A stretch of 49,757 nucleotides of DNA, from assembly GCA_030041495.1 (NCBI GenBank), contig JASHNT010000059.1, forward strand, positions 1-49,757, written 5' to 3'. The notes beneath the pieces are model-generated. The model searched no databases, was not told the origin of the DNA, and worked only from the letters and a program-made list of their open reading frames with translations. Below are positions 1-49,757 of the stretch, piece after piece; the first letter of the stretch is position 1; each line of letters begins with the position of its first letter. This stretch comes from Bryobacteraceae bacterium (GTDB lineage: Bacteria > Acidobacteriota > Terriglobia > Bryobacterales > Bryobacteraceae). Both the position numbers and the translations under genes were made by a program.

Positions 1-1781
1 GGCGCTTGCCCTGGACCGTACACCTTGTCCTGCGCCCAAACGGGATCCCAGCTCAACCGTCCATCCAGCGGTACGGTATTGGAAAACGCAACCGCAGTAA
101 CGCCAGGAATCGCAGCCAGCTTGTCTCGTATCTCTACCTCGGTTCGATTCACTTGTTCCGGCTCGTGCACCTGCGACCACGGCAGCCAGATCCGGAAGAT
201 CTGGATCGATTCCGGATTCCTGAACCCGGGGGCGACGCTCCGCAGAGTTTGGAATGTCCGGATCATCAACCCGGAACCGATCAAAAGAATCAGCGCCAGC
301 GCCATCTGCGCCACCACCAGAACGTTGCTCGCGCGATGCCGCTCTCTGCTCTGGCTGGATGTGCGCCCGATGCCGCGAAGTGCCGTCGCCATCCTCGCAC
401 CGGCGCCCTTCATCACCGGCAGGAGGCTGAATAAAAGTCCCGAAAGCAAAGAGGCGCAGAAGGCGAAGCCCAGCGTCGGCGGATCGATTCCGAGTTCGTT
501 CAAGCGCGGCAAATTCTGTGGGCCAATCCGGATCAGCAGCCGCAGCCCTGCGTACGCCAAGCCTACTCCTACGGCTCCGCCAATCAGACTCAGGAGCATG
601 CTCTCAACCAACAACGCTGCGGCAATCCTGCGCCGGCTCGCCCCCAGCGCGGCGCGGACCGCGAGTTCCTGCTGCCGGCTCCGGGTTCTCGCCAACAACA
701 AATTCGCGACGTTCGCGCAGGCGATCAGCAGCACCATGCTGATCGTGCCCATCAACACCCACAGCGCACTTCCGGTATCCCCGACTACATCTTGTTTGAG
801 AGGGCGCAGCGCCGGTTTGACTACCCAGTTGTCCACGCCCCCGGATCGGCCCGATGGCAAAGGCCAGGCATGCTTCCAGATCTCAATCACGCGCCCCAGA
901 TCGGCATTCGCCTGCTCCAGCGTGACGCCTGGTCTCAATCGCGCAACGCCTTGCAGATAGAAATTGCCCAAGAAAACCTGATCCCGGCGGAAGCGCTGCG
1001 TCGTGATCAATTCCGGTTCCACGTTCAGAAACCGGAACCCCGCGGGCATCACGCCCACAATCTGACGAGGCGTCGAATCCACGGTGATGCCGCGCCCCAG
1101 TACCGATCTGTCGCCGCCAAAGTGGCTTTGCCAGTAGCCGTAGCTGATGATCACCGGTACGGGATCGGTGCCGTCCGGCGTATCGTCGGCTTCCGTGAAC
1201 AACCGCCCGATCACCGGCTGCACGCCGAGCGCCTGCAAGGTTCCGTAGGTCGTGGAGAGAACCCGCGCCTGCTCCGGTTCACCGAGCCCCGTGACACTGG
1301 CCCCGCCCGTTGCCGCGAGTCCGAAGTCTTGAAAAGTCTGGCTCGCCTCCCGATACGTGAAGTACATGCTTGGCGAACAGTTGAAGGGCTTCGCCCCATC
1401 CAGCCCCGACTGCCAGACTCCGACTAGGCGATCCGCATTGGGATATGGCAACGGTTTGATCAATATTCCATCCACCACGCTGAATACCGCCGTTGTCGCG
1501 CCGATTCCAATCCCCAGCGTCAGAACCGCGACGATGGTGAACCCCGGATTGCGCCACAACCCGCGAATCCCATAACACGCATCCCGCCATGCCGTCTCGA
1601 TCGGAACAAAGCTCCACATATCGCGCAATTCCTCCCGGATCTGGGTCTCGTTGCCGAAGGCCGGAACATCCGTATCGGAGCGCTCCGCATCGCGCTCGCG
1701 CATGGCCCGATGAAAGGCGATCTCTTCCCGCAGATCCCGATCCAGGGCGCGGCGCTTGCGGACCTTCAACCACCAACTCAT
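1..1781 (-). CDS. ADOP-type ABC transporter permease (MacB/FtsX-like), 3' end outside window
   Basis: The reading frame is open from an ATG at 1781 to the window edge, so the C-terminus is missing. The protein starts MSWWLKVRKRRALDRDLREE, the short N-terminal extension typical of acidobacterial duplicated orphan permeases. A first membrane segment (NPGFTIVAVLTLGIGIGATT) is followed by a MacB-like periplasmic domain, then membrane segments around VLMGTISMVLLIACANVANL and the ELAVRAALGASRRR motif of FtsX domains. It should be an inner-membrane mechanotransmission or efflux permease; no ATPase gene is adjacent, as is usual for this family. The start overlaps the stop of the upstream PadR gene by one base (TGATG), so the two are probably translationally coupled. 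Substrate unknown. Confidence 0.93.
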   Translation of the reverse strand, partial: MSWWLKVRKRRALDRDLREEIAFHRAMRERDAERSDTDVPAFGNETQIREELRDMWSFVPIETAWRDACYGIRGLWRNPGFTIVAVLTLGIGIGATTAVFSVVDGILIKPLPYPNADRLVGVWQSGLDGAKPFNCSPSMYFTYREASQTFQDFGLAATGGASVTGLGEPEQARVLSTTYGTLQALGVQPVIGRLFTEADDTPDGTDPVPVIISYGYWQSHFGGDRSVLGRGITVDSTPRQIVGVMPAGFRFLNVEPELITTQRFRRDQVFLGNFYLQGVARLRPGVTLEQANADLGRVIEIWKHAWPLPSGRSGGVDNWVVKPALRPLKQDVVGDTGSALWVLMGTISMVLLIACANVANLLLARTRSRQQELAVRAALGASRRRIAAALLVESMLLSLIGGAVGVGLAYAGLRLLIRIGPQNLPRLNELGIDPPTLGFAFCASLLSGLLFSLLPVMKGAGARMATALRGIGRTSSQSRERHRASNVLVVAQMALALILLIGSGLMIRTFQTLRSVAPGFRNPESIQIFRIWLPWSQVHEPEQVNRTEVEIRDKLAAIPGVTAVAFSNTVPLDGRLSWDPVWAQDKVYGPGQA

Positions 1782-2116
1782 CACGGCTCCATCACCCGGG
1801 CGATCGCTAGCACCAGCCGGTTCCAATGCGCGGATTGCGCGGCCAGGTGCTTTCGGCCCGCAGGCGTGAGCTTGTAATATTTCGCCCGCCGGTTGGCTTC
1901 CGATATGCGCCACTCGCTGCTGAGCAACCCTCCCAGCTCCATGCGGTGCAGCGCGGGATACAGCGAGCCCTCCTCCACCCGAAGCACGTCTTCGCTGCGG
2001 GATTCGATCGCGACGGCGATCGCGTATCCGTGAATGGCTCCGCGCGCCAGCGTGCGCAGAATCATCATCTCCAGGGTGCCCTGCACCAGTTCACCGCCGC
2101 CGCGTTGCTTTGGCAT
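1781..2116 (-). CDS. PadR family transcriptional regulator
   Basis: This 111-residue protein has the PadR winged-helix signature: LVQGTLEMMILRTLARGAIHG at the start, then EEGSLYPALHRMELGGLL and the wing RRAKYYKLTPAGRKHL. PadR proteins are dimeric repressors that often control an adjacent permease. Here the stop codon overlaps the start of an ADOP permease by one base, an arrangement common in Acidobacteriota. A perfect -10 hexamer and an inverted repeat lie just upstream, suggesting autorepression. The ligand cannot be predicted. Confidence 0.93.
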   Translation of the reverse strand: MPKQRGGGELVQGTLEMMILRTLARGAIHGYAIAVAIESRSEDVLRVEEGSLYPALHRMELGGLLSSEWRISEANRRAKYYKLTPAGRKHLAAQSAHWNRLVLAIARVMEP

Positions 2117-2119
2117 AGA

Positions 2120-2143
2120 CCGTCTTTACCTAGACGGATTATA
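2120..2143 (-). promoter_or_regulatory. padR promoter -10 and candidate PadR operator
   Basis: On the minus strand a perfect TATAAT (2143-2138) is followed at once by the inverted repeat CCGTCT-N6-AGACGG (2137-2120), which ends 3 bases before the padR ATG. A repressor bound there would cover the transcription start, so PadR autoregulation is the obvious inference. I could not identify a good -35 element. Confidence 0.55.
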
Positions 2144-2181
2144 CCTCAGTCGGCGTGAACCCGCGTCACCCCTGGGCCGGA

Positions 2182-2889
2182 TTACTTCTTCCCCGCCTCG
2201 CCCACGTGCATCTTCGCCAACTGCCGCCGCAGGGCTTTGCCGTAGGCGGCCTCAGGGTCGGTCGCGAACTTCTCGCTGCCGATCAGTTCGATATGCCCCA
2301 GAGCATCGACGTCGCCTGACCTCGCGCTCACCAGAGCCATCCACAGGTCTGAGCGAAACGAGGTAAACCCCATCAGCCCTCCCGCCACAAACTGCACCGT
2401 CTTTCGGGCGCCGGTCTGCAGACTCCCGCTCGCTCCCGCGAATATTAAAGCGTCAGCCTCCGCGGCGCACGGCAGCAGCGCGACCTCATCGCCCAAACTC
2501 GCGACGCCCTTCCGAACCTCGCTTCCGCGCTTCCGCATTTGAGCCAACAACCCGCTATATTTTTGCTGGAGCTCCACCATGGCCTGGCGCACGGCATCCG
2601 TTACTGCGTCGGAGCTATAGTCCGAGACCACAGTGGCGCCGGCGGAGGAGAACGCGTCAACCACCATCCGGTCCACTTTAGGCCTCCAGTCCTCGGACTC
2701 CTTGGTCATCGGTTCGCCGCCCTTCATGCTCACTTTGGAAAGAGTCGCCCCGACCGGCAGGATGCAAATCTTGTGCACCGGCGTTTTCGAGGCCGCGAAA
2801 TGCTCATTCAATGTGGTGCTATCTTCCGCTAAGGCCAGCCCGCACCCCATCAAAGCGAACCACAGCGGACCTGCCAGTGCCCGGAACAC
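2182..2889 (-). CDS. exported protein of unknown function
   Basis: The 235-residue product starts at a GTG, has a hydrophobic N-terminus (LAGPLWFALMGCGLALA) and then a soluble domain. Cleavage after ALA is plausible; LMGC could instead be a lipobox, making it a lipoprotein. The body (for example ICILPVG and VVSDYSSDAVTDAVRQAM) resembles alpha/beta lipoproteins that assemble on membranes, but I do not recognise a named family. The gene starts 4 bases after the stop of the M48 protease gene, so the two are very likely one transcript and the product may be a periplasmic partner of the protease. Confidence 0.7.
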   Translation of the reverse strand: MFRALAGPLWFALMGCGLALAEDSTTLNEHFAASKTPVHKICILPVGATLSKVSMKGGEPMTKESEDWRPKVDRMVVDAFSSAGATVVSDYSSDAVTDAVRQAMVELQQKYSGLLAQMRKRGSEVRKGVASLGDEVALLPCAAEADALIFAGASGSLQTGARKTVQFVAGGLMGFTSFRSDLWMALVSARSGDVDALGHIELIGSEKFATDPEAAYGKALRRQLAKMHVGEAGKK

Positions 2890-2893
2890 CGTT

Positions 2894-4222
2894 CTATTTC
2901 GCCGGCGCGCCCGGCGCGCCCTCCAGGGCCCCTATTCTGCGTTCAATCCGCAGCCGGTCCACGGCGTTTGGAGCCGCCAGTTTGAGGTACTGGCGATACT
3001 CCGCCGCGGCTTGCTCGCGTTTGCCCTCGTCCTCATAAAGCGATCCGAGCCCGCGATGAGCATCGGCAAGCTGCGGATCTTCGCCAATCGCTTTGATGTA
3101 GTCCGCCTCCGCCCTCGACCGGTTCGCAGCCAGTGCCGCGGGTCCTTCGGGCTTCGCCAGAAGAACCTCTTGTTCCTCGGCCGCGGTGCGTTTCAGCATC
3201 ATAGTCCGGTCGTCCTTGATTCCCGCCCTGGTCGACTCCGCCGGCTCGGGCTGCGGCGTCTTCGCGCCCAGACCGCGGTAGGCATCGGCCAAGAGAGACT
3301 CATTTAACGCATCGTTCGGCTGCCAATCCACCAGGCGCTGCGCCCGCGCGACCGCCGTGCGAGCCCGCCGGTTCTGCAGATCCTCCTCTATGCTGTACCG
3401 AATGACGCCGCGCATCTGCGCCAAGTAATCGTTATCGCTTACCGTGGCCGGCGATTCCGTATGCTCCCCGGAAGCAAGCTTCTGCGCGGAGGCAATTCGC
3501 GCGACCAGCTTGGGATGCGTCCGCCAGAACGGCTCAACCGGCTCGTATTCGATCTTCTCATCCAGCAATTGCAACGCCTGCGGCATCGCGGAGCCGTCGT
3601 ATTGAGCTTTCGTCAGCCGCGCGAAGCCCTGGTCGTCGGCCTCCTGCTCCAATTCCCGGCTGTACCCATACACCGTGGCCACCACAACCACCTGACTGAG
3701 CGTAGCCGCGGCCGAAAGCGACGCGCCAAACGCCCCTCCCACCGGCACCGCCGGCCCAACCAACGCCACGATGTTCAACGCCAGCGATTTTTTCCGGATA
3801 CTGCGATTGAGTTCAAACTCGTGGCGATTGACGACGTGTGTGATCTCGTGCGCCAACACCGCCGCGAACTGCGACTCGTTGTGCATCACCGCAATCAAGC
3901 CAGTGTTCACATAGATGGACCCGTTGGCCAAGGCAAAGGCATTAATCATCGGATCGCGCAGGATGTGAAACCGGTACGCCACGCGGTCCGGAACGGGACT
4001 TACGGCGTTCAACCGTTGACCCACCCTATTCAGCAGCGCATCCGCCTGAGTATCCCGATATATCAGGCCGTCTTTTTCAAACTGCCTGTCCAGAGCGTCG
4101 GATTCGGCAAGGAGTTTCTCTTCCGGCTCGCCGAAATGGAAAGAAGCTTTCGCACCGCCCGCCGCGTAGATAGAGCCCACGCCCGCTAACAAAATCCAAA
4201 TTATTGTGCCGGGCCGGTTCAC
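2894..4222 (-). CDS. M48 family zinc metalloprotease with C-terminal TPR region
   Basis: A periplasmic protease similar to BepA/Oma1-like M48 enzymes. From the GTG at 4222 (442 residues) it has a signal peptide (IIWILLAGVGSIYAAG), the zinc motif HEITH at residues 125-129 and the third-ligand motif EQEAD with Glu192. A TPR-like region follows, with a clear repeat near the C-terminus (QLADAHRGLGSLYEDEGKREQAAAEYRQ). The frame stays open further upstream, to 4435, but that part overlaps the esterase gene and looks non-coding. The GTG is chosen because it begins the signal peptide and sits 10 bases after a promoter-like -10. It probably serves in outer-membrane protein quality control. The exported 2889 gene follows 4 bases downstream. 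Confidence 0.88.
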   Translation of the reverse strand: MNRPGTIIWILLAGVGSIYAAGGAKASFHFGEPEEKLLAESDALDRQFEKDGLIYRDTQADALLNRVGQRLNAVSPVPDRVAYRFHILRDPMINAFALANGSIYVNTGLIAVMHNESQFAAVLAHEITHVVNRHEFELNRSIRKKSLALNIVALVGPAVPVGGAFGASLSAAATLSQVVVVATVYGYSRELEQEADDQGFARLTKAQYDGSAMPQALQLLDEKIEYEPVEPFWRTHPKLVARIASAQKLASGEHTESPATVSDNDYLAQMRGVIRYSIEEDLQNRRARTAVARAQRLVDWQPNDALNESLLADAYRGLGAKTPQPEPAESTRAGIKDDRTMMLKRTAAEEQEVLLAKPEGPAALAANRSRAEADYIKAIGEDPQLADAHRGLGSLYEDEGKREQAAAEYRQYLKLAAPNAVDRLRIERRIGALEGAPGAPAK

Positions 4223-4232
4223 GCTTTGGTTC

Positions 4233-4261
4233 AGTATAACGGCAAGCTCGCGGCGCCGCAA
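4233..4261 (-). promoter_or_regulatory. promoter of the M48 protease gene
   Basis: On the minus strand TTGCGG (4261-4256) and TATACT (4238-4233) are separated by exactly 17 bases. TATACT ends 10 bases before the GTG start at 4222, so the message would have almost no 5' leader. No Shine-Dalgarno is seen. Confidence 0.5.
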
Positions 4262-4319
4262 GAAGGGAAATCCATAACAATTGGCCGCGCCGGACCCCCG
4301 ATTGCTTCGAGATTTTGCG

Positions 4320-5774
4320 CTACCGCTTCGCCACCGCCGCCCCCGGAGCCTTGATATACCGGCTCGCGAATTCCAAAAACGTCGGCCAGTTCGGAGCATC
4401 CGTGTGCCCGCTGGTATGCTGCCGGAAAGCGACATCGCCGCCGATCAAAGCCGTCCCGATCGGAGGAAATTCGGTCGTCCCCATGTCTTTCTTCCCCAGC
4501 AGCCGGTACACCGGCCCCGCGTACGCCGCGGCCAGGAACGTCCCCTTGGCGTCCACCCATCCGTCGCCTTCGGTCGCGCCCGCGCTCAGAAACACCGGCC
4601 GGGGAGCGCACATCGCCACCAGCTCATGCGAATCCACCGGCAGATCGTCCCAATGCAGCGGGCCCGCGTATTTCAGAAAATTGCCCGCCATCCAGTGATA
4701 CTCGTTGACCGCCGCGACGTTCTCCACCAGCTCACCCCAATTCCGCCGATGCATCTTCGCGCCGCCCTCGCCCGATGAGCTGACGTACGCAATTGCAAAC
4801 CGCTGATCGTAAGCCATCGCCACAATCGTCGCCTTGCCCCAACGCGAATGGCCTTCCAGCCCAACCTCCTTCGCGTTGACGGCCCTATCGGTTTCCAGAT
4901 AATCCAGCAGCCGGCTCGCGCCCCAGGCCCACGCTCGCAGCACTCCCCAATCGTCAGGCTTGCGAGGCTGCCCCTTCAGCGACAGCCCGATGATGCCCTC
5001 CTTCAAACCCGCTCCATTATCCGCCTGGACACTCCCGGTGTTCAGATTCGCGTAGCCCCACCCCTTCGCGAGCAACTGCTGCGCGGCGCTCGGTCCCTGC
5101 GGCGCCCTTCCAGGGCCTCCTCTTGCACCGCCCTTTAGCGCCGGGTTCGGACCCCGCCCCCGCCCGCCACCCGGAAACCCTCCGCCGCCGAACAGAATCA
5201 TCACCGGCACCGGACCCGCCGCATGCGCCGGCAGATTCAGCGTCGCCTGAATATCCACCGTGATGGCCGGATCGGAGGAATTGTCCGCGTGCCCGACAAG
5301 CTGCCTGGTGACGATGTCGAAGTCGCCGTTCTTGCCCTCCTCCGTGCTCTTCACTTCCCACTTCACTTTCGGCGCATTCTTCGGCACGCGGCCGTAAATT
5401 TCGCGATCGAAATCCTCTACGATCTCCGGCCGCCGCTCTTTCCACCACATCTTCGCGCTGGTGACTTTCTTGCCGTTCTTCAGCGTCAGAGGATCGGGAT
5501 AGTTGGGATATGGGTTGGCCTTCGACTCATCATAGTTGGCGTAATTCGGCGCGTTTTTATCGTTCCCGTTCGCGCCCTGCCGCAGCTTGCCGATGTGAAG
5601 TTGATCCAGCATCGCCTGCCGATCGGCCTCCGAAGCAAGCTGCGTCGGCGACGGAGCCTTCGCCGCGCGAGCGGCCGCGGGGGGCGGAGCCTCTTGAAAC
5701 GCCCACAGACCGGCTGCGCCGATGAAGAGTCCGGCAGTAAGAGCGGGATAAAAAATTGAACGTGAAGCGTGCAC
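4320..5774 (-). CDS. CE15-type glucuronoyl esterase / alpha/beta hydrolase, exported
   Basis: The carbohydrate esterase 15 family cleaves 4-O-methyl-glucuronate esters that link xylan to lignin. The GTG at 5774 is preferred because AGGAGG (5785-5780) lies 5 bases upstream; a GTG six codons earlier has no such site. The 484-residue protein has an N-terminal anchor or signal (ALTAGLFIGAAGLWAF). Catalytic candidates are Ser310 in LEGHSRWGKAT, Glu336 in SSSGEGGA and His457 in TSGHTDAPNW. In fungal CE15 enzymes the nucleophile motif is GCSRxGK; here Cys is replaced by His, as is common in bacterial members. A Gly/Pro/Arg-rich insert (about residues 197-228) is unusual. The substrate is inferred from the family only. 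Confidence 0.85.
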   Translation of the reverse strand: MHASRSIFYPALTAGLFIGAAGLWAFQEAPPPAAARAAKAPSPTQLASEADRQAMLDQLHIGKLRQGANGNDKNAPNYANYDESKANPYPNYPDPLTLKNGKKVTSAKMWWKERRPEIVEDFDREIYGRVPKNAPKVKWEVKSTEEGKNGDFDIVTRQLVGHADNSSDPAITVDIQATLNLPAHAAGPVPVMILFGGGGFPGGGRGRGPNPALKGGARGGPGRAPQGPSAAQQLLAKGWGYANLNTGSVQADNGAGLKEGIIGLSLKGQPRKPDDWGVLRAWAWGASRLLDYLETDRAVNAKEVGLEGHSRWGKATIVAMAYDQRFAIAYVSSSGEGGAKMHRRNWGELVENVAAVNEYHWMAGNFLKYAGPLHWDDLPVDSHELVAMCAPRPVFLSAGATEGDGWVDAKGTFLAAAYAGPVYRLLGKKDMGTTEFPPIGTALIGGDVAFRQHTSGHTDAPNWPTFLEFASRYIKAPGAAVAKR

Positions 5775-5795
5775 GGCTGCCTCCTGGCTCACCTC

Positions 5796-5801
5796 ATTAT
5801 A
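5796..5801 (-). promoter_or_regulatory. -10 box upstream of the CE15 esterase gene
   Basis: A perfect TATAAT on the minus strand ends 21 bases before the GTG start, with AGGAGG in between. Unlike several genes here, this message would have a normal short leader with a Shine-Dalgarno. No convincing -35 was found. Confidence 0.45.
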
Positions 5802-6181
5802 TGCCCCAGACCGCCGGCCAAGACCCGATGATATTCCGGTAGCGATGAAGCAAGCTACCTTAAAAGTCGATAATCAGGAAGAATTATGCTTCCTTCCTGG
5901 TGGAGGAAACAAGCGGGCGTGGATGCGTCCAGTGAGCTTTGCCTGGTTACCGCTGCAGCGTCAGCCCGAAATCAACTGCATCCTCATCCGCGATGTCCGC
6001 TTCTCACAGTCGGCAGCCAGGGCTCTGCGGACCCACGCAGCGCTGTCGATCGTGATTCTCAGTTTCCCGCAGCTAAGAGCACAACTATTGCTGGAGGCCT
6101 TCGCCGAACCGTGGGCGCAGCTTCCGATCACGCCCCGAACCGGTGAAGTCCTCTGTTTGCCACCACCGAAGCAGTAGACGC
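5802..6181. other. intergenic stretch without a supported gene
   Basis: About 380 bases lie between the esterase promoter and the promoter of the 6217 gene. Open frames of up to 110 codons exist on the plus strand but show no ribosome site, signal peptide or recognisable motif. The only structure seen is a small inverted repeat, GGTAGC-N10-GCTACC (5838-5859), without a T-tract. Confidence 0.5.
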
Positions 6182-6210
6182 TTGCCTCCCATCCATGGCC
6201 AGAGTATTCT
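6182..6210 (+). promoter_or_regulatory. promoter of a leaderless mRNA
   Basis: TTGCCT (6182-6187) and TATTCT (6205-6210) are separated by exactly 17 bases, and the ATG at 6217 follows 6 bases after the -10. Transcription would start at or within a base of the ATG, giving a leaderless message. No Shine-Dalgarno is present. Confidence 0.6.
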
Positions 6211-6216
6211 CAGCAC

Positions 6217-7557
6217 ATGAGGACCCGGCTTTCGCTTCTGTTTAGCGTCGCCGCTGTCCTCCACAGCGCCGCTTGGGCGCAAAACGCCACTTCGGCCAAC
6301 GACCCGCGAGATCTGCTGCTGCGTGTCCGCCAGAACGTCACTGGCACTCTGGCTCGCCTGCCTCGATACCTGTGCACATTGACCATTGATCGCGTGCAAT
6401 ACGCGCCTCCGATAGTCCACGCCGGCTCCTGCGATGCGCTTGTCGCGCAGCAACGCAATGGACGCACCGGGCGGATCGCGGCCACCGACCGACTTCGCCT
6501 GGACGTCGCCATCGCTGCCTCCAACGAAATTTACTCCTGGGTCGGCGAGGACCGCTTCAACAATCCCGACGTCTTCGACCTCGTCAAGGACGGCGCTCTT
6601 CAGACCGGAGTCCATTCCACCTTCCTCGCCGCCATTTTCCGCGACGACGTAGCCAGCTTCTCTTACAATGGCGAAACCAAGGTCGACGGGCGCGAACTCG
6701 CCGAGTTCAGCTTTGAAGTCCCCCAGGAGCGCAGCCACTATCTGTTCGGCAATCGTGTCGAGGATTCAGTGGTGGGATACGGCGGCAACTTTCTGGCCGA
6801 TCCCAACACCGCGGACCTGGTCCGCTTAACCGTCCGCACCGCCGCGCTTCCGGAGGACTCCGGCGCTTGCCAGGCAACCACCACTCTGGATTACACCCAC
6901 ATGCGGCTCAACGATTCCGATTTCCTACTCCCTCGCCAGGCTCAACTCGACATCCTCAACCTCGACGGCGTCGAGCTGCACAACAGCACCGTCTATTCGA
7001 GTTGCCACGAATTCGTCGGAGAGTCTACGCTGAAATTCGGCGATGCCGATGCAAGCTCGGCCGCAGCAGGCGCCTCCGCCGCATCCTCTTCCGCGCCCGC
7101 CTGGCCGCCCGCCGGCGCGGTATTCAAGCTTCGCTTCGATCAAGCCATCGACACGAAGACAGCCGCCGCCGGTGACCGCATCCTGGCAAGGCTGAACAGC
7201 CCCATCAAGGATATTTCCACCAGGGCGGTTCTCATTCCGGAGGGCGCCGTGGTGACTGCCCGCATCGTGAAGCTGCAACACTTTTTCTCCGGGCCCACTC
7301 CGGCGGTCCGAATGCTCGTGAAACTGGAAACCGTCACTGTCGGCGGATCCGCGCGTCCTCTCGTCGCCGACTTCGCCCCGGATGCACGGACCCTCGCCAG
7401 TAGGTCGCCCCTCTGGTTCGGTGGTTGGGATGCGGTAGCCGACCCACACGTCGCAACGCTCCAATTCCAGAACGCCGGCGCCGGATTCGTCATCAAGAGC
7501 GGGCTCGAATCCACCTGGACCACCTTGACCGATCCCGGAAGCGCCATTCACCCCTAA
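6217..7557 (+). CDS. exported protein of unknown function
   Basis: The 446-residue product begins with a clear signal peptide (LSLLFSVAAVLHSAAWAQ). The region after it (DLLLRVRQNVTGTLARLPRY) and the body look like exported acidobacterial proteins with beta-rich domains; the sections near residues 170 and 360 contain alternating hydrophobic strands. A low-complexity Ala/Ser linker (about residues 278-295) separates two halves. The C-terminal half (GDRILARLNSPI, AVLIPEGAVVTARIV) reads like the barrel domain found in conjugation or secretion accessory proteins, where a pore size or surface value is set, but this is weak. No function can be assigned. Confidence 0.75.
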   Translation: MRTRLSLLFSVAAVLHSAAWAQNATSANDPRDLLLRVRQNVTGTLARLPRYLCTLTIDRVQYAPPIVHAGSCDALVAQQRNGRTGRIAATDRLRLDVAIAASNEIYSWVGEDRFNNPDVFDLVKDGALQTGVHSTFLAAIFRDDVASFSYNGETKVDGRELAEFSFEVPQERSHYLFGNRVEDSVVGYGGNFLADPNTADLVRLTVRTAALPEDSGACQATTTLDYTHMRLNDSDFLLPRQAQLDILNLDGVELHNSTVYSSCHEFVGESTLKFGDADASSAAAGASAASSSAPAWPPAGAVFKLRFDQAIDTKTAAAGDRILARLNSPIKDISTRAVLIPEGAVVTARIVKLQHFFSGPTPAVRMLVKLETVTVGGSARPLVADFAPDARTLASRSPLWFGGWDAVADPHVATLQFQNAGAGFVIKSGLESTWTTLTDPGSAIHP

Positions 7558-7816
7558 TTCCTGGTCATTTTCTCCCGCCGTGCCCGCACGTTAGCGCTTT
7601 TTCACAAGCCTCTGCGCCACGCGAGCCGGTTTATCTTTGCCGCAGAGAGGTTGGTGCTCCCATTGGCTTCCAACCCACCACGCCGCCCGCGACCCCGGGA
7701 TAGCCGGGCGGCAACGTTGTTTCGATGGGGGAGCCTCCGCGAGCCTTACAGTGGGACCCGTGCCGTCATGGGCAAACCGGCGGATAGGGAGCTCCTGAAA
7801 AACTTGGAACCGATGA

Positions 7817-9970
7817 TCAAAGCTTGAAAGCAACCACCGCTAGAGGCGGCAGGGTCAAGGCCAGGCTCGCCGGACGTCCGTGGCACGGCGCGCTCGTCGC
7901 CGCCGCCCATCCTCCGTTGCCCATGTTCGACCCTCCGAACATCTCCGCGTCCGTGTTCAAAATCTCGCGATACGTGCCTTCCCTGGGAACGCCCACGCGA
8001 TAGTTGCGCCTCGGCACCGGAGTGAAATTGCAAACGAACACGATAAAATCGTCGCGATTGCGCGCATAGCGGATGAAGCTGATCACGCTTGCTTCCGAGT
8101 CATGGAAGTCGATCCACTCGAAACCGCGGTAATCGTCATCCACTTCGTACAGTGACGGCTCACGTTGGTACAGAAAGTTGAGCTCGCGCACCAACGTCTG
8201 CAAGGTGCGATGCACCGGATAGTCCAGCAGCCACCACGGCAGGCTCTCTTCGCTGTTCCACTCCCAGGTCTGGCCGATCTCGCAGCCCATGAACATCAGC
8301 TTCTTGCCCGGATGCCCGAACATATACGCTAGAAACGCGCGCGCGTTGGCGAAGCGTTGCCATTCATCTCCCGGCATTTTTCCCATCAGGTGCGCCTTGC
8401 CGTGCACCACTTCGTCGTGCGAAACCGGCAGCACGAAGTTTTCCGTGAACGCGTACAGCATGCTGAAGGTGATGCTGTTCTGGTGATATTTGCGGTACAC
8501 CGGATCGGTGGAAAAATATCCCAGCATGTCGTGCATCCAGCCCATGTTCCACTTCATGGTGAAGCCCAGGCCGTTGGAATACGTCGGCCGAGACACGCCG
8601 CTCCACGCCGTCGATTCCTCCGCCACCGTCATCGCCCCCGGCACCTGGTGAGCCAGCTCATTGAACCGCCGCAGAAACGCGATCGCCTCAATATTTTCGC
8701 GGCCTCCGTAACGGTTCGGAATCCACTCGCCCTCGCGCCGCGAATAATCCAGATACAAAAGCGACGCCACCGCGTCCACGCGCAACCCGTCGATGTGGAA
8801 CTCCTTCAGCCAATACAGAGCGTTCGACAACAGAAACGTCAGCACCTCATTGCGGCCGAGGTTGAAGATCGCCGTGCCCCAATCCCGATGTTCGCCCTGC
8901 CGCGGATCGGCGTGCTCATACAACGCCGTGCCGTCAAACCGGTACAGTCCATGCGGATCGTGCGGAAAATGCGCGGGAACCCAATCCACCAGCACCCCGA
9001 TCCCCGCTCGATGGCAGCAGTCGACGAAATATCGGAAATCGTCCGGCGTGCCGAAGCGCGACGTGGGCGAGTAATAGCCGGTGATCTGATAACCCCAGGA
9101 ACCGGAAAAAGGATGCTCCGCCACCGGCATCAGTTCGATGTGCGTGAAACCCATGCGGACCGCATACTGGGAGAGCTTGTCCGCCAGCTCGCGATACGAT
9201 AGCAGCGAATTGTTATCGCCCCGCAACCAGGACCCTAGATGCACCTCGTAAACCGAGAACGGCTCGCGCAGAATATTGGCGCGGGCACGGCGCTCCATCC
9301 ACTCCGCATCGCCCCACTCAAACTGCGAATCGCCCCATACGATCGATGCGCTCTTCGGTGGGACCTCCGCGAAGAAACCGTAAGGATCGCTGTGATCCTG
9401 CACGTTGCCGCCTTTGGCAAGCACCGAATATTTGTAAGGTACTCCCGCCGTCACGCCGGGCAGAAAAATCTCCCACACGCCGCCATCGCGCAGGCGCATC
9501 GGATGGCGCGTCCGATCCCACCCATTGAAATCGCCGGTGACGGCGACCACTTCCGCGTTCGGAGCCCATACGGCAAATCTCGCGCCGTCAACGCCCTCGC
9601 ACTTAGTAAGGTGCGCGCCAAGCGTGCGATAACTTTCGTAGTTCGATCCCTCGCCGTGAAGGTGCAGCTCAAACGGGGTGAGCAGGGGCGGAAAGCGGTA
9701 GGGATCGTCCAGATCCACCGATTCGCCCGAATGCAGCGTCAGGCGAAAACGATAATCGTGCGTCGGCTCCGGCGCCTCCACCGTGAAGAATCCCGCCGGG
9801 CCCTGCTGCATCGGCGTGATGCTGTCATCGCAGTCGATGAACTGCACTTCACGCGCTTGCGGCAGCCACGCCCGAATGATGGCTTCGTGCGGACCCAAAA
9901 ACGAAAAAGGGTCGCGATGTTTGCCCCGCATCACCGCTTCAATCTGCGGCTCGAGCTGCTGTTCTGGCAT
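7817..9970 (-). CDS. glgB: 1,4-alpha-glucan branching enzyme GlgB (GH13)
   Basis: GlgB makes alpha-1,6 branches during glycogen synthesis in the cytoplasm. The 717-residue length from the ATG at 9970 matches the family. An N-terminal CBM48-type region ([21 protein letters not shown]) precedes the GH13 barrel, with Asp399 in DGLRVDAV as nucleophile, Glu451/452 in TVAEEST as acid/base and Asp519 in [10 protein letters not shown] as the third carboxylate. A longer in-frame version would run 58 codons into the divergent deaminase gene and has no family similarity there. The start lies 19 bases from that of the divergent gene. No other glycogen gene is in the window. Confidence 0.97.
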
Positions 9971-9989
9971 CGTCGCTATTATTACAGGA
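9971..9989. promoter_or_regulatory. 19-base divergent intergenic region with back-to-back -10 boxes
   Basis: On the plus strand TATTAT (9977-9982) ends 7 bases before the deaminase ATG at 9990. On the minus strand AATAAT (9983-9978) ends 7 bases before the glgB ATG at 9970. The two hexamers overlap by 5 bases, so both genes would be leaderless and the promoters mutually exclusive. No good -35 elements were seen; they would have to lie inside the opposite gene. Confidence 0.45.
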
Positions 9990-10910
9990 ATGGGGTCTCC
10001 GGAACCGGCGCAAGCGGCTCTCGCCGAGCTGCACCTGCATTTGGAAGGATCGATCGAGCCCGAGACTCTGCGCGAAATCGATCCCGCGCTGACCCTCGAC
10101 GAGATCGCGCGTGAAACCGCGTGCGCCGGTTTTGACGGCTTCATCCGCGCCTATATCTGGGTCAACCGCAAACTCAAATCGCCATCCGATTACGCCATCG
10201 CCGCGCGGCGCTTATTCGAATCTCTCGAAGCGCAAGGCATCGGCTACGCGGAGGTCACCCTTTCCGCGGGAGTAATTCTACGGAGGCAGCAGGATCTCGG
10301 CGCGGTGTTCGATGCGCTCTCGCACGAAGCCGCAAGAACCCGGGTCGCCATTCGCTGGATTCCCGATGCCGTCCGCCAATGGGGAGCGGACGCAGCCAAG
10401 CCCGTCTTCGATTTCGCTGCTGAGCGGCAGAATGACGGCGTGGTCGCTATCGGCATCGGCGGCATCGAAGCCGAAGGCCCCGCGCTTTGGTTTCGCGATC
10501 TCTACGCGCGCGCCCGCGACCGCGGCCTTCGCCTCACTGCGCACGCCGGCGAAACTACCAGCCCGCAAAGCGTATGGGAAGCGCTCGAAATCGGCGCGGA
10601 GCGCATCGGCCACGGCATTCGGGCAATTGAAGATCCGCGCCTGGTTGAGCATTTACGCGAGCGCGGCATTCCTCTCGAAGTTTGCATCAGCAGCAATGTC
10701 AGCACCGGCTCCGTCGCGTCGCTCCAGGAACATCCTGTCAGGAAATTGTTCGATGCCGGCGTGCCGATCATTCTCAACACCGACGACCCGGCGCTGTTCG
10801 ATTGCACTCTCCAAAGCGAATATGAGCTCGCCGCCCGCGAATTCGGATTTACGCCCGAGGAAATCGCCAGGATCGCGGCCAATGCGCGCCGCTACGCCTT
10901 CGCAAGTTGA
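9990..10910 (+). CDS. adenosine deaminase family protein
   Basis: A zinc hydrolase of the adenosine/adenine/aminodeoxyfutalosine deaminase family. The 306-residue protein keeps the full active site: metal ligands His15 and His17 in [11 protein letters not shown], His185 and catalytic Glu188 in TAHAGET, His208 in ERIGHGI and Asp265-Asp266 in LNTDDPALF. At 306 residues it is shorter than classical adenosine deaminase (about 330-350), so a related substrate such as adenine or 6-amino-6-deoxyfutalosine (menaquinone synthesis) is equally possible. The ATG at 9990 is chosen because everything upstream overlaps glgB. It ends 6 bases from the convergent Sel1-repeat gene. Confidence 0.9.
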
Positions 10911-10916
10911 GAGCGC

Positions 10917-11588
10917 CTACTTCCCCGCTCCCGGCGCCCACTCCTGCGCCAGCTTTTTCGCGTTCTCAATCTGGCTCGCGTTCATCTTCGAGCCCACCTC
11001 ATCGAGCATGTACGAGAACTTCTTCTGCTCGTCGCCCATCGCTCCGGCGGCCGCCAAGTCGATCCACTCATATGCCAGCACGTAGTTCTGCGGAATGCCT
11101 TGGCCGTAGTAGTACAGCAGCCCGAGATTGTACTGCGCGGCCGGGTAATTCTGATCCGCCGCCTTGCTATACCAGGTCATCGCCTGGCTGTAATCCAGCG
11201 GTACGCCGCGAGCCTTGTCGAACATTACGCCCAAGTTGTACTCGGCCGGAGCATAATCCTGCGCCGCGGCTTTCTGATACCAGCGCATCGCGTCTTCGTA
11301 ACTCGGTGTCACGCCGCGCCCCTTCTCGTACATCACTCCTAAATTGAACTGCGCGTCGGGACTTCCCTGTTCGGCCGCCATACGGAACCACTTGATCGCC
11401 TCGGTGTAGCTCTGCGGAACTCCCTGCCCTTCGTGATAGCGCACCCCGAGCTCGAACTGCGCCGCGGCGTCGCCCGCCTCCGCGCGCTGCTGGAGCCCTC
11501 CGAAATCGATGGTCGGGTTCTGCCCGCAACACCAAGACGCCAACGCGGCGATTAACCAAAGTGACCGAAGGAACATCTCTGGGACCAT
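10917..11588 (-). CDS. exported Sel1-repeat (TPR-like) protein
   Basis: After a signal peptide (LRSLWLIAALASWCCGQ) the protein consists of about four to five 36-residue Sel1 repeats, each with the pattern AQFNLGVMYEKGRGV...A..WY.KAA (for example residues around YNLGVMFDKARGVPLDYSQAM). Sel1 repeats are protein-binding scaffolds, often periplasmic. Two starts are close, ATG 11588 and ATG 11576, neither with a strong ribosome site; both keep the signal peptide. It lies 40 bases downstream of the metallo-beta-lactamase gene on the same strand, so it may be co-transcribed. Confidence 0.85.
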   Translation of the reverse strand: MVPEMFLRSLWLIAALASWCCGQNPTIDFGGLQQRAEAGDAAAQFELGVRYHEGQGVPQSYTEAIKWFRMAAEQGSPDAQFNLGVMYEKGRGVTPSYEDAMRWYQKAAAQDYAPAEYNLGVMFDKARGVPLDYSQAMTWYSKAADQNYPAAQYNLGLLYYYGQGIPQNYVLAYEWIDLAAAGAMGDEQKKFSYMLDEVGSKMNASQIENAKKLAQEWAPGAGK

Positions 11589-11628
11589 TTTAGGAGACGC
11601 ACGCGGGGTGGCGCCCGGTTCCACCCGC

Positions 11629-12804
11629 TCAACTCTTGCCCAGATTGTTGTACACCGCCGAGACATTCCCGGCGAGCCTTTCCTCCAGCGGCGTCTTGTC
11701 CCCGAGATACACCGCGTACTTGTCCAGGTTCTCCGCCACCCAGGACCCGAAGCCTCCGGCTTGGAGCGTCCCGAGCGAGCCGGGCGTGATCGATCTCTGC
11801 AAATCTTCGAGCGGCGTGCCAGCCTGCCTGGCCCGCTCCACGCGCGCGGTCAGGTCCTCGATGTAGTTGCGGAACTGCCCCATTCTTTCCCGGCCGTGCT
11901 GCACCGAGCCGTGGCCCACGATAATCTTTTCGAACTTCCACGCGGCCGCGGTATCGATGGTCTTCGGCCAAGGCCGCGGATAGCCGTCATTGATGTTGGG
12001 GAGCATGCTGATGATGGTGTCGCCCGCCGCGAGAACTTTCTTTGACGCTGAGAACACTTGCACGTCGCCAGCCGTGTGTGCCTTGCCGTTGAACGCCAGT
12101 TCCAGGTCGCCCGCAGCGTCCTTAATGACATGTGTTTTGTCAAAGCTGACCGTCGGCAATTCCAGCGGGTAGCTGCTCATCTCGGCCTGATACGCGGCAA
12201 GCTGGCGGAGTTGATCGTCGGCCCAATCGCGGTCCCGCGCCGTCTTCGCGTAACTCCGGCGCATCTTCACCTGGTCGATCAAGCCCGGGATGGTTTCGAG
12301 CTGCGCCTTCAAGCGGTCCCTTTGAAGCTGACTCATGAGCTGCTTGGTCGCGCCGCTCGAGATGATCTCGATCTGCGGATTGGCCTTTTTGTACGCCGCG
12401 TCGCCCTGAGTGTGGTCCCAATGAAAGTGGCTGTTAACCAGATAGCGCACCGGCTTCTCGGTGATCTGCTTCCTGATTTGCGCGATCAACGCCGCCGCGG
12501 CCGAAGGAGTCGAGTGCGCATCCACCACCAGCACGTCGCGCGAGAGCACGAAAATCGCGGCGTTGCAGTTGTTGAGCACCGCTGGTTTCGGCAGCGCGGC
12601 GAACACTCCCTCGGCTACTTTTTCGACGTCGAACAGATGGGCAGTAGCAGCCCGCGCCTGCGCTCGCGCCCAGCTCGCACGGAAGCAAGCCTCCTCCAGG
12701 ATCGAGGCCCCAGCGAGAATGCCTCCAAAGCCGCGGCGAAAAAAATCCCGGCGGGACGCGTGGTGATGGTGGTCGCAGTCGCCCATAATGTGTTCAGCAT
12801 TCAT
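11629..12804 (-). CDS. Tat-exported metallo-beta-lactamase-fold hydrolase
   Basis: The N-terminus carries a twin-arginine motif (SRRDFFRR, residues 17-24) and a hydrophobic stretch, so the protein should be exported folded. Zinc ligands are intact: His126, His128, Asp130, His131 in NSHFHWDHTQGD; GKAHTAGD and VGHGSV provide the later ligands. A His-rich patch (residues 11-15) precedes the Tat motif. The family includes lactamases, quinolone and sulfatase-type hydrolases; the substrate is unknown. The start may instead be the ATG at 12786. It contrasts with the metal-site-deficient paralogue at 16411 in the same gene run. Confidence 0.9.
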   Translation of the reverse strand: MNAEHIMGDCDHHHHASRRDFFRRGFGGILAGASILEEACFRASWARAQARAATAHLFDVEKVAEGVFAALPKPAVLNNCNAAIFVLSRDVLVVDAHSTPSAAAALIAQIRKQITEKPVRYLVNSHFHWDHTQGDAAYKKANPQIEIISSGATKQLMSQLQRDRLKAQLETIPGLIDQVKMRRSYAKTARDRDWADDQLRQLAAYQAEMSSYPLELPTVSFDKTHVIKDAAGDLELAFNGKAHTAGDVQVFSASKKVLAAGDTIISMLPNINDGYPRPWPKTIDTAAAWKFEKIIVGHGSVQHGRERMGQFRNYIEDLTARVERARQAGTPLEDLQRSITPGSLGTLQAGGFGSWVAENLDKYAVYLGDKTPLEERLAGNVSAVYNNLGKS

Positions 12805-12896
12805 CCTCGGGTGCTACCGCACCGCCAGGCGGGACCGCCTTCATCAGCCTTTCCGAATCTTCGTTGGACCCTTCTGTCGCCAGATCGTTGGCTCTC

Positions 12897-12943
12897 ACTT
12901 CGCCCGCTGCGTCGGGCCGGCCAGATTTCGCGTCGTCGACGGA
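12897..12943 (-). pseudogene. remnant copy of the 3' end of the adjacent cytochrome gene
   Basis: About 45 bases here closely match the last codons of the cytochrome gene (12965-13009). Allowing for one inserted base, the remnant reads VDDAKSGRPTQRAK-stop against IDDGKFGRPTQRAK-stop. It is probably the decayed tail of a tandem duplicate. The rest of 12805-12962 shows nothing else. Confidence 0.6.
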
Positions 12944-12962
12944 CAGTAGACCGCGGTAATCA

Positions 12963-14117
12963 CTACTTCGCCCGCTGCGTCGGCCGGCCGAACTTCCCGT
13001 CGTCGATCGAAGTATTCGGCTGAATCTCTTTGATGGTGTAAATCTCCTGGCCGCTGATCCAGCCGTAGGTGAAGTTATACGCCATCATCACGCCGTTCAC
13101 CGGCTTGTAATTCGAGTAGTCGATCTGCGTGGGCACGCGGCCCATGGTTGAGTTCGAATAGCGGATCACGCGATCCAGCAATCCCGTCTGCCTGTCGAAA
13201 TAGAACGTCGCCAGCAGCCCGGTGGCGGTTGTGCCTTGCAGAACGTACACAGCGCGGCCGTTCACCATGCTCGGGAAAGTGACCTTCCAGGTCCGGAAGA
13301 ACTGCCGGATGCCGCCCGGAAATTCGAGCTGAGCATCCAGCTTCGCGCCCTCCAGCATGCTGCCGTTCAGCGGATACTGCCCGACCACGGTCAGCGGCAG
13401 CATCATCCAAGCCTCGCGGCCATTGTAGGTGCGGGCCAGGTCGCCTTCGCGCTGATGCACCACGGTGTAAATATAGCCGGGCTCTTTCGCGTCGATCTCC
13501 GCCGCGTCCTCCTGCACCTCGCCGTATAAATGCGACGTTCCCTTCTCGGTAAGACTGGTCAGCTTGGCCAGCGCATCGGCGCCGCCTTCGGCCTGGATGA
13601 ATTTATCGAGAATCTGATCCGCCGGCGGAGTGCCCGCCGTCGCCGGATTGGCTGCCGGCAGAACGTCGGCCGGGACGTACACCGTGTCGCCGTAAATCGT
13701 ATCGATCGGCGGTGTGATAGCCGGATTGGGCGAGCCGCGATGGCAGGTCCAGCACGTCACCACCTGCGCGCCGTTGAAATTCTCCTTGTTGATGTTGGCC
13801 ACCATCTGCACCATGCGGCGAGCGGTGATCTTGCGCGGCGGATCGGCTTCCCAATGCGGATCGGATGTGCCCGCGCCGGTGTGGCAGTCCTTGCAGCAGA
13901 AGCTCAGGGCCGCGGAAAACAGGCCCATGGTACCCATGAACTCATCCACCGGAATGTTCTTGAGAACCGTTACGTTCTTGAAATGCTGGCCGGCGGTTTC
14001 TCCGGGCTTGGCAGGATTGGGAGCGGCTTGCCCGAACGCGGTCCCCTGGTGATAAACGCCGCCGAACGACGCAAAAAACGCCGCCGCAGTCGTGAAAACG
14101 AGCAGTTTGTTTTTCAA
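12963..14117 (-). CDS. diheme c-type cytochrome, photosynthetic reaction centre cytochrome family
   Basis: A periplasmic electron carrier. The TTG at 14117 is chosen because GGGAG lies 6 bases upstream and the signal peptide (KLLVFTTAAAFFASFGG) begins there; a GTG 12 codons earlier lacks a site. Two CxxCH heme motifs are at residues 75-79 (CKDCH) and 122-126 (CWTCH). Met61/Met64 and Met102/Met105, in MVQMVANIN, fit the axial-ligand pattern of the reaction-centre cytochrome C family. The rest (about residues 170-384) is a beta-rich domain without heme. No photosynthesis genes are nearby; in Acidobacteriota such proteins accompany exported oxidoreductases. The neighbours are all exported proteins of one run. 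Confidence 0.88.
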   Translation of the reverse strand: MKNKLLVFTTAAAFFASFGGVYHQGTAFGQAAPNPAKPGETAGQHFKNVTVLKNIPVDEFMGTMGLFSAALSFCCKDCHTGAGTSDPHWEADPPRKITARRMVQMVANINKENFNGAQVVTCWTCHRGSPNPAITPPIDTIYGDTVYVPADVLPAANPATAGTPPADQILDKFIQAEGGADALAKLTSLTEKGTSHLYGEVQEDAAEIDAKEPGYIYTVVHQREGDLARTYNGREAWMMLPLTVVGQYPLNGSMLEGAKLDAQLEFPGGIRQFFRTWKVTFPSMVNGRAVYVLQGTTATGLLATFYFDRQTGLLDRVIRYSNSTMGRVPTQIDYSNYKPVNGVMMAYNFTYGWISGQEIYTIKEIQPNTSIDDGKFGRPTQRAK

Positions 14118-14219
14118 GGATGTCTCCCGGCGCGTTCCCCTTTCCGGGGACACACTACCTTCTGATGGCCGGAATCGAAGCGGTCCCGGCCGAACTTGCG
14201 ATGCTCAAGCGGAATCGGC

Positions 14220-14609
14220 CTAGTTAAAGGTGCCGTTCCAGGACCAGCCGTCTGACGGGCGCTTGATGCTGATCATGCGCAGACGGTGAGCCTCCGGATC
14301 GCGTCCCGGCTCGCCGACCACGATCACGTGATCGCCCGGCCGCAGCGTTTCGCGCTGCACGCCCTGGCTGCCCAACTGGCCGCCGCCGCCCCATTCCACA
14401 GCCCAGGTGATCTGTTCACCGGTCTTGGCATCCTTGCTGGTCAACTGCAGGAACGAATGCGGATTGCGATACAGGAACTGCACCACATCCGCCTCGATGG
14501 TCATCTTCTGATCCTCCAGGTAGGTGGACGCAAAAGAATGGTGCGCGTGAGCCCGAACGCCCAGAACGGTCACGCCCGCCAGGGTGAGAACAAGAAGTTT
14601 CGCTTTCAA
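14220..14609 (-). CDS. DUF6152 family exported protein
   Basis: The 129-residue product starts at a TTG with AGGAGG 5 bases upstream. A signal peptide (KLLVLTLAGVTVLGVRAHA) is followed by HHSFASTYLEDQ and then NPHSFLQL and ITWAVEW, the signature layout of DUF6152, a small periplasmic beta-barrel-like domain that often occurs near quinoprotein or cytochrome genes. Its role is unknown. Gene order (42 bases after the preceding gene, 102 before the cytochrome) suggests one transcript with the flanking genes. Confidence 0.88.
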   Translation of the reverse strand: MKAKLLVLTLAGVTVLGVRAHAHHSFASTYLEDQKMTIEADVVQFLYRNPHSFLQLTSKDAKTGEQITWAVEWGGGGQLGSQGVQRETLRPGDHVIVVGEPGRDPEAHRLRMISIKRPSDGWSWNGTFN

Positions 14610-14651
14610 AACTGCCTCCTAACTGAACTCTAAAACCTTTTCCTCGCCGCC

Positions 14652-15548
14652 TCAGTTGCCGCCTCCGCCGCGGGGACCGCCGCAGTTGCGCTCGCACTTG
14701 GCAGGCAGAACAAACTTATCTTTGATTTTATCCCGATATTCGGGATACATGGTCTCGGCCCCGCCCATCTCGGCCTCCGCGGGGATCCCGTAGATCTTGG
14801 TCATCTCGCTGGTCATCGGATTCTTGCCCGGCAGATAGTGCGGAACGCGGCCCTCCGGCACGCCTTCGTCGCCCTGCGTGCACGGCGGACCGCCGATGGA
14901 AACCGGATTGGTGGAAAGATTGTAAGACCGCGTGATGATGTACGGCTCGGTCAGATACACCGGGTCGACCATGAACAATGTCAGCGTCAGCATGTCGCCG
15001 TGGCGGCGGAAGTGCGTGACGATGGTCGCCTCGTCGCTGATGGGCGCGCCGTTGCGCCGCACGTACCCGCTCTTCATATGCGTGGTGGTGGCGATCAATT
15101 CATTGCCGTTCCACACCCCGGTGGTGAAGCCGGTTTGATCGTGCGGGGCGTCCTTGGGCGGATGCGGCCGGCCGTCCATCCAGATGGTCATGGGCGCGCG
15201 AGTCTCCCACGCGCCGATCACCCAAGCCTGCACCCGGCCGGTGAGAGGATCGGGCACGGCCCACATCCTCAGGCTGAACGGTCCAGCGGCGATGTGCCAC
15301 TGCGTCTGGAACCAGCAGATGCGCTCCGGCATGGAGATGGTGGATTGCTCAAAGGCAAGCGCTTTGGCCTTGCCAGCGGCGTTCAAAGGAAGCCCCGCCC
15401 AGTCATCCGGGTTGGGACCCGCGCCGCGCTCCATGGCGTCTTCATCGTTGATCGAGGCCCAGGATCCCGACAGGTCGATTTCCGCCAGCGCCGGCAGAGC
15501 CACGCAGCAGGTCATCGCCAAACACAGGCTCAATTTGTTGAAGGTCAT
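14652..15548 (-). CDS. exported protein related to the C-terminal domain of the 37389 protein
   Basis: The ATG at 15548 is chosen because GAGGA lies about 8 bases upstream and the signal peptide (KLSLCLAMTCCVALPALA) starts there; upstream codons overlap the preceding gene. The 298-residue protein carries EIDLSGSWASI and then a pattern MDGRPHPP, FTTGVWNGNELIATTT, VRRNGAPISDE and LFMVDPVYLTEPY. The same motif order occurs in the C-terminal half of the protein at 37389 and, reduced, in the neighbour at 15568, so these form a family. No enzyme motif is recognised. The C-terminus ends in Gly/Arg/Asn. Confidence 0.82.
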   Translation of the reverse strand: MTFNKLSLCLAMTCCVALPALAEIDLSGSWASINDEDAMERGAGPNPDDWAGLPLNAAGKAKALAFEQSTISMPERICWFQTQWHIAAGPFSLRMWAVPDPLTGRVQAWVIGAWETRAPMTIWMDGRPHPPKDAPHDQTGFTTGVWNGNELIATTTHMKSGYVRRNGAPISDEATIVTHFRRHGDMLTLTLFMVDPVYLTEPYIITRSYNLSTNPVSIGGPPCTQGDEGVPEGRVPHYLPGKNPMTSEMTKIYGIPAEAEMGGAETMYPEYRDKIKDKFVLPAKCERNCGGPRGGGGN

Positions 15549-15567
15549 GTTCTTGTTCCTCGCTCGC

Positions 15568-16404
15568 CTACCACGTTGCCGAACATTCCGTGGGCTTCCA
15601 CTTGGCCCCGTCGGCTTCCTTCTTGTACTGAGAGCTAATGACAAAATTTCTCGTTAAATAGACTGGATCGGCGGTATCGATGGTTACCACGATCAGCGGC
15701 GTTCCATCCGGTTCGGTGATCAAATCGAAATACTCCGTCAGCGTGGTCTTGTCGCTATAAGGCACGCCGTTCTTGCGCAGGAAACCGCCCTTGAGATTAG
15801 TGGTGGTGACTTCCAGCGATCCGTCGGTGGGAGGCGGTCCCGCCGGAGCAGCGCCCCGTCCGCCACGCCCGCCGCGTCCTCCGCGTCCGCCCATATCCCA
15901 CTTCGCAACCGAATCGCCTTGCAGCGTCGCCGGGCCGCCCGGCGATTTCCAATCGCCGAAGTGAAACAGCCGGGTTTGCTTGCCGGCGTCGCTTTCCAGC
16001 TTCAGCGTATTATCGTCCTCCCAGGTGATGTGCAGACGATTGGGCACGCGCAGCAGAGCCGGCGCGCCGTAAGATTTACACTGATCGCCGGAGGCCTGCT
16101 CCTTGGCCGGATCCCAAGCATCGGCTACCGTCTTGGCGGCCGCAGTCATCGGGACGCCCTGATAATCGCCCTTGGACGGAGTCACCATGCGATAACGCCA
16201 GTCTTCGGTGACGATCGAAACCCAATAGCCGGTGAGGTCGATGGGCGCGGCCGCTTCTGCGGTTGCAGGAGCTCCGCCTCTGCCGCGGCCTCCTCGACCG
16301 CCGCGTCCACCGCCTTGTGCGTACAAACCAGTTTGTGCTGCTAGCAGAGCCGTCGCGAAGCATGCGACCCGCGTGAATGTCCGAATGGTAACTTGATAGC
16401 TCAT
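15568..16404 (-). CDS. exported protein with RGG-type repeats
   Basis: The 278-residue product has a signal peptide (VACFATALLAAQTGLYAQ) followed by a GGRGGRGGRG stretch, and a second run of the same kind near residues 171-184. The conserved part starts IDLTGYWVSIVTEDWR and continues KGGFLRKNGVPYSDKTTLTEYF and IDTADPVYLTRNF, matching the domain of the 15548 neighbour 19 bases downstream. The gene start follows the stop of the 16411 gene by 6 bases, with its ribosome site (AGGA) overlapping that stop, so coupling is likely. Function unknown. Confidence 0.82.
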   Translation of the reverse strand: MSYQVTIRTFTRVACFATALLAAQTGLYAQGGGRGGRGGRGRGGAPATAEAAAPIDLTGYWVSIVTEDWRYRMVTPSKGDYQGVPMTAAAKTVADAWDPAKEQASGDQCKSYGAPALLRVPNRLHITWEDDNTLKLESDAGKQTRLFHFGDWKSPGGPATLQGDSVAKWDMGGRGGRGGRGGRGAAPAGPPPTDGSLEVTTTNLKGGFLRKNGVPYSDKTTLTEYFDLITEPDGTPLIVVTIDTADPVYLTRNFVISSQYKKEADGAKWKPTECSATW

Positions 16405-16410
16405 GCGTTC

Positions 16411-17370
16411 CTACTTTTTCGTCGTCGTCAGGCTCTTGTACACCGACTCGATAAACGCGTCGGTCGCGCCCGGCTCCGTGCCAAATCGGGTTTCGTAAGC
16501 CAGAGCCGGGTGGGCCGCCTTGATCTGGTCAAGCGTCTTGCCCTGCTTGATCAGGTCCTCGATATTGTCCCGGACGATCACCACCATGTCGCGGTAATCG
16601 ACCACTTCCATCTGTTCGCACAGCCGCCCGTGGCCCGGAACAACGTACGTGCCGACGTCTTTGTAGATGTACGGAATGGGAGCGATGGTCAGCTCGATCA
16701 CTTTGTTCAAAGCCTCGATCTCGCCCTCGATCGTTCCGCCTTTGTCCAGGTCGATCACCGGGAACCGGTCCATGTTCATGATGTCGCCTGTAACCACGAC
16801 GTCGGACTTGCGGAACATGACCACGCTATCGCCATCGGTGTGCGCGGCCGGAACATGCCAGGCCTCAATGCCCTGATCGTTCATGCGGACCGCGTGGCGA
16901 TTGGCCAGGAAAGCGTCGTTCGGCCAGGCGTCGCCGGGATATGACGGGTTCGCATTGCGCGCGCTCATCCGGCTGAGGACCGCGTCGAACGCGATGATTT
17001 CCGCGAGGTTGGAACCGGTGCGCACGGCCAATCCGGCTCGCGCCAATTTCAAATTCCCGCCCACGAAATCCGGCCCGGCCTCGGTGTTGAAGATCATGCG
17101 GATGGGCAGGTCCGTGAGCTTCTTGAGCTCGGCCAGAACCTGATCGGCCGCGGCGGCCGAGCCGGCATTCGCCAGCACAATGCCGTCCGAGCCGATGTTG
17201 ACGCCGATATTGCCGCCGGCTCCGGCGATCATGTAGAAGTCCGGCCGGACCTTGATGACTTCCAGCCCGCCGCTGTCGAGCTCAGCGGCCCGCGCGGAGA
17301 ACGCTCCGCACATCGCAAGCGAGGCGGCCAGCACCCAGCCCGCCATTGGGTTGGTGAAATTTCGCTTCAC
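16411..17370 (-). CDS. metallo-beta-lactamase-fold protein lacking the HxHxDH metal site
   Basis: The GTG at 17370 is preferred because AGGTAGG lies 7 bases upstream and a signal peptide (GWVLAASLAMCGAFSARA) follows; a GTG 12 codons earlier has no such site. The 319-residue protein has the fold: VNIGSDGIVLANAG, then NTEAGPDFVGGN at residues 95-106 where the family has NTHxHxDHxGGN. All three His are replaced (Glu97, Gly99, Phe102); only Asp101 remains. AHTDGD and PGHGR are kept. It may therefore bind one metal or none, and be a binding protein rather than a hydrolase. It leads the exported gene run. Confidence 0.88.
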   Translation of the reverse strand: MKRNFTNPMAGWVLAASLAMCGAFSARAAELDSGGLEVIKVRPDFYMIAGAGGNIGVNIGSDGIVLANAGSAAAADQVLAELKKLTDLPIRMIFNTEAGPDFVGGNLKLARAGLAVRTGSNLAEIIAFDAVLSRMSARNANPSYPGDAWPNDAFLANRHAVRMNDQGIEAWHVPAAHTDGDSVVMFRKSDVVVTGDIMNMDRFPVIDLDKGGTIEGEIEALNKVIELTIAPIPYIYKDVGTYVVPGHGRLCEQMEVVDYRDMVVIVRDNIEDLIKQGKTLDQIKAAHPALAYETRFGTEPGATDAFIESVYKSLTTTKK

Positions 17371-17518
17371 GGTTTTACCTACCTGTTCCTTTGCGGCTCC
17401 GGCCACGCACCTCGGGCTGGATCACAAATTTAGGGCATCGTATCACACGGCCCTAACACAAGCAAGCATTTCTGTTGCATGCAGAAATCGCCTCAGTCAT
17501 CGCGTGAGGCGGGCGCGG

Positions 17519-17524
17519 TATGAT
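17519..17524 (+). promoter_or_regulatory. -10 box of the ATPase gene
   Basis: TATGAT ends 7 bases before the GTG at 17532, consistent with a leaderless message. The ATG within it (17520) is in frame with the gene but has no ribosome site. No convincing -35 was found. Confidence 0.4.
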
Positions 17525-17531
17525 TTGTCTT

Positions 17532-18629
17532 GTGATTCGACGCCTCTACGTCCACAACTTCCGCTGCCTGGAAAATTTCGAGCTGAAGCTCGACGGAATG
17601 TCCTCGGTGTTGTTGATTGGGAAGAATGGGTCGGGAAAAACGTCGGTGGCCCTGGCGCTGGAGCTCCTTCGGAAGATTGGGCGCGGCACGGTCCAAGCCG
17701 CGGAACTAATCGGGACCGAAGATCGCTCCCGCGGGCGCTCGGACGTACCGACAAGGTTTGAGATAGAAGCTGAGATTGACAACGGCCCTGAACAGTATTC
17801 CGACACTGTAAAGTATTCGATCGCCTTCGGCTTCCGGGACGGCGCTGTGCGTGTCTTCCATGAGGAGCTTTCCCAGAACGGCCTCGCAATGCTCTCGCGC
17901 GGCGCCGATGGCGCCAAGGAAGCTGACCCCAAGATCGACCCCCAGTTGGTTGCGCTGCCAATCATCGCCAAGGAAGCCTCTGATCCTATTTACGTCTTTC
18001 GGCGCAACTTGGAGCGCATGTTGATCCTTCGGCCTGTTCCTAGCTTGATCTCAGGAGACTCCACTGGCACGGTATACACACCGAATCCTCAGGTGACGGA
18101 TTTTGGCGCTTGGTTTTCTGGCCGCGTCAGCTCCGACCCGAGCGCCTACACTCGCATGGCCGAGTATCTCGAGCGGGTGATGCCGGACTTCCGAAGTCTC
18201 CAGAATCCCGAAGTAGGGAGGCACGCACGGAGCCTTGAGGTCGAGTTTGCGACGGACCAGGGTGCGCTCACCGTTCCCTTCGCGGATCTTTCCGATGGCG
18301 AAAAGTGCTTGATGATTTGCGCGGTCGTCTTGTCCGGAAACCGCGACAGCGTAACCAGGTGGTGCTTCTGGGACGAGCCCGACAATTACCTTGCGCTTGA
18401 CGAGGTCCAGCACTTTGTGATGGCGCTGCGCGCTGCGTTTCACAAGAAAGGCGGGCAATTCATTGCGACTTCGCACAACCCCGAGGTCATTCGGGCGTTT
18501 TCTGATGACACGACCCTGGTGCTTCAAAGGAAGAGTCATCTTGAACCGACGGTGGTCCGCAAGTTAAGTGATCTCCATTACAACGGCGATCTTGTAGACG
18601 CCATCACCCGAGGCGACCTCGGAGAATGA
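17532..18629 (+). CDS. AAA15/SMC-like ATPase (OLD/RloA/AriA type)
   Basis: A 365-residue ABC-class ATPase. From the GTG at 17532 the N-terminus IRRLYVHNFRCLENF matches the usual start of AAA15 proteins; an in-frame ATG at 17520 is the alternative. Walker A is GKNGSGKTS (residues 30-38), the signature is LSDGEK (253-258), Walker B is CFWDEP with Asp281/Glu282, and the H-loop is ATSHNPEV (His315). The insert between Walker A and signature is short, as in stand-alone defence ATPases rather than SMC proteins. Its stop overlaps the next start by 4 bases (ATGA). ATPases of this type pair with nuclease effectors in anti-phage systems such as PARIS, Gabija and OLD; that role is inference here. Confidence 0.88.
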   Translation: MIRRLYVHNFRCLENFELKLDGMSSVLLIGKNGSGKTSVALALELLRKIGRGTVQAAELIGTEDRSRGRSDVPTRFEIEAEIDNGPEQYSDTVKYSIAFGFRDGAVRVFHEELSQNGLAMLSRGADGAKEADPKIDPQLVALPIIAKEASDPIYVFRRNLERMLILRPVPSLISGDSTGTVYTPNPQVTDFGAWFSGRVSSDPSAYTRMAEYLERVMPDFRSLQNPEVGRHARSLEVEFATDQGALTVPFADLSDGEKCLMICAVVLSGNRDSVTRWCFWDEPDNYLALDEVQHFVMALRAAFHKKGGQFIATSHNPEVIRAFSDDTTLVLQRKSHLEPTVVRKLSDLHYNGDLVDAITRGDLGE

Positions 18630-19090
18630 ACAAATTCAAGCCGCACGTCTTAGTGCTACCCGAGGACGACGCGGATCGGCAGATCGCGGTCGGATTTGGC
18701 GTCGAGATCGGCGGCCTTCGACAGTTCAGGGTACTTCGCCGCGCGGACGGCTGGCGAGCGGTCCTCGATCTGTTCAGGTCGGTATACATTGCCGAGATGG
18801 ACCGGTATCCGAAGTCCATCATGATCCTGCTGATCGACTTCGACGAGGACCCGGACCGAAGGAGGCAAGCGGAGGCCGTCATCCCGGCGCACCTGCGCGA
18901 TCGTGTCTTCGTCCTTGGTGCATGGAGTAATCCCGAAAAACTTGGGGTCGGCCTCAAAGAAAAGCTCGGCGAGGAATTGGCCAAGAATTGCCGCGACGGC
19001 ACCTCTAAGACCTGGGATCACGATCTCCTTAAGCACAACGGGGCGGAGGTCGAGCGTCTCCGCCAATTCGTCCGCCCCATCCTTTTCTGA
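18626..19090 (+). CDS. small Toprim-like protein, partner of the upstream ATPase
   Basis: The 154-residue protein overlaps the ATPase gene by 4 bases, so the two are surely coupled. I do not recognise it by overall sequence, but the order of acidic motifs resembles Toprim folds: strand then Glu13 in VLVLPEDDADRQ, and strand then Asp71-x-Asp73 in ILLIDFDEDPDRR, with a later SNPEKL (Glu104) as in RloB/DUF4276-like proteins. It is shorter than RloB or AriB. If correct, it would be a metal-dependent nuclease effector controlled by the ATPase. An alternative is an unrelated helper protein. The next gene starts only 3 bases after its stop. Confidence 0.75.
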   Translation: MNKFKPHVLVLPEDDADRQIAVGFGVEIGGLRQFRVLRRADGWRAVLDLFRSVYIAEMDRYPKSIMILLIDFDEDPDRRRQAEAVIPAHLRDRVFVLGAWSNPEKLGVGLKEKLGEELAKNCRDGTSKTWDHDLLKHNGAEVERLRQFVRPILF

Positions 19091-19093
19091 CCC

Positions 19094-20050
19094 ATGCGCG
19101 ACCTTGCCCATCGTTACTACACCGCCGCGGTGCTGCCGTTTGAGGAATCCGGGCGGATCGACGAAGCGGCTTATAGAAAGCTGATCCGTTATTTTCTGCA
19201 AGAGCGGTTCCGTGAAGTCGGCGGGATCATTGCCAATCCGGAAGCCGGCGAGATTTATTACCTGACTCGCGAAGAAAAGCGCCGCGTGGTCGAGATTGCC
19301 GTGGATGAAGCGGGTGGCAAAATGACCGTCTTCGCGGGAGTCTTTGATCTCACCACCGAAGGCTGCGTCGAATGCGCCCGCGATGCGAAAGCCGCCGGGG
19401 CCGATGGCTTGTTTCTGCTGCCTCCCGCCGGATGCATCGACCTGGTCGGCGCTTGGAACGCCGAAAAATATCCCGAATATTGGCTCGACCAGATTCGCGT
19501 CATCGACGCCGCGGTGAATCTGCCGATCATCGCGCACCCGGTAGCAGGATCGTCGAATCCGCAATGGGGCCTGGGTATTCCCGGCCCGGCCGCTAAACTG
19601 ATCTGCGAAGCCGTGCCCAACATCATCGGCTGGAAGATGATCTACAACTACGAAGGGCAGCGCAAGATGTGGAAGGTGCTGCGTGCGCTTCCTCGCCCTG
19701 TTTCCATTCTTGCGGCGGGCGGCGGATTATTCCACGAATTCCTGGCGCACGACATGCTCGACGGCACGGCGTCAGGCTCCTGGAATTACGCGTTGGAGCC
19801 GATGCTCGATCACATCGAAGCCTGGCGCGCGTGCGATGTCGTGAAAGCGCGGCGGGTCTGGGTCGAAGGCGGCCTGCGCGACTTGCACGAATTCATCTAT
19901 TCGGACTATTCGCGGCTTCACGTGCGCTACAAGATCGCGGCGTGGCTGCGCGGCTTGATTCCAAGCTGCCGCACTCGCCCGCCGATGCCGCAGGCCAAAC
20001 CGGAGGAGGTTGAAACGCTGCGGCGGCTATTGGCAACCGCAGCAGCGTGA
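19094..20050 (+). CDS. dihydrodipicolinate synthase (DapA/NAL) family protein
   Basis: A (beta/alpha)8 class I aldolase-like protein of 318 residues. It begins AAVLPFEESGRIDEAAYRKL as in DapA, and keeps the Schiff-base lysine as Lys181 in NIIGWKMIYN. The catalytic Tyr of the usual YNxP motif is replaced: the segment reads LPIIAHPVAG with His148 at that place. True DapA activity is therefore doubtful; other aldol or lyase reactions of the family on 2-keto acids are more likely. It begins 3 bases after the Toprim-like gene and could be read from the same transcript, although a role in that module is not obvious. Confidence 0.88.
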   Translation: MRDLAHRYYTAAVLPFEESGRIDEAAYRKLIRYFLQERFREVGGIIANPEAGEIYYLTREEKRRVVEIAVDEAGGKMTVFAGVFDLTTEGCVECARDAKAAGADGLFLLPPAGCIDLVGAWNAEKYPEYWLDQIRVIDAAVNLPIIAHPVAGSSNPQWGLGIPGPAAKLICEAVPNIIGWKMIYNYEGQRKMWKVLRALPRPVSILAAGGGLFHEFLAHDMLDGTASGSWNYALEPMLDHIEAWRACDVVKARRVWVEGGLRDLHEFIYSDYSRLHVRYKIAAWLRGLIPSCRTRPPMPQAKPEEVETLRRLLATAAA

Positions 20051-20087
20051 TCTTCGATGGGCGCGTGCCTCTTAGCCGCGCCTGGTC

Positions 20088-21191
20088 TCACCCCCAGACC
20101 TTGCGCGCAACCTCGACCACCAGGTCGAGTTTGCGCCACTGGTCGTCTTCGGAGAGAAGATTGCCCGCGGCGACGGAAGCGAAACCGCACTGCGGGCTCA
20201 CGGCGAGGTTTTCAATCGGCACGCATTTGGCGGCCAAGTCGATGCGGCGGCGAACTTCGTCCTTCGATTCCAGACGCGGCTCCTTGGTGGTGACCAAACC
20301 CAGCACGACGCTTTTGCCGCGCGGGATGCGGCGCAGAGGCTCGAAGCTTCCAGAGCGTTCCGTATCGAACTCCAGCAGGAATCGGTCGACGTTCATCTCC
20401 TCAAACAATTTCGCGGCAATGAGGTCGTAGCCGCCTTCGGTGAACCAGCGGCTGCGGCTGTTGCCGCGGCAGACGTGCATGGCCACGTTTACTTGATCGC
20501 GCGGAATGCCCTCGAGCGCGGCGTTGTCCGCGGCGATTCCGCCGGCGAGTTCGCGGTCCGGATCGCGGCCCTCCGAGATATTCTTTTCGCGATGCTCAGG
20601 GTCAAGATAATGCGAATAATACGGCGCGTCGAGTTGGATGTAGATCACGCCTTGTTCGATCAGCCACTGAATCTCCTGCCGAATGATTCCGGCCAAATCC
20701 TGGAGCAAGGCCGCACGCGATTCGTAGAAGCGGTCGGTCAAGCCGGGCTTGTAACTCGAGATCATGAAATTCGACGGCGCGGGCAGAGTCACTTTGAAAG
20801 GCGCGCGAGCTTCCTGTCGGAGCAGCGGCAGCTCACAGGCGGTCAGCTTGCGATGCTGGCGCAGCTTGCCGCCGACGGCGTTGGCCGAACTCTCTTCCGG
20901 CCCTCCACCGGGTCCCTTCCAATCCAGCACCACGCGTTCACGCACGAACCCCTCGACCGCTTCGGCCATGTCGGTGAGCCAGGAGCCGCGGCGCAATTCA
21001 CCGTCGCTCAAAATATCGAGACCGATGTCACGCTGGCGCTGGAGAATTTTGCGAATGGCGCGGTTTTCGACGGCGCGAAGTTGCTCTTCGGAGACGGCAT
21101 GCCGCGCAAACGCGTCGCGAGCTTCGAGCAGCTCAGCGGGGCGCAACAGGCTGCCGACGTGATCGGCGCGATAGCGGTTTTTCACGGGCAT
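20088..21191 (-). CDS. cobalamin-independent methionine synthase (MetE C-terminal) family protein
   Basis: The 367-residue product covers only the catalytic MetE-type barrel. It starts RADHVGSLLRPAEL and has SDGELRRGSW, IQLDAPYYS, the zinc-site segment AMHVCRGNSRS and SPQCGFAS, where His/Cys and the final Cys are the expected zinc ligands. Stand-alone proteins of this length act as methyltransferases with other methyl donors (core MetE) rather than full folate-dependent MetE. A TATACT lies on the minus strand at 21219-21214, 22 bases before the ATG. It converges with the DapA-family gene. Confidence 0.88.
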   Translation of the reverse strand: MPVKNRYRADHVGSLLRPAELLEARDAFARHAVSEEQLRAVENRAIRKILQRQRDIGLDILSDGELRRGSWLTDMAEAVEGFVRERVVLDWKGPGGGPEESSANAVGGKLRQHRKLTACELPLLRQEARAPFKVTLPAPSNFMISSYKPGLTDRFYESRAALLQDLAGIIRQEIQWLIEQGVIYIQLDAPYYSHYLDPEHREKNISEGRDPDRELAGGIAADNAALEGIPRDQVNVAMHVCRGNSRSRWFTEGGYDLIAAKLFEEMNVDRFLLEFDTERSGSFEPLRRIPRGKSVVLGLVTTKEPRLESKDEVRRRIDLAAKCVPIENLAVSPQCGFASVAAGNLLSEDDQWRKLDLVVEVARKVWG

Positions 21192-21277
21192 AAGCGGCGC
21201 GAGTCGAGTCCTAAGTATATCCTGCGATTTTACGAACCGTTTGGTATGAGGGCTGCATCTTCAAAACAGAGGGTGAG

Positions 21278-22126
21278 ATGTCGCGAGGAACGGCAATCTT
21301 ATTGTCGCTGTTGTTGTTAGCTGTTCCGGCGGCAGTCGCAGGGGGGCTGAATCCCGCGACCGCGAAGGCGTGGGAAGAATATGTTGGGTCGGCTCGCGCA
21401 CACATGCAGGCGCGATTAGGCGCAGCTACATGTTTTCTTTGGGCGGAGGAAGATGCATCGCGTTTGCGGCGGCTGCACGCAGGCGAGATTCTGGTGGTTC
21501 CCGGAGAAGACGGGACGCCGCGTCATATCCCGGGAGGGTTAATCCATCATTGGCTCGGAGCGATGTTTATTCCCAAGGCGACTCTGCCGGAGGTGCTCTC
21601 GGCATTGCGCGCCTACCAACAGTACCCGGCGTATTACCCCAGCGTCGTCTCGTCCCGATTGATCTCACGCGACGGCCCCACGGATTATTTCACGAGCATC
21701 GAGCGGCATCAGGCGATGTTCTCGAAGATCGCGCTGGATGCCGATTTTACGTCCACCTATTTTGAGCCGGGCGGGAAGCGGGCGTACAACGTAGCGACCA
21801 CTACGCGGCTGCAGCAGATTCAGGATTACGGAGGCCGTCATCCGCAGGAGCTGGGGCCTTTCGCTCCCAAGGCGTATGTATGGGATTTGGCCACCATCAC
21901 TCGCTACCTGGAGCGCGACGGAGGCGTGTACCTTGAACTCGAGGGCATGGCATTGAGCCGCGACGTTCCTGCCGCTCTGCGCTGGCTGGTGGAGCCCTTC
22001 GTGCGCCAAGCCGCCCAAGACACCATGGAGGCGTCTTTGCGGCAGAGCCGTCACGCAGTGCTGGGCGACCGCGGACGATCGCCCGCGAGCACAAATGCCC
22101 AGGCGATGTCCCTTCGGGCGCGGTGA
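21278..22126 (+). CDS. exported SRPBCC-like protein of unknown function
   Basis: The start ATG follows GAGGGTGAG. A signal peptide (AILLSLLLLAVPAAVAGG) leads into a 260-residue domain. The pattern LPEVLSALRAYQQYPAYYPSV, several strands, and a long terminal helix (RWLVEPFVRQAAQDTMEASL) resembles the helix-grip (START/SRPBCC) fold that binds hydrophobic ligands. This is a fold-level guess without a named family. It sits between the divergent MetE-like gene and a convergent ADOP permease. Confidence 0.72.
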   Translation: MSRGTAILLSLLLLAVPAAVAGGLNPATAKAWEEYVGSARAHMQARLGAATCFLWAEEDASRLRRLHAGEILVVPGEDGTPRHIPGGLIHHWLGAMFIPKATLPEVLSALRAYQQYPAYYPSVVSSRLISRDGPTDYFTSIERHQAMFSKIALDADFTSTYFEPGGKRAYNVATTTRLQQIQDYGGRHPQELGPFAPKAYVWDLATITRYLERDGGVYLELEGMALSRDVPAALRWLVEPFVRQAAQDTMEASLRQSRHAVLGDRGRSPASTNAQAMSLRAR

Positions 22127-22147
22127 GTCGCAGCTAGAGCAGCACGA

Positions 22148-24502
22148 TCATTCGTTACGCAGCGCGGCTAGCGGATCGATTTTGGCTGAGCGGCGCGCCG
22201 GCAAATAGCTGGCGAGAAGGCCAACCGCGACCAGTAGAATGGCCACGGCGGCGTAGCTGAAAGGATCGGTGCGCTGAACGCCAAAGAGCAGCGTAGACAA
22301 ACTTCGGGAAACGAGGAATCCACCCACGAGTCCGGCAGCCAAGCCGATGGCGACCGTCGCCAAGCCTTGCCCGAGAATCAGCCGCAGCACTTGAGCGGCC
22401 GTGGCTCCCAACGCCATGCGCGTGCCGATCTCTTTGGTTCGCCCAGCGGCGGAGAAAGACAACAGGCTATAGATGCCGACGGCCGTCAGCAGCAGCGCGA
22501 TGCCCGCGAAGATTCCGAAGATCCAGGCGTCGAAGCGCGAGTCCGAAAGGGAGGAAGAGACGATTTCCTGCATGGGTTGAATGCGCACAATGCGCTGGCG
22601 CGGATCGATCTCCGCAATGGTTTGCCGCAACTGTTGCGCGAAGCTGGCGGAGAAATTTCCGTGGAGCACCCAGGTCATTCCTCCGGGCCAGTCCATTTGC
22701 GCGGGCGACAGGTAAACGGTCGGCTTAAAGGTTTCCTTCAGGTTGAGCCGTTTGGTGTCGCCGACGACGCCGGCCACTTGGAACGAGCCTTCCCCGATGG
22801 CGACGTGCTCGCCAATCGGGTCGCGGCCCGGCCACCAGCGATCCGCGAGGGATTCGCTCAGCAGAATGACCAGCGGCGCGTTGGCGGTGTCGCGATCCGT
22901 GATGGTGCGGCCCCGCAGAACGGGAATGGCCATGGCTTCGAAGTAGCCCGGAGTGATCGCGCGGATTTCCGTGCCGCCGATCTGTTGCTCCGGATGGCCT
23001 GCGGGCTGCGCGGGGAAATTATTGCGGCCGGTGAGCGGAAGATAGTTGACGCCTCCGGCGGAACGAACTCCAGGGAGTTGCAATAAGCGATCAAGGACGG
23101 AGGCTTCGAAGAGCCGCAATTGGTCCGTTTTTCCGCGCCGCTCGCGAGAAAGCGGCGTCGAAAACGTCATGACGTTTTGGGGCGCGAAGCCGAGCTTTTC
23201 CTGGTGAAGTCGGTACAAGCTTTGGATCAGGAGGGCCGCGGAAATCAGTAGGGCGGTGGAAAGAGCCACTTCGGCGGCCACTAAAAACCTGCGCCCGCGC
23301 TGGCGCGGAGACGCAGCCGGACCGCTGGACTTGAGGCTGCTCGAGACGTCGACGCGAGCCGATGCAAACAGCGGTGCAAGTCCGAAGACCAAATTCGTTC
23401 CCAGCGTGGCAACCAAGGAAAATAGGAGCACGGGCGTGTTCAATTCGACCGGCGAGGATGCGATCACGGGAAACGGAAGAAGCGCGAGAAGAGCACGCAG
23501 AAGCCAAGCCGCAGCCAGGACTCCCGCGGAGCAGCCGGCCAGGCTTACGATGGCATTCTCCAGTAGGTATTGGCGAACCAGGCGTCCGGTTCCGCTGCCC
23601 AGAGCCAGGCGAACCGCGATTTCTTTCCGTCGCACCGCAAGCCGAGCCATGAGCAGACCGGCCAGATTCGAACAGGCGATCAACAACAGCAGAACGACTG
23701 CGCCGAAAAGCAACATCAAGTTGGTGCGAGTGTCGCCGGCAATCACGGTCTGATAGGGCTGAGGCGTCAAGCCGCGATAATCGCGGGGCAGGTTTGGCGC
23801 GCCTGTGTGAATGTAACTCTGCGCCAGAGATTGCGCCTCGGCCGAGGCCTCACGCGCGGTGATTCCCGGCTTCAGTCTCGCGATCACGGCGGTATTGGTG
23901 CCGCGGTCCTCGCCGAGAAGAGGCACGTAGGCGTCAGCGGGAATCGGGAACCAAAAGCCGGGAGGAAGCACGCCGGCGACGGTGTAGGCGACGCCGTCAA
24001 GCTGGACGGTGCGATGGAGGATGCCGGGGCGGGAATGGAATGCCTGACGCCACAGGACATCGGTCAGGATGATGGATCGCGGCGCGTTGGGGATCGCGTC
24101 TGCGGTAACAAACTCGCGGCCAAGGCGCGGCTGGATACCGAGCGTATGGAAGAATCCAGCGGTGACGGCGATGGTCTGGATCCATTGCGGCTCGGCGCCG
24201 GAGTCGAGACTCTGCGCGATGGGGTAGCGATGAGAGGAGACGGAGGAATACGCGGTGGCATGTTGCTTCCAGAATTCGTATTCGGACGTCGTGACGTCGA
24301 TGCGATCGGAGCGCACCAGGCGGACGAGCTGTCGCGGTTGCGGATAAGGGAGCGGGCGCAGCAGAGCGGCATAAACGACGCTGAAAATGGTGGTGGTCGC
24401 GCCGATGCCCAGCGTGAGCAGGAGCACAGCGGCGACCGTATAAACCGGACTCTTCCGCAAGGAGCGTACGGCGTAGCGGAGGTCCTGCCTAAGCTGGCTC
24501 AT
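22148..24502 (-). CDS. ADOP-type ABC transporter permease (MacB/FtsX-like)
   Basis: A complete 784-residue permease with duplicated MacB/FtsX halves. Each half starts with a membrane segment and a periplasmic domain: [20 protein letters not shown], then [34 protein letters not shown], and in the second half [34 protein letters not shown] and the ending [18 protein letters not shown]. It lacks the N-terminal extension of the copy at 1-1781, and no padR or ATPase gene is adjacent. The ATG at 24502 is chosen; a TTG six codons upstream is also in frame. Efflux or lipoprotein-related transport is the family role. Confidence 0.93.
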
Positions 24503-24675
24503 GTCCGTCGATATTGGCAATTTTACTGCCAGAGGAAAGCACTGGAAAATTCAGCGCGAGCGGGCCCGACGGTGTCCGGAGGCGCTCGGGCCGTGTCCGA
24601 AAACGGGCAGTCTGCCTTTTGGAGTGCGACGTGGCGTCGCTTGCCGGAGTGGGCAGGATGGACTAACTTGGGAGT

Positions 24676-24912
24676 GTGACTGCGGAGCAAAGAGCGCAAC
24701 TCGACGAAGTGGTCTGGGTGGATCCCGAGCGGCTGAGCGGAACTCCCTGCTTCCGAGGTACGCGCGTTCCCGTCCAAGCGCTTTTTGATCACATCGAGGG
24801 CAACGCGACGTTGGACGAGTTTCTGGAGGGCTTCCCTTCCGTGAGCCGCGAGCAGGCGATCCGCTTCATTGAACTGGCCAAAGACAATCTGTTAGCGTGC
24901 GTGTTCTCTTAG
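24676..24912 (+). CDS. DUF433 antitoxin
   Basis: The 78-residue product, starting at a GTG with GGGAG just upstream, has the DUF433 pattern VWVDPERLSGTPCFRGTRVPVQALFDHIE and FLEGFPSVSREQ, a small winged-helix DNA-binding domain. It overlaps the PIN-like toxin gene by 16 bases, the typical order antitoxin then toxin. It should bind and neutralise the toxin and repress the pair. Confidence 0.9.
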   Translation: MTAEQRAQLDEVVWVDPERLSGTPCFRGTRVPVQALFDHIEGNATLDEFLEGFPSVSREQAIRFIELAKDNLLACVFS

Positions 24913-25217
24913 ACGAGTGCGTTCACGCAGGTGTCCATGCGGCCTTTCGCGGGCACGCCGTGAGCACGGTTTCAAAAGCGGGCTGGCGCAGCACTAAGGA
25001 CCCGACCTTGCTCCGGTTGGCCGAGCGAAGCTTTGACGTTTTCGTCACAATTGATCAACGGCTGGAGCGCCAGCTCAAGACAGAGGCGCTTAGAATCGGC
25101 ATCGTCGTCGTGCACGTGCGCAACAACAAGCTCTCGGCGTATGAACCGTTGTTCGAGCAGATTTTGCAAGCGGCCAAAAGTGTGAAGCGTGGAGGAGTAG
25201 CCCACGTTGGGGCTTAG
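24897..25217 (+). CDS. DUF5615 PIN-like toxin
   Basis: The 106-residue protein starts at a GTG inside the antitoxin gene. RVLLDECVH provides the first acidic residue and FDVFVTIDQRLERQ the second, as in DUF5615/Mut7-C-type PIN-like RNases. VHVRNNKL follows. The partner is the DUF433 protein, making a type II toxin-antitoxin module. RNase activity is inferred from the family. Confidence 0.88.
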   Translation: MRVLLDECVHAGVHAAFRGHAVSTVSKAGWRSTKDPTLLRLAERSFDVFVTIDQRLERQLKTEALRIGIVVVHVRNNKLSAYEPLFEQILQAAKSVKRGGVAHVGA

Positions 25218-25255
25218 GAGCAGGCTCGCGGGTGGCGTTCTGAGGTGTGACGGGT

Positions 25256-26851
25256 CTACGCGGAAAAGACGTCTTCGACGGCTTGCTCGATGGCGGAGTC
25301 GTGCTCGCTCAGGCGCATGACTTCGAGGCGCAGGGCGTCCACCAGGGCGAGCCAGCTCGCTTCGATGACGTTTTCCGAAACGCCGACGGTGGCCCAGCTA
25401 CGCTTGTGGTCGGACCATTCCACCAAGACGCGGACACGGGCGGCGGTGCCCTTCTTGAAATCGAGCACGCGGACTTTGTAATCGGTGAGGCGGACGCTGG
25501 CGATGGAGGGGTAAATCTTGGACAGGCACTGGCGCAGAGCCATATCGAGAGCGTTCACGGGGCCATTGCCGGGAGCGGCGGCGGAGTGAGTCTCGCCGTG
25601 GATTTTCAGCGTGACGGTCGCGGATGAGCCGGACGATTTGGTGGTAGTGGTGTGATAATCCACCACTTCGAAGGGCTGCAAGCCGGGTTGAAGCGCCTGG
25701 CGAACGAGCAATTCGAAAGTGCCTTCCGCGGCTTCCAGCTCATAGCCCTCGAACTCCAGGCGCTTGATGGTTTCCAGAAGCTCGCGGCGAGCGGAATCGT
25801 CGAGGCGGTCTTCGAGGCCATGCTGCTTGAGCTTGTAGAGCACGTTGCCGCGGCCGGAGAGATCGCTTAGCAGGACTCGCTGGCGGTTGCCGACCAGTGC
25901 CGGGTTGATGTGTTCGTAGGTGGCGGACTCCTTCAAAACCGCGCTGACGTGTACGCCGCCCTTGTGTGCAAAGGCGGAGTGACCTGCATAAGGTTGGTCA
26001 TTGCGGACCGGCAGGTTCGCCAGATCCGCGACGAAGCGCGCAACCGCGGTCAGCGTGGCGAGGCGCTCTTTGCCGATGGTGGTGTGGCCCATCTTCAATT
26101 CGAGATTGGCCAGGATGGAGACCATGTTGGCGTTGCCGCAGCGCTCGCCATATCCGTTGATGCAGCCCTGGACGTGCGCGAAACCTTGGTCGATAGCGGC
26201 GAGCGTGTTCGCGACGCCCAAGTCAGAATCATTGTGGGTATGGATTCCGAGCACACCATCAAAACGATTGCGAATATCAGCGCAAGCTTCGGACAGCTTG
26301 CTGGTGAGCATGCCGCCGTTGGTGTCGCACAGGCACAGGACATCGGCGCCGGCCTTCTTTGCCGCTTCGAGAGTGCGCAGGGCGAAATCACGATTGCGGG
26401 TGTAGCCGTCGAAGAAATGCTCGGCGTCATAGACCACTTCCTTGCCGTGAGCCTTGAGGTACTTGACGGTGTCGGTGATCAACGCGAGATTTTCCTCTTC
26501 CGTGATGCCGAGCGCGCGATGCACGTGCAGGTCCCAGCTTTTGCCGAAGATGGAGACGACGGGCGTTTCGGCTTCGATCAAGGCGTTAACGCTGGGGTCG
26601 TTTTCGACCTTGTTACGCGCCATGCGGGTGGCTCCGAAGGCGCACAGGCGAGCATGCTTCAGCGGCTCATGTTTGGCCCGGGCGAAGAAATCTTTATCTT
26701 TGGGATTCGACCCGGGCCAGCCACCTTCGATGTAGTCAATACCGAGCTCGTCCAGTTTGTGCAGAACGAGGATCTTGTCATCGGCAGAGAAGCTGACGGC
26801 TTCGCCTTGGGAGCCGTCGCGCAGGGTGGTATCGAAGGTGAAGATTCGCAT
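25256..26851 (-). CDS. cimA: (R)-citramalate synthase CimA
   Basis: Condenses pyruvate and acetyl-CoA to citramalate, the entry to threonine-independent isoleucine synthesis. The 531-residue protein has the HMG-like catalytic barrel: FDTTLRDGSQGEAV at the start, LCDTNGG, the metal motif IHTHNDSDLGVANT and NGYGERCGNAN, then a C-terminal LeuA regulatory domain from about residue 390. CimA is favoured over LeuA by YIEGGWPGSNPKD and by length. It is the last gene of the ilv operon, 26 bases after ilvC, which supports the isoleucine assignment. Confidence 0.93.
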   Translation of the reverse strand: MRIFTFDTTLRDGSQGEAVSFSADDKILVLHKLDELGIDYIEGGWPGSNPKDKDFFARAKHEPLKHARLCAFGATRMARNKVENDPSVNALIEAETPVVSIFGKSWDLHVHRALGITEEENLALITDTVKYLKAHGKEVVYDAEHFFDGYTRNRDFALRTLEAAKKAGADVLCLCDTNGGMLTSKLSEACADIRNRFDGVLGIHTHNDSDLGVANTLAAIDQGFAHVQGCINGYGERCGNANMVSILANLELKMGHTTIGKERLATLTAVARFVADLANLPVRNDQPYAGHSAFAHKGGVHVSAVLKESATYEHINPALVGNRQRVLLSDLSGRGNVLYKLKQHGLEDRLDDSARRELLETIKRLEFEGYELEAAEGTFELLVRQALQPGLQPFEVVDYHTTTTKSSGSSATVTLKIHGETHSAAAPGNGPVNALDMALRQCLSKIYPSIASVRLTDYKVRVLDFKKGTAARVRVLVEWSDHKRSWATVGVSENVIEASWLALVDALRLEVMRLSEHDSAIEQAVEDVFSA

Positions 26852-26877
26852 ACAGTAATGTCCGGCCAGAGGCCGGC

Positions 26878-27900
26878 TTACGAAGAAGCCGGGACGCCGA
26901 CCTCCTTCTTCTTTTTGAGGAACGTCATCATCTTGCGCAGCTCCGCTCCGACTTGTTCGACGGGTTGATGCTGCGCGGCTTCGCGCATGTGCAGAAACTT
27001 GTGGCGGCCGGTTTTGTTTTCATTGATCCAATCCTTGGCGAACTGGCCGGATTGAATCTCGCTCAGGATTTTGCGCATTTCCGCGCGAGTCTGCTCATTG
27101 ATGATGCGCGGTCCGCGGGTGTAATCGCCGTATTCGGCGGTGTCGGAAACGGAGTAGCGCATGTAGCTGAGGCCGCCTTCGTAAATAAGATCGACAATCA
27201 GCTTCAATTCGTGCAGGCACTCGAAGTAGGCGATCTCGGGGGCGTAGCCGGCCGCGACCAGAGTTTCGAAGCCGGCGCGGATCAATTCGGACGCTCCGCC
27301 GCAGAGCACGGCTTGCTCGCCAAAAAGATCGCTCTCGGTTTCCTCTTTGAACGTGGTTTCGATGACGCCGGCCTTGAGGCAGCCGAGACCCATGGCGTAA
27401 GCCAGAGCGTTGGCGTGCGCTTTACCGCTGGCGTCCTGATGCACGGCAATAAGCGCAGGAACGCCGACGCCTTCGGTGAACAGCTCGCGGACGCGATGGC
27501 CCGGAGCCTTGGGCGCGATCATGGAAACGTCGACGCCGGCGGGGGGCTTGATCTGCCCGAAGTGGATATTGAAGCCATGGGCGAACATCAGGGTTTTGCC
27601 GGGAGTGAGATGCGGAGCGATTTCCGCGGCGTACAGATCGCCCTGGATGTGATCCGGAACCAGGATCATCATCGTGTCGGCTTCCTTGGCCGCTTCGGCG
27701 ACCGACATGACTCTGAGGCCGGCGGATTCGGCTTTAACCTTGCTCTTGGAATCCAGACCCAGGCCGACGATGACCTTGAGGCCTGAATCGCGCAGGTTGA
27801 GAGCGTGCGCATGCCCCTGGCTGCCGTAGCCGATAATCGCGATAGTCTTGCCCTTGAGGCGGTCAAGATTTCCGTCCTGCTCGTAAAAACGCTGTGCCAT
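26878..27900 (-). CDS. ilvC: ketol-acid reductoisomerase IlvC
   Basis: Second enzyme of valine/isoleucine synthesis, reducing and isomerising acetolactate or acetohydroxybutyrate with NAD(P)H. The 340 residues match class I enzymes. The Rossmann motif is [34 protein letters not shown] and [14 protein letters not shown] are characteristic, with Glu/Asp metal ligands in the latter region. The ATG follows the ilvH stop directly (TAAATG), so translation is coupled. Confidence 0.96.
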
Positions 27901-28449
27901 TTATTTGAGAACTCCGTCCGTTTTAGTTTCTAAATCCAAATCTTTTTTCACCGGCGGCGCCAGTTTGAGTTTCTTCGCTTCCAACGAGACGGCGACCAAG
28001 CCGGAGCGGGTCACCTCACTCTCGCCATAGCTCTTCATCACTTCAATAAACTCGTCCAGCTTTTCCGAATCACCGGTGGCCTCGATAGCGAAGCCCTCCA
28101 CCGAGCTGTCCACCGCGCGGGCGCCGAAGATTTCGGCTTCCTTGAGGATGGCCGCGCGATTCTGAGGAGTGGCGCGGACACGGATCAGGGCGAGCTCGCG
28201 GCGCACGGCCGGACCTTCGGTCAGGTCCGAGACTTGCAGCACGTTGATCAGCTTGTTCATCTGCTTGATCACCTGCGCGCGCTGGGAGGGATCGACATCG
28301 ACCACGATCGACATGCGCGAAAGCTCGGGATCGAGAGTGCTGGCGACGGTCAGGCTTTCGATGTTGTAGCCGCGCGCGGAAAGGACTCCGGTGACGCGCA
28401 GCAGAGCACCGGGCTTATTTTCGACTAATAAAGAGATTAATTGCAGCAT
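27901..28449 (-). CDS. ilvH: acetolactate synthase small (regulatory) subunit
   Basis: The 182-residue protein starts ISLLVENKPGALLRVTGVLSARGYNIESL, the ACT domain that binds valine for feedback inhibition, and continues with a second ACT-like domain (LALIRVRA, FGARAVDSSVEGFAIEATG). It pairs with the large subunit encoded 35 bases upstream. The symbols ilvH and ilvN are both used for this subunit. Confidence 0.95.
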   Translation of the reverse strand: MLQLISLLVENKPGALLRVTGVLSARGYNIESLTVASTLDPELSRMSIVVDVDPSQRAQVIKQMNKLINVLQVSDLTEGPAVRRELALIRVRATPQNRAAILKEAEIFGARAVDSSVEGFAIEATGDSEKLDEFIEVMKSYGESEVTRSGLVAVSLEAKKLKLAPPVKKDLDLETKTDGVLK

Positions 28450-28484
28450 GATTCCTTACGCGTTTTTCCTTAAGCCTCCGGCCT

Positions 28485-30209
28485 TCACGCCTCCACCGGC
28501 TGGGGCGGAGCAAGCACCATTTCATTGATCGCGCCGCCGGCGGGCACCATGGGATAGACGTTTTCGAACGGCGAGACGCGGACGTTGAGCAGGTAGGGGC
28601 CCGGCTCGGCCACAGCGGCTTCGAGAGCCGCGCGCAGATGCTGCGGCTTTTCGACGGTGCGGCCTTTGAAGCCATAGGCTCCGGCGAGTTTTTCGGGGTC
28701 GGGGAAGCTAATGAGCTCGGCCGCGCTCAAGCGGTTGTTGTAGAACAGCTCCTGCCACTGCCGGATCATGCCCAGATAGCCGTTGTTCATGACGATGATT
28801 TTGACCGGCAGATTTTGATTCGCGACGGTGGCGAGCTCCGGAATCGACATCTGGAATCCGCCGTCGCCGACGATGGCGAAGACCAGCTTGTCAGGATTCG
28901 CCATTTGCGCGCCGATGGCGGCGGGGAAGCCGAAGCCCATCGCGCCCAGGCCGCCGGAATTGAGCCACAGCCGCGGATGATTGAAGCGGATGAACTGCGC
29001 GGCCCACATCTGGTGCTGGCCGACGTCGGCGCAGACAATGGCTTCGCCGCCGGAGATGCGATCGATCTCGGACATCAGGTGCTGCGGCTTGATTTCGTCG
29101 GAGGAGAATTCGGGCTCGAGCGGATGCTCGTGCATCCAGTCGCGGACGCGGGCGCGCCAGCCGGCGCGGGCGGCTTCGTTGCGCTCCTTTTGATCCGCGG
29201 AGTCGCGCAATTCCTGATTCAATTTCTCGAGGACTTTCTGGCAATCGCCCACGATGGGCACATCGGCGGTGCGATTCTTGCCGATTTCGGCTGGGTCTAT
29301 GTCCACGTGGATCACTTTCGCGTGCGGGGCAAATGCGGCGAGCCGCCCGGTGACGCGATCGTCGAAGCGCACGCCCAAAGCGATGATGAGGTCGGTTTCG
29401 GTCATCGCCATGTTGGAGGCGTAGCTGCCGTGCATGCCGGGCATGCTGATGAAATTGGGATGGCCGGAGGGCATGCCGCCGAGCCCCATCAGGGTGCAGA
29501 CGGCGGGCGCATCGACACGCTCGACCAGTTCGCGAAGGTCTTCGGAAGCTCCCGCGGCGATGATGCCTCCGCCGGCGTAGACGATGGGCCGCGAGGATTC
29601 CCAGATGAGCTGCGCGGCGCGGCGAATCTGTCCCGCGTGGCCTTCGGTGTAGACCTTGTAGCCGGGCAGATGGATGTGCGAAACGGGCGTGTAGTGGGTG
29701 GTGGCTTGAAACACGTCCTTGGGAATATCGACCAGCACCGGTCCGGGCCGTCCGGTAGAGGCGATGTGGAAAGCTTCATGGATGGTTTGTGGAAGCTCGG
29801 CGAGTTTCTTCACCAGGAAATTGTGCTTGGTGCAGGAGCGGGTGATACCGAAGGTGTCGGCTTCCTGAAATGCATCGCTGCCGATGAGCTTGGTGGTGAC
29901 CTGACCGGTGATGGCGACCACGGGGATCGAATCCATCATGGCGTCGACCAGAGCGGTGACCAGGTTGGTTGCGCCGGGTCCGGAAGTCGCCAGACAAACG
30001 CCCACCTTGCCGGTGGAGCGCGCGTAACCCTCCGCCGCGAAGCACGCGTTCTGCTCGTGGCGGACCAGCACGTGCTTCAAGGGGTGGTCATACAAGGCAT
30101 CGTAGAGAGGCAGCGTCACGCCGCCGGGATAGCCGAAAATGACATCCACTTTTTCGCGCGTCAGGCATTCGAGCAGAATTCGCGCCCCGTTCATTAAGTT
30201 CGCCGACAT
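28485..30209 (-). CDS. ilvB: acetolactate synthase large (catalytic) subunit
   Basis: Thiamine-diphosphate enzyme making acetolactate or acetohydroxybutyrate from pyruvate. The ATG at 30209 is chosen because GGGAG lies 8 bases upstream and MNGARILLECL is the usual start; ATG 30224 is an alternative. The 574 residues show VIFGYPGGVTLPLYDAL, the ThDP glutamate in VLVRHEQNACFAAEGYARSTG, and the metal motif VGDGGFQMSIPELATVANQNLPVKIIVMN at the C-terminal domain. It is the first structural gene of ilvBHC-cimA and is preceded by a leader peptide and attenuator hairpin. Confidence 0.96.
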   Translation of the reverse strand: MSANLMNGARILLECLTREKVDVIFGYPGGVTLPLYDALYDHPLKHVLVRHEQNACFAAEGYARSTGKVGVCLATSGPGATNLVTALVDAMMDSIPVVAITGQVTTKLIGSDAFQEADTFGITRSCTKHNFLVKKLAELPQTIHEAFHIASTGRPGPVLVDIPKDVFQATTHYTPVSHIHLPGYKVYTEGHAGQIRRAAQLIWESSRPIVYAGGGIIAAGASEDLRELVERVDAPAVCTLMGLGGMPSGHPNFISMPGMHGSYASNMAMTETDLIIALGVRFDDRVTGRLAAFAPHAKVIHVDIDPAEIGKNRTADVPIVGDCQKVLEKLNQELRDSADQKERNEAARAGWRARVRDWMHEHPLEPEFSSDEIKPQHLMSEIDRISGGEAIVCADVGQHQMWAAQFIRFNHPRLWLNSGGLGAMGFGFPAAIGAQMANPDKLVFAIVGDGGFQMSIPELATVANQNLPVKIIVMNNGYLGMIRQWQELFYNNRLSAAELISFPDPEKLAGAYGFKGRTVEKPQHLRAALEAAVAEPGPYLLNVRVSPFENVYPMVPAGGAINEMVLAPPQPVEA

Positions 30210-30248
30210 TGCATCGTCTCCCATGAGGTGGTCACTAAGAAGCAGTCC

Positions 30249-30294
30249 AAAACGAAAAGCCACTGTCGAGGGTTTGTTGCCCCCGCCCAGTGGC
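30249..30294 (-). terminator. intrinsic terminator (attenuator) before ilvB
   Basis: On the minus strand GCCACTG (30294-30288) pairs with CAGTGGC (30265-30259), a perfect 7-bp stem that can extend inside through GGG/CCC pairing, and is followed by TTTTCGTTTT (30258-30249). It lies between the Ile/Val/Leu-rich leader ORF and ilvB, exactly where a transcription attenuator should be. Confidence 0.82.
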
Positions 30295-30329
30295 CAAGAA
30301 TCTTACGAATTCAGGCCGTTCAGGCGGGG
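30281..30329 (-). promoter_or_regulatory. candidate antiterminator pairing of the ilv leader
   Basis: CCCCGCC at the end of the leader ORF (minus strand, 30329-30323) can pair perfectly with GGCGGGG (30287-30281), which lies inside the terminator just after its 5' arm. Forming this 7-bp GC stem would disrupt the terminator. This is the 2:3 pairing of a classical attenuator; no folding calculation was possible. Confidence 0.55.
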
Positions 30330-30436
30330 CCGGTTACACCGACCCCAATAATCAGAACGAGCCCGACTACAATAATTCCGGTAGAGAGTCCAAGGGAACT
30401 GGTGCGGAGGGCCTGGTTGGGTTCCGAGTGAGTCAT
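30320..30436 (-). CDS. ilv operon leader peptide (38 residues)
   Basis: A 38-codon ORF begins at ATG 30436, about 110 bases upstream of the ilvB promoter-proximal start region, with a weak GAGAG ribosome site. Residues 21-34 read IIVVGLVLIIGVGV, so 11 of 14 are Ile, Val or Leu, the products of the operon. The ORF ends 25 bases before the terminator stem begins. Slow translation of these codons when branched-chain amino acids are scarce would favour the antiterminator. It could also be a small membrane peptide, but the terminator downstream favours a leader. Confidence 0.75.
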   Translation of the reverse strand: MTHSEPNQALRTSSLGLSTGIIVVGLVLIIGVGVTGPA

Positions 30437-30453
30437 CGTGGTCTCTCAAAGAG

Positions 30454-30483
30454 AGGATAGCCTAGTAAGGCGGGCAAATGCAA
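30454..30483 (-). promoter_or_regulatory. candidate ilv operon promoter
   Basis: TTGCAT (30483-30478) and TATCCT (30459-30454) are separated by 18 bases on the minus strand, and the leader ATG follows 17 bases later. Moderate match only. Confidence 0.4.
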
Positions 30484-30567
30484 GAGGGAATGGGGATTAA
30501 ATATATTAATGGAGAGATTTCGGGTGCTGGGTTGAGAGAGTAACCGTTAGGATGGAGTTGAAAGGCT

Positions 30568-31103
30568 ATGGCCGTTCTGGATTGGTCACAGTGCGATGCG
30601 GTGGAGAGCGTCCCGGGCAAGATGAGCGGCGCTTGGGTGCTGAAGGGCACACGCATGCCGGTGTCGGCGATCTTCGAGAACCTGGAAGCCGGGGCCAGCA
30701 TCAGCGACATCATAGCCGAGCGATTCAAACTGGTCGTGCGGCGCGAGACGAAGGGAATCCCGGTGTATGAGCTGACGGTCGCCGAGGGTGGGGCGAAGCT
30801 GCGCGAGATCAAACCGGGCGATCCGGTTCCCATGCCGCAGCCCGCGAATTCGTCGCTGGCTCATGTGTTCTTCGTTGAGAGCATGCATGACTTGTGGACA
30901 GGCTGAACGGAGGTGATTCGGCTGGGCGGCCGGTGCAGGACCGGAGCGGATTATCGGGCATCTATGTATTCGATTTCCTAGCGCACAACTCCGCGGATCT
31001 GGTGGAGTCGATCGAGGATCAATCCGGGTTGCGGTTTGAGCCGTCGAATGCGCGGATGGAAATGGTGACCATCGAGCACGCCGAGCGGCCCAATCCGGAT
31101 TGA
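30568..31103 (+). pseudogene. frameshifted chimera: DUF433 start joined to TIGR03435/DUF3738 end
   Basis: Codons from 30568 begin like DUF433 (GAWVLKGTRMPVSAIFENLEAG) but after SISDIIAERFKL switch to the soil-associated TIGR03435/DUF3738 pattern (VVRRETKGIPVYELTVAEGGAKL). That frame stops at 30906. The family's C-terminal part continues in another frame from about 30894: GRPVQDRSGLSGIYVFDF, then SIEDQSGLRFEPS and IEHAERPNPD, ending at 31103. The whole is thus a fusion by recombination plus one frameshift and is likely dead. Similarity to both families is from memory of their consensus. Confidence 0.72.
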
Positions 31104-31227
31104 GTCTCTCTATACGCACCGCATCGCTACCATCCGTGGCTGCGGCCGGCGCAACCCGTAGGAACCCCAGCTTTCACGAAGGGGTAGCCGGGAATGTTAT
31201 CATTTTTTCAATCGTCGCCCCATAAGC

Positions 31228-32130
31228 ATGGGACCCGGAACCTCTCAAGCGAGCTATCCGCTCTCGGTGTTGTACACGCAGGCGGCTGAAGCGGCCCGCG
31301 CAGGGGCTCGTAGTCTGTTTTTCGCGACCAAGTTCTTTCCGCCGGAACTGGCGCGCTCAGCCCACGCAGTGTATTGGTATTGCGATTACACCCGCAGCCT
31401 GGCGCGGGAAGCCGAGTCCGCGGCGCAAGGCCATGCGAGCCTGGATCGCTGGGCCACCATGGTGACGGCCGGGTTACGAGGGCACCTCGCGCGGCACCCG
31501 GTGCTGGACGTGTTTCTAGATACGGCGGAGCGTTGCGGAATTCCCGGGGAGCAGCCGCTGGAGCTGATCGAAGGTTATCGCATGGAGCTGACGCACACGC
31601 GTTACGACAGCTTTTCGCAGCTCGCGGGTCACTGCCGCCGCACCGGCGGGATGGTGAGCCTGATGATGGCGCATGTGGTCGGCTACCGCGATCCGGCTCC
31701 GGATTACATGACGGACTTGGGCGTGGCAGTGGATCTCACCACCAACTTGCGCGACCTGGGCCAGCAACTTTCGCGCGGCTATATCACCATACCGCTCGAA
31801 GAAATGCGCGCGTTCGAGTACAGCGAGGCGGATCTGGAAGGTCGTGTGCGCAATGCAGCGTTCGACAATCTGATGCGTTATCAAGCCGCGCGTATCCACG
31901 ATTATTATCAGAAGGCCGAGCCGGGCCTGGCTCTGCTGGATTCACGAGGGCGCTTCGCCGTGCGAGTGGCGTTCGATTTGTACCGGCAGACGCTGCGGCG
32001 CATCGAAGCTTCCGGTTTCGACGTTTTCCACAAGGCGGCTGCAGTGCCGACGGTCTCGCGGTATTGGATCACGGCGCGGTCGATGGCGGGTCCCATCACG
32101 CGCAGGCTGTGGAAGGGCAGAAGTGCTTGA
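31228..32130 (+). CDS. squalene/phytoene synthase family protein with eroded Asp-rich motifs
   Basis: The 300-residue all-helical protein aligns with head-to-head prenyl synthases (HpnC/HpnD, CrtB): SLFFATKFFPPELARSAHAVYWYC, LIEGYRMELTHTRYDSF and LGVAVDLTTNLRDLGQQLSRGYITIP. The first DDxxD-type site is CDYTRSLAREAE (only Asp53 kept), and in the second site Asp176 is kept but the later Asp is Gln180. Loss of magnesium-binding carboxylates suggests low or altered activity, or a partner subunit role. The ATG at 31228 has a TATCAT 23 bases upstream. No hopanoid or carotenoid genes are adjacent. Confidence 0.85.
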   Translation: MGPGTSQASYPLSVLYTQAAEAARAGARSLFFATKFFPPELARSAHAVYWYCDYTRSLAREAESAAQGHASLDRWATMVTAGLRGHLARHPVLDVFLDTAERCGIPGEQPLELIEGYRMELTHTRYDSFSQLAGHCRRTGGMVSLMMAHVVGYRDPAPDYMTDLGVAVDLTTNLRDLGQQLSRGYITIPLEEMRAFEYSEADLEGRVRNAAFDNLMRYQAARIHDYYQKAEPGLALLDSRGRFAVRVAFDLYRQTLRRIEASGFDVFHKAAAVPTVSRYWITARSMAGPITRRLWKGRSA

Positions 32131-32431
32131 CCCGGCGCTCTTGCGCCTGGCCAGCCTGACCACTGCCGCCGCATTCATCCTGACTTTAGGAATTCTATTC
32201 ATCGCCGGCCGCCGGCGCTACCGTGCTCTACCGGCGATCGCGGCTGGGTTTTTTTTCAGCCCTGTTGAACCGGCCGATCCGATGGAAGAGCTAGATCATC
32301 AGGTCCGTATCGTAAAGCGGAGCGGTATCATAAATACTCCAGCATGCCCGAAGCCACCCAAGAAATTCTCGCCGATATCGCGATCCTGGATGACGACCTC
32401 GATTTTCGCAACTATCTGGAAGATTTTTTGA
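32123..32431 (+). CDS. possible small membrane protein
   Basis: A GTG at 32123 overlaps the stop of the prenyl-synthase gene by 8 bases. The product would have one membrane segment (LTTAAAFILTLGILFIAG) followed by a basic stretch. Its second half reads through the start of the response regulator gene and looks non-coding, so either a frameshift ended it earlier or it is not a gene. Confidence 0.3.
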   Translation: MLDPALLRLASLTTAAAFILTLGILFIAGRRRYRALPAIAAGFFFSPVEPADPMEELDHQVRIVKRSGIINTPACPKPPKKFSPISRSWMTTSIFATIWKIF

Positions 32432-32967
32432 AGGACGAGGGTACGTACGCGGTGCGCGCCTTTGCGACTCCGCAGGAGCTGTTCGAGGGCTGCGAGGAGC
32501 GGCTTCCGCAAATCGTGCTGCTGGACATGAAAATGGGCGACGTTACGGGCGACCGCGTGCTGGAGCAGTTGCTGGCACGCTGGCCCGGCCTGTGCGTGAT
32601 CATTATTACCGGCTATCCGTCGCTCGAAGACATGCGCGCGACGTTCAAGCTGAAGGTGTTCGATTATCTGGCCAAGCCGTTTTCCCTGGCGCAGCTCCGG
32701 CAGGTGCTGAAAAACGCCGTGGGAGCTTTCGGGTTGGGGCGCACGGCGCAGGACCGGCTGCGCGAGCGGCTGGGCCATTCGATCAAGATGCTGCGCGTGG
32801 CGCGGGACTGGTCGTTGAAAGATCTGGCGACGCAGACACGGTTGAGCGTTTCACAGATCAGCGCGATTGAGCGCGGCGCGAATCTACCCAGCATCGAGAG
32901 TTTTTTGGCGATCGCCAAGGCGTTCGACAAGAAGCCGTCGGAGATTCTGGCCTCAATCGATTTCTGA
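32344..32967 (+). CDS. response regulator with receiver and Cro/CI-type HTH domain
   Basis: Residues 1-125 form a receiver domain: acidic pocket Asp16-Asp18, phosphoacceptor Asp61 in VLLDMKMGD, Thr89 and Lys111 in YLAKPFS. Residues 140-205 form an XRE/Cro-type HTH (LGHSIKMLRVARDWSLKDLA, SVSQISAIERGANLPSIESF). The combination is unusual because response regulators mostly carry OmpR, NarL or Fis HTHs; XRE HTH outputs occur in some Acidobacteriota and Deltaproteobacteria. No histidine kinase gene is adjacent. Targets unknown. Confidence 0.9.
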   Translation: MPEATQEILADIAILDDDLDFRNYLEDFLKDEGTYAVRAFATPQELFEGCEERLPQIVLLDMKMGDVTGDRVLEQLLARWPGLCVIIITGYPSLEDMRATFKLKVFDYLAKPFSLAQLRQVLKNAVGAFGLGRTAQDRLRERLGHSIKMLRVARDWSLKDLATQTRLSVSQISAIERGANLPSIESFLAIAKAFDKKPSEILASIDF

Positions 32968-32998
32968 GAGCAGTCAGCGGTCAGCAACCGGCGGTCAG

Positions 32999-33406
32999 CT
33001 ACTTGTAGAGTTCCGGATAGGCCCGGCGCTGTTCCTCGGCGATCTCCATGGCGGAGCCGATCTGGATCAGCTCACCCTTGCCGATGCCAGGGCAATAGCG
33101 CGCAGTGCGGAGCCAGGTGTCGCGGCGCTCGACGATTTCGGGCCAGAAGGGAAATGTGCGGCACTGGGTCGGCTTGGCGGGATGAATCGAGCAGCCGTTC
33201 GATTCGAGAAACGGGCATTGCTTGTCGCGAGGCTTGCGGAAACGGCGCTGATGGCGGGTGCGGTAGATATAGCGGGCCTCGAACGCGGCCGGGCTCATTT
33301 CGACGAATTTCGCCGCTTGGCGCACGTCTTCCTCGGAGAGATAGACGTAGCCATCCTGATCGCAGCATTTGGTGCAACCGGGCTGGCAGGCGAAGCGGAG
33401 GTCCAT
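32999..33406 (-). CDS. YkgJ-type cysteine cluster protein
   Basis: From the ATG at 33406 the 135-residue product has the YkgJ pattern: CQPGCTKCCDQDGYVYLSEEDV, then KQCPFLESNGCSIHPAKPTQCRTFPFWPEI and a late Cys in ARYCPG. The eight cysteines probably bind zinc or an Fe-S cluster. It lies 23 bases after the phosphoribosyltransferase gene, on the same transcript. Biochemical role unknown. Confidence 0.87.
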   Translation of the reverse strand: MDLRFACQPGCTKCCDQDGYVYLSEEDVRQAAKFVEMSPAAFEARYIYRTRHQRRFRKPRDKQCPFLESNGCSIHPAKPTQCRTFPFWPEIVERRDTWLRTARYCPGIGKGELIQIGSAMEIAEEQRRAYPELYK

Positions 33407-33429
33407 AGGGAGATTCCCTGCGGCTGTCG

Positions 33430-34044
33430 TCACACCCGCACTTTCACCGCGGGGGCGCCTTTTTTGCACAGGTCGCAAGAAGACGCGTCGGGGAAATATT
33501 GGGGGTCGAGGCGGGCGAGGTAGTAGAACGGCAAAGGGTCGAAGGCGATGGCGTTGGGATAGGGCTGATAAATCACGACGGCGAGACCAACTACTTCCCC
33601 GCCCTGGGATTCGACCAGCGTCTTGAGCTGCGAAAGCTTGTTGCCGGTGCGCAGGATGTCGTCGACCAGCAAGACCTTTTCGCCGGGCTGAACCTCCAAA
33701 AACTGGCGGAAACGGAGCGGCTCATGAGTATTTTCGCGCTCGGCCCAATACACCTGGCGGGCGCGGAGGGCCTCGGAGACTCCGTAGGCGACGGGCAAGC
33801 CCCCGGTCGCGGGCGCGACAATCGAAAGCTCCGGAATGATGGCGCGGATATCGGGATGAGCGCGAAGCCGGCGGCTCAAACCCACGCTCAAAATCCTGGC
33901 GATTTCGTAATGGCGCATGGCGAGCGACACTTCCAGATAGCTGGAGGCGTGGAATCCGGTGGGATAGATGAAGTGGCCGTAGCGCAGCCCGCCAGTGCGT
34001 TCGAGCATAGCCACGACCTCATCATGAGTCGGGATCAGGTGCAT
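33430..34044 (-). CDS. phosphoribosyltransferase, orotate PRTase-like
   Basis: The 204-residue protein carries the PRPP motif VLLVDDILRTG at residues 124-134, with APATGGLPVAYGVSEAL and YWAEREN as in PyrE-type enzymes. It starts 4 bases after the polysaccharide glycosyltransferase stop. A C-terminal CDLCKKGAP may bind metal and is not part of the PRTase core. True orotate activity is plausible but not certain, since stand-alone PRTases of this kind also salvage other bases. Confidence 0.85.
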   Translation of the reverse strand: MHLIPTHDEVVAMLERTGGLRYGHFIYPTGFHASSYLEVSLAMRHYEIARILSVGLSRRLRAHPDIRAIIPELSIVAPATGGLPVAYGVSEALRARQVYWAERENTHEPLRFRQFLEVQPGEKVLLVDDILRTGNKLSQLKTLVESQGGEVVGLAVVIYQPYPNAIAFDPLPFYYLARLDPQYFPDASSCDLCKKGAPAVKVRV

Positions 34045-34048
34045 GAGC

Positions 34049-35467
34049 TTAAGCGGCTCCTTTTCCGCTCAAAAGCTGCGGAATTGTCTTCAAAATGATT
34101 TTCCAATCGAGAGCCAACGACCAATTATCGATATATTGCATGTCGAGCTTCATCCAGGTTTCAAAATCGACCTGATCGCGGCCCATGACGGCCCACAGGC
34201 AGGTCAAGCCCGGGCGCATGCGCAGGCGGCGGCGCTGCCAGCGCTGGTAGTGCTCGACTTCCTCCGGCAGAGCGGGACGCGGGCCGACCAGCGACATATC
34301 GCCCTTGAGCACGTTCCAGAGCTGCGGAAGTTCGTCGATGGAAAATTTGCGCAGCCAACGGCCGACCTTGGTGAGGCGCGGGTCGTTGGGAATTTTGAGG
34401 GCCAACCGGCGCGTGCTCAGATGCTGGAGCGAGGCGCGCATGGCCTCGGCATTTTCACGCATGGAGCGGAATTTGTAGAAGACGAAGCGGCGGCCGTTCA
34501 AGCCGCAGCGCTCCTGGCGGAAGATCACGGGGCCGGGCGAGGTCAGGCGAATGAGCAGAGCCACAATCAGCATGAAGGGAAACAGCAGGACCAGCCAGGC
34601 GGCGGCCAGCACGATGTCGGTGATGCGCTTGACCAGGAGGCGGATTTCGTCATGCGGGGTCGCGGAAAACGTCAGCAGAGGCGAGGAACCGAGCCGGTCC
34701 AGATACACCTGACTGTTGACGTGCGGAAAGAAGTCGACGGCGACGCGCGTGCGCACGCCTTCTTCATCGCAGGCGAGCATCACATCTTCCAGCGCCTCCA
34801 GACGGCTGCTGTCGACGGCGAAGATGATTTCGTCGATGACGCGGCGGCGCAGAAGTTGCGGCAATTCTTCGAGAGGATGGACGGGGTAGCGCGCGGCCAG
34901 CACCACCTCAGCGGATTCGGGCGCGCCGGGACGGTCGCTGAGGAAGCCGATGAGGCGGATGCCGTAACCGGAGGCCTCTTCGAGCTCGCGGCCCAGGCGG
35001 CGGGCCGGCTCCCCCAGGCCGACTACCATGACATAGTGAGTGACTCCGAAACGGCCGCGAAACGCGCCGAGCAGACGCGGGGCGTTCAGACGGACCAGAC
35101 ACAGCAAGACCCAAGTGAATCCGCCGAACATGGCCAGGAAGAAGCGGCTCAGGTCCATGCGCAAGAGGTATTGAAATAGCACCACTAGCGCCGAGCCAAG
35201 AAGACACTGGCGGAAGGCATCGCGCAGGATCACGCGCGGAAGCGCGGAGTCGATGCGGTCGTAAATTTCCCACCAGTAGCCGAGAGCGACCCACACCAGC
35301 ATGGACCACCCCAGCAGGAGCACGACGCGCGGCGCCTCGATGTAGAAGACAAAGTGGAATCCGAGATGTTGGCGAATCCCGTAGGCCAACTGAAAGGCGA
35401 GCGCCAAAAGAAGGATATCCGTGGCGGAAAACAGGAGCCTGGCTTTGCGGCGATGGCCTCGAAACAC
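34049..35467 (-). CDS. polyprenyl glycosylphosphotransferase (WcaJ/PssY-like)
   Basis: Transfers a sugar phosphate to undecaprenyl phosphate to start capsule or exopolysaccharide synthesis in the inner membrane. The 472 residues include four N-terminal membrane segments (TDILLLALAFQLAYGIR and others), a CoA-binding-like Rossmann domain (VMVVGLGEPARRLGRE), a fifth membrane hairpin (VLAAAWLVLLFPFMLIVAL) and the catalytic domain with KFRSM, KIPNDPRLTKVGRWLRK, DELPQLWNVLKGDMSLVGPRP and GLTCLWAV. The GTG start is 8 bases after TATGCT, suggesting a leaderless message. Other polysaccharide genes are not in the window. Confidence 0.93.
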   Translation of the reverse strand: MFRGHRRKARLLFSATDILLLALAFQLAYGIRQHLGFHFVFYIEAPRVVLLLGWSMLVWVALGYWWEIYDRIDSALPRVILRDAFRQCLLGSALVVLFQYLLRMDLSRFFLAMFGGFTWVLLCLVRLNAPRLLGAFRGRFGVTHYVMVVGLGEPARRLGRELEEASGYGIRLIGFLSDRPGAPESAEVVLAARYPVHPLEELPQLLRRRVIDEIIFAVDSSRLEALEDVMLACDEEGVRTRVAVDFFPHVNSQVYLDRLGSSPLLTFSATPHDEIRLLVKRITDIVLAAAWLVLLFPFMLIVALLIRLTSPGPVIFRQERCGLNGRRFVFYKFRSMRENAEAMRASLQHLSTRRLALKIPNDPRLTKVGRWLRKFSIDELPQLWNVLKGDMSLVGPRPALPEEVEHYQRWQRRRLRMRPGLTCLWAVMGRDQVDFETWMKLDMQYIDNWSLALDWKIILKTIPQLLSGKGAA

Positions 35468-35475
35468 TTAAATTC

Positions 35476-35481
35476 AGCATA
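35476..35481 (-). promoter_or_regulatory. -10 box of the glycosylphosphotransferase gene
   Basis: TATGCT on the minus strand ends 8 bases before the GTG at 35467. No -35 or Shine-Dalgarno was seen. It diverges from the TPR gene promoter at 35587. Confidence 0.4.
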
Positions 35482-35586
35482 CCGCCGCAGGTCGTTTGCC
35501 GGCATCCTCCACCGTGACCTTCCACCGCGATATGCTGCCGCGCCACCGGCGCAGACAGCATTACTGGCGGGTTTCGGACGACGTGC

Positions 35587-35592
35587 TATCCT
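35587..35592 (+). promoter_or_regulatory. -10 box of the TPR gene
   Basis: TATCCT ends 7 bases before the ATG at 35600, consistent with a leaderless message. No good -35 was found. Confidence 0.4.
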
Positions 35593-35599
35593 GTAAACC

Positions 35600-37231
35600 A
35601 TGTCGCGCCTGCGAGGGACCATTCTCCTGGCGCTCGGGACTGCCTTCCTCGGCGCCACGATGAGCGTTTATCCGAAGGATAAGACCGACCTGAAGTCGCT
35701 GGTGATGAACCTCCAGCAAAGAGTGAAGGATCTCGACGCAAGGCTCAGAAATCTTGAGGGATCTATCAACGGACCGGAACCCGGAACCAAGCCCGATCCA
35801 GCCGCGGCCCAGCCGTTTTACCAGGCGGGAAGAAGCCAGGAAGAAGCGAAGGATTATCGCGGTGCGGTGGACTCTTTTAGCAAGGCGATTCGTCTCGATC
35901 CCGGTAACGATCCGGCGCTGCTTCATCGAGCTTACTCACGCCTGGAACTGGGCCAGATGGATGAGGCACTCGCGGATGTGAATCAATCGATCAAGGTTCA
36001 GCCGAACGATTCGCGCGCCTACGCTTTTCGCGCCAAGCTCTACCAGCAGCGAAAGGATTACGACCGCGCGCTGGCGGATCTCCAAGAGGCTGTCACCAGG
36101 GATCCGGAGAATACTGATTTTCTGGTTGCGATGGGTGGGGTGGACGAAAGCAAGGGCAACTTCGACGCTGCCGTCGATGCCTATACCCGGGCTCTCAAAA
36201 TCAAGGACGCCTCCGCCACTCATGAAAAGCGCGCGGAAGCGTTAGAAGCGTTGTACAAGCTGGATGATGCCTCCGCGGATTGCTACGCAGCCGTGAAAAT
36301 CAACCGAATGGACGCGGAAGCCTTCGCATGCCGGGCCAGAGTTTCCATTCATAAGGGGCAGTTTCAAAACGCGATCAGCGACTTGAACGAGGCGATCCGG
36401 CTCCAACCGGATCTGCCCGAGGCGTCCAAGCTTACATCGTCTTTGCGGGAATTGGTGGATCTGAACGACACGGCCAAGAAGCTGAACGACCAGCAAAAGT
36501 TGAGCCAGCAGGCGAGCGTGCCTCCGCCGAGCCCGGCTACGCCTCCTTTGACAGCGACTCCGCCGGCAGGGCCTTCTCCAACAGCTCAACAACCTGTGCC
36601 TTCTCCAAAGTTAGTTGCAACTGCTGCGGCGCCTCCGGCAACTCCTGCAGTGATCACGCCGGCTTCCGGCAAGGCAACAGCGCCTCCGAATAAAGCAACG
36701 CTACCTCTGGACAAAGCCACACCGGCTGCGGTTCGTGCGGCGTCCGCGGCGATCCCTCCGGTTTCGGCCGGTTCGCCGGCGGCGGCTGCGGCCTCCGCGC
36801 TAAAGCACCCGGCGGCAGCGCTAAGCGCAATGAAAGCGCCCACGACGGCTCCTGCATCAAAAGCCCCCACGCCTGCGCAGATTCGTCAAGTGGTGGATTT
36901 GAGAGCGAAGGCTAAGGAATACACACAGGCGAATCAGTTTGCGGATGCCATCGAGGCCCTCAACCAGGCGCTCCAGATCGAGCCCGACTCCGCCATGGCC
37001 TATAACGCCCGAGGTTACGTGTACCTGCGAACGCGCCAGTGCCAACTCGCGATTCAGGACTTTACCGCCGCGATTCAACTCAGGCCCTCCTACGCAAACG
37101 CCTATTCGAACCGCGCCGTGACGGAGCGAGTGTGCGGCAACCCGGGTGCGGCCGATGACGACCTGAAAAGGGCTGCGGAAATCGGATCAGCCGGCGCTAA
37201 GGGCGCGAGCGTGGCGGCGGCGCGACGATAA
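35600..37231 (+). CDS. exported TPR protein with Ala/Pro linker
   Basis: A 543-residue protein with an N-terminal signal or anchor (TILLALGTAFLGATMS) and a short coiled coil (LKSLVMNLQQRVKDLDARL). TPR repeats run from about residue 70 to 285 (YQAGRSQEEAKDYRGAVDSF and AFRAKLYQQRKDYDRALADL). An Ala/Pro/Thr-rich linker of about 120 residues follows, and a second TPR block (about 425-535) closes the protein. Such proteins scaffold complexes in the periplasm. No specific partner is visible. Confidence 0.85.
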   Translation: MSRLRGTILLALGTAFLGATMSVYPKDKTDLKSLVMNLQQRVKDLDARLRNLEGSINGPEPGTKPDPAAAQPFYQAGRSQEEAKDYRGAVDSFSKAIRLDPGNDPALLHRAYSRLELGQMDEALADVNQSIKVQPNDSRAYAFRAKLYQQRKDYDRALADLQEAVTRDPENTDFLVAMGGVDESKGNFDAAVDAYTRALKIKDASATHEKRAEALEALYKLDDASADCYAAVKINRMDAEAFACRARVSIHKGQFQNAISDLNEAIRLQPDLPEASKLTSSLRELVDLNDTAKKLNDQQKLSQQASVPPPSPATPPLTATPPAGPSPTAQQPVPSPKLVATAAAPPATPAVITPASGKATAPPNKATLPLDKATPAAVRAASAAIPPVSAGSPAAAAASALKHPAAALSAMKAPTTAPASKAPTPAQIRQVVDLRAKAKEYTQANQFADAIEALNQALQIEPDSAMAYNARGYVYLRTRQCQLAIQDFTAAIQLRPSYANAYSNRAVTERVCGNPGAADDDLKRAAEIGSAGAKGASVAAARR

Positions 37232-37388
37232 GGCGTCGGCTTCGGGATCTTCGTAATCAAGGGACGGCGTGGTTCTGGCCCTAGCGGCCCGGATTCCCCA
37301 TTTTGCCGGCCGACCACCCGCCCTCCTATCCTTGACTGGTATCTTCCACCGCGATATCCTCGGCCCCAGATTCGAAGAGGAGTGTTCT

Positions 37389-39125
37389 ATGAGCATTCGA
37401 AGGATCGTTTGGATCAGGGCCGCGGCGGTGGTCTGGCTCGGGGTGATGGGGGCGGGGGCGGCCCGCGCGCAGCGCGCACGCGGCGGGGCAACCGAACCGT
37501 ATACGCCGAAAGCCGACGCGAAGGATCTGCGAGCCGTGCTCTTCAACTGGGAGCGCAACATGGGGATGCTCAAGGGTCACGATGAGCGCGACATGGTGGC
37601 GATGCTCGAATATACGGGAACCGGCAGGATCGAGGTGGATGGGCAGCCGTGCACGCTGACCAAGTATCGCGCCAGCACCAACTACCAGAGCTTCAGTCAG
37701 CGGATTCAGTACGCGTGCACGCGCCCGAATGGACAGACGTACTCGAATATCGAAGTGGTGAGCGGGTTCTACGCGTGGAACGAAGACACGCCCGGCGCGG
37801 AGATCGGTCCGACCAAAGGGAAAGCAACTCCGATGCCCGCGGCCGTCGAGGACCGGCTGATCCGCCTGTGGGCGAGTCCGCAAGGCGCGGCAAAGGCGGC
37901 TGTGGCGGGGACATCGGAGACGTTCTGGCTGGGAGCGAATCCGGGCACTCTCATGGGCGATGGTCTTGCGAGAGTGGGACAGACGTCGGTGGAATGGATC
38001 TCGGGCAAACCGGTGGTGACCTTCCCGATTCCCGGCGTGCCGGGGGCAACCGCGTCCGCGAATCTGGATGCGAAATATATGACCGAGAGTGTGACGGTGA
38101 AGATGGGGTCGGCTACGACCGAGTTCACGTACGGCGACTATCGGGACTGGAATAATCCCTTGAACAAGATTTTCGTATTTTATGCGGGGACAATGACCGA
38201 ACGCCGGAATGGGGCGATAATTCGCGACCTGACTACGGCGCAGACAGAGACCGGCAATGTTTACGTGGTCGCGCCGGTGCCGGCTAGCGTGAAAGCGGCG
38301 ATGCAAGTTACCGCGCAGCTCCCGCACGAGGTCATTGCGAAGCAGGAAGCGGCGATCGACAAATCCGCGCCCACTCCGCGGATGGGTGGTCATCCGGATC
38401 TGACGGGCAATTGGTCTTATACGGATTGGATCGGCAATTACATGACGGGTGGAGGACGCAGATGCGCTCCGACGGAAGCTTCGGACTGCACGCGGCAGGA
38501 CAATCAGACCTACGATTTTGAGCTCTACTCGCCGTCGCGGTTCGGCAATATGGGCCGTCCGGTGTACCAGCCTCAGTTCTGGGACAAAGTGCAGGAGCTG
38601 GATATGTGGACGAATAAGTATGATCCGGTGATGACCTGCCAGCCCCTGGGGGTTCCGCGCGAAGGTCCGCCGCGGCGGATTATCCAGAACGACAAGGACG
38701 TGGTCTTTTTCTATCAAGGCGGCGATGCAGGTGGAGGGTATGGCGAGTATCGCATCATTCCCACCGATAACCGCGCGCACGATCCGAAGAGAGCCCTGGA
38801 GGCGACGTATCTCGGACAAGCTGTCGGACGGTGGGAAGGAGACACGCTGGTGGTCGACTCGGTCTCGTTCGTCGATTCGACGTGGCTGGGGCGCGGCGGC
38901 CTCTTCCATTCCGCAGACATGCACGTGGTGGAGAAATTCACTCGCCAGGGCGACGTGATCCTCTACGATGTCACGGTGGAAGACCCAGACGTTTTTGTCG
39001 AGCCGTGGGTATTGCCCACACGAATCGTCCGGCGGAATCCGAATCCCGACGCGGGGTTGCTGGCGGAGCGGGGCGATTGCGAAGTGTACGAGACCAACGA
39101 TATCGCTTCACAGATCCGGCATTAG
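37389..39125 (+). CDS. exported two-part protein, C-terminal domain shared with the 14652 and 15568 proteins
   Basis: The ATG at 37389 has GAGGAG 6 bases upstream (37377-37382) and a signal peptide (VVWLGVMGAGAARAQ); codons before it are non-coding. Of the 578 residues, the first 330 form an exported domain of unknown kind. From about residue 345 the motif series begins: HPDLTGNWSYTDW, VGRWEGDTLVVDSVSF, ADMHVVEKFTRQGDV and VEDPDVFVEPW. The same order of motifs appears in the two proteins of the 14652-16404 run, and is widespread in Acidobacteriota and some Proteobacteria next to cytochromes or TonB receptors. No catalytic motif is recognised. Confidence 0.82.
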   Translation: MSIRRIVWIRAAAVVWLGVMGAGAARAQRARGGATEPYTPKADAKDLRAVLFNWERNMGMLKGHDERDMVAMLEYTGTGRIEVDGQPCTLTKYRASTNYQSFSQRIQYACTRPNGQTYSNIEVVSGFYAWNEDTPGAEIGPTKGKATPMPAAVEDRLIRLWASPQGAAKAAVAGTSETFWLGANPGTLMGDGLARVGQTSVEWISGKPVVTFPIPGVPGATASANLDAKYMTESVTVKMGSATTEFTYGDYRDWNNPLNKIFVFYAGTMTERRNGAIIRDLTTAQTETGNVYVVAPVPASVKAAMQVTAQLPHEVIAKQEAAIDKSAPTPRMGGHPDLTGNWSYTDWIGNYMTGGGRRCAPTEASDCTRQDNQTYDFELYSPSRFGNMGRPVYQPQFWDKVQELDMWTNKYDPVMTCQPLGVPREGPPRRIIQNDKDVVFFYQGGDAGGGYGEYRIIPTDNRAHDPKRALEATYLGQAVGRWEGDTLVVDSVSFVDSTWLGRGGLFHSADMHVVEKFTRQGDVILYDVTVEDPDVFVEPWVLPTRIVRRNPNPDAGLLAERGDCEVYETNDIASQIRH

Positions 39126-39188
39126 GGGACGCGGCTTCTCATTTGCTCCGGCGGGTCTGCAAGTAAGCTTGCCGTCTATTCGGAAGGT

Positions 39189-39719
39189 CTATGGCTGAGC
39201 GCAAACCATCCGCTCCCGAAGGGATTCAACGATGCCGCGCAACCTGGCTACCGGATTTGACACGCTGATTTCCGAAGTGTCGATAACGGCGAGGCCGAGA
39301 GCATCGGCCTGCCCTCGCAGATATGCCGCCCAATTCTCCATTTGCGGATTGGCCAGCTCGGGTTGAGCGCGCGCACCACGAAGGCGGGCCTCCCGCTCGG
39401 AATGTTCACACTCAACCAACACGACCTGGTGGGGCACGATGGCGAACTTGCGCAACATGCGATTCGCCCTTTGAGGGCGGATCTGAGTCTCCAGGATGGC
39501 GACCTCGGTTTCCGGGTCCGCCAAGACACGCTTCAGCCAGTGCTCGAGAATTGCGTCCTGTGCGGTCTCCCCGTCCGATCTGATCTCTTCCGGCAGGTCG
39601 TGGTAAATGGAGTCGCAATGGAAGCATGCGACTCCGGGGATTTTCAGCGCCTCAATCGCCTGAGTCAGGGAAGTCTTGCCGGAACCGGAGGCGCCCGTGA
39701 GCACAAGAACCGCAGGCAT
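39189..39719 (-). CDS. P-loop kinase-like protein (AAA_33 type)
   Basis: The 176-residue protein has Walker A GASGSGKTS at residues 9-17, then CFHCDSIYHDLPEE and VAILETQIRP, as in small nucleotide or metabolite kinases and chloramphenicol-phosphotransferase-like proteins. The substrate is not clear. Its ATG is 6 bases downstream of TAACAT (39731-39726), so it too may be leaderless. It converges with the exported 37389 gene. Confidence 0.85.
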   Translation of the reverse strand: MPAVLVLTGASGSGKTSLTQAIEALKIPGVACFHCDSIYHDLPEEIRSDGETAQDAILEHWLKRVLADPETEVAILETQIRPQRANRMLRKFAIVPHQVVLVECEHSEREARLRGARAQPELANPQMENWAAYLRGQADALGLAVIDTSEISVSNPVARLRGIVESLRERMVCAQP

Positions 39720-39725
39720 AGAATC

Positions 39726-39731
39726 ATGTTA
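39726..39731 (-). promoter_or_regulatory. -10-like hexamer of the kinase gene
   Basis: TAACAT on the minus strand ends 6 bases before the ATG. A weak match (4 of 6) included because its spacing equals that of the other leaderless candidates. Confidence 0.25.
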
Positions 39732-39751
39732 AGCCTGCGGCCCCGTGCCGG

Positions 39752-40294
39752 TTATTGGGCGGGAGGAACCGGCGCGGGCGGAACCGGAGCCGGAGCCTGG
39801 GGAACCGCACATTCGGGAGTGGGCTGCCACACTCCGTTCTGATCGTAGTAGCCGGATTGAGTGCAAGCCGGCGCAGGCGTGGAGTAGCCGTAGGGCGTGG
39901 CGGAATCGTACGGAGCAGCGTAGTCATAGGGAGCCGCATAGCCGTAGGGCGCGTAGCTGTAAGCGTAGGGATCGTAAGCGTACGGATAGACGCCGACGCC
40001 GAAGCCGAGCCCAACGCCGCCTCCGTAGTATCCGGGTCCAACATAACCTCCGCCCCCATACACTCGGCCTCCATAGGAGCCGCGAGGCGCAAAAGCCCGT
40101 CCGCCGCCTCCGCTGAATCCGCGGGCAGGCGCGGAGAACGAACGGCCTCCTCCCATGTGCCCACCTACGAATCCACCTCGACCCGCGGCAAGCGCGGACG
40201 CCGGACTGAACGCCGCGATTGCGGCGACCATGGCGAGCGGTGCAACTGCCTTAGCGATTCTCTGGAATCCTTCTCTGATGAATCCTTGTCTCAT
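39752..40294 (-). CDS. exported Gly/Tyr-rich protein
   Basis: The ATG at 40294 has GAGGAGG 5 bases upstream. A signal peptide (VAPLAMVAAIAAFSPASALA) leads to a 150-residue low-complexity body: GGGRSFSAPARGFSGGGGR, then repeated Tyr-Ala-Pro-Tyr-like units (PYAYDPYAYSYAPYGYAAP) and an end rich in Pro-Ala-Pro-Val. Only the segment CTQSGYYDQNGVWQPTPEC resembles a small repeated motif seen in other exported bacterial proteins. It is probably a cell-surface or periplasmic structural protein. Confidence 0.8.
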   Translation of the reverse strand: MRQGFIREGFQRIAKAVAPLAMVAAIAAFSPASALAAGRGGFVGGHMGGGRSFSAPARGFSGGGGRAFAPRGSYGGRVYGGGGYVGPGYYGGGVGLGFGVGVYPYAYDPYAYSYAPYGYAAPYDYAAPYDSATPYGYSTPAPACTQSGYYDQNGVWQPTPECAVPQAPAPVPPAPVPPAQ

Positions 40295-40477
40295 AACGGC
40301 CTCCTCATTCACCATGGAGCGGACGCGCCGCTCCATATCAATTCTCGACCGTGAAAACGGCACGTAAGGGGCCATTCTAAAAGGCTTGAAACGGCGGCAG
40401 AAGTCAAGGTTGCCAACGCTTGAAAAGCACCACTGGTGCGGCCCGGCCACCAATCGCGGGCACGCGGCGGGCAGTGG

Positions 40478-41017
40478 TTATAACCTGCGACCGAGCAGGC
40501 CAGGCTTGGCGATCCGCTTCGGTGCGATTTGTGTCTCGATGAGCACGCGCCAGTCATTTTCTTGGGCTGTGTCATTGAAGAATCGCTTCGGGAGCAGGAT
40601 CGCCGAGCCCGCACCGGGGTACAGCAAGAACAGACTCTTGGTTTCGCGCACCTCCCAAAGGGCTTTGTATGAGAGGTCGCTGGAGAACTGGCTTCCAGCG
40701 CGATGGATCCCCTCCGATGAGAAAGCGGAGGTAATCGGTTGCGTAAGGGAGATGTTTGTCTGTAACTGCCTTCTCGCGCCGCGATAAGGAACCCAGGCCA
40801 GAAAGGCCCAAAACGCGAATAGCAACAAGAGCGGAATGCTGGTCGAACGAACGACTTCAAGGTCAGAGGTCAATACTGCGACAAGCGCCACTAGCAGCAG
40901 GCCAAAGAGCGAGACCAACGTCATCAGCAACACGAGCCACCACGTTCGCCGATAGCACTGCGAGTATTGAAATCGCAGTAAATCCCGGAATTCGAGTGCC
41001 CCGCTTAATTCAATCAA
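40478..41017 (-). CDS. YcxB-like membrane protein
   Basis: The 179-residue protein has two membrane segments (WWLVLLMTLVSLFGLLLVALVA and SIPLLLLFAFWAFLAWVPY) followed by a soluble beta-rich domain (GIHRAGSQFSSDLSYKALWEVRETKSLFLL and PKRFF), the layout of YcxB-type proteins. The start is a TTG without a clear ribosome site, so it is uncertain by a few codons. Function unknown. Confidence 0.82.
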   Translation of the reverse strand: MIELSGALEFRDLLRFQYSQCYRRTWWLVLLMTLVSLFGLLLVALVAVLTSDLEVVRSTSIPLLLLFAFWAFLAWVPYRGARRQLQTNISLTQPITSAFSSEGIHRAGSQFSSDLSYKALWEVRETKSLFLLYPGAGSAILLPKRFFNDTAQENDWRVLIETQIAPKRIAKPGLLGRRL

Positions 41018-41105
41018 TTCTATGGCCCCGTCTGAATTATCGAAAACCTAGCGTACCCCAAAACGCACGATTGGCGCAGGCCGCGTGCATGGGAGAATGG
41101 GGCGC

Positions 41106-41456
41106 ATGGATGATTTTCCGCGGTTCATGAGGAATCCGGCGAACCGGATCGCGGCGGGGAGTCAAGCGACTCAGGGCGTGGAGGGATACGTCTTCGACGG
41201 CGCGGACCAAACCCAGATGGCGTTCTGGACCTGCCATGAGACCGCGAGTTCCGCTCCGCACACGCACGACTACGACGAGTACATGCTGGTGGTGCAAGGC
41301 CGTTATACGCTGATCATGAACGGCGAGCGAGTGGTGCTGAATGCTGGAGACGAGATCCTGATCCCGCGCGGGACTCCTCACGCGGGAGAGGTGTTGGGCG
41401 GGACCCGGACGATCCACGCGTTCGGCGGACGGCGCGCGGAGCGCAAGTCAGGCTAG
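41106..41456 (+). CDS. cupin domain protein
   Basis: A single cupin barrel of about 116 residues: APHTHDYDEYMLVVQGRY gives the HxH and Glu metal ligands, and ILIPRGTPHAGE the last His. It may be a dioxygenase, isomerase or sugar-binding protein. Upstream in-frame starts (41097, 41085) are possible. The end overlaps the convergent SHOCT gene by 9 bases. Confidence 0.87.
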   Translation: MDDFPRFMRNPANRIAAGSQATQGVEGYVFDGADQTQMAFWTCHETASSAPHTHDYDEYMLVVQGRYTLIMNGERVVLNAGDEILIPRGTPHAGEVLGGTRTIHAFGGRRAERKSG

Positions 41457-41708
41457 GCGGCCGGCGTGGAGCTTGACTTTTTCTTGCTCGAATTCCTCCG
41501 CCGTAAGCACCCCCAGCTCCCACAGGACAGTCAATTCCTTGACGCGGTAAGCGGGGATAAACGGAGGCTCTGTGATTTGCTTGCGTGACGCTGGCCAACT
41601 GGAGCCAGGCACATGCGATAAGCCGTGCCGGAATCCGAGCCAATACGCAACCGCGGCCACTATTACGACGCAGGTAAACAGCGCCGCAAGGGGCCAGAGA
41701 TCAGTCAT
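41448..41708 (-). CDS. small membrane protein with SHOCT-like C-terminus
   Basis: The 86 residues have one membrane segment (PLAALFTCVVIVAAVAYWLGF) and a C-terminal helical motif (VKELTVLWELGVLTAEEFEQEK) typical of SHOCT domains. The start overlaps the stop of the preceding exported gene (ATGA), so they are co-translated. Role unknown. Confidence 0.85.
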   Translation of the reverse strand: MTDLWPLAALFTCVVIVAAVAYWLGFRHGLSHVPGSSWPASRKQITEPPFIPAYRVKELTVLWELGVLTAEEFEQEKVKLHAGRLA

Positions 41709-43378
41709 TGAACATCGGCCACCTGTCCATTACTAAAGGTTATCTTAAGACTGGGGTAAACGTAAATCTTCTTGGCTCCCAGATCGACTACCTGAGAGGG
41801 CTGGCCGAGAATAGCGGTCACCTGGTCAATGGTCTGGCCCAGGGAGATGGTGGCCGGTTGAGCTCCGGGCGCAGCTTGCGGAGGCGCGGCCTGAGTAGGA
41901 GGCGGCGCGGAGCCGTAATCGTTCATGGTTTGCTGTTCCGCCTGCGTGCCTTGCTGAAGCTGGGCGTCGACTTGCGAAGCGGCGGTGGGATCGGGAGGCG
42001 GCGCGCCCATGGTGAATACGGCCGGAGTGGCTGCCGCGGCGGCGGCCGGCGGAGGCGCGGGAAGTCCGTTCTGATGAGCCTGCAAATCCGCGAGGCCGGC
42101 ATCAAGCGTGCGGCGCATGTGGTTCTGCATGTCCTGAAGATCGGTGAAAGCGACAGTAACCGAGCTGCCTTTGCGACACTCCAAACCGCCCTTGCCGGCT
42201 AAGACGATCAACGTGGCCGAAGAAGCGTCGGGCGCGGGAGGACCGGCGAGCTGGAGCACGTCGCCTTCGGTCACCGCGCACTCCTGGCCCGCGGCGTTGA
42301 CCAAGTCGAGACCGTCGCCAACCACGAAGACGTGCGGCTGATTGTCGGAGAGCTCCGCGGCGATGCTGGTGGTGGCGGGGTCGGGCTCGGCGCTGCGGGC
42401 GTTGGCCTGCGCTTCGGCGTTTTCCTGAGAGAGCTGCCGCTGGACTTCATCGGCGATGGCTTGCTTGACTTCCGGCGTGAGCGCAACGGGACCTCCGGGC
42501 GGAGGGGGAGCCGGAGGCGGGTAGTTGGCGGCTTGCGCGGCCATTTGGGCTTGATAGGCGGCATTCAGCGATTCCGCGATCATATAATCCGTGAGCCACA
42601 GTGAAGCACTCGCGTAGACCGGATAAGGCGTAAAGAAACCGCCGTAGAAACCAAACCAGGGAGTGCCGACACCCCAGCCCCAGTTGTAGCGGATCGGCAC
42701 GACCCAGGGATTGTAAGCCCATCCGTAGAAGGCGACCGGATAGAAATGCACGGGCGCGTAGACTTCCAGATACGCGCCGTGGAAGGGATAGCCGCGATAG
42801 AAGGCTTCATAGGGACGGCCGGCGACGATGTAGGTTCGCGCGAGATAGGGATGGCCGCCGTACACGTAAGGATGCTGGACGTAGCCGAAGCCTCCTCGCA
42901 TAGCAACCACGCGCGTGTGGTCCACCGTTTCGTGAACCACAACGGTGCGGCCGGTCAAGGCATGACGGACTTCGATCCCGTTAGCCGCGCGGACCACGGC
43001 AGGGCGGCCATTTGAGCGCATGGTGACTTGGCCTCCGCCGCGGGTCTGGACCACGCGCGAGCCCTGCGGCAGGGGGCGGGCGGCCGGGCGAGCCGCGACC
43101 GGTCCGCGGCCGGCGGGATTTTCGCGATTGGTTTGAACTGACGGGCCACGCCCGCGGCCTTGCTCGACGTTCTGACGTTCAGCGGGCGGGCGTTCAGCAT
43201 TCGGACGCGCCGTGGGCTGAGAGGGACCTCTCGATCCCGGTTGCTGCGGCCCGGGCTTGGAAGGTTTGCCCTTGGACGCGGGCTTCTTCTCCTCCGGCTT
43301 CCGCTCATTTTCCTGCGCGAACGCGAACGCGCACAGTAGCGCGGCGGCAGCTACAGCGAGAGTGGCTGGTCGATTCAT
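41705..43378 (-). CDS. exported protein with Pro/Arg-rich N-terminus and BamE-like end
   Basis: A 557-residue protein starting MNRPATLAVAAAALLCAFAFAQ, with GGAGG upstream-like site GGAGG 11 bases before the ATG. Residues 20-110 are Lys/Pro/Arg-rich. A Tyr/Trp/Gly-rich segment (FGYVQHPYVYGGHPYLAR, YPFHGAYLEVYAPVHFYP) follows, then a folded part with VFVVGDGLDLVNAAGQECAV. The end (TIDQVTAILGQPSQVVDLG and KKIYVYPSLKITF) resembles a BamE/SmpA-type repeat. It is probably a periplasmic or cell-envelope protein; function unknown. Confidence 0.8.
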   Translation of the reverse strand: MNRPATLAVAAAALLCAFAFAQENERKPEEKKPASKGKPSKPGPQQPGSRGPSQPTARPNAERPPAERQNVEQGRGRGPSVQTNRENPAGRGPVAARPAARPLPQGSRVVQTRGGGQVTMRSNGRPAVVRAANGIEVRHALTGRTVVVHETVDHTRVVAMRGGFGYVQHPYVYGGHPYLARTYIVAGRPYEAFYRGYPFHGAYLEVYAPVHFYPVAFYGWAYNPWVVPIRYNWGWGVGTPWFGFYGGFFTPYPVYASASLWLTDYMIAESLNAAYQAQMAAQAANYPPPAPPPPGGPVALTPEVKQAIADEVQRQLSQENAEAQANARSAEPDPATTSIAAELSDNQPHVFVVGDGLDLVNAAGQECAVTEGDVLQLAGPPAPDASSATLIVLAGKGGLECRKGSSVTVAFTDLQDMQNHMRRTLDAGLADLQAHQNGLPAPPPAAAAAATPAVFTMGAPPPDPTAASQVDAQLQQGTQAEQQTMNDYGSAPPPTQAAPPQAAPGAQPATISLGQTIDQVTAILGQPSQVVDLGAKKIYVYPSLKITFSNGQVADVQ

Positions 43379-43455
43379 CTTGGGTTATTCCTCCACAGAG
43401 TCATCCCCGGTCCATATCATCATCTCAGATCGCGGGGTGAGTCCCTTTCCGGCAG

Positions 43456-43937
43456 CTACCTGTTGGACGGCACGGTGGTCTGCTGGAGTACACCGGTGTT
43501 GAATTTCTTGAAATCAAAGGCGGTGATGTGCACGTCCTGGCAGAGCTTTTTAACCACGAAGCGGGCTTCCAGATGCAGCGGACCGGAGGTTTGCATCCAA
43601 AGGCCGTGGCCCACGGGCGCCGCTTCGAACTCCATTGAGCTGCCTTTCTGGACGCTGGCTTGATCTTCGGCGGGGCTCAGAGGTTTGCCGTCCCGCGCGA
43701 CCAGGCGTCCTATTCGGCGGCCATTGACAAAGAAAACTTCGCGCTCGACACGGGTGGTCTTCAGAACCATGCCGCTGTTGTCAAGTTCATCGGCGCGGCG
43801 CAGAATGTGGAAGGTGTAATTCTCGCGGATTTGGTCGAGTTTGTGCTCATTCGCCTGAACCTCAGCCAGGAGAGCGGCGGGATCGGGGAGCTGGGCCGGA
43901 ATGACACAGCGAAGAGCAACAGAGCGGAAAATTTCAC
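43456..43937 (-). pseudogene. exported protein gene split by an apparent frameshift
   Basis: A GTG at 43937 overlaps the vWA gene stop (GTGA) and begins a signal peptide (MKFSALLLFAVS). That frame soon turns into Ser/Pro-rich nonsense and stops at 43761. The meaningful frame, one base off, continues from PAQLPDPAALLAEVQANE through QIRENYTF, VEREVFFVNGRRIGRLVARDG and KPLSPAEDQ to 43456 without a start codon of its own. A missing base near 43900 explains both. The intact product would be about 160 residues, an exported acidobacterial protein of unknown function. It may be a sequencing error. Confidence 0.65.
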
Positions 43938-44881
43938 GGTCGATCGACCCAATAACCGTGCCGCGCGCGAATGCGCAGGTCGCCGCGTTCGGGAATGGAG
44001 ACGTCGATCTGGTGCATGCCGGGGGTGTCCTCGTGCTGCGGAAAGCTGAGGATGTACTGGCTGTGGACTTCGCTGCCAAGCTCGCCGATGGCTTTGTCGA
44101 TGCCTTGCTGCCGGGCGAAAGAGTAATCCGCTCCGCCAGTGGCGAGCGCCAAAGCCTTAACGTGGTTGGTGCGGCCGATGCGGGCCACTTCGGTGAAAAA
44201 CATCTGGTCGAGAGTGGGCTTGTCGGGAAAATCCTCAGACCTGGAGATCCAGGACATCGCGTAGGAGGAATAATGCGCGGCAAAGACCTCGATGCCTTCG
44301 CGTTCGACGGTGTCGATGGCTTCGTTGAGTTTGATGTGGCTGCCGGAATCGTTGCTCTGCGAAATGAGCAGGAGGATTTTGCGGCCTTGGCGGTCTCGCA
44401 TGCGGCCGGCGGCTTCGGAGATGGTATCGAAGATGCGCGCGCCGGTATTGGAACCGATGCCGAGGCTTTGGATGGCATTGTGAATCCGGTCTTCATTGTG
44501 GGTGAAATCTTCGAGCCAGTGGATATCGCGATCGAAGCCGACCACGGCAACTTCGCCGCGCTGGCCGGTGACCAGCGGCTGGATCATCGCGCCGATGCGG
44601 TGCACGTCGGCCAGAGCCAGCTCCGAAGTCTTGGAGCATTGGACCGCGACCACTAAGGAAATGGGCGGAAGGCCGCCGGCGAAATCGTCGAGAGTGATCC
44701 GCTGGGGAACGCGGTTATCGAGGACGGCGAAGTCGCGCGCCATAAGTCCGTCGATATTACGGCCCTCTTTGTCGGTGACGACAACGGGAACCTGGACCAC
44801 TTTGGATTGGACACGAAAGGTGCGCTCTTGCGCCATGGCTGCACAACAGAGGAGGGCGAGGCATGGGGCGCAGCGGCGCAT
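43934..44881 (-). CDS. VWFA-related acidobacterial domain protein, MIDAS lost
   Basis: The 315-residue product has a signal peptide (CAPCLALLCCAAMAQ), then VQVPVVVTDKEGRNIDGL and FAVLDNRVPQRITLDDF, the N-terminal part of the TIGR03436 VWFA-related family. The vWA core starts PPISLVVAVQCSKTSE where the metal motif DxSxS is expected; the first Asp is Gln. Closing motifs (SQYILSFPQHED, RDLRIRARHGYW-like) are present. It is probably a periplasmic adhesion or scaffold protein. The gene lies 75 bases after the M56 gene and overlaps the next by 4. Confidence 0.87.
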   Translation of the reverse strand: MRRCAPCLALLCCAAMAQERTFRVQSKVVQVPVVVTDKEGRNIDGLMARDFAVLDNRVPQRITLDDFAGGLPPISLVVAVQCSKTSELALADVHRIGAMIQPLVTGQRGEVAVVGFDRDIHWLEDFTHNEDRIHNAIQSLGIGSNTGARIFDTISEAAGRMRDRQGRKILLLISQSNDSGSHIKLNEAIDTVEREGIEVFAAHYSSYAMSWISRSEDFPDKPTLDQMFFTEVARIGRTNHVKALALATGGADYSFARQQGIDKAIGELGSEVHSQYILSFPQHEDTPGMHQIDVSIPERGDLRIRARHGYWVDRP

Positions 44882-44956
44882 CTTGAACCAGGGTACGAGA
44901 GAGCGCCGCTGGTTACAAGATGTGAGGGAAGCGCACAGCGTGCGGCTGTGAATCGC

Positions 44957-46474
44957 TCAGTCGCAGCGAGAGCCGGCGGGAAGGCCGAAAATCTCGGTGA
45001 TTTCCTTCCAGCAGCCGTCGAAGTGAAGCGCGGTGGAGTAGCCATCGCGGGTGCGGACCACGAGATTGGGCCGGTCCACCTCGATGCGGAGTTTTTTGTA
45101 CCCTCCCTCGCCTTTATCAGAAGGCCGGTCGAAGGCCAGATCGTAGGCGGCTTCGCTCTGGGCAAAGTGCGTGATGGGTTGCTGGACGCCATCCTGAGAA
45201 ATCCGGAAGTCCGACGAGGTAAGGCCGGGGACGAAGCTGCCATCATGAGCCGTTACTTGAGTGATGACCACGACGATGCTGAGCCGCCGCGGCGTTGCGG
45301 CGGCTGCCGCAGGCGGTGTTGCCGGAACCGGCGGCGTTGCAGGAGGTACCTGAGGCTGCGGAGGGCGCTGAGCCTGAACGAGGAGCCGTGGAGCGGGTTT
45401 CGCCTTCACGGGGACGGGCGCGAGCTGGGGCACAGGTGCGGGTTGTGAAGGCTCCGGCGCGAGTTGCGGCAGCGGCGTCGAGAACGCGAGAAGCCGGGGA
45501 GCTTTCGCGGATACCAGGATGGCGGCGAGAGCGGCGACAACGGCCAGGGCGGCGCGGGTTTTCGGGAAGCGGACGCGAGGATTTCGGTCGAGCAACATAT
45601 CGATTCTCCGGCTGAGCTGGGATGGGTTGGGGAAAAAGGCAGCGGCCGGGAGCGAAACCCGGCCGCAAAGTTCGGCCACGCAAGCGAGGCAGGCGGCGTA
45701 GGGGATGGCTTGTTGAGATGCGCCTACGACGCGATCGTCGCAGGCGATTTCGCGTTCCATATCGAGCTGGCGGGCGATGAAACGGACGGCAGGGTGCAGC
45801 GCGAAAACGGCTTCGATGGCCCGTTCCAGCAGCAACGCATAATCGTCGCGGCGGGCCAGATGCGCGGATTCGTGCAGGACGACTTGCTCGAGCTGATCCG
45901 GATTGAGCTGCGCGAGCAGCGCCTCGGGCACCAGGATCGCGGGCCGCAGAAAACCGGCGGCCAGAGGAGCTCCGATGTGCGAAGAAGCGAGAAGACGGGC
46001 TCGCCGTGGTAGCGGGATATCGAGGCTGGTCGAGGATGCATGGCGCTTGAGTCGCAGGAGCGTCACGCAGCTCAGCAACAGGCGCAGCAGCAGGACGGCC
46101 GCCGTGGCCATCCAAATGGCTTCAAGCGAAATCGCTGCGAATCGATTGGCACGAGGCGTGCCTGCGATGTTGATGGGGGCGATGTTGATGGGTCCGATGG
46201 TGATGGGAGCCGGTCGCGGCAGGGGCGTAGGCGTTACCGCGCTATGGACGATCACGGACGAAGCCGCGGGCGGCGCGGCGCTCCTTGACTGGCGTGGAAG
46301 ATAGAGGAGCGGCAGCGCGACCACCGCGAGCACAGTGGTCCACCAGATGATGCATCGCGCTGAGGCGCTCAACGCGCGGCGAGGAGCAAGGCGCAGAGCC
46401 AGCCAGACCGCGGCGGTCAGAGGCAGGCTGAGGATCGCGGCATTGAGGAGCGCGGACATCAGGAGTTGGTTCAT
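44957..46474 (-). CDS. BlaR1/M56-type membrane protease fused to a reduced VWFA-related domain
   Basis: A 505-residue sensor protease. Membrane segments at residues 10-30, 45-60 and 120-140, and the zinc motif HESAH at 201-205 with Glu242 in EREIACDD, define the M56 peptidase; a fourth membrane segment (ALAVVAALAAILVSA) follows. In BlaR1 systems the protease cleaves the BlaI-type repressor. Here the sensor part is a Pro/Ala-rich linker and, from about residue 398, only the outer pieces of the VWFA-related domain (VVVITQVTAHDGSFVPGL; KLRIEVDRPNLVVRTRDGY) with the vWA core deleted. The start overlaps the BlaI gene by 4 bases. Confidence 0.9.
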   Translation of the reverse strand: MNQLLMSALLNAAILSLPLTAAVWLALRLAPRRALSASARCIIWWTTVLAVVALPLLYLPRQSRSAAPPAASSVIVHSAVTPTPLPRPAPITIGPINIAPINIAGTPRANRFAAISLEAIWMATAAVLLLRLLLSCVTLLRLKRHASSTSLDIPLPRRARLLASSHIGAPLAAGFLRPAILVPEALLAQLNPDQLEQVVLHESAHLARRDDYALLLERAIEAVFALHPAVRFIARQLDMEREIACDDRVVGASQQAIPYAACLACVAELCGRVSLPAAAFFPNPSQLSRRIDMLLDRNPRVRFPKTRAALAVVAALAAILVSAKAPRLLAFSTPLPQLAPEPSQPAPVPQLAPVPVKAKPAPRLLVQAQRPPQPQVPPATPPVPATPPAAAAATPRRLSIVVVITQVTAHDGSFVPGLTSSDFRISQDGVQQPITHFAQSEAAYDLAFDRPSDKGEGGYKKLRIEVDRPNLVVRTRDGYSTALHFDGCWKEITEIFGLPAGSRCD

Positions 46475-46845
46475 GAGGAGGCAGCCTCGATCTTCTTTTT
46501 GAGGCGAGCGAGCTCCTTCGGATCAACCTGTTGGATCAAATTGAGCATGAGCAGTTCCGGAGAACCTTCGAAGAAACGGCGGACCAGGTGCTTTACGGCG
46601 CTCTGACGCGCCTCGCCATGGGCCACCAGAGGCTCATAGACGAACGCGCGGCCGTCCTTGACGTGGCGAAGGTAGCCCTTGTTTTCGAGAATTCGCAAGG
46701 TGGTCAGCACGGTGGAGTAGGCCAGCGGAACGGACTTGGGCAGTCCGGCGGCGACATCGGAGACGGTGGAGGGGCCCCGGCGCCACAGCACTTCCATGAG
46801 GCGGAGTTCGGCGTCGGTCAAGTTCGGGGATTTGTGGCGGGCCAA
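46471..46845 (-). CDS. BlaI/MecI/CopY family repressor
   Basis: The 124-residue protein starts at a TTG with GGAGG about 10 bases upstream. It has the winged-helix pattern LTDAELRLMEVLWRRGPSTV, PLAYSTVLTTLRILENKGYL and DGRAFVYEPLV and a C-terminal dimerisation helix. BlaI proteins bind palindromes and are cleaved by the M56 partner. That gene overlaps by 4 bases, and a promoter flanked by an inverted repeat lies upstream. Confidence 0.94.
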   Translation of the reverse strand: MARHKSPNLTDAELRLMEVLWRRGPSTVSDVAAGLPKSVPLAYSTVLTTLRILENKGYLRHVKDGRAFVYEPLVAHGEARQSAVKHLVRRFFEGSPELLMLNLIQQVDPKELARLKKKIEAASS

Positions 46846-46863
46846 GGGGCCGTGTCCTCCTGC

Positions 46864-46921
46864 TAAAGAATTAATAGTTACAGCATACGCCGAGTTTTTT
46901 CACTTGTCAATTAATTCTTTA
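46864..46921 (-). promoter_or_regulatory. blaI-M56 operon promoter flanked by candidate BlaI operators
   Basis: On the minus strand TTGACA (46910-46905) and TATGCT (46887-46882) are separated by exactly 17 bases. A perfect 12-base inverted repeat flanks them: TAAAGAATTAAT at 46864-46875 (over the start of transcription) and its complement at 46910-46921 (over the -35). Two repressor dimers could bind the arms. Each arm is itself partly palindromic. Confidence 0.7.
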
Positions 46922-46926
46922 ACAGT

Positions 46927-47520
46927 TCACGCGGCGGGCGGCGATGAGGGGAACCGGGGGTGGTTGCGGACCTGCTCGGCCTGCCACAGATGGCGGCGAT
47001 CATGGGCGGTGATCAGGGTCAGCCGCGCGCCCAGGGGCATGCGAACGAGCCAGCGCAGGGGCGGCGGAAGGGCGGGCATGACGGTCTTCACGCGCGTGAG
47101 GTCGAGTCCATTGGCGCTCAAGGCGAGCCGGCGCAGTTCGGCGCTCACGCGGCAGTATTCCGCGATGGTTTGGGCGGGGTCGTTGGCTGAGGGAGGATAA
47201 AACGCTTTGATGGTCTTTTGTTTTTTCTTGACCGGCAGGTCCGACATGGCGATGAATCTGCGGCTGAGGGAGCCGTAGGTGAAGGGACCTTCGCCGGAAA
47301 TGCCGCGGACGCGGCCGTCTTGGATGGCCGCCCGGATGGGCACAACATCCGCAGCGTTGATGATATTGAGGTGACCAATGCATTGGCCGATCGACCATTC
47401 GCCGCTCGCGGGACGCCAGTTGAATTGCTCCGGAGAGAGCTGGTGCGTGATGGTTTCCAGGTGGCTCACGTTGGCGTCCAGCTCCTGGACCAGGATTGCC
47501 AGGTCCTCGCCGATCAGCAT
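46927..47520 (-). CDS. DinB superfamily protein
   Basis: The 197-residue four-helix protein has the DinB pattern: LETITHQLSPEQFNWRPASGEWSIGQCIGHLNI, then TLITAHDRRHLWQAEQVR, supplying a His triad (GHL and HDRRH) for a metal. The family includes thiol-dependent S-transferases. The ATG follows TAGAAT by 6 bases (leaderless candidate). It lies next to the BlaI promoter, which reads the same strand away from it. Confidence 0.88.
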   Translation of the reverse strand: MLIGEDLAILVQELDANVSHLETITHQLSPEQFNWRPASGEWSIGQCIGHLNIINAADVVPIRAAIQDGRVRGISGEGPFTYGSLSRRFIAMSDLPVKKKQKTIKAFYPPSANDPAQTIAEYCRVSAELRRLALSANGLDLTRVKTVMPALPPPLRWLVRMPLGARLTLITAHDRRHLWQAEQVRNHPRFPSSPPAA

Positions 47521-47526
47521 GGGGAT

Positions 47527-47532
47527 ATTCTA
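47527..47532 (-). promoter_or_regulatory. -10 box of the DinB gene
   Basis: TAGAAT on the minus strand (5 of 6 matches) ends 6 bases before the ATG at 47520, so the message would be leaderless. No clear -35. Confidence 0.4.
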
Positions 47533-47577
47533 GCGCCGGAGCGGGCTTTGCCCGGCGGTATGCGAGACGAAGGGAGC

Positions 47578-49757
47578 TTAGCTGGCCGCGGTATGCCCGC
47601 TTTTTTCGTCCCGGTAGACTTCCTTGGCCTGGTACATGCGCTGGTCGGCGGTGCGAAGCAAGGCTTCCGAATCACGGCCGTCGCGGGGATAGATGGCGAT
47701 GCCGACGCTGACCGAGAGGCATTCCTCGCCGCATACAGCGATGCCCGCCTCCACCGCGACGGACTCGAGGCGCTTAAGGTAAGACGAGCACATGTCGTCC
47801 CTGAGCCCGGGGACCACGACAACAAACTCATCGCCGCCCAGGCGGGCGAAGTAATCGGATCCACGGCAGATCTCGCGGAGGCCGCGAGCGACATCGCGCA
47901 AAACCTGGTCGCCCTTCAGGTGTCCGAAGCGGTCGTTGACCTGCTTGAAGCCGTTCAAATCGCATAGCAGCAGGCCGAAGGTGGAATTCTCGCGGCTGGA
48001 GCGGGACAGCTCGCGGTCGAGATGGAGGTCGAGGGAGCGGGCATTGGGAATCCCGGTGAGGTGGTCGGTTCCGGCGAGATTCTCGGCGTCCTCATACTTG
48101 AGCGCGCTCTCGACCGCGCCGGAGATATGGCCGCTGACGGCCTTGAGGAAACGGAGGTGATCGCGCGTGAAGGCATCGCGAGTGGTGTGGTAGAGGGTGA
48201 GGACGCCGATCGCGCCGGAGCGGCCTTCGATCGGCATGGCCAGGGCGGATTGGAGCGGGTGGCGGGTGTAAGGGTCCTGGATGCAGGCGTGCTCCTGCGC
48301 GGGGTCGCCGTTGAGAATCGGGCTGCCCTCGCGGAGAGCGCGGGCGGAAAGACCGGCATCAGCCGCAACCGATTCGCGCAAGAAGCGATGGCCGCTGCGT
48401 CCCTCCGCGCCGGCGATTTGAATCTGATCCCCGCGGCCGACGTACAGCACCAGAGTGTCATGCTGCACAATTTCGCCGAGACATTTGTGGGCCGCCGCGG
48501 CGATCTCGTCGCAACGCAGGGACTGAGCAACCTCGCCGGCGAGCACGCGCAAGGAGTGGGTTTCCTGACGCGCCGCAACGATGGGGTCGACGATGGAACG
48601 CTCTTCCGCGCCGGGTTCGATGAGCAGGCGCGCGGCCAGTTTGCCCAGGTCGCCGCGAGCCGGGGAAGGCGCGGTTTCACGTCCAGCGGGCGGGTGTTCA
48701 GGTTCGTCCCAAGTCTGGCGCTCCAGCTCCTGATAGCGGCGTTCGAGAATGGCGACGACCCGCGGATCGAAGCTCTTGCCGCTATCGGATCTGACTTTGT
48801 ACATGGCTTCGCCGATGGGGAGAGCATCCCGGAAAGGACGGCTGGAGGCCAGTGCATCCAAGCAGTCGATGGCGGCCAGAATACGGGCTCCGAGTGGAAT
48901 GCTCTCGCCCTTGAGACCGGCCGGGTACCCGCTGCCGTTCCACTTCTCGTGATGGGACTCGACGATGGCCCTGACCGCGGAAGGAAAGTTCATCCGCGCC
49001 AGCATCTCCGAACCGGTGACGGGATGGGTCTTAACTTTCTCCCACTCTTCCTGAGTCAAGGCTCCGGGCTTGAGAAGAATGTGATCGGGCACGCCAAGTT
49101 GGCCGATGTTGTAGACCAGCGTGGCGACGCGGAGATCTTCCAATTCCGGCTCGGTCAACCCCAGCTCCTGCCCCACGGCGCGGGCGTAGCACTGCACGCG
49201 GCGCAGATGCTCCGGTGCGGAGTGATCGCGGGCATTGATCACCACGGAAAGCGTCTCTAAAGTGCGGCGGTGAAGCAGAGCCAGCTCCGCGGCGTGGTCC
49301 TCGCGCGTAAGGGACCAGGCGCGATACCCAGCGTCCAGCGCGAATAACACCGGCAACGCCAGCAGAGCCGCGTTGAATCCGGTCTGAAGACTGGCGGCGC
49401 GGATCAAATACGCGAGATAGGCGGCGGCGATGAACCACGGCAGAAGAGGGCGGCACTCCTTGCGGTACAAGCCCACCAGCGGAGTTGCGCCGTCCGCCAG
49501 CAGCGTGCGGGCGACGCCATAGTTGAACAGCAGTACGAAGGATCCGGCGATCACAGGCGCGGGGAACAAGGCAACCAAGCGCAGATGCCCGGCCAGGCGG
49601 TAGGCGAGGTCGGCGGAGGCGATTCCGATGTTGATGTTGGCGATCGCAAACAAGAGCGTCGAGGCGCGGAGTTTGCCGCGTTGTGTTTGCAATTCGCCCA
49701 GCAAGGTTACGGACGAGGCAATGAATAGCAGTTCCGGCAGGCTGAGGTCTTCCATGC
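47578..49757 (-). CDS. membrane diguanylate cyclase with degenerate HD-GYP and GAF domains, possibly 5'-truncated by the window edge
   Basis: From ATG 49755 the 725 residues comprise several membrane segments (residues 1-145), an HD-GYP domain (about 165-345), a GAF domain (about 385-555) and a GGDEF domain. GGDEF motif residues 640-644 are intact, with an RGSD inhibitory site 5 residues upstream, so it should make cyclic di-GMP under feedback control. The HD-GYP domain keeps HHEKWNGSGYP (268-278) but the HD pair is Tyr215-Asn216 in LVYNIGQLGVP, so phosphodiesterase activity is unlikely. Related N-termini are longer, so the gene may begin outside the window. Confidence 0.9.
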   Translation of the reverse strand, partial: MEDLSLPELLFIASSVTLLGELQTQRGKLRASTLLFAIANINIGIASADLAYRLAGHLRLVALFPAPVIAGSFVLLFNYGVARTLLADGATPLVGLYRKECRPLLPWFIAAAYLAYLIRAASLQTGFNAALLALPVLFALDAGYRAWSLTREDHAAELALLHRRTLETLSVVINARDHSAPEHLRRVQCYARAVGQELGLTEPELEDLRVATLVYNIGQLGVPDHILLKPGALTQEEWEKVKTHPVTGSEMLARMNFPSAVRAIVESHHEKWNGSGYPAGLKGESIPLGARILAAIDCLDALASSRPFRDALPIGEAMYKVRSDSGKSFDPRVVAILERRYQELERQTWDEPEHPPAGRETAPSPARGDLGKLAARLLIEPGAEERSIVDPIVAARQETHSLRVLAGEVAQSLRCDEIAAAAHKCLGEIVQHDTLVLYVGRGDQIQIAGAEGRSGHRFLRESVAADAGLSARALREGSPILNGDPAQEHACIQDPYTRHPLQSALAMPIEGRSGAIGVLTLYHTTRDAFTRDHLRFLKAVSGHISGAVESALKYEDAENLAGTDHLTGIPNARSLDLHLDRELSRSSRENSTFGLLLCDLNGFKQVNDRFGHLKGDQVLRDVARGLREICRGSDYFARLGGDEFVVVVPGLRDDMCSSYLKRLESVAVEAGIAVCGEECLSVSVGIAIYPRDGRDSEALLRTADQRMYQAKEVYRDEKSGHTAAS

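Follow-up and report, generated by a model that had tools for sequence, protein, structure and literature searches.

The region upstream of ilvB in a Bryobacteraceae bacterium raises the question of whether expression of the operon is set by a transcription attenuator with its own leader peptide. An earlier note, made from the sequence alone, had described such an attenuator in a stretch of 49,757 nucleotides (contig JASHNT010000059.1, hereafter the window) and had taken the DNA to be acidobacterial. This origin was confirmed, the best named relatives being Bryobacterales or Acidobacteria contigs with 73-77% IlvB identity. The attenuator interpretation is now supported by conservation, by covariation and by the expected switch of folds in 55/55 loci.

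Leader reading frame, promoter and operon

On the minus strand, promoter-like boxes are followed by the leader ORF, the terminator and ilvB-ilvN-ilvC-cimA (Table 1). The -35 box TTGCAT begins exactly at 30483, the upper bound given previously for the region. Judging from the spacing of the boxes, transcription probably starts near 30447, and the leader start codon follows after about 11 nt. A scan for consensus promoters and terminators found no promoter and no terminator at the leader region. The terminator stem has an internal loop, which the scan probably does not allow.

Table 1. Features of the leader region and the operon in the window
Feature	Position	Strand	Remarks
-35 box TTGCAT	30478-30483	-	TTGCAT-type box in 55/55 first-set loci and 53/57 second-set loci
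-10 box TATCCT	30454-30459	-	spacer 18
5' arm of 5' hairpin (P0)	30440-30447	-	GAGAGACC; in the ribosome-binding region of the leader
Leader ORF	30320-30436	-	38 codons; stop codon TGA at 30322-30320
3' arm of 5' hairpin (P0)	30384-30391	-	GGACTCTC; leader codons 16-18
Control codons	30335-30376	-	11 Ile/Val/Leu, residues 21-34
Segment 1	30338-30346	-	GGGGTCGGT; 5' arm of protector hairpin
Segment 2	30326-30334	-	ACCGGCCCC; 3' arm of protector hairpin
Antiterminator 5' arm	30322-30329	-	CCCCGCC + U; codes for C-terminal Pro-Ala
Segment 3	30281-30288	-	GGGCGGGG; antiterminator 3' arm and part of terminator 5' arm
Intrinsic terminator hairpin (segments 3:4)	30258-30295	-	-23.4 kcal/mol; T-rich tail from 30257
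ilvB, acetolactate synthase large subunit	28485-30209	-	TIGR00118 800.5 bits (cut-off 538.35); start codon by eye
ilvN, acetolactate synthase small subunit	27901-28449	-	TIGR00119 168.9 bits (cut-off 56.9)
ilvC, ketol-acid reductoisomerase	26878-27900	-	TIGR00465 452.4 bits (cut-off 226.15)
cimA, citramalate synthase (isoleucine route)	25256-26851	-	TIGR00977 688.5 bits (cut-off 450)

The 38-codon ORF that had been pointed out, with 11 Ile/Val/Leu among residues 21-34, is present at 30436-30320 and its peptide reads MTHSEPNQALRTSSLGLSTGIIVVGLVLIIGVGVTGPA. The window contains 475 ORFs that are 15-70 codons long, and this one ranks first among them for Ile/Val/Leu (the runner-up has 8/14). When the sense strand of 30210-30559 was shuffled with its dinucleotides kept, 11 Ile/Val/Leu were reached in 1 of 2000 shuffles. 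The leader region also folds better than its shuffles (z = -2.86; 2/200 shuffles equal it).

IlvB was searched in 101 genomes and a match at 1e-100 was obtained in 95. There are 61 same-family genomes, and ilvB is present with its 5' end in 56 of them, as a 3' part in three and without a match in two. A leader of this kind was found in all 56 genomes. We assembled a first set of 55 loci, which consists of 54 from these genomes (the other two are G059 and G007) and one named contig, L036. The following were excluded before counting: L034 and L037 (ilvB 5' end or upstream sequence missing), L173 (a second paralogue, 38% identical), L002-L004 (distant paralogues), L171 (ilvB N-terminus unplaced) and L035 (leaderless, and counted as an exception). 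L035 is a Bryobacterales contig with an IlvB that is 75% identical; the TTGCAT box is kept and no leader or terminator was seen there. A leaderless ilvB with a TTGCAT box provides a natural comparison.

A second set of 60 loci was taken from genomes outside the first 101, among the matches listed for model R2 (a family model of 60 sequences), and was picked for genus spread. The selection by R2 rests on control codons, protector hairpin and terminator, and involves neither the promoter nor the 5' hairpin. Twenty of the 60 loci come from genera of the first sample, and one locus, L254, lies on a contig already present in the first set as L036. Because of this overlap, the tests were also run on new genera alone and with each genus represented by a single locus. 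TTGCAT (or TTGTAT/TTGCGT), a spacer of 16-18 nt and TAnnnT were found in 55/55 first-set loci, and the same TTGCAT-type and TAnnnT pattern in 53 of the 57 second-set loci that precede ilvB.

The last 14 codons of the 55 first-set leaders contain on average 7.4 Ile/Val/Leu, as compared with 2.7 in dinucleotide shuffles. For a single locus, 0 to 16 of 100 shuffles match the leader score (median 1), and the weakest leaders taken alone are those of L122 (16/100) and L136 (12/100). In 5/55 loci no in-frame start codon was found at least 5 nt past the predicted transcription start; the leaders with a start are 18-51 codons long in 49/50 cases. In the genus of the window the length is 32 to 51 codons, and 20/20 aligned leaders have PNQ (once ANQ) near the start and the tail near the stop in one frame. 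Counted back from the stop codon, Val at positions -5 and -7 is the most constant residue, and positions -9 to -11 often carry Ile (the codon-position table excludes L027). Codon usage differs from that of ilvB: the first-set leaders prefer ATT (66% vs 24%), GTA (48% vs 6%) and CTT (40% vs 8%), whereas ilvB prefers ATC, GTG and CTG. RNA structure may be part of the cause of this preference; GTA at -5 sits at the protector loop.

The Pro-Asn-Gln codons, CCCAACCAGG (30412-30421, minus strand), are near-invariant in the window's genus, silent positions included. They lie in a small hairpin predicted by RNAalifold, the outer pair of which is changed on both sides in 5/20 leaders.

Terminator, antiterminator and ribosome position

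The terminator hairpin with a T-rich tract that had been proposed was found at 30295-30258 (-23.4 kcal/mol), and a T-tailed hairpin lies between leader and gene in 55/55 first-set loci (53 placed automatically and 2 by hand). The hand-placed terminators are those of L012 and L136; the leaders of L118 and L301 were likewise placed by hand after a wrong automatic choice. The distance from terminator to ilvB is 4 to 146 nt in the 53 automatically placed loci. These data bear on the idea that the leader acts not on an intrinsic terminator but by translation, freeing the ilvB ribosome-binding site, or through Rho. Similar leaders of cys operons and leuA in Actinobacteria may work in one of these ways, their mode being left open in the available text of PMC1262725. 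The presence of the T-tailed hairpin at every first-set locus argues against such a mode in Bryobacterales, and with a distance that varies so widely, the hairpin is unlikely to be linked in a fixed way to the ilvB ribosome-binding site. We consider this explanation very unlikely.

The 7-bp GC stem reported previously could also be placed: CCCCGCC (30329-30323) pairs inside GGGCGGGG (30288-30281), and one U-G pair is added. To measure covariation without an alignment, we used a swap test, in which the duplex energy of the own partners is compared with that of partners swapped among loci in 20,000 permutations; since the loci are related, the resulting counts are not strict probabilities. In the first set (n = 55), the own antiterminator partners gave -18.28 kcal/mol and swapped partners -17.29 kcal/mol (0/20,000). 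The count was 81/20,000 within the window's genus, 0/20,000 for the other genera, and 1211/20,000, not significant, for families f2 and f3 of the same order alone (n = 15). The second set was tested without its three citramalate synthase loci and, for the antiterminator, without L297, which is cut by the contig end (n = 56); the count was 0/20,000. Genera absent from the first set gave 1/20,000 (n = 35) or 10/20,000 (n = 27, one locus each), and one locus from each of 62 genera gave 0/20,000. The terminator arms, used as a positive control, gave 0/20,000. As a further control, the stretch 50-75 nt upstream was tested against segment 2, and the counts were 1928 in the first set, 984 outside the genus and 9673 in the second set.

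Every one of the seven antiterminator positions (-7 to -1) shows two or more standard pair types. At position -2, for example, the pairs among 70 loci are CG 51, GC 16 and TA 1; pair types were read from best duplexes, so that these counts lean towards pairing. Tests on the 70 loci were made without the f2/f3 loci L142, L147 and L153, in which the script did not place the leader. CCUCGCC is combined with GGCGAGG in four genus members and with GGCGGGG in two. L168 combines CCUGCU with AGCAGG, and family f3 combines CCCCGG with CCGGGG. In L027, the leader stop precedes segment 2 and the CCCCGC bases are nevertheless retained. Because the bases are kept there without the codons, it is the RNA pairing, and not the Gly-Pro-Ala peptide, that is kept. 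Leader, terminator and antiterminator are thus conserved across the family with compensatory changes, and the conservation check proposed with the original description gave a positive result.

The same observations speak to the possibility that the ORF encodes a functional small membrane protein and that the terminator is incidental. Residues 20-35 are, by eye, hydrophobic enough for a short transmembrane helix. Between genera, however, the Ile/Val/Leu content and mostly the Gly-Pro-Ala end are kept, length and order vary freely, and the bases of the Gly-Pro-Ala codons covary with their RNA partner, with L027 losing the codons and retaining the bases. We regard a membrane protein as highly improbable.

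A structured leader with a terminator ahead of an ilv operon could also belong to a ligand-binding riboswitch, a T-box or another RNA sensor that controls the terminator, with the ORF unused for sensing. T-boxes control such genes in other bacteria. In some bacteria, ppGpp riboswitches control ilvB, according to the available part of PMC10272879. Against a sensor, no family of Rfam 15, riboswitches included, matched in the window at the curated score (4227 families), and the constant columns of the family alignment fall mostly in the control codons, in segments 2-4 and in the T tract. The leader alone at a permissive threshold gave two weak, implausible Rfam matches, and the loci of 18 relatives gave only a tRNA. 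We give such a sensor hardly any credence.

The dependence of the fold on ribosome position, suggested earlier as a check, came out as expected. A ribosome set on codon -10 lets the antiterminator form ahead of segment 4 in 55/55 loci (a folding model in which the kinetic order is assumed); with the ribosome on the stop codon, the terminator folds in 55/55. Folding without a ribosome gave the terminator in 49/55 first-set loci. In the full-length equilibrium fold of the stalled state, the terminator is still favored in 48/55. Therefore, the switch must be kinetic. Timing is also decisive in kinetic models of the trp and his attenuators, as given in the available part of PMC1183508. The protector hairpin (segments 1:2) is strong and nearly invariant within the window's genus. 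Its swap test gave 17/20,000 in the first set, 7074/20,000 in the second set and 3257/20,000 with one locus per genus, so that no covariation was found outside the first set, either in the second set or in the 62-genus sample.

The sequence thus contains a leader ORF, codons for the end products, a predicted intrinsic terminator, an exclusive antiterminator and, in the folding model, a switch by ribosome position. We propose, with a probability of about 0.9, that a ribosome-mediated transcription attenuator sets the expression of ilvB-ilvN-ilvC-cimA according to the supply of charged Ile and Val (and Leu) tRNA. The computed support covers the promoter, the leader, the terminator, the exclusive and covarying antiterminator, the placement of codons and the folding per ribosome position. 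Translation of the leader, termination of the RNA and relief by amino-acid starvation would follow from this arrangement. One report counts against the proposal: in Streptomyces coelicolor, altering the control codons left a look-alike ilvB leader unaffected, according to the available text of PMC1262725.

In the proposed mechanism, transcription would start about 11 nt before the leader start codon and the 5' hairpin would form first; loading of a ribosome on the leader would then open it. When amino acids are ample, the ribosome would reach the TGA codon and cover segment 2, and the 3:4 terminator would halt RNA polymerase. During a shortage of Ile or Val, the ribosome would wait on Ile/Val codons at and upstream of segment 1. 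Segment 2 (CCCCGCC), left uncovered by the waiting ribosome, would then pair with segment 3 (GGCGGGG) before segment 4 exists, and once this antiterminator is formed, the polymerase would continue into ilvB.

A probable hairpin at the 5' end of the leader transcript

A further putative hairpin, P0, in which the start of the predicted transcript pairs with early codons of the leader, had escaped the earlier note; it was spotted by eye and then tested. In the window its own duplex has -11.2 kcal/mol and is also part of the MFE fold. Because MAFFT aligns the P0 region unevenly, we relied on the alignment-free swap test; RNAalifold on the genus alignment did not show P0. In the first set, the counts out of 20,000 were 0 for the genus, 6 for the other 35 loci and 0 for all 55 loci, and the controls gave 4140 (-35 spacer DNA) and 9313 (the next 18 nt). 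The second set has 53 usable loci, L250, L267 and L288 having no promoter match. There the own partners gave -11.82 and swapped partners -10.16 kcal/mol (0/20,000), with 15499, 5660 and 2678 in three controls, and thinning to less than 60% identity (52 loci) gave the same result.

The signal in new genera alone was smaller. For 35 loci of new genera, own partners gave -11.04 and swapped partners -10.15 kcal/mol (346/20,000; next-18-nt control 1161), and one locus per new genus (n = 27) gave 287/20,000 (control 1322). For the 62-genus sample (one locus per genus), the values were -11.83 and -10.49 kcal/mol (sd 0.30), the count was 0/20,000 and the controls were 10662, 2778 and 83. The low control pairs the 5' end with the 63 nt after the leader stop; it gave 83/20,000 in the 62 genera, 39/20,000 in the first set (35 genera) and 2678/20,000 in the second set. 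This signal may mean that the 5' end can alternatively form a long-range pairing, or that the swap test is biased.

A 5' duplex at least as stable as -10 kcal/mol is present in 79/108 loci, and 64 of these 79 strong duplexes end upstream of codon -10, with over 30 nt left to the leader stop. Shuffle z-scores for P0 alone are modest (mean -1.3), and a search for the pause-site consensus behind P0 revealed no enrichment. From the swap tests, P0 is likely to exist. It could act as a gate for starting or loading, or as a pause hairpin. We tentatively suggest, at odds well below even, that P0 is a second, separate device, namely a loading gate that makes the polymerase and the first ribosome start together and that covaries while its sequence drifts. 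Our estimate for the gate was lowered because new genera alone gave 346/20,000 and one control was low (83/20,000).

Distribution and comparison with known attenuators

Model R1, which covers the 3' part and was built from the window's genus, matches 59/101 genomes. Model R2 matches 204/237 genomes and 72/76 genera of the family (the leaders of 53 of these genomes are in the model). Among 396 genomes drawn from the phylum, R2 matches 6: the genome of the window, two further genomes of the same genus, that of L213 and two with apparently spurious matches. By eye, the R1/R2 matches L207, L210, L214 and L215 look spurious. In families f2 and f3, leader-like ORFs were found, mostly with a Pro-Gly end, and the T-tailed hairpins are weak or absent in genus g41 of f3. 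Sixteen loci represent other orders of the class: in 15 of them no ORF before ilvB passes a loose 7-of-12 filter, and L157 passes it narrowly. A palindrome, TACCGAC[CT]GGTCGGTA, is present upstream of ilvB in L157, L158 and L159 (family f6). It resembles a TetR-type operator, and perhaps represents another mode of ilvB control in this sister family.

In the second set, 57/60 matches precede ilvB and 3/60 precede genes that best fit citramalate synthase (N-terminal part). At second sites in family genomes, leaders were also found ahead of cimA in L204 (over the TIGR00977 cut-off), ahead of an IlvN-type gene in L205 (over the TIGR00119 cut-off), ahead of shorter ACT-domain genes in L206 and L208 (below the TIGR00119 cut-off) and, in another class of the phylum, ahead of a citramalate synthase gene in L213. 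In L208, the ACT-domain gene is followed by an ORF that looks, by eye, like threonine dehydratase. Related Ile/Val leaders ahead of citramalate synthase or IlvN-type/ACT-domain genes are those of L204, L205, L206, L208, L213, L283, L306 and L308. Beyond the ilvB operon, the attenuator thus seems to accompany other genes of the branched-chain pathway as well. No Ile/Val/Leu-rich leader was found among the ORFs listed upstream of leuA in the window's genome.

A different kind of leader was observed ahead of a nitrite/sulfite reductase-like gene, for which the best model is ferredoxin-nitrite reductase, below the cut-off. These ORFs are rich in Cys (e.g. ...QGCCCSCCCPISPAVG) and occur in L209 (the same gene as L219) and L220-L247. 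Thirty of 36 matches were taken, and in 29 of them the upstream sequence is long enough; the Cys-rich leader is present in 27 of these 29 loci, and in 22/29 it is followed by a T-tailed hairpin at least as stable as -12 kcal/mol. These loci likely carry a cysteine attenuator, with putative terminators, which are missing from the cys leaders of Mycobacterium as reported in the available part of PMC1262725.

How does the Bryobacterales element compare with known attenuators? The leader peptides of the enteric ilvGMEDA, ilvBN and leu operons contain Ile/Val/Leu. As far as the available text of PMC1183508 goes, these enteric attenuators likewise serve branched-chain operons, and the enteric trp and his attenuators share with the Bryobacterales leader the leader ORF, the control codons and exclusive 2:3 and 3:4 hairpins. 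The enteric operons belong to a different phylum, and the Bryobacterales leader has no Rfam match. The his attenuator resembles the Bryobacterales one in having a further hairpin in addition to the switch. The control region of trp lies within its pause hairpin I:II (PMC1183508, same part), whereas P0 involves the ribosome-binding region, located at the predicted 5' end of the transcript.

In the available part of PMC10272879, the Corynebacterium ilvBNC leader (ilvB-II) and ilvB-OMG are likewise short ORFs rich in branched-chain residues before ilvB, a terminator is described for the ilvB-II motif, and the ilvB-OMG set spans various phyla. The ilvB-II leaders there usually have 15-17 codons, as compared with 18-51 in 49/50 first-set leaders. 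Candidate leader ORFs before ilvB and cys operons are described for Actinobacteria too; in the available part of that source (PMC1262725) the mode of the ilvB leaders is left unclear and the cys leaders are without obvious terminators, whereas leader, antiterminator and terminator are all present in Bryobacterales. As judged from its sequence, the Bryobacterales element is a functionally classical leader-peptide attenuator, of a kind already known. P0 may make it a variant.

A 2010 comparative survey by Lopatovskaya and colleagues may list some such attenuators. In the available parts of the literature on leader peptides or attenuation in Acidobacteria/Acidobacteriota or Solibacter, PMC2965389 included, no such report was apparent.

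These results indicate peptide attenuation for isoleucine/valine genes in a soil phylum outside the usually studied groups. They provide an attenuator with defined parts and a large natural data set for the study of attenuator evolution. If the gate reading of P0 is true, synchrony would come from ribosome binding and not, as in trp, from a pause hairpin that holds the control codons. P0 makes the synchronization of ribosome and polymerase testable outside enteric bacteria.
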